Of a stretch of 36,100 bases of DNA, positions 1 to 36,100 are shown piece by piece; the first letter of the stretch is position 1; the number at the start of each line of letters is the position of its first letter. The DNA lies in the IMG/VR virus record IMGVR_UViG_3300048930_001420, positions 1 through 36,100 of that record. One strand, 5' to 3'. The stretch is from a virus. The position numbers and the translations under genes were made by a program. Under the pieces are notes generated by a model. The model saw only the letters and a program-made list of their open reading frames with translations. It was not told the DNA's origin and did not search any database.

Positions 1-351
1 ATGCTCTACCTAATCGCTCGCCCTATGCCGATGCCGGTCGGGAGATTCGAGGTCTCGCTCATCTCTCCCGATTTGCTCCGTCAATTGATCTTGCATGCGC
101 ACGATTCCAAGAGCCTCGACTCGCGGGTTCACTTCGCTTCGACGGTTCAGATCCTATCGAGCCTTACCGGGATCCGTTTCGAGCCAGGTAATGACCAACT
201 CGCCCCGGATCTCGAGAACGGCGATTGCCTAATCGATATTCGCCTGAAGCCTGATACCCCCAAGGGTAGACGCATCACGATCGACGACTTGGACTTTTAC
301 CGGATCGAATACAGCACGGCCGACGAATCACGCCCCATGATGTTTAGATAA
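1..351 (+). CDS. DUF1874 / AcrIII-1-like (STIV B116/YddF family) protein, candidate ring nuclease
   Basis: The 116-residue product resembles the DUF1874 family, which includes STIV B116, Bacillus YddF and the viral ring nuclease AcrIII-1; AcrIII-1 cleaves cyclic tetra-adenylate and disarms type III CRISPR. Visible matches are the short N-terminal strand MLYLIARP, the central segment VHFASTVQILSSLTG (family pattern GH-x-(S/A)-T followed by a leucine-rich helix and a final G), and the C-terminal IRL...KGRRITIDDL (family pattern Rl-eeG-k-lt-eEi). The central His sits one residue away from the family's catalytic His when the flanking motif is aligned, so activity is uncertain. It is the only plus-strand gene at this end and converges on the late operon, overlapping the next stop by 8 bases. 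The ATG is the first base of the window; it fits the family N terminus but the ribosome binding site is outside. Confidence 0.62.
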   Translation: MLYLIARPMPMPVGRFEVSLISPDLLRQLILHAHDSKSLDSRVHFASTVQILSSLTGIRFEPGNDQLAPDLENGDCLIDIRLKPDTPKGRRITIDDLDFYRIEYSTADESRPMMFR

Positions 352-769
352 CTTGCTGCGATCGCCAGAACTCGCGAGCCGCCTCGAGGGAGAGATCCGC
401 CTGGCCGAGCTTGCGATTCACGGCCGACTTGAGCGCATGTTTCCATTCAAACGATAACCCACCCTCGCTTAGCGTTGGTGGGTTTTCTTGTTTCCATGCG
501 AAGTAGAACTTCCTGCAGGAGCAGAACGGCGGGAGCTTCTCCTCCCATGCTTCCAGCTGCGCAATCGTCTGGATCTCGAGAAACAACTCACGCCACAGCC
601 GCGGCCCGAGCTCCTCGATCTTCTCTACAATGGGCTTCACCGGTGGAGGCTCGATCCTTTGGCGAATTGATTCGATGGGCACCGCGAACAGAGGCGCGAT
701 GTCTGCCGGTTGTCTCTCCCCGCGAATCACCTGCAGGAGCGGGTTTATAGACTGAATTGGAGTGTCCAT
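344..769 (-). CDS. Last gene of the late operon; Cys-x-Cys protein, function unknown
   Basis: The product has 141 residues and no signal peptide or membrane segment. Its centre reads PPFCSCRKFYFAWKQENPP and is followed by FEWKHALKSAVNRKLGQ. This Cys-pair/aromatic/NPP/W...VN.KLG pattern recalls the Erv1/Alr-like signature found in some phage proteins, where the end reads HN.VN.KLGKP, but here the cysteines are CxC and the HN is replaced by KSA. A redox or zinc-binding role is therefore only a guess. The start overlaps the preceding gene by 25 bases and the gene is last in the tail-distal block, so it could be a minor virion or host-interaction protein. Confidence 0.6.
   Translation of the reverse strand: MDTPIQSINPLLQVIRGERQPADIAPLFAVPIESIRQRIEPPPVKPIVEKIEELGPRLWRELFLEIQTIAQLEAWEEKLPPFCSCRKFYFAWKQENPPTLSEGGLSFEWKHALKSAVNRKLGQADLSLEAAREFWRSQQVI
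456..490 (+). terminator. Rho-independent terminator for the DUF1874 gene
   Basis: AACCCACC (456-463) and GGTGGGTT (477-484) form a perfect 8-bp stem with a 13-base loop, followed on the plus strand by TTTTCTTGTTT. It lies about 105 bases after the plus-strand stop at 351 and inside the oppositely oriented 141-residue gene, so it can end the plus-strand transcript before it runs into the late operon. Confidence 0.6.
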
Positions 770-1929
770 GTTCCGAGATCCAAAGGAGCAATAACGGGAT
801 CCGGAGAGCTACCGTCCATCAACTCGGAGTCGAACGTCGAGGCCGTTTGGCAATGACGATAGAAACGCTGAAATCCAGAGCCAGGAGCGGGAGTTGGTGT
901 GATCGGATTGCAGTCGCTGTAAGGTGACGGGCCAAGCGTTGCAGCTGGGAAAGCGACGCATGTATTGCCACCGGTGCTTGAACTCGCCTCCCAGGTGACG
1001 AGCCGTTCGATTGCAGGTGGATCAATACTCCCAAAGGATTGTACCCCGCATGTAGTTCCGCAGGCTTCATTCATCGAAGCGACGGCGATCGGAGTCGATG
1101 GTAGTGCATCGAAGTCTTTGCAGAAGCTTTTCGCGAAGGGATAACTCACGCCAAGGTTTGGCGTTTCGGATTCCTGCTCTTCATACCAAGCCATCATCCC
1201 GGCGTTGGGATTCACCCCATCGAACCAATCACCAAAGCAAAGGGGCGCACTATCCGACGGCAAGCATGGATAGGCGACATTGTAGCTCGCGCTCGCATAG
1301 CCTGTTATCCCATCGAAAAGCTCAATATGGCAGCCCGTGTTCGGTCGCCCATCGTTCGTCTTCCACTTCACTAGCTGAGCGACGTTGTGATATCCATAGA
1401 TGGTGAAGGATACGCGAAGCTTGCATACGCCACTTACAAGCACCGGCTGGATCGCTAATCGATACGAGGTCAGCTGAAAGAAGTACCACCAAATCGACAC
1501 CGCTGAGCCGGTCCGAAAAGTCGTGTACGTCCATCGATCGACCGGATCATAACGGCCGCCGGTGATTCCGTCTTGATGCGAGGCGAGCCAGGTCTCCGTT
1601 TGAAGATACCGAAAGTGCTCCCAATAACCCCATTGGTAGTAGGGGCCGTAACCAGGAAGAGCTAAAAGGTTTTGCTGCCAGATCCCACAGCATCCCGCTT
1701 GCGGGGAGAACTGAGCGAGTGGTATCGTCCATTGGCTCCGTAGCGAGTTCGTGATCGAGAACTTGATGTCGTTCCATCGTGGAGCTCGACACTTGCCGGC
1801 GCGATCTCCGCACGGCACGCAAAAGCCGGTTGCCGTTGCGGTGTTGTTGCACCACTGGCATTGATAGCGAGGGCTAAGCGGTGGGGCTGGCGGATCTTCC
1901 GGCCCATCGATGATGATTTCATCAGGCAT
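745..1929 (-). CDS. Distal tail/virion protein with N-terminal zinc-ribbon-like cysteines
   Basis: The 394-residue protein opens with an acidic, proline-rich leader and then CQWCNNTATATGFCVPC, two CxxC pairs that suit a zinc knuckle. The body is rich in Trp, Tyr, Gly and Cys, as in secreted or virion-surface beta-proteins. No family is recognised. It comes after the tape measure and two other unknown genes, where siphoviruses encode distal tail, baseplate and adhesin parts, so a structural tail role is inferred. I chose the ATG at 1929, which overlaps the previous stop, rather than an in-frame GTG two codons upstream. Confidence 0.7.
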   Translation of the reverse strand: MPDEIIIDGPEDPPAPPLSPRYQCQWCNNTATATGFCVPCGDRAGKCRAPRWNDIKFSITNSLRSQWTIPLAQFSPQAGCCGIWQQNLLALPGYGPYYQWGYWEHFRYLQTETWLASHQDGITGGRYDPVDRWTYTTFRTGSAVSIWWYFFQLTSYRLAIQPVLVSGVCKLRVSFTIYGYHNVAQLVKWKTNDGRPNTGCHIELFDGITGYASASYNVAYPCLPSDSAPLCFGDWFDGVNPNAGMMAWYEEQESETPNLGVSYPFAKSFCKDFDALPSTPIAVASMNEACGTTCGVQSFGSIDPPAIERLVTWEASSSTGGNTCVAFPAATLGPSPYSDCNPITPTPAPGSGFQRFYRHCQTASTFDSELMDGSSPDPVIAPLDLGTWTLQFSL

Positions 1930-2650
1930 TTGCACACCATGGGACAGTGATCACAAATCGATTGTTTTGTAGCGTCGCGATTCCGCTATCCCCATTCAGT
2001 TGCCAGGTGGCGCAGTTGTTCGAGTCGATCACAAACAACGATGTCGCACCGTCGACCGTGGCATTCGTTCCTGAAGGCGGAGCTTGCCGATTCTGCGTTA
2101 GCGAATAGCTGGCGTTGAATTGATAAGTGCTCAGATCGAGAATCGAGAACGTTTGATCGGAACTTGTCCCGAGAATGCGTACTCCCCACGAGCCGACACC
2201 GAGGCGAGTCTTATGGTTTGCGTCGGACTTGGGGAGAGGCTTCGCAAACTCTCCGGATCCGGAGACCTTGGCACCGACAATTCCCGCGATCGCAATGCGG
2301 CCGACTCCGTTATTCGGAATCACCTCGAGCGTGACGGCGATCCGATTCAATCTGCCGACCATCGCATTGGCTTCGCTCACCGTGTTTGGAACGAAGGCAT
2401 GGTAAACGTTGTGAAAGCCCTTCGGCTTGTTGCTCGTGAAGCTGCCCGAGTTCTCTTGTGTCCAAGCCCCGAGCAATACAGGCACACCGATCGCGAGCTG
2501 CTCACCGGATAGGTTCCGACCGAATCCCTCGACATACCAGGTCCGCAGGTCCGACGCATCCGATTGGACCCCCGCTCGCTTCACTTGATCGGCGATGAGA
2601 TTCCACTCGGAGGCCTTGGGGTCAAACTCTGAACCGGAGACGCGACGCAT
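1922..2650 (-). CDS. Putative minor tail protein, function unknown
   Basis: The 242-residue product is Gly/Ser/Asn-rich with many predicted beta strands, for example LEVIPNNGVGRIAIAGIV and GVGSWGVRILGTSS, and a C-terminal ATWQLNGDSGIATLQNNRFVITV strand-turn-strand run. This composition is usual for tail tip or fibre parts. No enzyme motif or membrane segment is seen. It starts one base after the upstream stop and overlaps the next start by eight bases, so the four genes after the tape measure are translationally linked. Confidence 0.68.
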   Translation of the reverse strand: MRRVSGSEFDPKASEWNLIADQVKRAGVQSDASDLRTWYVEGFGRNLSGEQLAIGVPVLLGAWTQENSGSFTSNKPKGFHNVYHAFVPNTVSEANAMVGRLNRIAVTLEVIPNNGVGRIAIAGIVGAKVSGSGEFAKPLPKSDANHKTRLGVGSWGVRILGTSSDQTFSILDLSTYQFNASYSLTQNRQAPPSGTNATVDGATSLFVIDSNNCATWQLNGDSGIATLQNNRFVITVPWCANA

Positions 2651-2651
2651 G

Positions 2652-3536
2652 CTACACCGTCAACGCCAATGGTGCGAATGAAGCGGGTTCGACCCCATAA
2701 AGATCCTGCACGTACACCGCGCGAGGCTTTTGCACGACGACGCTCCCATCAACATCGTCTTTCCAAAGGATCCACATGTATTGATGACCGAGCTTGTTGA
2801 TCCCGGTAATATCTCCGATCGTGAGTCCGCTTAGGTTCGGACTGTAGAGGAACTCGAAAGAAAGCTCTCGATCTTGTGGATCGATAGGATCTCCACCCGA
2901 TACGGGATTCTCGATCGAGAACGAAAGGGAGCCATCGCCTGCCGTGAATTGCAGCGAGCCTGCAGGGAAACCAAGAAAGCCCGCATTGTTGTACTTCCCG
3001 ACCAAGTTCGCGACGGCGAGAGCGTAGGTCGGAGTCAATGCGGCTCCCGCCATACGTTGAGTGACGACGACCGAAAGCGACGGAATGATGACATCGACCC
3101 CATCGACCTTACCATCGCGATTGACGTTGATCGCTCCTCCAAAGTCGGGAGCTCCTGCAGGGTATCGCGTCGTCGACTTTGCGAAGTACTGCTTGACCGT
3201 CGCGGGTTTCGCGCTGAAGGAGACTCGATAGTCACCGACGTTTGGCAGCTTCTCAAGCTCGCGAGATACGAGCTTAGGCTCCCCGTAGTTGGCAGTCGCC
3301 TTCCAGCCCATGGGACCGTCGGGGCGCATGTCGATCGTTCGCAGAAGCAAGCCGTCGATCTCGCCCGGAATACCGAGCCAATCATCGCCATTGCCTGCGA
3401 GGAGTGCCGTATAGGCCTCTGCCGACGTTGCGCAATTGGTGATCTCGTACTCGAGGACTCCCTTGTCTTCTCCCTCGCCCGAATAGATGAGCGTGGTGAC
3501 GGGAGCTTCCCAGCTTTCATGGACGCGTATTGTCAT
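2652..3536 (-). CDS. Putative tail protein directly after the tape measure
   Basis: The product is 294 residues, mostly beta, without cysteine-rich or catalytic motifs. A stretch NVNRDGKVDGVDVI resembles a dockerin/EF-hand-like calcium loop (D-x-N/D-x-D-G-x-x-D), which may bind calcium. The start ATG at 3536 forms an ATGA overlap with the tape-measure stop; an in-frame TTG two codons upstream is less likely. Being the first gene after the tape measure, it takes the place of a distal tail protein, but I cannot confirm homology to known Dit proteins. Confidence 0.68.
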   Translation of the reverse strand: MTIRVHESWEAPVTTLIYSGEGEDKGVLEYEITNCATSAEAYTALLAGNGDDWLGIPGEIDGLLLRTIDMRPDGPMGWKATANYGEPKLVSRELEKLPNVGDYRVSFSAKPATVKQYFAKSTTRYPAGAPDFGGAINVNRDGKVDGVDVIIPSLSVVVTQRMAGAALTPTYALAVANLVGKYNNAGFLGFPAGSLQFTAGDGSLSFSIENPVSGGDPIDPQDRELSFEFLYSPNLSGLTIGDITGINKLGHQYMWILWKDDVDGSVVVQKPRAVYVQDLYGVEPASFAPLALTV

Positions 3537-5488
3537 CGCCAAGCCCTCTCGCGAAAGTTCTCACATGCGGTCCGAATCCCAACCAAGACCGGAAGCGATT
3601 TGCCCATCTCCGCGATGAGCTGCTCCTCGATCGATCTCTTGGCTGGCGTCCGAGATCCAAGCTCTTTGCTTGCAACCTCTGCGCTCAATCCATTCATCCC
3701 GTCCGCCGTTTGTTGTTCGGCTTGCGCGAGCAGCTCGCCGAGGTATTCGGATTGCTTCTTGCTTTCCGCGAGGAGCTCGAGGTCCACCGACGGCCCACCG
3801 CCCATTCCCATCAATGCAGCCGCAAAGCCGCTCGATGTCCCGACGTTTGCCGAGGTATCCGTTTCGAGTGATTGATTGGAGTCTCGCCCCGTTGGCTTAT
3901 CGGTCTCGGGCATATCCTCCGGATCAAATACCCCTTGGCTTGCTTTCTCCGATCGCTCTGCGGCGGTTGCCGCTTCCGATGCAGCCTTCGCGACGTTGGC
4001 CGCGAGCTTCTCCTCGAGAGCCGCGATCGCCTCCATACGCTTTTGTTCAGCCTCCTTTGCTGCGGCGTCTCGACCGGCTGCACGATCTTGAACGCCAGCA
4101 GCGAAGGAGTTGTTTTGTCGGTTGGTGTCCTCGCGTCGCATTTGCTTCGCGGTCTCAGCATCAAAGGAGCTGTCAAACGTCCCATACGCCTCGAGCATGC
4201 GATCGGCGAGCCAGCCTGATACATCGTTCCACTTCGATCGGAATTGAACGATGAACTCGTCTGCTTTCTGTAACAAGCCGTTGAACCATTGATCCCAAGC
4301 GGCGCGAATATCCGCGGTCCCTTTGCTCCATGCGAGCTGGATCCCTTGCCAAGCGATCTCGGCTGCGAGTCCGAGATTCCCGCCCGCCATCGCATCTTGA
4401 ATGCCTTTGAATACTGGCCCTGCAATGTCGCTCAGCATTTGAAACTTACCGCTCAGCCAGTCCATCGCAGCACCTCCGGTGTTGGAGGTGTAAAGCAGAT
4501 AAGCCCCGAGGCCTGCGAGCCCGATGACTACCGCAGCAATCGCGACTCCGATTCCACCCGTGAGGATGGTCCCGAGTACTCCGAGCACGGTTCCGACGGC
4601 CGAGGCGACAGCTCCAACGGCAGCGATTGCTACCGATAAACCGTAGGCCAGGCCTGCAGCTGTTACGAGCCCGGCACCGAGCACAGCGAGAACGGCAGCC
4701 ACGACGCCAATCGTGATCACAATCCCTTGGTTCGCGGCGATCCACTCGCGAGAGCGATTGATCGCATAGGTAACCAGGCCAAGTATGGTGGTAAGCACTG
4801 GGGCGAGTTGAGCACCGATTGTGTTGACCAAGCCACCAAACGAGATCCCAACTCCATCGATCGCATCGCCGAGCGCTGCAGCTGATTGCGCTTGCTCTCC
4901 GCTCATCACCGCACCGTTGGCGGCGGCTTGCTCTGTGAGTTCCTCAATTCCTTTCGAGCCGGTCGACAACAACGGCAGGAGGTTGGCTCCGGATTTGCCA
5001 AAGACCTCCATCGCTTTCGCTGCTCGCTCCCCTGGATTCTCAATGGCCGCAAGCTTGTCCGCGATCGCGGCAAACTGTTGATCTGGCGACATCGATTGCA
5101 GAGACTCGATTGAGAGCCCAAGCTCTCCAAATACAGAGGATCCCGCGGAGACTCCTTGCTGTACTTTGCGGATTCCTTTCTCTACGTCCTCGAGACTCGA
5201 CCCGCTCATCTGCGCCGCGTAACCAAGCCCCGAGAGGGCCTCCACGCTTGCGCCTGTGCGTTGCGCCATGTCGTCGAGGGCTCCGCCGGTATCTGCGAAG
5301 TGCTTCACTGCAGCGGCCATCGGTGCGAACATAGCAGCAGATCCAGCGAGGGCACCGGCTCCAACCTTCGCAGCACCTGCCGCGAAGGTCTGCAGCTGCT
5401 TTTGTGCAGCCGCGAGCCCGGCAGCCAATCGCTTACGATTGGCCTCGATGAAGACCGATGCGCGTCCTGCTTGTATCTCACGACTCAT
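3533..5488 (-). CDS. Tail tape measure protein
   Basis: This 651-residue protein is the longest of the tail module. It begins with an Ala-rich amphipathic region and the segment LDDMAQRTGASVEALSGLGY, typical of tape-measure N-terminal domains. Residues about 230-335 are strongly hydrophobic (repeated VGAVASAVGTVLGVLG and IAAVVIGLAGLGAYLL type runs), as expected for the part that enters the host membrane. A charged Ala/Lys/Glu coiled-coil region follows around residues 455-520. It sets tail length and is ejected during infection in relatives. It follows the tail chaperone, as in most siphoviruses, with one 194-residue gene between. Confidence 0.92.
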   Translation of the reverse strand: MSREIQAGRASVFIEANRKRLAAGLAAAQKQLQTFAAGAAKVGAGALAGSAAMFAPMAAAVKHFADTGGALDDMAQRTGASVEALSGLGYAAQMSGSSLEDVEKGIRKVQQGVSAGSSVFGELGLSIESLQSMSPDQQFAAIADKLAAIENPGERAAKAMEVFGKSGANLLPLLSTGSKGIEELTEQAAANGAVMSGEQAQSAAALGDAIDGVGISFGGLVNTIGAQLAPVLTTILGLVTYAINRSREWIAANQGIVITIGVVAAVLAVLGAGLVTAAGLAYGLSVAIAAVGAVASAVGTVLGVLGTILTGGIGVAIAAVVIGLAGLGAYLLYTSNTGGAAMDWLSGKFQMLSDIAGPVFKGIQDAMAGGNLGLAAEIAWQGIQLAWSKGTADIRAAWDQWFNGLLQKADEFIVQFRSKWNDVSGWLADRMLEAYGTFDSSFDAETAKQMRREDTNRQNNSFAAGVQDRAAGRDAAAKEAEQKRMEAIAALEEKLAANVAKAASEAATAAERSEKASQGVFDPEDMPETDKPTGRDSNQSLETDTSANVGTSSGFAAALMGMGGGPSVDLELLAESKKQSEYLGELLAQAEQQTADGMNGLSAEVASKELGSRTPAKRSIEEQLIAEMGKSLPVLVGIRTACENFRERAWR

Positions 5489-5489
5489 A

Positions 5490-6074
5490 TCAGCCTGCTC
5501 CTACTCCGACGCGAGCGCCCGACCAAGCATCGGCGATAAACTGCCGGTTTGCCTCGAGGGCTGGATACATAAACGGCCGGGCCGGATAGTTGGCGGTGGT
5601 GGTGCGCATCGGGCGATTGAACTTGTTTATGCGTCCACGCTTCCCGACCCGTACCCATCGTTCACCTCCCGGAGCTTGCCAGCCCTCGCGGGTCACGCTC
5701 ATGTCGAGTTCCGTGATCGTTACCGAGCCACCGAACTCGTGGAGCTGCGGTACCGTCATCTCGGGATACTCGGACCAGTTGAATTTGAGCGGCCCGACAA
5801 CGACTCGATGATTCGGGCGATCGTACGAGTACCAGATCTTCGTTAGACCAGATCCCATCGGGACCCGTCGCTTCGGAGGTTGGCCAGGTGGTGACGGAGT
5901 TGGCTGGATCTTCTTTCGCTTCGGCTTGCGTTGCGATCGCATCCCTCGCATGGCATGGGTGCGGATACGTCCACCGATTCGGTTGAAGACCTTCGATTCC
6001 TTTTCGTCGATGACCTTCTCCACCGCGGCTCGATCAAAGAACCAATCTTTCGATCCGATCTTCATCTCGATCAT
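5490..6074 (-). CDS. Minor tail protein, possibly HK97 gp10-like neck/tail protein
   Basis: The 194-residue basic protein has an Arg/Lys/Pro-rich stretch at about residues 45-75 and ends with YPARPFMYPALEANRQFIADAW. This RPFMxPAL ending is typical of HK97 gp10-like neck or tail-completion proteins. The position between chaperone and tape measure is unusual for that family, which normally precedes the tail tube. The assignment therefore rests on the C-terminal motif only. Its stop is one base before the tape-measure start. Confidence 0.65.
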   Translation of the reverse strand: MIEMKIGSKDWFFDRAAVEKVIDEKESKVFNRIGGRIRTHAMRGMRSQRKPKRKKIQPTPSPPGQPPKRRVPMGSGLTKIWYSYDRPNHRVVVGPLKFNWSEYPEMTVPQLHEFGGSVTITELDMSVTREGWQAPGGERWVRVGKRGRINKFNRPMRTTTANYPARPFMYPALEANRQFIADAWSGARVGVGAG

Positions 6075-6078
6075 GGTG

Positions 6079-6363
6079 TCACTTCGCGAAGAACTTTCGT
6101 TGAGATCGGATCACGTCCGGAGTCAACAAGACTCCCGGCCGTCGTTGATGGGTTTCCATCGGGTGGAATTGCGATCGCTTGTAAGCTCGCTTTTCCTTGG
6201 GGCGATTCACATTGGCGATGAGTGCCATGAGATCCGCGGTTTGATTCCAATCGTGACGCATGCGAGAGCGAGCCATGGTGAGCAGCTCTCGCAGCGTGAA
6301 GCCGTCGGGATTTACTCCGACGATTCCGGCGAACTCGCAGCAATGCTCGTATACGGATTCGAG
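6079..6363 (-). CDS. Tail assembly chaperone, frameshifted C-terminal part (gpT-like)
   Basis: This reading frame lies one base back from the upstream chaperone frame and overlaps its end. The conserved part reads ESVYEHCCEFAG, then GFTLRELLTMARSR, then W-x3-A-x-L-x-ALIANVNR and ends with a FHPM-type motif, as in many phage proteins encoded between tail tube and tape measure. The frame has no good start codon before the internal ATG of MARSR and no ribosome binding site, so production by translational frameshift from the upstream gene is the best reading. The true fusion point is unknown; 6363 is the point of a CTCTC repeat. I see no canonical X-XXY-YYZ heptamer. Confidence 0.68.
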   Translation of the reverse strand, partial: LESVYEHCCEFAGIVGVNPDGFTLRELLTMARSRMRHDWNQTADLMALIANVNRPKEKRAYKRSQFHPMETHQRRPGVLLTPDVIRSQRKFFAK

Positions 6364-6803
6364 AGATTGCTCTTCGTCAACGCTCGATCGATCTCCTCCT
6401 CGATCTTCGCATCGAGTTCCCCGCTCGCCAGTAGACTCTCGATCTCGGTGTTCGCTTGATCCATGCGTTTGACCGTCGCCTCGAGTGTCTTCTTCAGTAC
6501 CGCCCTGCGAGCGGGATGGGAGAAATTTATGTAAGCCTCCACCCATTCTCGAGCGGCCGCTTGAATACTGTCGTTATCGAGCGATTCAAACCACTCATCC
6601 TCATTCACCCCGAGTTCCCTTGCTTGAGGGCGAATCGTGATCCAGAGGACTCGATAAAGCGTCTCTTCGTCTTGACCGATGCGAATCAATAGAGAGTTGG
6701 GGCCGGTGAGGGCCTTGGTGTCGAGCTTGGTCTCCGCAGCGAGCTCTCGCACAGTGCGGCCGGTGAATCGAAAGATCCACTCTCGGCCCTTCGTATCTTT
6801 CAT
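6312..6803 (-). CDS. Tail assembly chaperone, N-terminal part (gpG-like)
   Basis: The 163-residue, acidic, helical protein begins MKDTKGREWIFRFTGRTVREL, contains ITIRPQARELGVNEDEWFESL and ends in a charged coiled-coil tail. Lying between the tail tube and tape-measure genes, it fits the G-type chaperone that binds the tape measure during tail assembly. The start ATG at 6803 has GGAGG nine to ten bases upstream; the longer open frame upstream overlaps the tail-tube gene and lacks this. The gene is overlapped by the frameshifted domain ending at 6079. Confidence 0.75.
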   Translation of the reverse strand: MKDTKGREWIFRFTGRTVRELAAETKLDTKALTGPNSLLIRIGQDEETLYRVLWITIRPQARELGVNEDEWFESLDNDSIQAAAREWVEAYINFSHPARRAVLKKTLEATVKRMDQANTEIESLLASGELDAKIEEEIDRALTKSNLSNPYTSIAASSPESSE

Positions 6804-6843
6804 GGATTGCAGCCTCCAATGAGGGAATGAAACTGTGTGTGTC

Positions 6844-7335
6844 TTACGCGCCCGATACAACGAACCATTGAGGCTCGATTAGTATGCTCGATTCGTAGTA
6901 CTCCACGAGATCGACGTTCATGTCGACGACCTGACCGTCCTCTAGTTGTTGATCGATTGGGAAATCGAACACTTGGCCGGGGAACACCCACCCTTGCGTT
7001 CCGATGATGTCGATGTCGCCATCCATCACCCAAAAGATTTTGGTGACGTCGGTCGTAAAGGATGCTCTCAGCGCTGCGAACACCGCGTCCGTTCCTCGGG
7101 TGTAGCGGTATCCGAAATCCAGCCCGATCTCTCGAAGCGTTGGTCGCTTTGGCTTCCACTTTGTTTTGCGCGAAAGGAGCTCGGCTTTCCCTTTCGAGGT
7201 TGGGTTAGTGACGTTGATCGCTCGATCGATGAGGAGCCGAGTTGGAGCCGGAGTTGCGAAGCTATCGGAGATGTAGAGCTTGCAGTCCAATCCGATTGGG
7301 GAAATGGCCCATCCTGCAGGTGCTGCGGTTGGCAT
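6844..7335 (-). CDS. Putative major tail (tube) protein
   Basis: The product has 163 residues with alternating short strands (KLYISDS, FWVMDGDIDIIG, VDMNVDLVEYYESS) and no transmembrane or catalytic signature. Size, beta content and position, directly before the tail chaperone and after the terminator-like gene, agree with the siphovirus tail tube protein. A clear AAGGAC ribosome binding site stands before the ATG, and the 27-base gap before it is one of the larger ones in this operon, which suits a highly translated structural gene. Sequence similarity to known tube families is weak by eye. Confidence 0.7.
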   Translation of the reverse strand: MPTAAPAGWAISPIGLDCKLYISDSFATPAPTRLLIDRAINVTNPTSKGKAELLSRKTKWKPKRPTLREIGLDFGYRYTRGTDAVFAALRASFTTDVTKIFWVMDGDIDIIGTQGWVFPGQVFDFPIDQQLEDGQVVDMNVDLVEYYESSILIEPQWFVVSGA

Positions 7336-7362
7336 AGCGTGTCCTTTCTAGCGTGGTGCGGT

Positions 7363-7824
7363 TTAGTGGTTATTGCCAAACGTGCAGGTGAGCACGCTGC
7401 GGAAAAGGTGGTTTTGGTTTAGTGCGTCGAGATCATAGATCGGCTGGTTGTCGCTCCGGAGCCAACCGAGTTGCGATTGAGCCGCGATCAACTCGTCGAT
7501 CGCGTACATCAACTCGATGAGTCCTTCCAAGCCCTCGAACTCCGAATTGAGCTTCTCGATGAGCATGAGCTGGAGCGTGACTTCTCGACGGCGAGGAGAT
7601 CGACCACCTGCGGTTGTCGATCGGGCTCGATCGCTTAGGAATATCTTTCGCTCCTCAAGCTTCTCGATGTTGATGCGAGGCAATCGCGAATCCTCGATCG
7701 ACTCTACCGGGCCCGGAGCCATTGGCAATGAAACTCCCTCGACATAGTTCTCGTCGACCGGAGCAGCGGCGATGATCAATCGCAGTTGCTCGCTAAGCCA
7801 TCGTCCTGGGTTTAAGTGGCTCAA
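7363..7824 (-). CDS. Putative tail terminator/completion protein
   Basis: The 153-residue product starts with a helix (PGRWLSEQLRLIIAAA), has a basic turn (TTAGGRSPRRREVTLQLMLIEKL) and ends with VLTCTFGN. This pattern of N-terminal helix and long middle strands is common in tail terminator proteins, which are encoded just before the tail tube. The start is a TTG with GGAG six bases upstream, two bases after the previous stop codon. No specific family is identified. Confidence 0.62.
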   Translation of the reverse strand: MSHLNPGRWLSEQLRLIIAAAPVDENYVEGVSLPMAPGPVESIEDSRLPRINIEKLEERKIFLSDRARSTTAGGRSPRRREVTLQLMLIEKLNSEFEGLEGLIELMYAIDELIAAQSQLGWLRSDNQPIYDLDALNQNHLFRSVLTCTFGNNH

Positions 7825-7827
7825 TCT

Positions 7828-8088
7828 TTACTCCACTGCCTTCTCGGGTGGCTTTTCGCTGTTCTTCGGTTCAGCAGCTTGCTTCCGGCGAGAAGGAAAA
7901 AGCGAGGGCTTCTCTTGCATGGTCTTGAGAGTTGTGGCAGCGTCTGTCTGCACAATGTGAGCGTCATCGATGAGAGCCCCGAAGACTTCTTCGTCCATGG
8001 TCGCGAACTCCGAAGCTGGAAGAATGGATCCGGCCAAGTGGATCTTTCCATTCACCGACATCGCCGAGCTCAGTTTGTAGTTCGCCAT
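7828..8088 (-). CDS. Small head-tail region protein, unknown
   Basis: The product has 86 residues: an N-terminal MANYKLSSAMSVNGKIHLAGS region, then an acidic patch, then a Lys/Pro/Glu-rich tail that looks disordered. The start ATG shares its A with the stop codon of the upstream gene (TGATG), which favours it over an in-frame start 60 bases upstream inside that gene. Position suggests a connector or minor capsid part; nothing in the sequence proves it. Confidence 0.6.
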   Translation of the reverse strand: MANYKLSSAMSVNGKIHLAGSILPASEFATMDEEVFGALIDDAHIVQTDAATTLKTMQEKPSLFPSRRKQAAEPKNSEKPPEKAVE

Positions 8089-8450
8089 CAATTGATTTCT
8101 TTCGTGTGGATCCGGAGGGTCTTGTCGAATTGGTCTGCGTATCGCCAAGGCTTCTCATCGCCGGGAGAGAGGACCTCGTAGATCTTTTTGTCTGCGACGA
8201 TTCGATCGCCATCGAGTGGTTCATCGTATCGCTCGAGCAATCGACAGAGGGAGTCATCGGTAAAGATCCAGTCGACCGGCTCGGATCTCATGACCGTTCC
8301 GTCGGACATCGCGGACTCGAATGTCGATCGCCCCTTGGTTCCGCACAAACGGATCGACACCGAGCCACGCGAATAGACGACGGAATCCGTGGTATGCTCG
8401 TTCAGTTGTCTCGCGAGCCATCCAGCTCCCGAGCTCAGGAAATTACTCAT
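8088..8450 (-). CDS. Putative head-tail connector (head closure) protein
   Basis: The 120-residue protein has a strand-rich body (SVVYSRGSVSIRLCGT, VDWIFTDDSL) and a C terminus reading KIYEVLSPGDEKPWRYADQFDKTLRIHTK. Endings of the kind YEV...PW.y.D.....LRIHT are what I recall from head-tail joining proteins of related phages. It lies between the lysis group and the tail genes, matching a head closure role. The ATG at 8450 overlaps the previous gene by 8 bases. Confidence 0.62.
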   Translation of the reverse strand: MSNFLSSGAGWLARQLNEHTTDSVVYSRGSVSIRLCGTKGRSTFESAMSDGTVMRSEPVDWIFTDDSLCRLLERYDEPLDGDRIVADKKIYEVLSPGDEKPWRYADQFDKTLRIHTKEIN

Positions 8451-8736
8451 CGGCCTCGATCAACTCCTTAGCCTCGGCGAGGACTTCCGATTCGAACTTG
8501 GCGGCCTGCTTCTTGCGGAGCGAGGCCTCGATGATTCGCATCTTCTCGTCGATCGCGATCTCATTTGGCCCCTTCGTCGGATCGCGACTCGTTCGCGGCG
8601 ACTCGACGATCGGAGCGAAGGGCGATACGAATGCAGGCGCAGGACTCACCGGCGGCGATGTTCCGTTGCGCTTCGACGGGATGAGCATCCAAAAGAGGAA
8701 TGCAGCAATGCAGGCGACAATAGCTAACAGGATCAC
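8443..8736 (-). CDS. Small membrane protein with N-terminal anchor
   Basis: The 97-residue product begins with one strong membrane segment (MILLAIVACIAAFLFWMLIP), continues with a Pro/Ser-rich linker and ends with a charged helix (KMRIIEASLRKKQAAKFESEVLAEAKELI). A membrane anchor plus soluble coiled coil is the shape of an i-spanin, so it might belong to the lysis group just upstream, but the same shape fits other functions. It starts at a GTG with GAGGG upstream, shortly after the stop of the preceding membrane protein gene. Confidence 0.6.
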   Translation of the reverse strand: MILLAIVACIAAFLFWMLIPSKRNGTSPPVSPAPAFVSPFAPIVESPRTSRDPTKGPNEIAIDEKMRIIEASLRKKQAAKFESEVLAEAKELIEADE

Positions 8737-8738
8737 GG

Positions 8739-9695
8739 TTACCCTCGGCGTTTGATGAAGTAGACAAGCAGGAACACCGCGACGAGAACCAGGCCCATTG
8801 TGAGCAGTGTCTCACCCGGTCGTAGAATGGATCGGATCAGTCCCTCCACTCCCTCGAGCTGATCCGGTTTGCGAACTCGATCGAGGAACCCACCGTCTCC
8901 GAGATTGATCGGAAACAATCGATTGTCGGGCTCGCAATTGCCGTCGGGACAATCGGGTGGGCGAGTCGCATTGCCTAGGGCCGCGGCTGCTTGGTAAAGG
9001 AACGGAGCTACCGGAGGCTCGGGCTGGAGAGCGGATTGTTGAACCACTTGCTTTTGCAAAGCGGTCGCGTCTGCCACCTCTTGAACGAGGCTTGCTTCCG
9101 ATTTGGGTAAGCAAGTGCGATCGCATAGATACACATGTCCGCCACTCGGATCGGTGACCATCACGGCCGGGAAAGCCGTCGGGGGAATCTTTGATGCAAA
9201 GCGGCCTTTGTAGAGCTCGTTGTCTCGAGTGTAGACGTGGAAGTTTGTTGCGCGTCTCCACTTCTGCAAAGTCTCATTCGTGTTCCACCATTGGAGCATC
9301 CTTTGCGATTCCGGATCGTTGTGAAGAACAAAGACCGAGATCGAGTATCGAGCGGTTACTGGCTTTGGATTCACTCCGGCCGGTTGGCTCGGCTGCAGCT
9401 GCGGCGTGGTCCCATTGACTTGCTGGCATGGTATGCAGACGGGGGCTTGTTTCTTGAGCTCATCGCGAGCCGCTGCATTCACCGGCAGCGAATGCGCGGG
9501 CCCCGCATTCTGAACTTGATCAAAGTTGATCCCACCAGGTGGGGCCGTTTCGACTCGTTCGGTAAAGAGAGCGGCCTCCACATAGGGAGCAGCACGCTGA
9601 GCAGTCGTGAGCGTGAGAGCATGCACAACGAATGCCGCTAGTAATCCGATGGTTAGTACGATTCGAATCTCGCTTCGATCGCTGGTTCCTGACAT
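8739..9695 (-). CDS. Membrane protein with a thioredoxin-like central domain
   Basis: This 318-residue protein has a membrane segment near the N terminus (IVLTIGLLAAFVVHALTL), a CIPC motif at about residue 87, a central region with ISVFVLHNDPESQRMLQWW and FPAVMVTDPSGGHVYLC, and a C-terminal membrane segment (TLLTMGLVLVAVFLLVYFI) ending KRRG. The centre has the order strand, helix, strand, FPAVMV strand with cis-Pro-like context and CxxxC that suggests a thioredoxin fold, but the CIPC lies before it rather than at the usual active-site place. It lies between the lipoprotein peptidase and the small anchor protein and may act in the envelope, perhaps in lysis or exclusion. Confidence 0.68.
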   Translation of the reverse strand: MSGTSDRSEIRIVLTIGLLAAFVVHALTLTTAQRAAPYVEAALFTERVETAPPGGINFDQVQNAGPAHSLPVNAAARDELKKQAPVCIPCQQVNGTTPQLQPSQPAGVNPKPVTARYSISVFVLHNDPESQRMLQWWNTNETLQKWRRATNFHVYTRDNELYKGRFASKIPPTAFPAVMVTDPSGGHVYLCDRTCLPKSEASLVQEVADATALQKQVVQQSALQPEPPVAPFLYQAAAALGNATRPPDCPDGNCEPDNRLFPINLGDGGFLDRVRKPDQLEGVEGLIRSILRPGETLLTMGLVLVAVFLLVYFIKRRG

Positions 9696-9721
9696 AGTGC
9701 AGCCTATTCCTTCGTTAAGAA

Positions 9722-10348
9722 TCAGAAAGTGGGCACCCCGATACGCTCGTAGGAGCGATAGGGTGGAGGACTGGGTGGATCACCGAGAACGGTTAAAGCA
9801 AAGCCGCCATAGCTCGCCCAAAGTCGATGGAATTGCGTTCGCTCGGTGTACTCGTATTTGGCGACGCTGTTGTTATCGAGGATCACCGCATAGGTTTTCC
9901 CGTTGGCTTCGACCCATCCGACGAACGTGCAGCAGTGAGCAGGCTTCCACCAGAGGAGAGCGCCCCGCCTCGTCGAGTGAGCAAAGTCGAGCAATGCGAG
10001 ATTGGCCTGCTCGGTGTACGCATACTTCACACCCTCTCGATCGAGTCTCTCACGCATGCGAGATGCGTATTCCCCTCCGCTGTAGGTTTGCTTCCACTTG
10101 CGAGCCAGGTCGAACTCGTTTTGCCAGTTGAGCATCGAGACGAGCGACGCATGAGCGCAGGAGCCCTCGCGGCCGGTTGCTCCCCCGAGCCAGTTAGATT
10201 GGCGAACGTTGAGAGGTGGATTGACCACCGGCGACTCGGGTGCAGGAGCTGGCAAAGCTCGGTAGTTCTGCGGACCATCCTCGACGCATCCGATCGCAGT
10301 GAGCGAGCAGAGCATTGCGAGCAAACCAAGCATCGGGCGATTGATCAC
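9722..10348 (-). CDS. Lipoprotein with papain-like cysteine peptidase fold; candidate lysis enzyme
   Basis: I place the start at the GTG at 10348, which forms a GTGA overlap with the stop of the preceding membrane gene and has AAAGGAAA upstream. This gives VINRPMLGLLAMLCSLTAIGC, a lipoprotein signal with the lipobox Cys at residue 21. A Pro-rich linker leads to GREGSCAHASLVSMLNW, with a Cys at the start of a helix, then PAHCCTFVGW with a His, and ILDNNS with an Asn. That Cys-His-Asn order is the papain/C39-type catalytic arrangement. No lysozyme, amidase or other endolysin is visible elsewhere, and the gene directly follows a two-segment membrane protein, so a role in wall or protein cleavage at lysis is inferred. 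Confidence 0.68.
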   Translation of the reverse strand: MINRPMLGLLAMLCSLTAIGCVEDGPQNYRALPAPAPESPVVNPPLNVRQSNWLGGATGREGSCAHASLVSMLNWQNEFDLARKWKQTYSGGEYASRMRERLDREGVKYAYTEQANLALLDFAHSTRRGALLWWKPAHCCTFVGWVEANGKTYAVILDNNSVAKYEYTERTQFHRLWASYGGFALTVLGDPPSPPPYRSYERIGVPTF

Positions 10349-10548
10349 TTGCTTTCCTTTTGCAGTGCGAGGGCGACTTGAACAGCGACAACAATCAACA
10401 CACCGACCGGCCACATCCAAGCGAGTATGGCAATGGCGAACGTTCCTGCAGGGCGACGCATCGATTTGCGGAGCTCGGTCGCGGCGGACCAAGCCCACAG
10501 GGCGATGAGGCGTTGCACGGCGATCGCTAACCAAAGTTGCCAATTCAT
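10345..10548 (-). CDS. Small two-segment membrane protein, holin candidate
   Basis: The 67-residue product has a hydrophobic N-terminal stretch (LWLAIAVQRLIALWAW), a short basic loop (ELRKSMRRPAG) and a second membrane stretch (FAIAILAWMWPVGVLIVVAVQVALAL) with a charged end. Length, topology and location directly before a secreted peptidase are those of a class II holin. The start forms an ATGA overlap with the upstream stop, and the stop overlaps the next GTG. Confidence 0.62.
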   Translation of the reverse strand: MNWQLWLAIAVQRLIALWAWSAATELRKSMRRPAGTFAIAILAWMWPVGVLIVVAVQVALALQKESK

Positions 10549-10874
10549 TCAGTAGGCTTCGGGGGTGTGATGGATAGTTTCTTCTCACCTTTGGCCGCAG
10601 CATCGGCAGCAGCCTGTTTGAGCTGATTGGCCTTCTCAGCTCCGCATTCCTTGAGGTACTCGGCCGCCCACTGCACGGTGGCTCGACCTGGCATCCAAGC
10701 GAGGAGGAAGCCGAGCCGCTTCATAGAAGCCTTTCCCGACTTCTTGAGTTCGGCCGCGAACTTCTCTTCGAGTTGGCTTTGTCGATCCCGCAGCGTCTTT
10801 GCTTTTCGAGTTAGCTCGGAGGCTTCTTCGTCGAGCGTTTGCCACTCGAGGAGGTCTTCTTCTTTGATGGGCAT
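10545..10874 (-). CDS. Small helical protein, unknown
   Basis: The 109-residue product is mostly coiled coil in its first half (EEDLLEWQTLDEEASELTRK and LRDRQSQLEEKFAAELKK), then has RLGFLLAWMPGRATVQWAAEY and an Ala/Lys-rich end. The ATG of MPIKEED lies inside the end of the upstream zincin gene (about 60 bases of overlap); the longer open frame further upstream is the shadow of that gene. No domain is recognised. It precedes the holin candidate and might modulate lysis or be a minor head protein. Confidence 0.55.
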   Translation of the reverse strand: MPIKEEDLLEWQTLDEEASELTRKAKTLRDRQSQLEEKFAAELKKSGKASMKRLGFLLAWMPGRATVQWAAEYLKECGAEKANQLKQAAADAAAKGEKKLSITPPKPTE

Positions 10875-11185
10875 GGTGATTTGGGGGGCGAGTGGCGTTT
10901 TCGGTAACCCATCGCGAACAACACAGCCGCGATGTCGGTTGCAGTCTCGGCGATCGCCTCCTCGCTGAGATCCCAATAGGCTCCGTGGAGCATCTCGTGG
11001 ATCAGGACATCGAGTTCGCGCTGGGGCGTGAGACCGGTTCGAATGGTGATAGAGCGCCTCGTGTGATCGGGCGAGTCACACGAGGCGTCTACCTCTTCTC
11101 CGTCGACAATCACTTTGGACTGCCGATAGATCGTGAAAACCACGCCACGTATCCGGGCGCTTGTAATACGTTGGCGTGGGGGCAT
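10811..11185 (-). CDS. Zincin-like metalloprotein (HExxH)
   Basis: The 124-residue protein has the zinc-binding helix DVLIHEMLHGAYWDLSEEAIAE: HEMLH gives the two His ligands and the Glu, and the downstream Glu-rich helix (SEEAIAETATDIAAVL) may supply the third ligand, as in gluzincins. The N terminus is strand-rich (GVVFTIYRQSKVIVDG, RSITIRTGL). Small HExxH proteins of this kind occur in phage genomes between head and tail genes; substrate and role are unknown. The C terminus is a Lys/Ser/Pro tail. Confidence 0.68.
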   Translation of the reverse strand: MPPRQRITSARIRGVVFTIYRQSKVIVDGEEVDASCDSPDHTRRSITIRTGLTPQRELDVLIHEMLHGAYWDLSEEAIAETATDIAAVLFAMGYRKRHSPPKSPCPSKKKTSSSGKRSTKKPPS

Positions 11186-11208
11186 GATGGATTAGTGAGC
11201 CCGATCGA

Positions 11209-11574
11209 TTAGATCGTTGGCCCTTGATCGTTCAGCGAGACGTCGACCGTGAGCGTGCCGTTTCCGGCAGCTGCGACCGCTCGCCCCATGAGAATGTTGC
11301 CACCGTCTGCCGCTCCCACTTTGGGAGTGGCGAGCTTCGTCGCGGTTGCGATCTGGATTCGGTTCCCGGCAGCGATCACCGTGGCGCTCGCTTTGTCGAC
11401 GGTCACGATTCCCTTGGTTCGGCACATGCCGATCGCACCATTGGCGACACCGGCAAGCCCCTCGACGATTCCCGCTTTCCCGTCGGGCAGGAGAACAATA
11501 TCGCCGCTAAGCAGCTTGGCACCTGTCGAGTTGGTGAACTGTTGAACTCCGTCCTCATACTTGAAACTTGGCAT
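11209..11574 (-). CDS. DUF2190 family capsid-associated protein
   Basis: The 121-residue product opens MPSFKYEDGVQQFTNSTGA, continues GDIVLLPDGKAGIVEGLAGVANGAIG and ends with GRAVAAAGNGTLTVDVSLN. The strand pattern with an early GD-V and a late G.a..a...G...V.l matches the DUF2190 family, which is regularly encoded next to major capsid genes and may decorate or stabilise the shell. ATG at 11574 is preferred to a TTG six codons upstream, which has no better ribosome binding site. Confidence 0.72.
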   Translation of the reverse strand: MPSFKYEDGVQQFTNSTGAKLLSGDIVLLPDGKAGIVEGLAGVANGAIGMCRTKGIVTVDKASATVIAAGNRIQIATATKLATPKVGAADGGNILMGRAVAAAGNGTLTVDVSLNDQGPTI

Positions 11575-11649
11575 ACTGATCTCACTGAACAATGGTTGCG
11601 GTGGATTGGATTAGGTCAGCTCGATAGAGACCTGGTTGCGTTGGGTCAG

Positions 11650-11907
11650 CTAGCCCGCGCTGGGGGCTTTCTTTTTCTTGGCCGGAGCCTTTGCGGCTTG
11701 CGTTGGATTTGGGTTCGGCTCGTCGTCGTCATCGCTACGGTTGCCGATTAACTCGGAGTCGTCGGGATCCAGTTCATCCTTTGCGGAGGCCTCTTCGGCC
11801 CAACCTGCGGCGATGAGAGACCGAGCGTATCCATCCTCGATGTTTCTCACGCCTGGCCGTGTAGGAACACCATCGACCTTAACTTCTCGAAGAACGTTTA
11901 CTTTCAT
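11650..11907 (-). CDS. Small acidic/Lys-tailed protein after the capsid gene
   Basis: The 85-residue product has a short folded part (MKVNVLREVKVDGVPTRPG, then VRNIEDGYARSLIAAGWAEE), an acidic middle (DELDPDDSELIG, DDDDEPNPNP) and a Lys-rich tail (KAPAKKKKAPSAG). The first part resembles small proteins found next to phage capsid genes that carry a predicted N-terminal strand and a helix ending in GWAE. A head-completion role is possible; there is no direct evidence. Confidence 0.6.
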   Translation of the reverse strand: MKVNVLREVKVDGVPTRPGVRNIEDGYARSLIAAGWAEEASAKDELDPDDSELIGNRSDDDDEPNPNPTQAAKAPAKKKKAPSAG

Positions 11908-11993
11908 GTTTTGCAGCCTAAACAGATTTCATCAATGAAACGGGCTCCGCATGCAACCGAGCAAGCGGAGCAGAATGTTGCACCGGCTTAGCG

Positions 11994-14291
11994 TTATGCT
12001 CGGCCTCGGACGAACCCTTTGAAGTCTTGGGCTCGGGATCCGACGTAGTGACGAACCGAGATATTGAGACCAAAGGCCCCATTCATCAGAGGGTTGGTGG
12101 TGACAATCGGCACCCGTCCAGCTCCCTCGAGGTAGGTAACCTCGATCGTGTGAGCCTCTGCCGAAACGAGGATCCAGTTGGTTGACGATCCGGAAAGAGG
12201 CGCCTTGGTAACTGGATCAATCATGCCGTTCTCGAGGCGAGCCTCGCTAACCGGTGTGATGTTGTAGTCCTTGAGAACGTTCTTCGATCCCTTGCCACCA
12301 TCGACCATGACGATATCGCTCTTGGTGAGCTGTACCGCCGTGTCTCGCAGTGATGGAGGAACGAGTAGGTGAGTCGCTCTCAGGTTGAGCGATGCGTCGC
12401 CATCGCGTCGCAATCCCAGCTTGGCGATCGCCAACGAGAGAGGACCTCGATCGAGAGCCTGACTGGTTCCGATGTCGGAGACGTCGGTCGCATTGAACAG
12501 CTGTCGACCGGTGACCAAGAGGTTCGGGTTCGAAAGGAGAATCGCGGCGACGAGGCTTGGGCGAACTCGACCGGCCGCGAGACCGAAGTCGCGAGGCGTA
12601 TCGGCCAGCTTGCCGAAGTTGTCGCTCATAAAGTCCGCTTCGTCGATGTTCATTTGACGCGAGAAGCGATCAACCTTGCTTTGCTCGCTGCGAGCAGCTC
12701 GGGTCGCATGATCTGCTTCGCCACCCGCTGGATGGAGCGAGAGATCCCCAGCGGCTTCCATACGGATCCGCGAATGGAATTCCATGTCGGGGTTTTCTCG
12801 CTCTTGAGTCCAGCCTCGAGAAAAGTCCTCGATCTCCGCGTAGGAGGCCAGAACTTGAGCACCGAGGGTAGCTCCGAAAAGCTGAGTCACTGCACCCGAG
12901 GAGAAAGCGGCTTGCAGCATGTCGACCCGGTTGCGAGGGACATCTTGCCCGATCGCATTGAGAGCCATCCCGGCCGCTTCAAGCATCGAGATCGATCGGA
13001 ACTCGTGAGCCTGATCCATGATTCGCTGTCGATTCGAATCGTTGACTCCAGCGCGGAGCCATTCGGGGAGTCGATCGCGGATCTCCGAGCTTTGGAATTG
13101 AGCACAATCGAGAGCGATGTTCGCGCGGAGCAGCAAAGCCGCTTGCAAGGTGTGGAGCGATCCACGCTGCGATCTCGAGGTACTGTGGATCCCTGGGCCA
13201 GCCGATCGGCTGTTACGCATCGCCTCGAGCTCTTGGTGGCGACGTGCTTCGAGTTCAGTACGCTCGGCCGTCCATCCTGCTCGGATCGCGTGAGCCGCGA
13301 GATTAACCGCCGTCCCGTTGATGCTCACCGTCGGATCGTTGAATCGAGCGCAGAGCGTTCGCAGTTCTGTGGCTCGAGCATGTTCGGCCGCGAGGGTCTC
13401 GCGGTATTGGGCTGCGAGATCGTTGGTTTGATTGGAGCGAGCTCCATTGCCACCCGCGAGAAGTGTATTCCCCGCTCCATTGGCTGCGGTGGCGGAGGGT
13501 GGCGGTTGGTCGTCGCTCGATGCCCCATCGGAGCTCGCGGAGGCTGCGGCAGAGTCACCGCCCTCAGAGGATGCGCCCGATTGAGCGTTGTATTGATTCT
13601 GAAGCGCTTCCATCGCTTCGGGGGTAAGCGTAGCGACATCCAAACCGAGCGAGGCGACCCAAGCTTCAAAGCCCATTGCGGCGTTCCCTTGTGTGAGTTG
13701 AGCAAGCATGAGCCGTGGGACGTTCATATCGCCAGGCTCCGACAGAATAGCGATGTGCTTTAGTTTCGAGCGCGAAACATAGAGCACGGGACCCTCGAAC
13801 GATCTTCCGTTCGCTTGGAGGGTTTGACCTTCGCGGACGATCTCCCACTCGAGCAAGATGAGACCGATGGATGTTTTCCATGGAAAGCGTTTGCTCGAGG
13901 TAATCTCGCGCGTGTCATCGCTTTGCACGGAGAACTCACCGGAGGCGAGCAGTTGCTTCCCGTCGCTGTGGACGTCGGGGCAGTGGCCAACAGGTCGAGC
14001 GGGATCATGATCGCGATTTAGCGGAGTATCCGAATCGATCTCCACACCATCGCAAGAGACGACGGCCGCACCTTGGTAGCCGTTGGCCATGTTCAGCTGA
14101 GGGAACATGACACCGCCCGTGTATACCACTTGATTTATGAATCGAGTGGCCTCGGTCGCACCCTCGGCAGCATGGAGCAGCTCGATCGGACCAGAGCCAA
14201 CGAGGGTGAGCTCGTTAGTTGGCGATTGAGCCTCCGCATGGAGAGAGGCGATTGTTGCGATGCGTCGCTCGCGTCGTTTCTTGGATCCCAT
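11994..14291 (-). CDS. Prohead protease - scaffold - major capsid protein fusion
   Basis: A single frame codes for 765 residues. Residues about 50-190 look like a prohead serine protease: GYQGAAVVSCDG, PLNRDHDPARPVGHC with the probable catalytic His, and EITSSKRFPWKTSIGL with the probable Ser. Residues about 230-370 are Gln/Ala/Ser/Gly-rich and helical, like a scaffold. The rest, from about residue 380, looks like a capsid subunit, with SLRDTAVQLTKSDIVM, WILVSAEAHTIEVTYLEG and GLNISVRHYVGSRAQDFKGF. Auto-cleavage during assembly is expected. I chose the ATG at 14291; a TTG at 14318 is also open but sits in the loop of the hairpin at 14307-14329. Confidence 0.85.
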   Translation of the reverse strand: MGSKKRRERRIATIASLHAEAQSPTNELTLVGSGPIELLHAAEGATEATRFINQVVYTGGVMFPQLNMANGYQGAAVVSCDGVEIDSDTPLNRDHDPARPVGHCPDVHSDGKQLLASGEFSVQSDDTREITSSKRFPWKTSIGLILLEWEIVREGQTLQANGRSFEGPVLYVSRSKLKHIAILSEPGDMNVPRLMLAQLTQGNAAMGFEAWVASLGLDVATLTPEAMEALQNQYNAQSGASSEGGDSAAASASSDGASSDDQPPPSATAANGAGNTLLAGGNGARSNQTNDLAAQYRETLAAEHARATELRTLCARFNDPTVSINGTAVNLAAHAIRAGWTAERTELEARRHQELEAMRNSRSAGPGIHSTSRSQRGSLHTLQAALLLRANIALDCAQFQSSEIRDRLPEWLRAGVNDSNRQRIMDQAHEFRSISMLEAAGMALNAIGQDVPRNRVDMLQAAFSSGAVTQLFGATLGAQVLASYAEIEDFSRGWTQERENPDMEFHSRIRMEAAGDLSLHPAGGEADHATRAARSEQSKVDRFSRQMNIDEADFMSDNFGKLADTPRDFGLAAGRVRPSLVAAILLSNPNLLVTGRQLFNATDVSDIGTSQALDRGPLSLAIAKLGLRRDGDASLNLRATHLLVPPSLRDTAVQLTKSDIVMVDGGKGSKNVLKDYNITPVSEARLENGMIDPVTKAPLSGSSTNWILVSAEAHTIEVTYLEGAGRVPIVTTNPLMNGAFGLNISVRHYVGSRAQDFKGFVRGRA

Positions 14292-14306
14292 GAGACCCAA
14301 CGTAAA

Positions 14307-14329
14307 CGGCTCGGACAAAATCCGAGCCG
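14307..14329 (-). terminator. Perfect hairpin between the accessory cassette and the capsid gene
   Basis: CGGCTCGGA (14307-14315) and TCCGAGCCG (14321-14329) form a 9-bp GC-rich stem with a 5-base loop, followed on the minus strand by only TTTACG. It lies after the last cassette gene (stop at 14370) and 15 bases before the capsid ATG. It can be a weak terminator or attenuator for the cassette transcript, or a 5' mRNA stabiliser for the capsid message. Confidence 0.45.
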
Positions 14330-14369
14330 CGTGAGTACCAATTAGAGGTTAGTGAGCAAGTGCCATTAT

Positions 14370-14984
14370 CTAGTCCGCACTGACTCTCTTGAATTCGACC
14401 ACCCAAACCCACGGATTGAGTGCCCACGATCCTTCGCCGTTGATCGATTCCCAAAGATGCAAGAATCCGTATCTATGACCATGTTCGACAGCCCAACGTG
14501 CCATGTCGTTGCCTTGACCACCGTGCCCCCAAGCAAGATCGCTTCGGTTCTCAGTTCCCTCTGAAATTGCATCCTCCTCGCTGATGTCGTTCAGCCTTTC
14601 GACTCGCACGCCAGTGATCTCCAGCGTGATGCGTGAAGCCCGTCTAGGCATGTGGATCGATGGCTTCCACTCCACTCCATCCCATGGATCAGGCTTTCCG
14701 TCTGCCCTGTAGAAAATATTGCTGTCGGCACAAACAGTGAAAGTCTCTCTCACCCAAAGCCGATCTCCTGGCTGTCCGTACTTGCAGACCCAGTAATGAT
14801 CCTTAGGACCTTCCAGCACTCCAGAAAAGGTATGCCCAAACACTTTGCCAGTGCTTCCCCATAATCCCGCTGGCTGTGGCTTCACGATCCGTCGCGTCTG
14901 TGTCTTGCGTCCGTCGAGGATCGCTCGGACCATCTCGCCTGAGAACAGGATCGGGCGTTCCTTGGTTTCAATTGCTGTCGTCAT
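14370..14984 (-). CDS. ASCH/PUA-like phage protein
   Basis: The 204-residue product has the hallmarks of a widespread phage family: RPILFSGEMVRAILDGRKTQ, TRRIV-PQP, YGQPGDRLWVRETF, MPRRASRITLEITGVRVERL, DISEEDAISEG and a final NPWVWVVEF. These belong to ASCH-type domains with a PUA-like barrel that probably bind RNA; the exact phage role is unknown. The ribosome binding site GGAGG stands before the ATG, which directly follows the upstream TAA. It is the last gene of the accessory cassette. Confidence 0.8.
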   Translation of the reverse strand: MTTAIETKERPILFSGEMVRAILDGRKTQTRRIVKPQPAGLWGSTGKVFGHTFSGVLEGPKDHYWVCKYGQPGDRLWVRETFTVCADSNIFYRADGKPDPWDGVEWKPSIHMPRRASRITLEITGVRVERLNDISEEDAISEGTENRSDLAWGHGGQGNDMARWAVEHGHRYGFLHLWESINGEGSWALNPWVWVVEFKRVSAD

Positions 14985-15344
14985 TTAATTACACCTCCAC
15001 AACTTTACGCCGAGTGCCTTACATAAACGGACCACTTCGGCGCGAGTCTTCAGCCACGAACCAACCAAGCCAACTGCGTTCTCTTCTTCGTCCTGTTCGT
15101 TGTAGGATATGACATCTGTTATCCACTCGTCTGGATCCGCTTTATGCAGCGAGAGACGCAAGTCGACGTGTGCTTTCGCAGATGTCTTGTCGTAGTCATC
15201 GATTACGATTGTTGCACATGTGACCTTCTCAGTCTCATCGATCTTGAACCCTACCGACTTGAGCCAGTCGACATCTGGAAACTTGCTGCTAGTCGCAGCT
15301 CGCTTCACATTGTCCTTGATCGACGTTTCAATTGCGGTCGTCAT
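14985..15344 (-). CDS. Hypothetical cassette protein
   Basis: The 119-residue product starts MTTAIETSIKDNVKRAATSS, then has a strand-helix body (KVTCATIVIDDYDKTSAKAH, DLRLSLHKADPDEWITDV) and a C-terminal helix (LKTRAEVVRLCKALGVKLW). No family is recognised. The ATG at 15344 has AAAGGAAA upstream and is preferred to a start 21 bases earlier. Its first 20 coding bases are nearly identical to those of the next gene, which points to a local copying event or a shared translation-initiation element. Confidence 0.65.
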   Translation of the reverse strand: MTTAIETSIKDNVKRAATSSKFPDVDWLKSVGFKIDETEKVTCATIVIDDYDKTSAKAHVDLRLSLHKADPDEWITDVISYNEQDEEENAVGLVGSWLKTRAEVVRLCKALGVKLWRCN

Positions 15345-15380
15345 TTTGTGTTTCCTTTGCGACACTGCCGCTATGACTCG

Positions 15381-15605
15381 TTAGTTCGGAATGTCTCGGC
15401 AGTCGCATTCCGGAATACGATCCGTCCTTCTGGCTTCCATCAAGGCCAAAGCAGACTCAAGACCCGCAACCAAGCCTTCGGAGTAGTAAAGGTGACTTTC
15501 GTGCGCCGCACCAATGTCGACCCTCTTTTTGACCTTCTTGCGACTCTCGTCAGCTTTGAGGATGTCTTTGCGAACGTCCGCAATTGCCTCATGTAGTTCT
15601 CTCAT
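15381..15605 (-). CDS. Small helical hypothetical protein
   Basis: The 74-residue product is an N-terminal coiled coil (MRELHEAIADVRKDILKADE, then SRKKVKKRVD) followed by ESHLYYSEGLVAGLESALALM and a CDC motif near the end. A strong GGGGAGA ribosome binding site stands a few bases before the ATG at 15605, which is why I reject the longer frame upstream. It belongs to the accessory cassette; function unknown. Confidence 0.62.
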   Translation of the reverse strand: MRELHEAIADVRKDILKADESRKKVKKRVDIGAAHESHLYYSEGLVAGLESALALMEARRTDRIPECDCRDIPN

Positions 15606-15640
15606 CTCTTCTCCCCTTGCGGCTGCTAAACCGGCACTTG

Positions 15641-15871
15641 TTACTTTGGTCCCGCTGGCATTTCTGCCCAGTGGGTCACGTTTTCCATCAACGATCCATC
15701 TAAGCATCTCCAGACAAAACCGTCCTGCGTCTCTTCCTCAAAGTATCCAGGGTAAACTGGCTCGGATCCGTTTCCGTTGTAAAGCAATACGGCAATCCCT
15801 TCGTCTGGCATCTGCGATTCGACTGGAATCCAGTGAATCAATTCCTTGATGGGCTTACTTGCATTTTTCAT
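15641..15871 (-). CDS. DUF551-like protein
   Basis: The 76-residue product shows the DUF551 pattern: HWIPVESQMPDEGIAVLLYN near the start, a Tyr/Phe-rich middle with VWRCLDG, and the ending VTHWAEMPAGP (family: dVTHWmplP.pP). These small proteins are common accessory genes of phages and prophages and have no established function. It follows the tRNA-like element in the cassette. Confidence 0.78.
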   Translation of the reverse strand: MKNASKPIKELIHWIPVESQMPDEGIAVLLYNGNGSEPVYPGYFEEETQDGFVWRCLDGSLMENVTHWAEMPAGPK

Positions 15872-15905
15872 GTATCACCTGTGCTGCATTGCTGATAGCG
15901 TCTAA

Positions 15906-16058
15906 TCGCATCGGCAGGAGTCGAACCTGCACCGACGGTTTACCCTACTCGTGGTTGCCTGTAACGCTGCCCGATCGTAGCTTTGTCACTCTTGGCCCTT
16001 TTGAGTCTCTCGTCACACTGGAACCGATCCAGTCGCTTTACCGTTTGCGTACGATGCA
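15906..16058 (-). tRNA. tRNA-like gene with a long insertion (153 nt)
   Basis: Read on the minus strand the ends pair as a 7-bp acceptor stem (TGCATCG with CGATGCG, first pair T-G, discriminator A, no encoded CCA). A short D arm (CGC, GG-containing loop, GCG) and a perfect T arm (GCAGG, TTCGACT, CCTGC) are present. ACTGG-ATCGGTT-CCAGT could be the anticodon arm with anticodon CGG (Pro codon CCG), but no base is left for position 26 and position 37 is T. About 85 further bases lie between this and the T arm. It could be a tRNA with a giant variable region, an intron-containing tRNA, a tRNA-like regulatory RNA or a decayed gene. Confidence 0.45.
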
Positions 16059-16067
16059 AGAATCTCA

Positions 16068-16090
16068 ATAGCGGATAAGCCATCCGCTAT
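16068..16090 (-). repeat. Perfect hairpin before the tRNA-like gene
   Basis: ATAGCGGAT (16068-16076) and ATCCGCTAT (16082-16090) form a 9-bp stem with a 5-base loop, beginning at the stop codon of the upstream gene and ending 9 bases before the tRNA-like acceptor stem. There is no T run on the minus strand, so it is more likely an RNA-processing or stability structure than a terminator; on the plus strand it is followed by TTTCGTTTCTTC and could end plus-strand transcripts. Confidence 0.45.
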
Positions 16091-16326
16091 TTTCGTTTCT
16101 TCTTTTTTGCTTTGCGCTTTTTCGCTGCTGCCGCCTTGGAGGCCATCTCCGCTTGCGCTGCAGCGTCCGGATTACCACGCGGCATATCCGGCGCGTCAAC
16201 TCCCAAGTCGCTCGCAATAAGCCACCTGATGTACTCAGATGGAGTTTTACCGAGCTGGTTCAATCTGTCTTCCATCGGCCCGGCGAGTTCACCGGGCCTG
16301 AATGATAATTTCTCCGGCAGAATCAC
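16087..16326 (-). CDS. Ribbon-helix-helix-like small protein with Lys-rich tail
   Basis: The start is a GTG at 16326 that shares its first G with the TAG stop of the upstream gene (TAGTG). The 79-residue product has PEKLSFRPGELAGPMEDRL followed by NQLGKTPSEYIRWLIASDLG, a strand plus two helices with the SeYiRwLI pattern of CopG/ribbon-helix-helix proteins, then an Ala/Lys tail (KKRKAKKKKRK) that would bind nucleic acid. It is the second gene after the cassette promoter and could be the cassette's own repressor. Confidence 0.62.
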   Translation of the reverse strand: MILPEKLSFRPGELAGPMEDRLNQLGKTPSEYIRWLIASDLGVDAPDMPRGNPDAAAQAEMASKAAAAKKRKAKKKKRK

Positions 16327-16508
16327 TATTCGGCATCCTCTTCGTTTTCTTCCGAATCCCATAGCGTTTCGCCGGATTCATCCTCGACTTGCACGCCGTA
16401 GGATGGTTGGTACTCGTCGTTGATCTCGATTGCTCGTGCAATCGCGTCGGCGAGAGCGCCGGTGAATTCTTCGTTGATCTTGACGGACTTGATCTGGTAG
16501 GTGGTCAT
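16326..16508 (-). CDS. Small acidic hypothetical protein
   Basis: The 60-residue product, MTTYQIKSVKINEEF and then a short helix (GALADAIARAIEINDEY), ends in a very acidic tail (DSEENEEDAE). It is the first gene after the promoter at 16580-16609 and is coupled to the next gene through a TAGTG overlap. Small acidic first genes of accessory cassettes are often modulators, but the sequence gives no specific hint. Confidence 0.55.
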   Translation of the reverse strand: MTTYQIKSVKINEEFTGALADAIARAIEINDEYQPSYGVQVEDESGETLWDSEENEEDAE

Positions 16509-16579
16509 CTTTGCGACTCTTTCATTTTCGCAACTACTTGCGGCTGTCGTTCGCAGCTCGTCTCGGTTGCATGTGTAAT

Positions 16580-16609
16580 ACTATATCCCAATTGTCGGAC
16601 AATTGGCAA
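16580..16609 (-). promoter_or_regulatory. Sigma-70-type promoter of the accessory cassette with an internal operator
   Basis: On the minus strand TTGCCA (16604-16609), an 18-base spacer and TATAGT (16580-16585) make a plausible promoter about 70 bases before the first cassette gene. The spacer holds the palindrome CCAATTGTC-C-GACAATTGG (16588-16606, 9-base arms, one central base), which overlaps both the spacer and the -35 element and is placed for repression. Confidence 0.6.
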
Positions 16610-16708
16610 GTGGTAGACAATCCTTTTTGCAAAGATTTCCGAAAAATCAGCTTACCCCACAAAAGAGGGGTGCGAACAATTGCGGTCTGGTTCGGTGCAG
16701 CGCCTTGT

Positions 16709-16727
16709 TTGTGACAGGCTGTCACAA
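16709..16727. promoter_or_regulatory. Inverted repeat after the tail-spike gene
   Basis: TTGTGACA (16709-16716) and TGTCACAA (16720-16727) are perfect 8-base arms separated by GGC. It lies in the 244-base gene-free stretch between the tail-spike stop (16753) and the cassette. It may be an operator or a weak terminator; there is no T run directly after it on the minus strand. The rest of this stretch shows only the cassette promoter and A/T-rich leader. Confidence 0.4.
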
Positions 16728-16752
16728 AATCAGTGCCGATGAACGAGCCGCA

Positions 16753-19353
16753 TTAGTAAATAGGATTCACAACACCGCTCGCGTCTTTCCACACTGGCTT
16801 TCCTTGCGTCGTAGACATGTAGAGCGTGCTGTTGGGTGCCGCCGCATCTGTCAGAGAGGCAAGCTCAATGCCACCTTTTGGATTGAATGTAAGGTTATGC
16901 TTCAACTCCGCTCCGAGCGTGCGTGTTGAGCTTCCTGTGTAGACATACATCCCTAGATTGCCGCGTGCGCCGAGACCACCCACGACTGGGCCCAAGCCGG
17001 GGCTAGCAAGCTCGAACGATCCGGAGAAATCACCATCTCCGAGATAGATTTGAGCGCCCCCAGTCTTTCGCATCACGATGTCATTCTGTGCAAGTACACG
17101 CCCTCCGATTTCCGTTAGCCCTTGCCGAACTCCCCCCACCGTTTCAATTTTGGTATTCGCTCCGATTCGCTGAAGCGGAGACGAAATATTGTTATAGACT
17201 CCCTCGTATACGTTGTTCGTGATGATGTTGTCAAACCAAGCTGTTTGACACCACGTCGCACAGCCTAGCACTGTGTTCCCAATAACTGGACCTGCTACTA
17301 ATGCTGGATTCGTGATCGTGTCGACACCTTGAGCATAGATCCCAATTGCATCTGCTGCTGATGTTGCAATTACCGTGTTGCCAACAATTTGAGCCCCGGA
17401 AATTCGCGATAGAATACCGCGTCGAGTCCCTGACATTGTTGGAATCACGATGAGGTTTCCACGCATCGCAAAAGCTGTAGGAGTCGGTGCCGTCACTAGC
17501 CCTTGCGATGTTTCGATTCCGATCGAGAAACCCTCAATTCGATTGTTGTCTGCGTTGAATTTAGGCTGGAAACCAGTGTACGCTAGAACGAAAACCCCGT
17601 GCGTCAAAGCCGACGAATTCGGTGCTTCGTTCACGAGTGCGTTATCGGAAAACTGGACCTCTCCAGAAAGTAATACTCCGTAGTTTGCTCCAATTGAATC
17701 GATCTCTCCAGCGTTCACTCGCGTTTGATAGTCGGATGTCCAGCGAAAACTATTGGCAGTGATAACAGCGTCTTTGTTTCCAACACATCGAATCGACGTG
17801 TTCAAAAAACTATTGTTGGAAATCACAAGACCCGTATTAAGATGAATGTCACCCACACCACCAGTGATAATATTGCCTGCGTTGATGAAGTTATTCCCGA
17901 TAATTTTGGGGGCTTCGTCTGGCTCAGTTCGGGAAATGTCGGCGAAGATTCCGCGAGCATTTTCTACCCTTGAATCGGTTAGATACATCCCTGGATGTTG
18001 ATGGGAAAAGACGTAGCCTAAATTCAAATCGGTTAGCCTGCAATTCTGCACGCGAATGTCGCGAGTCCGAGCAGATTGCGTATAGAACCCGACATACGTT
18101 CCATGTCCGTTCTCCGTTGCAGAAGAGATGCAAACATTGTTTGCAACACAGTTCTCAATCCACACTCCCTCAGCTCCTGCATCTGTCCCTGACGATCCGT
18201 GCACGCAAGCACCATATACGTCTCGCCATTCGCATTCCGTAAACCATGCTTTTCCGGCTACAGTCACAACGTCGGAAGGCATGTCGATAAAGCGACACTT
18301 ATTGAACCGAATTGACTGTAAGTATCCGGAAACCATAGCGCAGTTGTTCAACGTCCAGCTATGCGTGGCATTGTTCTGTGTGTTGTTCCCGTCGAAAGTC
18401 ACATGTTCGCAAAGAACATCAGCATCGTTTAGCGATGGTGTCGTCTCAGAACATGCAAACTGCAAGCAGTACTCAAAGACGCTCGCACCCGATGTCATCG
18501 TGTAAAGAGTCGCACGGCTGAGCGTGATGACGTTTCCGTTGATATTGTTGACGATAAATCCCGCACTATCTCGGGTCGAAGTGTCTTGATAGCCGAGCCC
18601 CGTGGCTATCTGAATCGTCATCCCAACGCGAAAAGTAGACGCATCCGCGACAGTAATCGTCGTCGCTCCAGCATTCGCTTGAGCTGCGAGAGTCGTCTGT
18701 GCTAGCTGGATTCTCTTGATTGTGCCGCCGATCATCTTCGTGCCGGGCGGTACAGTGATCAATTTCCCCCAGTACGTCTTTTTGTTTTGCAGTCGTAGCG
18801 TGCCACCTTTTGTCAACTTCGTCGCTGCTGCCGTGATAGCGTCCGTGTCGTTGCGAAGGCTTCCTCGACCAATTCGAAAAAACTCTGGAACGATGTTTAC
18901 CCCATCCCACTGTCGCACGTACTTCGCTCCCGCTGTATTTTGAATAACAATCCCGTTGTCGACTGTTGCAGTGTCGTCTCGAACAAAGAGACCGCCAACA
19001 AATTGACGAGTTTCACCACGAAGCTCCGCGTCTACAGTCGTGTCATCTGGAACTGTGTAGACTTCATCTCGCAGCGAAACAACGTCAGCCGATGGACCAG
19101 CTAGAAACGCAGAGAACGAATCGAACGCGAGTGCATACGGTTCCAGTGCGGCTTGCAGAAGGGCACTTACCTGAGCTTTGCTAACAACCTCTTCTGGCGT
19201 GGCAACTCGGACCTTGCTTCCGTCTCCAAAAAGCGGGCCGGTCAGATTGGTGTCAGTCTCGTCAGTTACTTCGTTTGGGCCAGGTGGACCGACGGCGCCG
19301 GTGCGGGTGATCTCGCTTTTGATGATCGCAGGCGGATAGATGTTCGAGGGCAT
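16753..19353 (-). CDS. Tail spike / receptor-binding protein with parallel beta-helix
   Basis: The 866-residue product has a short N-terminal segment with GPPGPN, then a run of the kind seen in phage fibre heads, and from about residue 170 to 700 repeated right-handed beta-helix rungs: VRVQNCRLTDLN-type, VWIENCVANN, NNRIEGFSIGIE, IIGNNFINAGN, VISNNSFLN and others rich in N, I, V and G. The C terminus (TLYMSTTQGKPVWKDASGVV) looks like the end of a trimeric fibre. It would bind or cut host surface polysaccharide. It sits between the BppU-like gene and the accessory cassette, in the head-gene region, far from the other tail genes. Codon and word use (few GATC) differ from its structural neighbours. 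Confidence 0.82.
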   Translation of the reverse strand: MPSNIYPPAIIKSEITRTGAVGPPGPNEVTDETDTNLTGPLFGDGSKVRVATPEEVVSKAQVSALLQAALEPYALAFDSFSAFLAGPSADVVSLRDEVYTVPDDTTVDAELRGETRQFVGGLFVRDDTATVDNGIVIQNTAGAKYVRQWDGVNIVPEFFRIGRGSLRNDTDAITAAATKLTKGGTLRLQNKKTYWGKLITVPPGTKMIGGTIKRIQLAQTTLAAQANAGATTITVADASTFRVGMTIQIATGLGYQDTSTRDSAGFIVNNINGNVITLSRATLYTMTSGASVFEYCLQFACSETTPSLNDADVLCEHVTFDGNNTQNNATHSWTLNNCAMVSGYLQSIRFNKCRFIDMPSDVVTVAGKAWFTECEWRDVYGACVHGSSGTDAGAEGVWIENCVANNVCISSATENGHGTYVGFYTQSARTRDIRVQNCRLTDLNLGYVFSHQHPGMYLTDSRVENARGIFADISRTEPDEAPKIIGNNFINAGNIITGGVGDIHLNTGLVISNNSFLNTSIRCVGNKDAVITANSFRWTSDYQTRVNAGEIDSIGANYGVLLSGEVQFSDNALVNEAPNSSALTHGVFVLAYTGFQPKFNADNNRIEGFSIGIETSQGLVTAPTPTAFAMRGNLIVIPTMSGTRRGILSRISGAQIVGNTVIATSAADAIGIYAQGVDTITNPALVAGPVIGNTVLGCATWCQTAWFDNIITNNVYEGVYNNISSPLQRIGANTKIETVGGVRQGLTEIGGRVLAQNDIVMRKTGGAQIYLGDGDFSGSFELASPGLGPVVGGLGARGNLGMYVYTGSSTRTLGAELKHNLTFNPKGGIELASLTDAAAPNSTLYMSTTQGKPVWKDASGVVNPIY

Positions 19354-19357
19354 GAAA

Positions 19358-19759
19358 TCAGCTCTTAGTCACGCGGCGGAAACAAAACACATTGCCCCAA
19401 TACAATGGCATCGTCGGGCCACCGTCGGGTGCATCGAAAAAGATGTCATGAACGTATCCACTCGCCTTGTCGGTGATGAACTCACCGGCGGGGATCGCGA
19501 GCGTTTGAGCCTTGGTCAGGTGAAGCGTGAAAGCATTCTCTGCGACGATGTTGATCACTGGAGTTGCGATCGCGGGGCCGGTATCGAGTCCCTTCTTGCG
19601 GATCTCGCAGCGAACCGTTCCACCGGTGAGCACAAAGGGCGATCCGTCCTCGTAGCTGAGTTCGAAGCGAACGGGACCGTAATCGGCACCTTGCTTGATG
19701 TGCATGTCGAACTGCTCGCCGAGGAAGCCGATTTCGAGCTCTTGATCATCGCATGCCAC
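19358..19759 (-). CDS. BppU-like N-terminal domain protein, probable spike-attachment protein
   Basis: The 133-residue product has IKQGADYGPVRFELSYEDGS, then LTGGTVRCEIRKKG, a strand FTLHLTKAQTLAIPAGE and a final Y.HDIFF...L.WGNVFCFRRVTKS. The order QGaDf...v.l.d..G.p.dLtG.tvra.iRk and the closing G.v.v...Vt is what is seen in BppU-type tail domains. The GTG start shares its first G with the portal TAG stop (TAGTG). It directly precedes the tail spike, so it probably links that protein to the virion. Confidence 0.65.
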   Translation of the reverse strand: MACDDQELEIGFLGEQFDMHIKQGADYGPVRFELSYEDGSPFVLTGGTVRCEIRKKGLDTGPAIATPVINIVAENAFTLHLTKAQTLAIPAGEFITDKASGYVHDIFFDAPDGGPTMPLYWGNVFCFRRVTKS

Positions 19760-21444
19760 TATTCTGCTCCAATCTCCTCGAGGACTTCATCCAGAAGACT
19801 GTTGATCGTTCGATCGCTGAATCCGACGCTAGATAGGAAGACTCGAGTCCGAGTCTCGCTCCATTCACCGGTTCGCAATCGATCGATCGCATCGTCGACG
19901 GCCTTCGTGGCATTCTGCAATTGTCGCCGCGACATGGTTTTGAATTCACCTGTCGGGGACTCGCTCGGTTCAAGCTCCGATTCAGCCTCCATCGACTGGC
20001 CCGCAGGAGCTGCAGCTGGTGCTCGTGGAGCTGGAGGTTCGGCATTCCCTAGAGGGCCCCCAAGCGTCGACAACGTGCGACGTCGGAGAGCCTGGCGGGT
20101 GAGCTGTTGGTAATGCTCCTCGGGATCGATGTTGTTTGAAAGGAGATAACGCTCCTCGCTCAAGAGGCCTGCCTCGATGGCATCGATCGCGGCTCCAACT
20201 TCTTTTTGCGGATCGACATGCTTTGGTGGATTCCATCGCCAATCGTGATCGACTTCGCCCACGTCGGAACTGTCGAGATAGCCGGTGAGCATGAGTGCCT
20301 CATCGAGCCACCATTCGAAGATGCGATCAAGACATTCAACAGCCCATTGCGATTGCTCGACTCCGATCGATTCGTAGTAGGTCTGATGATCCAGGCGCCC
20401 GGAGCTGTAGTTGTACCGGCTGGAATCGGCCAAGGCCTTGTTGCTCGGCATGTGGACGCATCGAGCGATCTCACCGAGGATCGCATTGCGAAAGACCTCG
20501 TAGCCCGTCGTCGGTTGCTCAGGCTTGAACTGGTTCATCTTCCAGCCGCGAGGCAAGCTCACCATCATGTTTCGATCGATCTCAACATTGGAGAACGGTT
20601 CGACGTCCTCCGGTCCATCGTCATCGAAATCATTCCCCATCGTCTCGATCACGGCCGAAAGGTTCGCGGCCGTCTCGCTCGCAGCGATCGTGGAGAGAGT
20701 CCATCGTCGCAGATAAGCGAACAACGGGAGCGCGGGAGTGATCTCGGGAATCCCTCGCACCTGGCCGGGGCGCTCGACTCGAAACATGTGAATGATGTCG
20801 TCGGGGTGGATGTCATCCTTTTCCCAAGCACCGAGTGCCCATACATCGCCCGGGTGGGTTTTGAGCATGTGGTAATTGGTGGGTTGTCCCCACTTGTCGA
20901 ACTCGATCCCGTCAACTCGATCGGGCAATCCGTCGACGTAGCCAGGCGTCGAGATCTGATCGGACTCGACGAGCTTGATGTCGAGCTGCACCGGAGTTCG
21001 CAATCGCCGGTTGGTGCTCTTCAAGATAAAGATCTCGCCGTCGATCACTTTCGACAATCGAGCCGTACGGAGCTTGGCAGCCAATCCGACTTTCCGAGCC
21101 CACAATCGCCACTCGTACTCGATCTTCTTGGCAAGATCCCTATTGGGGTGTGTGACCTGCAGGGCCGGGCCTGTGCTGATCGTATCGTTGGCGAGTGTGT
21201 GGCAGATCCCTTTTGCGAACGAGTTCGCTTGATGGCATTCGTACCGAGCCCGCGATCGGAGTCGACGGCGGACCTCGATCGAGTTCGCAGCGAGGGCCGA
21301 ATCGTGATCCGCCCAAGCCCAATGCTTTCGGTTCTCCGGCGTGTCCTGCGCAGCATCGTACTTCGCGAGGAGGGACGGGGAGGATCGTCGAGATCGTTCG
21401 GGAGCGGGGCGAGAGAGTGGATTGCCGTACTGATCGACGAGCAT
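19759..21444 (-). CDS. Portal protein, lambda gpB-like
   Basis: The 561-residue protein has the lambda-portal features: an N-terminal RPAPERSRRS region, HWAWADHDSALAANSIEVRRR followed by RARYECHQANSFAKG, NDTISTGPALQV, DGEIFI, DDIIHMFRVERPGQVRGIPEI and NKALADSSRYNYSSGRLDHQ. It forms the dodecameric DNA channel at the capsid vertex. The C-terminal 100 residues (PRAPAAAPAGQSMEAESELE and onward) are a linker and a small helical tail. It starts at a TAATG overlap with the small upstream gene, matching lambda's W-B order. Confidence 0.92.
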   Translation of the reverse strand: MLVDQYGNPLSRPAPERSRRSSPSLLAKYDAAQDTPENRKHWAWADHDSALAANSIEVRRRLRSRARYECHQANSFAKGICHTLANDTISTGPALQVTHPNRDLAKKIEYEWRLWARKVGLAAKLRTARLSKVIDGEIFILKSTNRRLRTPVQLDIKLVESDQISTPGYVDGLPDRVDGIEFDKWGQPTNYHMLKTHPGDVWALGAWEKDDIHPDDIIHMFRVERPGQVRGIPEITPALPLFAYLRRWTLSTIAASETAANLSAVIETMGNDFDDDGPEDVEPFSNVEIDRNMMVSLPRGWKMNQFKPEQPTTGYEVFRNAILGEIARCVHMPSNKALADSSRYNYSSGRLDHQTYYESIGVEQSQWAVECLDRIFEWWLDEALMLTGYLDSSDVGEVDHDWRWNPPKHVDPQKEVGAAIDAIEAGLLSEERYLLSNNIDPEEHYQQLTRQALRRRTLSTLGGPLGNAEPPAPRAPAAAPAGQSMEAESELEPSESPTGEFKTMSRRQLQNATKAVDDAIDRLRTGEWSETRTRVFLSSVGFSDRTINSLLDEVLEEIGAE

Positions 21445-21671
21445 TATCCCCTCCGATCGCAGCCAACGGCCGAGGGAGGAAGGATCTTCGCGAAAAGCAA
21501 ACCACGTCGCTTTTTCGTAGCGTTTCGATTGGCGGCGGCGACGTCGAGCGCCTCAAGTTGATCGCGGGTCGATCGAGCCGTCACGGTAAGCCCGTCCGTG
21601 CTCACCGATTGGGGACCCGTCGCATTGTTGAGAATCTGCTCTGCGTCGATCGGAGAATTGTTGGTGCTCAT
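21444..21671 (-). CDS. gpW-like small head protein
   Basis: The 75-residue product has IDAEQILNNATGPQSVSTDG followed by a helix TARSTRDQLEALDVAAANRN and a basic end (RRGLLFAKILPPSAVG). Small genes of this pattern directly before the portal gene occur in many lambda-portal phages and correspond in position to gpW. ATG at 21671 is chosen over a frame start 30 bases upstream. It is coupled to the portal through TAATG. Confidence 0.66.
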   Translation of the reverse strand: MSTNNSPIDAEQILNNATGPQSVSTDGLTVTARSTRDQLEALDVAAANRNATKKRRGLLFAKILPPSAVGCDRRG

Positions 21672-21744
21672 AGGCTTCGAACCTAGAGCACCATGTCTCA
21701 ATTCCCCGTCGAGTCGCTACCAATTAGCATGCGCAATTATTTCT

Positions 21745-21921
21745 TCATGTTCGCCTCCACTTCTTCCACTTGCTGTTGACTTCAATCTTTATGATTTCGC
21801 CCACAATCAGATTAAAAAGCCAGATCGCGTAACCGGCCAGCAAGCAGACACCGGTCGCAATATATGGCCCAAGGGGCAGAAGCAATTCCAATAGCCACAT
21901 CGGCAAAAAATCAACTAACAT
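21745..21921 (-). CDS. Short membrane protein (58 residues)
   Basis: Reading the minus strand from the ATG at 21921 gives MLVDFLPMWLLELLLPLGPY, then IATGVCLLAGYAIWLFNLIVG and a charged end EIIKIEVNSKWKKWRRT. It has one or two membrane segments and a basic C terminus that would stay in the cytoplasm. GGAG lies 10 bases before the start. It falls between the terminase and the gpW-like gene, in what otherwise looks like empty space. Holin, superinfection-exclusion or other envelope roles are possible. Confidence 0.6.
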   Translation of the reverse strand: MLVDFLPMWLLELLLPLGPYIATGVCLLAGYAIWLFNLIVGEIIKIEVNSKWKKWRRT

Positions 21922-22006
21922 GTGAATGAGACTCCATTCAAAAAGTGGGGGATTGAAATCCGGTCGAGCTCAGGGGTCAAATCTGCCGCTCGGCCGGTTT
22001 CTTTTT

Positions 22007-22135
22007 TTAACGAGTCAGGACACGCTGTCCCGTTTTTGCTCTCGTTCTTTTCGGATTCTGTCGCGAAGTGTTTTCTGCTTCATCCACGAGTACAGACTTT
22101 GCAGTTACTTCCCAACGCGAATCTTCAGCGTCCAT
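22007..22135 (-). CDS. Possible very small protein (42 residues)
   Basis: The minus strand from the ATG at 22135 reads MDAEDSRWEVTAKSVLVDEA followed by a basic end (QNPKRTRAKTGQRVLTR) and a TAA. An in-frame GTG lies four codons earlier. Start context is weak and no family is known. Together with the 58-residue gene it would partly fill the 590-base gap between terminase and the gpW-like gene. It may also be chance. Confidence 0.3.
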   Translation of the reverse strand: MDAEDSRWEVTAKSVLVDEAENTSRQNPKRTRAKTGQRVLTR

Positions 22136-22187
22136 GGAACATAACACAGGGGGATCCAAATCAAGAAATGACTGAATCGCGGCGAAG

Positions 22188-22209
22188 GCACCAATGAATT
22201 CGTTGGTGC
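22188..22209. promoter_or_regulatory. Near-perfect palindrome after the terminase gene
   Basis: GCACCAA (22188-22194) and TTGGTGC (22203-22209) are 7-base arms around TGAATTCG, which itself contains the palindrome GAATTC. It lies 51 bases after the terminase stop. It lacks a T run on either strand, so an operator or a stability hairpin is more likely than a terminator. No clear promoter is seen beside it. Confidence 0.35.
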
Positions 22210-22260
22210 GAAGAAGTTACCACACGTCCCCAAAAGTGGCGGATGACATCATTGCCATAC

Positions 22261-24387
22261 TCAACCTCGCGCAGCCGCTCGCATTTCGGCGAGCGTCTTC
22301 CGCCGCGGCTTGCTTGCCTGACTCTCAGCCGCTTGCTTCATCTCGCTAAGCGATCGGGAGGTTGATCGGCGAGGCTTGCGTCGGGTGGCAAGGGTTTCGG
22401 CTGGAGAGGTCGCTCCCTCCATGCTGGCGGCGACTCCGGCCAGAATGAGCGCGTCGAGGAAGTGATTGTCGCGGTTGGGCTTTTTCGACCACTCGTATAG
22501 CTTTCTCCCGTTGCCTGATGTTTCTACGGGATACTCAGCAGACAGATTATCTGCGATCATGCGATGTCGAGAAGGTCCCGCCTTGAACAATTGCCAAGCT
22601 CCTGGATCCGCATCATCGACCGAGAAAGATTCCGCGACGAACGTCTTCCATCGGTTAGTGTCTATATGCACGCTTCTTGCTCCGCGCAACCTTTTGCCGG
22701 GTGGCATCTTCCAGCCGAACCCATACCGTTCGCCTTTCAGCCTTTTCATCATCTCCCACGGTCGGTTCTTCGCGTTTACACCAAAGCCTTTGGATGGCAT
22801 CCAATTTATGCTTCCATCGAATCCATCGCAGAATCGATACACTGCCTCGGTGCGGTGACCGGAGTCCACAATGCCTCGGCGAATCGGGATGACAGAATAA
22901 TCGTCCCGCTGGTATTGTCTCGTGGAGAGCTCAACAGAGAGCATTTGCAGAGCTTTGATCAACGCTTCGGAGGGGCGAGTCTGTTTAGTAGCCCTGAGGT
23001 ATGTGCGGTCGCATTGCGCTAAAGTCGTATAATCGACACCCTGATCGGGCCAGATCCCGTAATCGACCACGAGCCCGCGAAAATCAGGGCTGGTTCCGAG
23101 TAAAGCCCACCAAAGAGTGGATTCTTGTACGTCAACGCCGAGTGTTAGGTGCTCGACCCAATCCGGGAGCTTTCGTTGCTTGTGAGTTGGAGAGACTCTC
23201 AAACAGTATTCGTCACTCGTAAGGACTCGCAATTCTGTCGATATCGCGATCGTGGGCTTCGGCTCGTTGTTGTATTCGGCATCGAACGTGTCTGGATTGT
23301 CCGCTCGCAATCCATACGCATGCTGAATCGCCGAGATCTCGTGTTCGTAGTATCGAGCCTCCCACCCAACACGGCTCCCAGCGTCCATCGCCTTTCGATT
23401 CTTGCGATAGAAAGCCGTTGCCTTGGGGTGCGTGTCGTCACCGGAATCGATCTCCTCGGCGCGGATCTCGAGATACTGATCCCAAAGCTTCGTTTCGGCG
23501 GGCCAATCGTAGACCAGTTTGCATCGCATCCCGTGCCATTTGGGATTGAGCTTGGGATTGAGCAACCGATCGGCGACGTCTCCCTCGCGGATGACAGTCA
23601 CCGCAGCAAACCCTGCGATGCGTTGGCCTGGTCCTGCTAAACCAAGGATTGCACCGGAGAGGACCTTTTCCCGCTTGGCGCATTCGATCTCAGATCGGGC
23701 CGAGAGGTCGGTTTGCGGGTCGTTGATGAGGACGAAATCGGGCCGCAGAGTCTTGCCATCCGCAGTGACCGTTTGCATCCCACGGATACGGCCAAGGATC
23801 CCAGAACAACGGAACGTCGCTCCGGACGCCTTGCTCCCCGGTACCGTCGGAAAGACGAGCTCTTTCTTTGTCCAGGTAATGAGAGTCCGATCACCAAGAC
23901 ACGTTTGCGCGTTGGCTCTTTGGGTGATTCCCTCGAGAGCTCGAATCGGGATCGCGATCTCGGGAAAGTCCTCGCGGAGGAGATCATTTGTCTCCCATTC
24001 GATCTTGAGAACGTCGAGTGATTCCTCGGCCGCCTGGCCGTCCGCTTCGATCAGTGCAAGAAAGCGACGGTGACCATAGCTGAGAGCCCAGTTACCTGCG
24101 CGAATGAGGATCGTGGTCTTTCCAGATCCTCGAGACATTGCGATGCAAAAGAGACCGCCCTCGAGAGTCGCTTTTTCAATCGACTTGATCACTTTGAGGT
24201 GATCTTCTGAGAAAGGCTTTGGGAAGCTCTCCGGGTAGTACGTGAGCAGATACCGCTCTAGGTTCCGTTCGCAGGCCTGGCGGCGTTTGTAGTTTTTGGG
24301 GCGTGGTATGCGCCCGACGTCGCGTTTGTCTTCAGCTGCCTGTCGCTGTCGCGTGTTGACTCGGGCCTTATGCGCTTCGTAGCTCAT
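22261..24387 (-). CDS. Terminase large subunit (GpA-like)
   Basis: The 708-residue protein has Walker A SRGSGKTT at residues 85-92, an adenine-binding-like helix, and Walker B FVLINDPQTD at about 218-227. Conserved downstream features include GLAGPGQRIAGFAAVTVI and, in the nuclease half, TLGVDVQESTLWW and RGIVDSGHRTEAV, matching the acidic residues of the RNase-H-like nuclease of GpA-type terminases. It cuts and pumps DNA into the capsid. A typical small terminase gene is not visible upstream; the start is followed only by a 160-base divergent promoter region. Its tail is Arg/Lys/Ser-rich. Confidence 0.92.
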   Translation of the reverse strand: MSYEAHKARVNTRQRQAAEDKRDVGRIPRPKNYKRRQACERNLERYLLTYYPESFPKPFSEDHLKVIKSIEKATLEGGLFCIAMSRGSGKTTILIRAGNWALSYGHRRFLALIEADGQAAEESLDVLKIEWETNDLLREDFPEIAIPIRALEGITQRANAQTCLGDRTLITWTKKELVFPTVPGSKASGATFRCSGILGRIRGMQTVTADGKTLRPDFVLINDPQTDLSARSEIECAKREKVLSGAILGLAGPGQRIAGFAAVTVIREGDVADRLLNPKLNPKWHGMRCKLVYDWPAETKLWDQYLEIRAEEIDSGDDTHPKATAFYRKNRKAMDAGSRVGWEARYYEHEISAIQHAYGLRADNPDTFDAEYNNEPKPTIAISTELRVLTSDEYCLRVSPTHKQRKLPDWVEHLTLGVDVQESTLWWALLGTSPDFRGLVVDYGIWPDQGVDYTTLAQCDRTYLRATKQTRPSEALIKALQMLSVELSTRQYQRDDYSVIPIRRGIVDSGHRTEAVYRFCDGFDGSINWMPSKGFGVNAKNRPWEMMKRLKGERYGFGWKMPPGKRLRGARSVHIDTNRWKTFVAESFSVDDADPGAWQLFKAGPSRHRMIADNLSAEYPVETSGNGRKLYEWSKKPNRDNHFLDALILAGVAASMEGATSPAETLATRRKPRRSTSRSLSEMKQAAESQASKPRRKTLAEMRAAARG

Positions 24388-24497
24388 TTCCCGAACTTAC
24401 GGTATCTGTGGACAATGCGCGATCTAGAGATACCAATTCTCTATTGGGTCACATTACGATTTCTGGTACTAGACCAGGTGCGCGCTGATTTGCCGCA

Positions 24498-24526
24498 TTG
24501 CGCTAGGATGGATCCGGCGCTAAGAT
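24498..24526 (+). promoter_or_regulatory. Possible promoter of the methyltransferase gene
   Basis: On the plus strand TTGCGC (24498-24503), exactly 17 bases, then TAAGAT (24521-24526). The leader would be very short, with AAAGGAG starting at 24533 and the ATG at 24548. Two small inverted repeats lie further left in the same divergent region (CCAAT-TCTCT-ATTGG near 24441 and CTGGT-ACTAG-ACCAG near 24464), possible operators. Confidence 0.4.
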
Positions 24527-24547
24527 AGGTGCAAAGGAGTTACGCAT

Positions 24548-25369
24548 ATGGTTCGAAAGTCAAATTCACTTCCGCTCAAGTGGCACGGCGGAAAACAGTA
24601 TCTCGCGGACAAGATTGTTTCGCTTTTTCCAGAGCATACCCACTATGTGGAAGCGTACTTCGGCGGTGGAGCTGTGCTCTTTGCCAAGCCCTGGGAACTG
24701 GTCGATTCTCATTCCGAAGTTGTAAACGACCTCAACGGATCGTTGGCCAACTTTTGGCGTGTACTTGGGGACGAAGTACTCTTTCCCAAGTTTCAGCGAC
24801 TTGCCTCTGCGACGCCTTTCTCGAAGCCACGTTGGGAGGAATCTAAAAGTAGGGTGTCCGAGGACCCGGTGCTTCGCGCGTTAGACTTCTTTGTTCAATA
24901 TCGACAGTCTCGACAGGGACTCGGTCGAGACTTTGCCACAATGTCGCGAGAACGAACACGCAGAGGAATGAACGAACAGGTCTCGTCTTGGTTGTCTGCA
25001 ATCGAGGGCCTAGAGGATGCCCATGCTCGAATCAAGCGTGTCGTTGTTTTGTCAGAGGATGCTGTGACCGTTATTCGAAGAGAAGATTCATGCAGCACAC
25101 TGTTCTACCTCGACCCGCCCTACCTTCACGAAACTCGGACAGCAACTAAATGCTACGAGCACGAATTGGCTACTGAGCAGCACGAGCAGCTCTTGGCATC
25201 CCTCAATAGTATTGAGGGTAAGTTCATCTTGAGTGGATACAGAAGCCCTATGTACGACAGCTTCGCTAAAAAGCAGGGGCTAAGGCGAATCGACATTGAA
25301 ATCGATAACAAAAGCAGCGGAAGCAAAGTTAAGCCAACAAAGATCGAGAGCCTTTGGTTTAACTATTGA
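24548..25369 (+). CDS. Dam-type (D12 class) adenine-N6 DNA methyltransferase, orphan
   Basis: The 273-residue protein has the D12 family layout: PLKWHGGKQYLADKIVSLFP at residues 9-28, the AdoMet-binding EAYFGGGAVLF at 35-45, DLNGSLANFWRVL at 61-73, and the catalytic LDPPY at 188-192, then FILSGYRSPMYD. It transfers methyl from AdoMet to adenine. No restriction enzyme gene is near, so it is a solitary methyltransferase that may protect phage DNA or alter gene control. It is the only plus-strand gene in the middle of the window; AAAGGAG precedes the ATG, and its end overlaps the convergent gene by 11 bases. GATC is the usual Dam target, but specificity cannot be read from the sequence. Confidence 0.9.
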   Translation: MVRKSNSLPLKWHGGKQYLADKIVSLFPEHTHYVEAYFGGGAVLFAKPWELVDSHSEVVNDLNGSLANFWRVLGDEVLFPKFQRLASATPFSKPRWEESKSRVSEDPVLRALDFFVQYRQSRQGLGRDFATMSRERTRRGMNEQVSSWLSAIEGLEDAHARIKRVVVLSEDAVTVIRREDSCSTLFYLDPPYLHETRTATKCYEHELATEQHEQLLASLNSIEGKFILSGYRSPMYDSFAKKQGLRRIDIEIDNKSSGSKVKPTKIESLWFNY

Positions 25370-26120
25370 TCGCTTTTCTCGCGTTCATCAGGGTCTTGAG
25401 CAAAAAGCTGCTCGGAACAGACTTGTTGCCTAGCAGCTTTCTAAGGTAGATGCAAAGCTGTTCGGCTTCTGCTGGGTAAACCAAAAGCTCATCGAGTGTC
25501 TTGCTTTTGTACATTGAAGCGAAGCTATCTTGAAGAAATTCGATGAACGACTCTCTCGTTGCATCGATCCCAAACTGCTGCAGGCTCTTTGCTAAGCTCT
25601 CTGATCGCGTTCGCTTTCTGTAGATACGAGGAAGTGTTGGATCCTTCCTGGCGTTAAACAGTGATCTGAGGATTAGGTGATCGGGGATTTTGTCGCGTCC
25701 AAGCCTGGAGCAGATTCCTTTTTCAGAAAGACGAGATCGAGTGTCTAGGCAGAATCTCATGGCCTCTTTGGGGTTAGTGATCAAGTCATCGACTGTCGTG
25801 TCTGGGTAGCCGTCTTGGAAAGCATCAATCACCTCCACTTGAAAATCACGACTCGAGCAATTGAGCCCAAGTTCAGCCAGTGTAGTGTTGAGGGTCGTTT
25901 TCCTCTTACTCGTTTTTCTTAGCTCGAGCCCGAAGTAATCAATCAATGCCACGAAGTCTTCGAGGCCTAGCCCTGGAGTCTGCCCATCTGCAATTGCATC
26001 CAGTGTTGAAATCGGTAGCCCAACACTCTTAGCGATTCTTGGAAAGTCCTCCCTCGCTTTGTCCAGGAGGATGTGAATTGGGAGCAACACTTGCGAGAGT
26101 TTTTCTTTCGACGAACTCAT
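25359..26120 (-). CDS. Helix-turn-helix protein with two internal repeats
   Basis: The 253-residue protein has an N-terminal helix-turn-helix-like part (ILLDKAREDFPRIAKSVGLP, ISTLDAIADGQTPGLGLEDF) resembling Cro/CI-type domains. The rest is a tandem duplication: DAFQDGYPDTTVDDLITNPKE, AMRFC, PDHLILRSLFNARK in the first copy and DSFASMYKSKTLDELLVYPAE, AEQLC, PSSFLLKTLMNARK in the second. Single-copy versions of this module are, as far as I recall, frequent in planctomycetes and their phages. A regulator is likely. It follows the tRNA and is probably cotranscribed with it. Confidence 0.7.
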   Translation of the reverse strand: MSSSKEKLSQVLLPIHILLDKAREDFPRIAKSVGLPISTLDAIADGQTPGLGLEDFVALIDYFGLELRKTSKRKTTLNTTLAELGLNCSSRDFQVEVIDAFQDGYPDTTVDDLITNPKEAMRFCLDTRSRLSEKGICSRLGRDKIPDHLILRSLFNARKDPTLPRIYRKRTRSESLAKSLQQFGIDATRESFIEFLQDSFASMYKSKTLDELLVYPAEAEQLCIYLRKLLGNKSVPSSFLLKTLMNARKAINS

Positions 26121-26160
26121 CGGTCTAGTTGCCTTTCGGGAAACACGATATAAACTTAAA

Positions 26161-26234
26161 TACCCCCGAGAGGAATTGAACCTCTAACCCAGCCTTCGCA
26201 AAAAGCTTGCTCTATCCAATTGAGCTACGGGGGC
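26161..26234 (-). tRNA. tRNA, anticodon TGC (Ala) by strict position, Arg-like D loop
   Basis: The 74-base minus-strand sequence folds completely: acceptor GCCCCCG/CGGGGGT (first pair G-T), TA, D arm GCTC-AATTGGATA-GAGC, A26, anticodon arm AGCTT-TTTGCGA-AGGCT, variable GGGTT, T arm AGAGG-TTCAATT-CCTCT, discriminator A, no encoded CCA. Counting places the anticodon at TGC. The usual Ala G3-T70 pair is missing (C3-G70) and the D loop with A20 is Arg-like, where a one-base slip would read GCG, so the amino acid is uncertain. Confidence 0.85.
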
Positions 26235-26262
26235 ACAAGGCACGCCAATGCCTCGTGAAAAC

Positions 26263-26293
26263 AAACAGCCTCCTGCAAAACGGGAGGCTGTTT
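26263..26293 (-). terminator. Rho-independent terminator
   Basis: AAACAGCCTCC (26263-26273) and GGAGGCTGTTT (26283-26293) form a perfect 11-bp stem with a 9-base loop; on the minus strand it continues GTTTTCACG, giving a U-rich end. It can close the early operon that ends with the zinc-ribbon gene at 26362. It also lies only about 10 bases after the expected start point of the promoter at 26309-26337. Confidence 0.72.
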
Positions 26294-26308
26294 CACTTTC
26301 TGCTTACG

Positions 26309-26337
26309 ATTGTACACTGGCTTATGCGGAATGTCAA
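26309..26337 (-). promoter_or_regulatory. Near-consensus sigma-70 promoter
   Basis: On the minus strand TTGACA (26332-26337), exactly 17 bases, then TACAAT (26309-26314). It is the best vegetative promoter in the window. It lies between the stop of the 78-residue zinc protein and the terminator hairpin, pointing to the tRNA and the helix-turn-helix gene. Confidence 0.8.
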
Positions 26338-26351
26338 CAATTCCGCATAAG
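26321..26351. promoter_or_regulatory. Operator-like inverted repeat over the -35 element
   Basis: CTTATGCGGAAT (26321-26332) and ATTCCGCATAAG (26340-26351) are perfect 12-base arms around a 7-base spacer. The -35 hexamer of the minus-strand promoter lies in the spacer and inner arm, so a dimeric repressor binding here would block it. On the plus strand it is followed by AGGTTTTT and could also act as a terminator there, but no plus-strand gene leads into it. Confidence 0.55.
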
Positions 26352-26361
26352 AGGTTTTTCG

Positions 26362-26598
26362 TTAGCCGCAGCCCTTCGGGTGTACCTGTCGAGGGTTCTG
26401 GCGAAGCTGCTCGATGGCGATGGTGGACCGCGATTGCTTGTAGCTCGGTGCACCGCACGCGAAGCGATAGTAGGTCAACTCGGGAGTGCTCTTGTACGCG
26501 CGAGCGATCGCCCCGCAGCTGGGGCAAACACGAGCAGCTCGGCGAGGCTGGGATCCGAACCGAGATTGTCGGAGAGCGCGGCGTGGGTCGTTGTTCAA
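26362..26598 (-). CDS. Small zinc-ribbon-like protein
   Basis: The 78-residue product contains VCPSCGAIARAYKSTPELTY and then YRFACGAPS, a CPxCG knuckle followed by a single further Cys-Gly, then a Gln/Arg-rich C terminus with a last Cys. The start is a TTG at 26598 with AAGGAG eight bases upstream that overlaps the previous stop (TTGA). The fold resembles short phage zinc fingers that bind RNA or DNA. It is the last gene before the terminator. Confidence 0.6.
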   Translation of the reverse strand: MNNDPRRALRQSRFGSQPRRAARVCPSCGAIARAYKSTPELTYYRFACGAPSYKQSRSTIAIEQLRQNPRQVHPKGCG

Positions 26599-27338
26599 AA
26601 CGGCATCTCCTTGCAAAGACCCTCGCGAACTAGGTGCTCGTTGAGCGTTAGCGTTTCATCGAGCCAGATCCATCCCGAGTGCCTCGAGTTGGCTTTGAGC
26701 GATCCCACCCAATCCTCCGGGCCGTTCATTGGGCGAGGGATTGTGACCGCGAGTTGCTTCGATTTGGTCATCGCATCCCAAGCCGCATCGTATGCAGACT
26801 GCAGTTTCGATAGATCCGAGTAGCAATCGATCAACCAGATCTCAAGCTCATCACCGCAGCTCGTCCTTATCGTCCATCCGTCGATTGGATTCTCGCATCG
26901 AACCGGTTGCGAGATTCCGAGAGTGAGACCGGTTTGCGGTCGCTCCGTTGGTCGGATCGAACGCGACTCCTCGATCCGATCCGTGAGGACCGCAGCGAAG
27001 CCGTTCGATTCGAGCGGGAATGGAGGAGTACTCGAACGGAGCCCATAACCAACGAGGAGATCCGATACGGTCACCTCGCCATCGAGCCATATCCAACCAG
27101 GCTTGGGAGTGTCCTTCGCGAGCTCTCGCAGCCAGAGCCCCCAGGACACGCATGGAGGCTCAGGGATCGTGACGGCGACCGAGGTCGCTTTCGTGATAGC
27201 TCGCTCGAGGAGGATCCGCTCCTGCCTCGTGAACGGGATCGGATCATAGGATCGATAGCACGGGTGGCAATCGATCGGGTCGATCTCCATCGCCCGGAAC
27301 TCAAGGCCAATCGACAGAGTGGTTTGTAGGATGGTCAC
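26595..27338 (-). CDS. Protein with two SNase-like (OB-fold) repeats
   Basis: Two halves share one pattern. The first has LSIGLEFRAMEIDPIDC, a helix, VAVTIPEPP, LAKDTPKPGWIWLDGEVTVS and DLLVGYGL; the second has LEIWLIDCYSD, a helix, LAVTIPRPM, LKANSRHSGWIWLDETLTLN and EHLVREGL. The closing W.d...tvn..LV..GL motif is that of staphylococcal-nuclease domains, but the catalytic Arg/Asp/Glu set is not clear, so binding without cleavage is possible. I place the start at a GTG (27338) with AGAGG upstream; the frame is open to a TTG at 27428. It follows the sigma-factor gene after 140 bases without features. Confidence 0.62.
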   Translation of the reverse strand: MTILQTTLSIGLEFRAMEIDPIDCHPCYRSYDPIPFTRQERILLERAITKATSVAVTIPEPPCVSWGLWLRELAKDTPKPGWIWLDGEVTVSDLLVGYGLRSSTPPFPLESNGFAAVLTDRIEESRSIRPTERPQTGLTLGISQPVRCENPIDGWTIRTSCGDELEIWLIDCYSDLSKLQSAYDAAWDAMTKSKQLAVTIPRPMNGPEDWVGSLKANSRHSGWIWLDETLTLNEHLVREGLCKEMPF

Positions 27339-27478
27339 CGAGTCCACCTCTACAGTGAGGCCGCGCGGCGGGATTCGAGAAGGTTGAAGAATAGTCAAGC
27401 GATTCGCCCATAGCAGATAGCAAAACAATCCCGTGAGCCGATGCTCGCGGTGTGTCTATCTGTCTGGTATTGGCCAAA

Positions 27479-28159
27479 TCAGGACCTTGCTAAAGTATCT
27501 TTGAGCCTCTCCGGCTGCTTTCTGAGATTTTTTAGAATGGCTCCCATCATTTGTGACACTCGGCTTTCGGCAAGCCCCATGATCGTTGCGATCTCGTGCA
27601 TCTTCGCAGCCTTGAACCAATAGAGGTTCATAATGGTCTGCTCGTCGATCGACAAGCTCCTGAAGGCCGAGACGAGTGCGTCGTCTCGATCGAGGCCCGT
27701 CTCTAAGCGTCGTAGCCTCACGCGTTCCAACTCGAGAGCCGAGAGTGGTACTGGATTACATTCTCGAGCTCTTTCTGCGCCCGTATGCTCAAAGAACTCA
27801 TCGTCGTTGACTGGGTGACCGAGCGAATGCTGAATTGCTAGAGAATCCGCCGCGTTCTTCTTAATGCGTTTCCGAGCTGGTCGCTTAAGATGGTCCAGCG
27901 ATCGCAGGCAATCCTGAATCGAAAACTGGATCCTCATCGCGCAGTAGGTGCGAAATGAGGAACTGCTCGGCTCATATGTTTTGATCGCATTCAGCAATCC
28001 TTCACCCGCAGCACTAACGAGCGCATCTCGATCGACTTTACGGTTCAGCTGCTTAAATCGCTTCATTGCGAGCATGCGAGCCATTGGGTAGAAATGCTCG
28101 CAGATCGCAGCCTTGACATCGGGCTCGTGTCGTCGTGACCAATCGTATTCCGGATCCAT
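27479..28159 (-). CDS. RNA polymerase sigma factor, FliA/sigma-28-like
   Basis: The 226-residue protein has region 2 (FYPMARMLAMKRFKQL, DALVSAAGEGLLNAIKTYEP, FRTYCAMRIQFSIQDCLRSL), a region 3 part (RPARKRIKKNAADSLAIQHS, then GHPVNDDEFFEHTG) and region 4 (LSIDEQTIMNLYWFKAAKMH, EIATIMGLAESRVSQMM, LKNLRK at about 170-215). The ESRVSQ signature is that of the FliA/WhiG group. A phage sigma factor at the end of the early operon can redirect host RNA polymerase to late promoters. No FliA-type promoter consensus was found in front of the late genes, so its target sequence may differ. Confidence 0.86.
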   Translation of the reverse strand: MDPEYDWSRRHEPDVKAAICEHFYPMARMLAMKRFKQLNRKVDRDALVSAAGEGLLNAIKTYEPSSSSFRTYCAMRIQFSIQDCLRSLDHLKRPARKRIKKNAADSLAIQHSLGHPVNDDEFFEHTGAERARECNPVPLSALELERVRLRRLETGLDRDDALVSAFRSLSIDEQTIMNLYWFKAAKMHEIATIMGLAESRVSQMMGAILKNLRKQPERLKDTLARS

Positions 28160-28174
28160 CGCAGGAGAGTCTCG

Positions 28175-28468
28175 CTAAGGGCAAACCGCTCCATCGGTGC
28201 AACCGTCGTCCATGGCTTTGTGCAGCCTAGCGGAATCGGAGGGATTTTGGCAACTGCGATACTCGCCGCACCACTCGTCTTTATGAATGTACGGCCGGTG
28301 CACTTCAGTCCCTCCGTCAAGTGCGACCAGCTGCGGCGGATACCTATAGCACCAACCAAACAACGATCCTGATCGGAATCTTTTTAGGTTCGGGCCTTTT
28401 GGTCTCCAATATCTGCAGCTCTCGCAAGTCATTCCATTGGAGTAAGGTTCATCCGTTGGCTGCATCAT
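28175..28468 (-). CDS. Small cysteine-rich phage protein
   Basis: The 97-residue product has MTCESCRYWRPK, FGWCYRYPPQLV and HKDEWCGEYRSC: a CxxC pair, WC...P and a WCGEY motif, arranged like the small phage proteins with a C-x2-C...WC...WCGe(y/f) zinc site. Function unknown. The ATG at 28468 forms an ATGA overlap with the previous stop; a longer frame upstream is the shadow of that gene. Confidence 0.68.
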   Translation of the reverse strand: MMQPTDEPYSNGMTCESCRYWRPKGPNLKRFRSGSLFGWCYRYPPQLVALDGGTEVHRPYIHKDEWCGEYRSCQNPSDSARLHKAMDDGCTDGAVCP

Positions 28469-28896
28469 CTCTTCCCCTTCAAAACCGTTTTGAGTACACG
28501 CCTCCTTGAATAGGCATCGGATTCCTTTTTCATGTGTTGAGAAATCACTCCGATAGCCCAATAAGAGAAAGCATTGAGAATCGGTCGCACATTTTCATCG
28601 TCTGCCCAACCTGCGAATCCAATGCTCAAGGAATCGCCAGCTGAATAGAACGTTACCGCTTCGCGTTGATCGAAGTAGTCGCAGGAGCATGTGATCGCAA
28701 ACTCAAACCCACTCCCTGACTCACCTACTTTGACCTTACTATCACATCGGTAAAAGAAATCACCGGCCACCAAATGCTTGTTGATCCGATCGCGAAGCTG
28801 CTCGACATCCGATTTGCTTAACTGCTCGTTCTTGAAGCCCGCATCTGTGAAGATATTCCTAGCGTCGTCTCGCGTGAACTTTGAAATCTCATCCAT
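28465..28896 (-). CDS. Hypothetical early protein
   Basis: The 143-residue product starts MDEISKFTRDDARNIFTDAG, has FEFAITCSCDYFDQREAVTF and SIGFAGWADDENVRPILNAF, and ends with a basic tail (YSRRRVLKTVLKGKR). No domain is recognised; the strand-rich centre suggests a small alpha/beta fold. The ATG at 28896 has AGAGG ten bases upstream and overlaps the preceding gene by eight bases; an in-frame TTG lies eight codons earlier. Confidence 0.62.
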   Translation of the reverse strand: MDEISKFTRDDARNIFTDAGFKNEQLSKSDVEQLRDRINKHLVAGDFFYRCDSKVKVGESGSGFEFAITCSCDYFDQREAVTFYSAGDSLSIGFAGWADDENVRPILNAFSYWAIGVISQHMKKESDAYSRRRVLKTVLKGKR

Positions 28897-29401
28897 GGCG
28901 GCTGCCTCTGATTCGTTCAAGCATCAAAAAGAATCGGTGCCAATGCTTGCGATTTTTGGTGTGAGCATCTGGCCTGGCTTTGGTCTTGTCCAGCTCGCGA
29001 GGGAACTGCTCCAGCTTCCAACCTGGCGGGAGACCCCTTAGGTCCGACATCGGCATTCGATATGCCAAGTCATCGACATCAAAGTGAGGCCCGAAAATCG
29101 CTTTGCCCTTGTACCGGAATCCTTCACGGACCTCGTGCTCCTGAGCTGCTAGGACTGCCTTCAGAGCCGTCTGAACAATCTCGCTCGTGGTGGAGTATCG
29201 AGAGACGAGCCATTTACGACCGTGCTGAACTTGGAACTTGCCCGACGCTATGTCCCAAGCATCGAAAGACACCTGCAGATAGATCGGCCCTTCGGGGTCC
29301 TCATTGACGGGCTCGATGTGAATCGTCCAATCGAGGTAATCAATTCGGTCCACGATACGCTTGATTTGCTCAAGTCTTAGTCGCCCTTGTTCTTTCGTCA
29401 T
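28889..29401 (-). CDS. Hypothetical early protein
   Basis: The 170-residue product has GRLRLEQIKRIVDRIDYLDW at the start, a beta part (TIHIEPVNEDPEGPIYLQVS, WDIASGKFQVQHGRKWLVS), FRYKGKAIFGPHFDVDDLAY and a basic His-rich end. This looks like a small alpha/beta phage protein encoded after replication genes; no specific function is recognised. AGGAG stands six bases before the ATG. It is followed by overlapping small genes and preceded by the initiator gene and a hairpin. Confidence 0.62.
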   Translation of the reverse strand: MTKEQGRLRLEQIKRIVDRIDYLDWTIHIEPVNEDPEGPIYLQVSFDAWDIASGKFQVQHGRKWLVSRYSTTSEIVQTALKAVLAAQEHEVREGFRYKGKAIFGPHFDVDDLAYRMPMSDLRGLPPGWKLEQFPRELDKTKARPDAHTKNRKHWHRFFLMLERIRGSRHG

Positions 29402-29448
29402 TTTCGCTCCTGGGTGGTGGTGTTTATGAATCGTATCTACCGTTAGTC

Positions 29449-29472
29449 GCGATCAGCTCTCTCGCTGATCGC
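29449..29472. repeat. Perfect inverted repeat after the initiator gene
   Basis: GCGATCAGC (29449-29457) and GCTGATCGC (29464-29472) form 9-base arms with a 6-base spacer in the 84-base gap after the initiator stop. There is no T run, so it is not a typical terminator. Both arms contain GATC, the presumed Dam site. It may be an attenuator, a protein-binding site or part of an origin. Confidence 0.4.
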
Positions 29473-29485
29473 AAGCTGTCCTAAG

Positions 29486-30520
29486 TCAACTGCATGCTGT
29501 CTCTCGCTGAGGTTGAGGGCGTGAGGATGAAGGCCGTGGGCATGGTGGGCATCGCTCTCGCAGCCAGGCGAATTGGATCCCCTGCTCCTGGCAAGAGATC
29601 TTCGCGCATCGAAGGAAGTAATCTGGAAAGTCTTCCGGATGCTTTCGGTTTGCTGCTCGAACCCAATGGTCGATGAGTTTCTCGCTATCGATCGCGAGCC
29701 CAACGTAGGCGACCAGCCAAAGATCCTCCCGAGCTTCCTCGGCTCGCTTTGGTGATCGACGCCTGGCTGAGTCTCGGAGCTTCACGGCAGCTCGGCCGAT
29801 CTGATCAAGCGATGGTTCTGATTCCTCATCGTCGACGTCGACCGATCGTTCGGATGTTCCCAGGGATGTCGGGGACGATGGGGAATGGGTATTAGGGTAA
29901 GAGGGATATAAAGAGGGAATCGATTTGGATACGGGGTCTGCTACGGGGTTCGCTACGGGGGTGGATACGACCCCGGATACGGGGTCTGCTACGGGTGCGG
30001 ATACGGGGTCTGCTACGGGTGCGGATACGGGGTCTGCTACGGGTGCGGATACGGGGGCTGCTACGGTATCCGCTACGGGTCTGGCTACGGGGTGCCGAGG
30101 TCCCGATTGGTGCTCCTGCAGCCAATGCTCGACGAGCGGTTGTTGCTGCTCGGATGCGTCGCTGATTGCGGATAGATCGGCCTGCAGGATGAGACCGGCG
30201 ACGCGATCGCATTGAGTGAAGAATCCTCGCCGCAGGAGGCGATGCTCCTCCAGCTGCCTCACTGCTCGAGCTACGGAGCCATAGTGACACGCGACGTCCG
30301 GATCCTCTGCAATCTCGCGCCGAGTGCGTCGCAGCACACCAAGCCCAGCGACCCGTACCACGAGCCGCATTATCTTTCCTGCCGGTGTGTCGAGCCCAAT
30401 CCCTTTGGCTCTCAATGCATCCTCCGTGAGCTTCAGCAACCGAGCGAGCGAGGCGCGTTTCGTTTCGGCTTCGAAATCGCGGCCTTCGATGTACTCGAGA
30501 AGCGGTGTTGGGTTTTCCAT
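29486..30520 (-). CDS. Putative replication initiator (lambda O-like architecture)
   Basis: The 344-residue product has an N-terminal winged-helix part (about 30-110: AGKIMRLVVRVAGLGVLRRT, REIAEDPDVACHYGSVARAV, RQLEEHRLLRRG), as in phage O-like and primase-helper initiators. Residues about 145-195 are tandem VADPVSAP-type repeats encoded by the 12-bp DNA repeats at 29927-30095. The C-terminal half is acidic, then helical (about 235-325) and ends with a Cys/Pro/Arg tail. An initiator with repeats in the middle of its own gene is the lambda O/ori layout. GGAG is nine bases before the ATG, and a palindromic operator lies about 90 bases upstream. A transcription regulator is the alternative. Confidence 0.62.
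   Translation of the reverse strand: MENPTPLLEYIEGRDFEAETKRASLARLLKLTEDALRAKGIGLDTPAGKIMRLVVRVAGLGVLRRTRREIAEDPDVACHYGSVARAVRQLEEHRLLRRGFFTQCDRVAGLILQADLSAISDASEQQQPLVEHWLQEHQSGPRHPVARPVADTVAAPVSAPVADPVSAPVADPVSAPVADPVSGVVSTPVANPVADPVSKSIPSLYPSYPNTHSPSSPTSLGTSERSVDVDDEESEPSLDQIGRAAVKLRDSARRRSPKRAEEAREDLWLVAYVGLAIDSEKLIDHWVRAANRKHPEDFPDYFLRCAKISCQEQGIQFAWLRERCPPCPRPSSSRPQPQRETACS
29927..30095. repeat. Tandem ~12-bp repeats, candidate origin iterons
   Basis: About fourteen units of roughly 12 bp, alternating GGATACGGGGTCT-like and GCTACGGGTGC-like versions; three consecutive 24-bp doublets between about 29975 and 30046 are identical. They code for the Val/Ala/Asp/Pro/Ser repeats of the initiator. 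An A/T-richer stretch with TATAAAG lies beside them at about 29889-29926, as the A/T-rich segment lies beside iterons in lambda ori. Purely protein-level repeats would allow more synonymous variation than is seen in the identical doublets. Confidence 0.7.
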
Positions 30521-30924
30521 TCCAAAAGCTCCAGTTCGCAGACTATCAACGTGTGTTGTAAATCCCGTTGTAAATCGCTATTTTTTAGGGGCGTTTTTCC
30601 CAGTTCCAACAGTCTTACTAAGACTGTGGTTTACAGCGTTTTTTGGGTCGCTTTCTCGCCGGTTATGTGCGTGCGAGAGCGGTCCCGATCAGGCTTCCCG
30701 ATCGGTTCAGTGCGCAAAATAAGCGCGGCGGGTGTTACCCACCTTTTCTCGATTCGATTGTCCGAGTCAAAAGCCTCTCATCTCGGTTCGCATTGCAAGT
30801 TGAACCTCGATCGAGCACTAGCAACTCGTCGGTCTAGTTGTGCCTATGGTCCAAGTTTCATTTTCAATCTCCAGGTTGTTTCACGCGCATGTTGCGCACC
30901 GATTGAGCTCCATCAATGGAGCAA
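30521..30924 (-). promoter_or_regulatory. Gene-free control region upstream of the initiator operon
   Basis: No minus-strand gene is seen in these 404 bases. They contain the perfect palindrome ACAGTCTTA-C-TAAGACTGT (30609-30627), two direct copies of GTTGTAAATC (30555-30564 and 30567-30576), a CCGATC/GATCGG inverted repeat (30685-30705) and a weak possible minus-strand promoter, TTGGAA next to the palindrome with TAAAAA 16 bases on. The layout of operator, -35 and repeats in front of the initiator suggests regulated early transcription. Plus-strand open frames across it are not convincing. Confidence 0.5.
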
Positions 30925-31040
30925 AGGACCAGGCGGGAGTCGAACCCGCGACCTATTCTCATCGCCCTATTGCCATCCTGGTTACATGTTCCTTCAGGCT
31001 CAACGAATATGAATCGCTCTGCCAACTGAGCTACCGATCC
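30925..31040 (-). tRNA. tRNA-like gene with an insertion (116 nt)
   Basis: On the minus strand the acceptor arms GGATCGG and CTGGTCC pair over 7 bp (two G-T pairs); TA, a canonical D arm GCTC-AGTTGGCA-GAGC, and a perfect T arm GCGGG-TTCGACT-CCCGC follow. Between D arm and T arm lie about 70 bases instead of about 27. If the five bases before the T arm (AGGTC) are the variable loop, then ATTC and GAAT can form an anticodon stem closed around a 50-base loop, which would suit an intron of about 43 bases. A CGA-TTCATAT-TCG hairpin with CAT is another reading. The amino acid cannot be assigned. Confidence 0.5.
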
Positions 31041-31045
31041 AAAAC

Positions 31046-31321
31046 TTAAACAAGCACCTTTGCGTGAAAGCCAGCCACGTCGTAGTCTGGCTCCCATGCC
31101 ATTCTTTCATTGCATGCAGCGCAGATGGTTCCGCCGTATGTTCGACGAAATCGATCTCCGACGGATATGATCCGCTCACACCATGCGCACTCTCCAGCCG
31201 TCGAGGGGCTCAGCTTCTCGTAACAATCCTGGCAGGTATTGCCATCCGGCTTGTAAGGAGGCGATAGGTAGAAGTGCGTCTTGCACTCCACGCATGCCAC
31301 ACGAATCTTACGACTGCTCAT
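31046..31321 (-). CDS. Double zinc-ribbon small protein
   Basis: The 91-residue product has four CxxC pairs: CVEC, CQDC, CAWC and CAAC, each pair joined by a short strand-turn (KTHFYLSPPYKPDGNT and ERIISVGDRFRRTYGGTI). Two zinc-ribbon modules are the likely fold, typical of small nucleic-acid-binding or protein-binding phage factors. It stands between the Tad1-like gene and the tRNA-like gene, with only five bases to the latter. Confidence 0.68.
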   Translation of the reverse strand: MSSRKIRVACVECKTHFYLSPPYKPDGNTCQDCYEKLSPSTAGECAWCERIISVGDRFRRTYGGTICAACNERMAWEPDYDVAGFHAKVLV

Positions 31322-31324
31322 CGT

Positions 31325-31699
31325 CTAGACCTTGCTGGTTCCTTCGACACCGCGAGCCAGGCGATCGCGAGTTCTCTTCTGCAACCACATCATCGCCTCT
31401 TGAATCGCGGTTAGAGCAAGAGCGTTTTCGCGGCAAGCGAACTCCCCAGCTTGAAAGCCAAGCAAGCGATCTTCGACGACGGCCAACAATGCCTCATTGC
31501 TGATTCCGTTCACTCCATGCTCCAGAATCGGGCCTTTCTGAAACTGAATGTTGCACAGCTCGATGTCGTCATCGTGACGCACAAACCTCCTAATCTGGTA
31601 TTCGTGGCATGCGTTTCCATGCCCCGGCTCGTCCAGCACGTTGATAAGCAAAGCATCGTTGAGTCCGTTCAGCCTGTGACTTGTAATTTCTCTTCCCAT
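31325..31699 (-). CDS. Tad1-like (Acb2/Tad1 family) cyclic-nucleotide sponge, candidate anti-Thoeris
   Basis: The 124-residue product begins MGREITSHRLNGLNDALLIN, has VLDEPG.G.....YQIRRF, NIQFQKGPILEHGVNGISNE and ends with a helical hairpin: LLGFQAGEFACRENALALTA, IQEAMMWLQKRTRDRLARGV, EGT. With this start the residues F82, N92, R109 and R113 fall exactly at the numbers I recall for the ligand-contacting residues of Tad1, the phage protein that traps the gcADPR-type signal of Thoeris. The family is widespread in phages under Acb2/Tad1-like names. The ATG at 31699 has AGGGG eight bases upstream; a longer frame overlaps the upstream gene. Cytoplasmic sequestration of an immune signal is the inferred role. 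Confidence 0.72.
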   Translation of the reverse strand: MGREITSHRLNGLNDALLINVLDEPGHGNACHEYQIRRFVRHDDDIELCNIQFQKGPILEHGVNGISNEALLAVVEDRLLGFQAGEFACRENALALTAIQEAMMWLQKRTRDRLARGVEGTSKV

Positions 31700-31758
31700 T
31701 TTTAAACCCCTATTAATTGCGATACACTTCGGTGCATCCAGGTATCCATAGCCGTTAC

Positions 31759-32148
31759 TCAGTCCGCACTGACTTGTAATGACAAGCGACAAAGCCCAAG
31801 CTCTTCTGGGTGCTTCTGAGCATCCCGCAACCCTCGCGCATAGCCATCTTCTTCTGCACGTCGAATCTCCTGCTGCATCCGCGATTCCAACTTTCGGAAC
31901 ATTCGCATCCCCTCCGAGCTTTCGTTTTCGATCTCCGCACTCAATCGAAAAACCTCCTCGCGAGTTGCATTCAACTCTAAAACCAGTTGTTGGTACTCAT
32001 GCACGCATTCCGGGGTGCAAAAGTTCTTGTTCTCGTCGAAAAGACACCCGTAAAGATTACTCTCGTCACACGGATCGTCGCATTGATCGCAGACTATTGG
32101 CTCGTCACATGGATTGCCGCTCATGTCTGGATGCTCTTTACTCGCCAT
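31759..32148 (-). CDS. Zinc-finger plus coiled-coil hypothetical protein
   Basis: The first 50 residues of this 129-residue protein hold CDQCDDPCDESNLYGC and FCTPEC, enough for a zinc finger of treble-clef or FCS type. A long helix with heptad character follows (EYQQLVLELNATREEVFRLS, AEIENESSEGMRMFRKLESR). The C terminus includes a Gly-rich RGLRDAQ turn. Function unknown. It ends 60 bases before the Tad1-like start. Confidence 0.65.
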   Translation of the reverse strand: MASKEHPDMSGNPCDEPIVCDQCDDPCDESNLYGCLFDENKNFCTPECVHEYQQLVLELNATREEVFRLSAEIENESSEGMRMFRKLESRMQQEIRRAEEDGYARGLRDAQKHPEELGLCRLSLQVSAD

Positions 32149-32149
32149 G

Positions 32150-32722
32150 CTATTCCTCCGATGCGGTGGTTGGGGCCTCAGTAACGTGAATTTCCTTGGT
32201 GTACTCCCAAGCGAGCGGCATGAAGAAGTGTTCGACGCTTAGTTCTGAAACGACAAAGACCGACACCCCTTTTCCGAGTGTTCCAAAGAGTCCGTACGAT
32301 TTCCAATTGCAGGTCTCCGGCTCCTTGCCTCCATTGATCAGCTTCACCTTTAGGCCTGAGTTGCATTGATAGGGATTGCTACTCTCGCCCTTGCAGTTAG
32401 GGCAACGAAACCCCATACCCTCCAGCGACCTCATTAGCTCATCTAGCGTTTGAAACACTCTCACCGAATCGTCCAGCTTGGGTTGATTAGCGTCCTGGTA
32501 AAAGTTCATATACCAGTAGGACCGTTTCGACTCCCATTTAGTCAGAAGCTCGCCGGCGTCGACTCCCGTCTTGTCTGCATAGTGGTGGATCCTGGCAATG
32601 ATCCATGCGAAATGGGGCATCGCTCGATTGTCTCCACTGTCCACGTCGCGTTGGACGGCAGCCAAAAGAGACTTGTATCCCTGTGAATCCTCGAGCCTTT
32701 TTGCTGGGGTGGCCGTGCTCAT
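32150..32722 (-). CDS. Hypothetical early protein with zinc motif
   Basis: The 190-residue product has FAWIIARIHHYADKTGVDAG and then LLTKWESKRSYWYMNFYQDA in the first half, and RCPNCKG...NPYQCNSG...CNWKSYGLFG in the second, giving four Cys that can bind zinc. It appears to be a conserved phage early protein of unknown role. It starts in an ATGA overlap with the gene before it, and is the first of a string of small genes leading to the Tad1-like gene. Confidence 0.65.
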   Translation of the reverse strand: MSTATPAKRLEDSQGYKSLLAAVQRDVDSGDNRAMPHFAWIIARIHHYADKTGVDAGELLTKWESKRSYWYMNFYQDANQPKLDDSVRVFQTLDELMRSLEGMGFRCPNCKGESSNPYQCNSGLKVKLINGGKEPETCNWKSYGLFGTLGKGVSVFVVSELSVEHFFMPLAWEYTKEIHVTEAPTTASEE

Positions 32723-33015
32723 CCTGGCACCTTCCTTTCAAGTGTGTGGAACTGAGGAGCCTTTGGACCAGCTGCGAACTCTCTCCGGAGGAGAGCCAAT
32801 GCAGCCTCGTAGGTTGCTTCCTCGCTCGCTGTTCGCTGGGACTGCTTCCACTCGTCTCCGGACTCAAAGGGATCCGAGCGTATCACGCATCGAATGAAGT
32901 CGATGGCCACCTGACATAGCTCCGTGCGATCGCCCTCGACGAAGTTGACTTCATCCTTGGGATCAAGATCCCCTCCCGCGACAGGAGGAAGTTGTGTTGT
33001 CTCGTTTTCAGTCAT
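32719..33015 (-). CDS. Hypothetical early protein
   Basis: The 98-residue product is acidic at its N terminus (PPVAGGDLDPKDEVNFVEGD) and helical after that (LCQVAIDFIRCVIRSDPFES, EATYEAALALLRREFAAG). No domain is recognised. Both ends overlap the neighbouring genes by four bases, so it is translated as part of the early operon. Confidence 0.6.
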   Translation of the reverse strand: MTENETTQLPPVAGGDLDPKDEVNFVEGDRTELCQVAIDFIRCVIRSDPFESGDEWKQSQRTASEEATYEAALALLRREFAAGPKAPQFHTLERKVPG

Positions 33016-33323
33016 TGCGAATCCGTCAGAGAGAGTGTGAGTTGCTGAGAAAGAACGCGAGGCAAACCAGGTGCAGAGGCTTGCTTCGCAGCTGGCGGCG
33101 GTGGAGCAGGAATCGACAGCATCTTCGACCTGTCCATTTGCAATCGGCCCTCAGCCACGAGCCGTCGGAGATCGCGAGTCCATTTAGCCCTGCTCGCCTT
33201 TGTGATCGCAGCTCCGCAGCGTCCAAGAGTCGCGAGATCGTTTGCGACCTCGTCGAGGGGCATCGGCTCGCGATAGGATCGAACGAACTCGATCAACTCA
33301 TTATCATTCATTTCGCTAACCAT
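33012..33323 (-). CDS. Possible winged-helix small protein
   Basis: The start at 33323 lies in the stop region of the upstream gene. The 103-residue product has NELIEFVRSYREPMPLDEVA, NDLATLGRCGAAITKASRAKW and TRDLRRLVAEGRLQMDRSKM, a helix, helix, wing order that suggests a winged-helix fold, with a Pro/Ala-rich C-terminal tail. It may be a regulator of early genes; there is no family assignment. Confidence 0.58.
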   Translation of the reverse strand: MVSEMNDNELIEFVRSYREPMPLDEVANDLATLGRCGAAITKASRAKWTRDLRRLVAEGRLQMDRSKMLSIPAPPPPAAKQASAPGLPRVLSQQLTLSLTDSQ

Positions 33324-33666
33324 GAAGCACCGGCCTCTCTGCTTCAATGCGTGAATAAGTTTCGAGATCGTCCTCGCAGCCGGCTGCTCGAGCAGCGATC
33401 TCGATTGTGAGCCCATGGCTCCGTATGTAGCGATCCGCTTGGATGCGGACATCTTGCGATCGCAATCGATCGAGTTGCTTTCGCTCCAGCTGGATAATGA
33501 GTACCCCTCGCTGAATCAAGAGCCACAAGCTCGAAACTATTCTCCATTCCGAAGCAGTGAGAGCCCACTCCGGCTTGCTCGATCCGACATCACGAACGGC
33601 ATCTAGCTGCTCGCGGCATGCCTTGGCGTATTGTTCGGCGGTCCAGTCTTCACGATAAGTTCGCAT
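33316..33666 (-). CDS. Hypothetical early protein
   Basis: The 116-residue, mainly helical product starts MRTYREDWTAEQYAKACREQ, has LTASEWRIVSSLWLLIQRGV and ends DDLETYSRIEAERPVLHG. The middle may be a helix-turn-helix (DRYIRSHGLTIEIAARAAGC). Function unknown. It begins three bases after the helix-hairpin-helix gene stop. Confidence 0.58.
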   Translation of the reverse strand: MRTYREDWTAEQYAKACREQLDAVRDVGSSKPEWALTASEWRIVSSLWLLIQRGVLIIQLERKQLDRLRSQDVRIQADRYIRSHGLTIEIAARAAGCEDDLETYSRIEAERPVLHG

Positions 33667-33669
33667 GGT

Positions 33670-34164
33670 CTAAACAGGCTTCTCCTTCGACTTGCTCGCG
33701 TCCCTCTTGGCGGCGGCAGGTGCGTAGAATTGTCTCGCGAAGTATCCATGCTCCGCATCAATCAGTCGTTCGTACTCCTCATCGGGTGGGATCGCCAGGC
33801 ATTCGCTTCGCTTCACCTTTTCAACGGTCTCACGAATGGCCTCCAAATTGCGAGCCCCCATTCCGGGAATGCTGAGCAGTTGCTCGTCGGTGGCTTGATC
33901 AACAGCACGCAAGGACTCGAACCGTTCGCTCTCGAGTATGCCGGCGATCCGGGCCCCAAATACGGTGCTCACGTGATTGTCGAGCGTTGCGAGGCCGGGA
34001 TTCGCCTCGACGATGAATCGAGCGAGAACCCGATGCGCTGCCTCGATCGACCCGCGCAGAATTCGTACCTGCATCTCTCTGCATGCGATGCTCCACCGAG
34101 CCGAATCCCATTGGGCGAGCAGATCGCCGAAATCTTTCTGCGGTTGCTGTTGAGCTGCATTCAT
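33670..34164 (-). CDS. Helix-hairpin-helix protein
   Basis: In the 164-residue protein, residues about 88-118 read ATDEQLLSIPGMGARNLEAIRET, a helix-hairpin-helix with the PGMG turn that binds the DNA backbone. The N-terminal half is helical (WDSARWSIACREMQVRILRG, SIEAAHRVLARFIVEANPGL). The C terminus is Lys-rich. It overlaps the integrase stop by four bases and may help recombination or replication; this is inferred from position only. Confidence 0.66.
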   Translation of the reverse strand: MNAAQQQPQKDFGDLLAQWDSARWSIACREMQVRILRGSIEAAHRVLARFIVEANPGLATLDNHVSTVFGARIAGILESERFESLRAVDQATDEQLLSIPGMGARNLEAIRETVEKVKRSECLAIPPDEEYERLIDAEHGYFARQFYAPAAAKRDASKSKEKPV

Positions 34165-35321
34165 GTCGCGAGCCTCGTTAGAAGGGAATCCTCGACACTC
34201 AAATAGTTCCGACGGGCAACTGTTGCAGAGTGCCCCAGCAAGAGGCCTGCTTGCTGCGCCGTGATCGAGGGATCGGCAGCCAGCTGATTGGCCCGAGTCG
34301 CTCGAAACGCGTTATACGGTGGCTCCCATTGTGGAACACCGACACGATCGCGGAGCTCATAGAGCCAGTCGTAACAAGTGTGCTCGGTGATTCGTGTCAG
34401 AACTCGATCGCTCGAGGAACGACCATGGAGGAGTTCAGGGAGGTAGATAGCGATCGCCGGATAGATCGGATTGACGCGCTGGCGATCGTTCTTCGTCTCG
34501 GTGAATATGATTCGCGATCGCGAGAGATCGAAATCACCCACTCGCAGTGAAAGCCCCTCTCGCAGCCGGCAGCCGGTCCACTGCACGAGCCGGAGCCAAT
34601 ACCGCTCCTCCGTCGTCTTGCAGGATCGCACCATCTGATCAACCCATTCCGCCTGAACTTCGTCTTTCGATTTGGTGCCGATGGACTTGTCGAGCTCATC
34701 GCATGGATTGCGGGGAATGGATTTGCGTTTGTCGCGAAGCCACGTGAAGAATGCGGCCCAATTCTTGGCATGCCTTGCAAGCGTGTTCGGTGCATAGCCG
34801 TGCTCGTCGGCAAGCTCCGAAAGCAGGTCCTCAAGTATGCCTCGATCGATACGGGTTACATCCGATGGGCATCGCAATTTGAGTCGCTCAACATCGTGCA
34901 TCACCTGCGAGTCCGTATTAGCACTCGTGCCGAGCTCTTGGCGATAGGCTTCGTACTCGTCGATCGACTCGTGTAAGCTCACCGCTTGCCTCGTGACAAA
35001 CTGGGGATCGTCGGCTAGTAATCTCGCGAGGAGATAGGCTCGAAGCTTGGTGGGCAATACTTCGACCCATTCGAGAGTCGATCGCAAATGTTCGGTCTCG
35101 CTACGGTGCGCGGTGAGGATCGACTCGATCTGACGTTTGGTCGTCGACCACTCGCGATCGCTTAAGCGAAACCGCTTGAAGCTCAACGTATCTTGCACGC
35201 CCGATTTAGAACCGAGCAAATGGCGAAATCGAATCTGTCGCTCTGAGTCATCGGCATGCATCGCCAATCTCCGAATCCATTCGAGAAGTCTTGCGGAAGG
35301 ATAAAATTTCCACCTGCCCAT
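34161..35321 (-). CDS. int: Tyrosine recombinase (integrase)
   Basis: The 386-residue protein has an N-terminal arm, a SAM-like core-binding domain (about 130-235, with EHGYAPNTLARHAKNWAAFF) and a catalytic domain with R253 (GCRLREGLSL), K278 (TETKNDR), N338 in the usual His place, R341 (NAFRATRANQ), H364 (LLGHSA) and the nucleophile Y373 (RRNYLSVED). The box II His replaced by Asn is, as I recall, common in planctomycete integrases. It integrates and excises phage DNA, so the phage is temperate. The ATG at 35321 lies inside the upstream gene; a TTG at 35345 is the alternative. No attP core could be recognised. Confidence 0.88.
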   Translation of the reverse strand: MGRWKFYPSARLLEWIRRLAMHADDSERQIRFRHLLGSKSGVQDTLSFKRFRLSDREWSTTKRQIESILTAHRSETEHLRSTLEWVEVLPTKLRAYLLARLLADDPQFVTRQAVSLHESIDEYEAYRQELGTSANTDSQVMHDVERLKLRCPSDVTRIDRGILEDLLSELADEHGYAPNTLARHAKNWAAFFTWLRDKRKSIPRNPCDELDKSIGTKSKDEVQAEWVDQMVRSCKTTEERYWLRLVQWTGCRLREGLSLRVGDFDLSRSRIIFTETKNDRQRVNPIYPAIAIYLPELLHGRSSSDRVLTRITEHTCYDWLYELRDRVGVPQWEPPYNAFRATRANQLAADPSITAQQAGLLLGHSATVARRNYLSVEDSLLTRLAT

Positions 35322-35742
35322 GATGCGTTGGCGGCGTGAAATCAAACTTCCCTAGAAGATCTTTCCACGGCACATTTGCAGGAGACGCAAAGGCGGTTAC
35401 TTTCACAGGCGAGTAACGGCTCATGTACCAAAGCAGAAGGTGATACTTGAGGGTCAGGCTATCAGAAGCGAGTGGGTGAATCAGTGGCTCGAAGATGATT
35501 CCGTGCCAGCGATTTTCGGTGATGTTCATATAGCCCACCACGCCGTTGTTTCGGCATTCCGTTACGGCTACCGCTTCGGGGACGCAATCCATCAACAACC
35601 TTAGGCGGCGAGCCATCAGAAGCATAAGCTTCCGGGTTTGCCGCGAAGATTCATAGTGCATGCGAATCGCATTGAGACTTACGACATCCGAGCCAGTTGC
35701 GAGCCGAATTAATCCGCCTGGCGGGTCAATTTCAATCGCCAT
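35248..35742 (-). CDS. GNAT-like or unknown protein before the integrase
   Basis: The 164-residue product reads IRLATGSDVVSLNAIRMHYE, a helical basic part (RKLMLLMARRLRLLMDC), VAVTECRNNGVVGYMNITEN, RWHGIIFEPLIHPLASDS, a helix, VKVTAFASPANVPWKDLLGK and FDFTPPTHHGQVEIL. The strand-GYM.i strand, central helix and late strand order resembles an acetyltransferase of the GNAT type, but the Q/R-x-x-G-x-G/A site is not evident. Gene order between the CsrA-like protein and integrase is operonic (11-base overlap upstream, 74 bases downstream). Confidence 0.55.
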   Translation of the reverse strand: MAIEIDPPGGLIRLATGSDVVSLNAIRMHYESSRQTRKLMLLMARRLRLLMDCVPEAVAVTECRNNGVVGYMNITENRWHGIIFEPLIHPLASDSLTLKYHLLLWYMSRYSPVKVTAFASPANVPWKDLLGKFDFTPPTHHGQVEILSFRKTSRMDSEIGDACR

Positions 35743-36100
35743 AACGCGAAGCTCCTTCCGTTTGTAGATCGTTGACTACATCCATAGAAACCATGGCAGT
35801 CTCATCGTTCTGCGTCTTAGCCATCGCGACTAGGCCGGAGACCATGACGATGGAAGCAACATGCTCCACATCGCAGCCCATGAACTTCGCGACATCCGCG
35901 AGCTCTTGATAGCGATCATTAGGAAGAGTCACCGTGATCGATTTCATTTGCGATGGGGTTCGCTTGATACCCCTCTCGCGATCGATTGCCCTTTGAACCT
36001 CTTCGCGATGCACCGTCACATCGCGTGGGGCCTCGACTCCGATCCTCACCTTGTCGCCGCGAATGTCGACGACCGTCACCTCTACCTGGAGAGAGTCCTT
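35732..36100 (-). CDS. CsrA (carbon storage regulator) fused to a ribbon-helix-helix domain, 5' end outside window
   Basis: The frame is open to the window edge. The first visible part reads KDSLQVEVTVVDIRGDKVRI then GVEAPRDVTVHREEVQRAID, which matches CsrA (family: ...vV...rGdqVRlGieAPk.v.VhReEv...i). After RERGIKRTPSQM the protein continues KSITVTLPNDRYQELADVAK, FMGCDVEHVASIVMVSGLVA, a strand and two helices fitting a CopG/Arc-type ribbon-helix-helix, then an acidic tail. Normal CsrA is about 60-75 residues, so this is a two-domain protein that could bind both RNA and DNA. The N-terminal first strand is beyond 36100. Confidence 0.72.
   Translation of the reverse strand, partial: KDSLQVEVTVVDIRGDKVRIGVEAPRDVTVHREEVQRAIDRERGIKRTPSQMKSITVTLPNDRYQELADVAKFMGCDVEHVASIVMVSGLVAMAKTQNDETAMVSMDVVNDLQTEGASRYGD

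Follow-up and report, generated by a model that had tools for sequence, protein, structure and literature searches.

The 116-residue protein encoded on the plus strand at the left edge of the window, by which we mean the whole 36.1-kb stretch of an IMG/VR virus record analysed here, belongs to the DUF1874 superfamily by fold and sequence, and the residues of its ring-nuclease active site have been replaced outright. On the features tested it does not qualify as an AcrIII-1 ring nuclease, and cleavage of cA4 by this protein would be unlikely given the positions that have changed. A sequence-only reading of the same DNA had described a ring-nuclease homologue with a displaced or unconserved histidine; that observation was right in its core and understated the extent of the change. 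Our favoured explanation, which we advance tentatively, is that a protein of DUF1874 fold has lost the ring-nuclease site and may have been kept for a counter-defence role exerted by binding, with a changed ligand.

Assignment of the gene to the DUF1874/AcrIII-1 type, as first proposed, is borne out by sequence comparison and by the structural matches described below. The Pfam family PF08960 (STIV_B116-like, the DUF1874 family of AcrIII-1) matched the protein with an E-value of 8.6e-4 and 19.8 bits, under the curated cut-off of 26, and its only PDB sequence matches were AcrIII-1 (2x4i) and the H47A mutant thereof (6scf), both of them weak (E 0.2–0.5). However, a profile of 120 viral DUF1874 proteins, collected and aligned in this work, gave 13.1 bits, above the shuffle maximum of 7.6 (3,010 scores reported for 5,000 shuffles) and above the 7.2 bits of the best unrelated ORF in six phage genomes; the top pairwise identities to family members were 26–35% over 69–98 residues. 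The profile search thus stands with our own alignment and falls under the threshold with the curated one, and taken together these scores argue that the homology to DUF1874 (AcrIII-1/Crn2) is sound though remote. The variant itself is represented in the scanned collections by two members only, closely related to each other, the second being encoded by a 37.5-kb record (IMGVR_UViG_3300048586_000889, hereafter L002). Viral contigs scanned with the protein and with an alignment of the pair yielded no further member beyond L002, the genome contigs and the phage collection yielded none, and the plasmid collection gave one chance match.

An AlphaFold2 monomer model with 67 homologues in its alignment reached a pLDDT of 88.2 and a pTM of 0.79, and its clear PDB matches were exclusively DUF1874 proteins, namely Marinitoga Csx1-Crn2, AcrIII-1, STIV B116 and AFV3-109. 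The VIA Z-scores against DUF1874 entries spanned 9.1–13.0 (12.6–13.0 for 2x4i, 6scf, 8y7g, 2j85 and 2j6b), with the next unrelated fold at 3.2. Comparison of the predicted structure with AcrIII-1, which the sequence-only reading had suggested, did reveal a resemblance, at a Z of 12.6–12.9 for this homologue-guided model. As such the protein is predicted to have the DUF1874 fold, a match that depends on homology through the homologues guiding the model; when the alignment consisted of just the two members of the variant, no usable model resulted (pLDDT 40). Likeness to the DUF1874 fold was also seen by structure in three BFVD entries, the predicted Erwinia jumbo-phage proteins J7KCD4, A0A1B2IEC3 and A0A1B2IEJ3, and a search by sequence for the BFVD structural neighbours in phage phiEaH2 did not identify them.

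Table 1. Features of the window and of the related record L002 (positions in L002 are those of that record).
Feature	Position	Strand	Evidence or remark
DUF1874 (AcrIII-1/Crn2, STIV_B116-like) homologue, conserved active site absent	1..351	+	PF08960, family profile and shuffles, model, dN/dS
Codons of V43-H44-F45-A46-S47-T48, [VI]-G-H-x-x-T region	127..144	+	Gly and His 120/120 in family; register test
Codon of Asn64, aligned with the invariant Arg66; no NR motif	190..192	+	Arg 120/120 in family
Codons of D85-T86-P87-K88-G89, replacing R-L-P-E-G	253..267	+	Arg 118/120, Glu 113/120 in family
Convergent phage ORF, 141 aa, end of tail gene block	344..769	-	Homologues in G001, G002, G005, G006
Terminator hairpin AACCCACC/GGTGGGTT, then TTCTTG	456..484	+	-19.8 kcal/mol, z -5.5; L002 has the same two arms
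Tad1 (Thoeris anti-defence 1) homologue	31325..31792	-	PF24729 E 2.7e-6, above cut-off; 8kbb E 9.7e-24
L002 tyrosine integrase	1-882		
L002 RadC-like JAB protein	994-1560		PF04002 E 4.1e-39
L002 67-aa ORF, ribbon-helix-helix-like	1618-1821		Weak similarity to regulators such as NikR

Residues 43–48 were correctly reported as V-H-F-A-S-T, and three alignments agree that the histidine is non-canonical, placing His44 in the column of the invariant Gly46 and Phe45 in that of the catalytic His47 of the G-H-x-x-T motif (SIRV1 gp29 numbering), a residue absent from this protein. Gly46 and His47 are present throughout the family and a shifted histidine occurs in none of its 120 members. Some members were collected with patterns containing G-H; 43 match none of these patterns, having been found by others, and all 43 have G-H. 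It had been suggested that the protein could be an active inhibitor in which a local insertion displaces the histidine, and this we reject, since the ungapped register scores better: its summed log-odds are -6.4 versus -11.6 when His44 is set on His47, some 5 bits worse with the gap cost not counted, because the shift pairs Val43 with the Gly and brings Arg42 to a buried Val/Ile position. The displaced histidine is thus not a simple insertion, and Arg66, Arg85 and Glu88 are lost as well.

None of six pocket residues (Asn8, Gly46, His47, Arg66, Arg85 and Glu88 of SIRV1 gp29) is retained by the protein or by the L002 copy, and the substituted positions are identical in the two. Among the family members all six are kept in 100 of the 120, five in 17, four in two and three in one, with no member keeping fewer than three. 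Asn8 has been deleted and the N-terminal pocket loop rebuilt as R-P-M-P; the conserved pocket-lining Arg66 and Arg85 have given way to Asn64 and Asp85; and the conserved Glu88 of R-L-P-E-G, cross-dimer partner of the histidine, has become Lys88, the Pro and Gly of this segment being retained. Conserved positions that serve the fold do remain (Ser43, Thr50, Gly74, Asp75, Pro87 and Gly89), and both copies share an identical, strongly basic lid loop, R81-L-K-P-D-T-P-K-G-R-R91. In the AFV3-109 structure the counterparts of the lost pocket residues are linked in one network across the dimer, with His45 touching Arg64 and bonded to Glu86 from the partner subunit, and with further bonds from Arg64 to the carbonyl of Gly44 and from Arg83 to Ala42 (PMC1796864); mutation of the equivalent histidine in Csx1-Crn2 abolishes cleavage (PMC7293037).

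The window carries tail, head, portal, terminase and integrase genes and begins at the ATG of the DUF1874 gene, whose upstream region lies outside the record and was viewed in L002. There the order is integrase, RadC, ribbon-helix-helix-like ORF and, last, DUF1874, the last gene starting one base after the 67-aa ORF; the sequence AGAAGGA, ahead of its ATG, could plausibly serve as its ribosome site. Two cousin phages, G002 and G005, lack the RadC, ribbon-helix-helix-like and DUF1874 trio and have the integrase immediately next to the tail-end gene, which on gene content marks the trio as an integrase-side accessory cassette of this lineage. The earlier description of a gene that sits alone, as a moron would, therefore reflects the contig edge as far as its isolation is concerned; its accessory character holds for the cassette of three. 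A recurrent association of DUF1874 with RadC or with a ribbon-helix-helix-like protein was seen at no other DUF1874 or RadC locus examined. The proposal that the gene has its own terminator fares similarly: the hairpin downstream of it is real, with a T-rich tail and conservation in L002, but it sits inside the convergent ORF, which overlaps the DUF1874 gene by 8 bases and gave no family match in domain searches. Within the L002 cassette, a strong hairpin, a perfect 10-bp GC stem followed by CTTTT, stands between RadC and the ribbon-helix-helix-like ORF (1574–1597), so that expression of the last two genes may require read-through or a separate promoter.

Among known systems, the most familiar viral ring nuclease is AcrIII-1. 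With this viral cA4 ring nuclease (SIRV1 gp29; 2x4i, 6scf) the protein shares the fold, at the Z-scores given above, the order of secondary structure, the size, the S/T, G-D and P-x-G positions and its origin as a viral gene, whereas it departs from it by His47 to Phe, Gly46 to His, Arg66 to Asn, Arg85 to Asp, Glu88 to Lys and deletion of Asn8, at about 20% identity. The Crn2 domain fold is held in common with Csx1-Crn2 (8y7f, 8y7g) and cellular Crn2 (Z 12.7–13.0), but here it forms a stand-alone phage gene product with no histidine equivalent to H495. The archaeal-virus DUF1874 proteins AFV3-109 (2j6b) and STIV B116 (2j85) have the same fold and, unlike the present protein, keep the network of G-H, Arg and Glu. 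The sponges Tad1, Acb2, Acb4 and Csx15 resemble it in proposed action, in which a phage or CRISPR-linked protein sequesters a nucleotide signal and does not cleave it, and differ in having unrelated folds, Csx15 being of the CARF superfamily.

Under our favoured explanation the protein would form the two-fold cradle dimer of the family and would lack cA4 cleavage through the His47 mechanism; its likeliest action would be by binding, with counter-defence achieved through the sequestering of a non-cA4 nucleotide signal or another polyanionic ligand. A strongly basic lid loop that is identical in two copies fits a phosphate-rich ligand, and the anti-defence role is drawn from the fold, the position in the cassette and the Tad1 gene. 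A bolder form of the idea, which is possible and which we regard as speculative, is that the DUF1874 cradle has been re-targeted, such that a clade of pseudo-ring nucleases with the whole cA4 network replaced sequesters or detects some other immune signal and is carried in one phage alongside Tad1. The histidine-containing motif is invariant in the 120 members examined, and the present clade seems to retain the fold under selection with the active site wholly replaced. It would make it possible to test directly whether a ring nuclease can become a binder with new ligands, as in other nucleotide-signal families, and would caution against calling each DUF1874 match an anti-CRISPR.

We rank a regulatory or nucleic-acid-binding role next, as an unlikely alternative. 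The protein would then act with its ribbon-helix-helix-like neighbour, one base away, on the promoter before RadC, where L002 has a promoter-like TAGACA-16-TATAAT inside a 17-bp inverted repeat, and AFV3-109 does bind double-stranded DNA in vitro at ~5 uM (PMC1796864). That binding is weak and of uncertain relevance, however; the ribbon-helix-helix-like protein could serve the operator by itself, and cyclic nucleotides are the target of those DUF1874 members with an established role. Less likely again is a catalytically dead cA4 sponge, a form of the binding-only sponge offered in the sequence-only reading, that binds cA4 in the dimer cradle, as H47A AcrIII-1 does, and deprives the type III effector of its messenger while leaving the messenger uncut. 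The mutant still binds cA4 at ~25 nM (PMC7213978), some ring-nuclease families include non-enzymatic cA4 spongers, as Csx15 illustrates (PMC13148439), and the basic lid loop would suit such a role. Yet the pocket-building residues are also gone, which makes cA4 doubtful as the ligand: the dimer-bridging Arg85 and Glu88 are reversed in charge, Arg66 and Asn8 are lost, and the rebuilt N-terminal loop counts against it too, given that the S452Y change in Csx1-Crn2, a bulky substitution meant to obstruct the Crn2 pocket, greatly reduced cA4 binding (PMC7293037). The messenger output of type III systems is, moreover, so large that sponging may be fruitless (PMC13148439).

The promoter-like site just mentioned is a strong one, at L002 1003–1047, and with its 14-bp hairpin stem (z -5.3) is likely an operator.

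In other enzyme families active sites have migrated, and activity would hence be possible despite the sequence if His44 stood in for His47 and other residues for Glu88 and the arginines. His44 does adjoin the catalytic column and is identical in both copies of a gene under selection. We nonetheless consider this improbable, and more so than the cA4 sponge, as adjacent residues in a loop tend to face in different directions, the partner residues (Glu, Arg and Gly) have been lost as well, and the shifted register both scores worse and is found nowhere in the family. Last, loss of every active-site residue is what would be expected of a functionless, degenerating relic of an AcrIII-1 gene. The open frame is retained in both phages, though, and comparison of the two genes (92% identical proteins) gives dN 0.054, dS 0.402 and a dN/dS of 0.13, comparable to other genes of the phage (0.01–0.24), which argues that the gene is maintained under purifying selection and leaves the relic scarcely credible.

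The presence of a Tad1-like protein in this phage, noted from the start, is real: the minus-strand ORF at 31325–31792 is homologous in sequence to a Tad1 whose structure has been solved (8kbb) and scores above the cut-off of PF24729 (Acb2_Tad1_hairpin; Table 1), and the phage would thus probably encode at least one nucleotide sponge. Two other ORFs, 14985–15365 and 16326–16508, had been taken as first candidates and were set aside with no Tad1 match. The Tad1 homologue lacks a counterpart in the close relative G001, which has other small genes in the corresponding region, among them a 191-aa ORF (L024 12871–13446) that by eye resembles a nucleoside deoxyribosyltransferase.

Several further genes of the window were observed. 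A D12-class adenine methyltransferase (24548–25369, plus strand; PF02086, E 3e-20) has no match in the close relative, and a tRNA-Ala (TGC) at 26160–26235 on the minus strand lies beside a repressor-like gene (25359–26120), with no tRNA found in G001. The minus strand also encodes a csrA-like gene (35732–36100; PF02599), which the right edge of the window truncates and which is complete in G001, and a phage-encoded sigma-70-like factor (27479–28159) with regions 2 and 4 (PF04542, PF04545).
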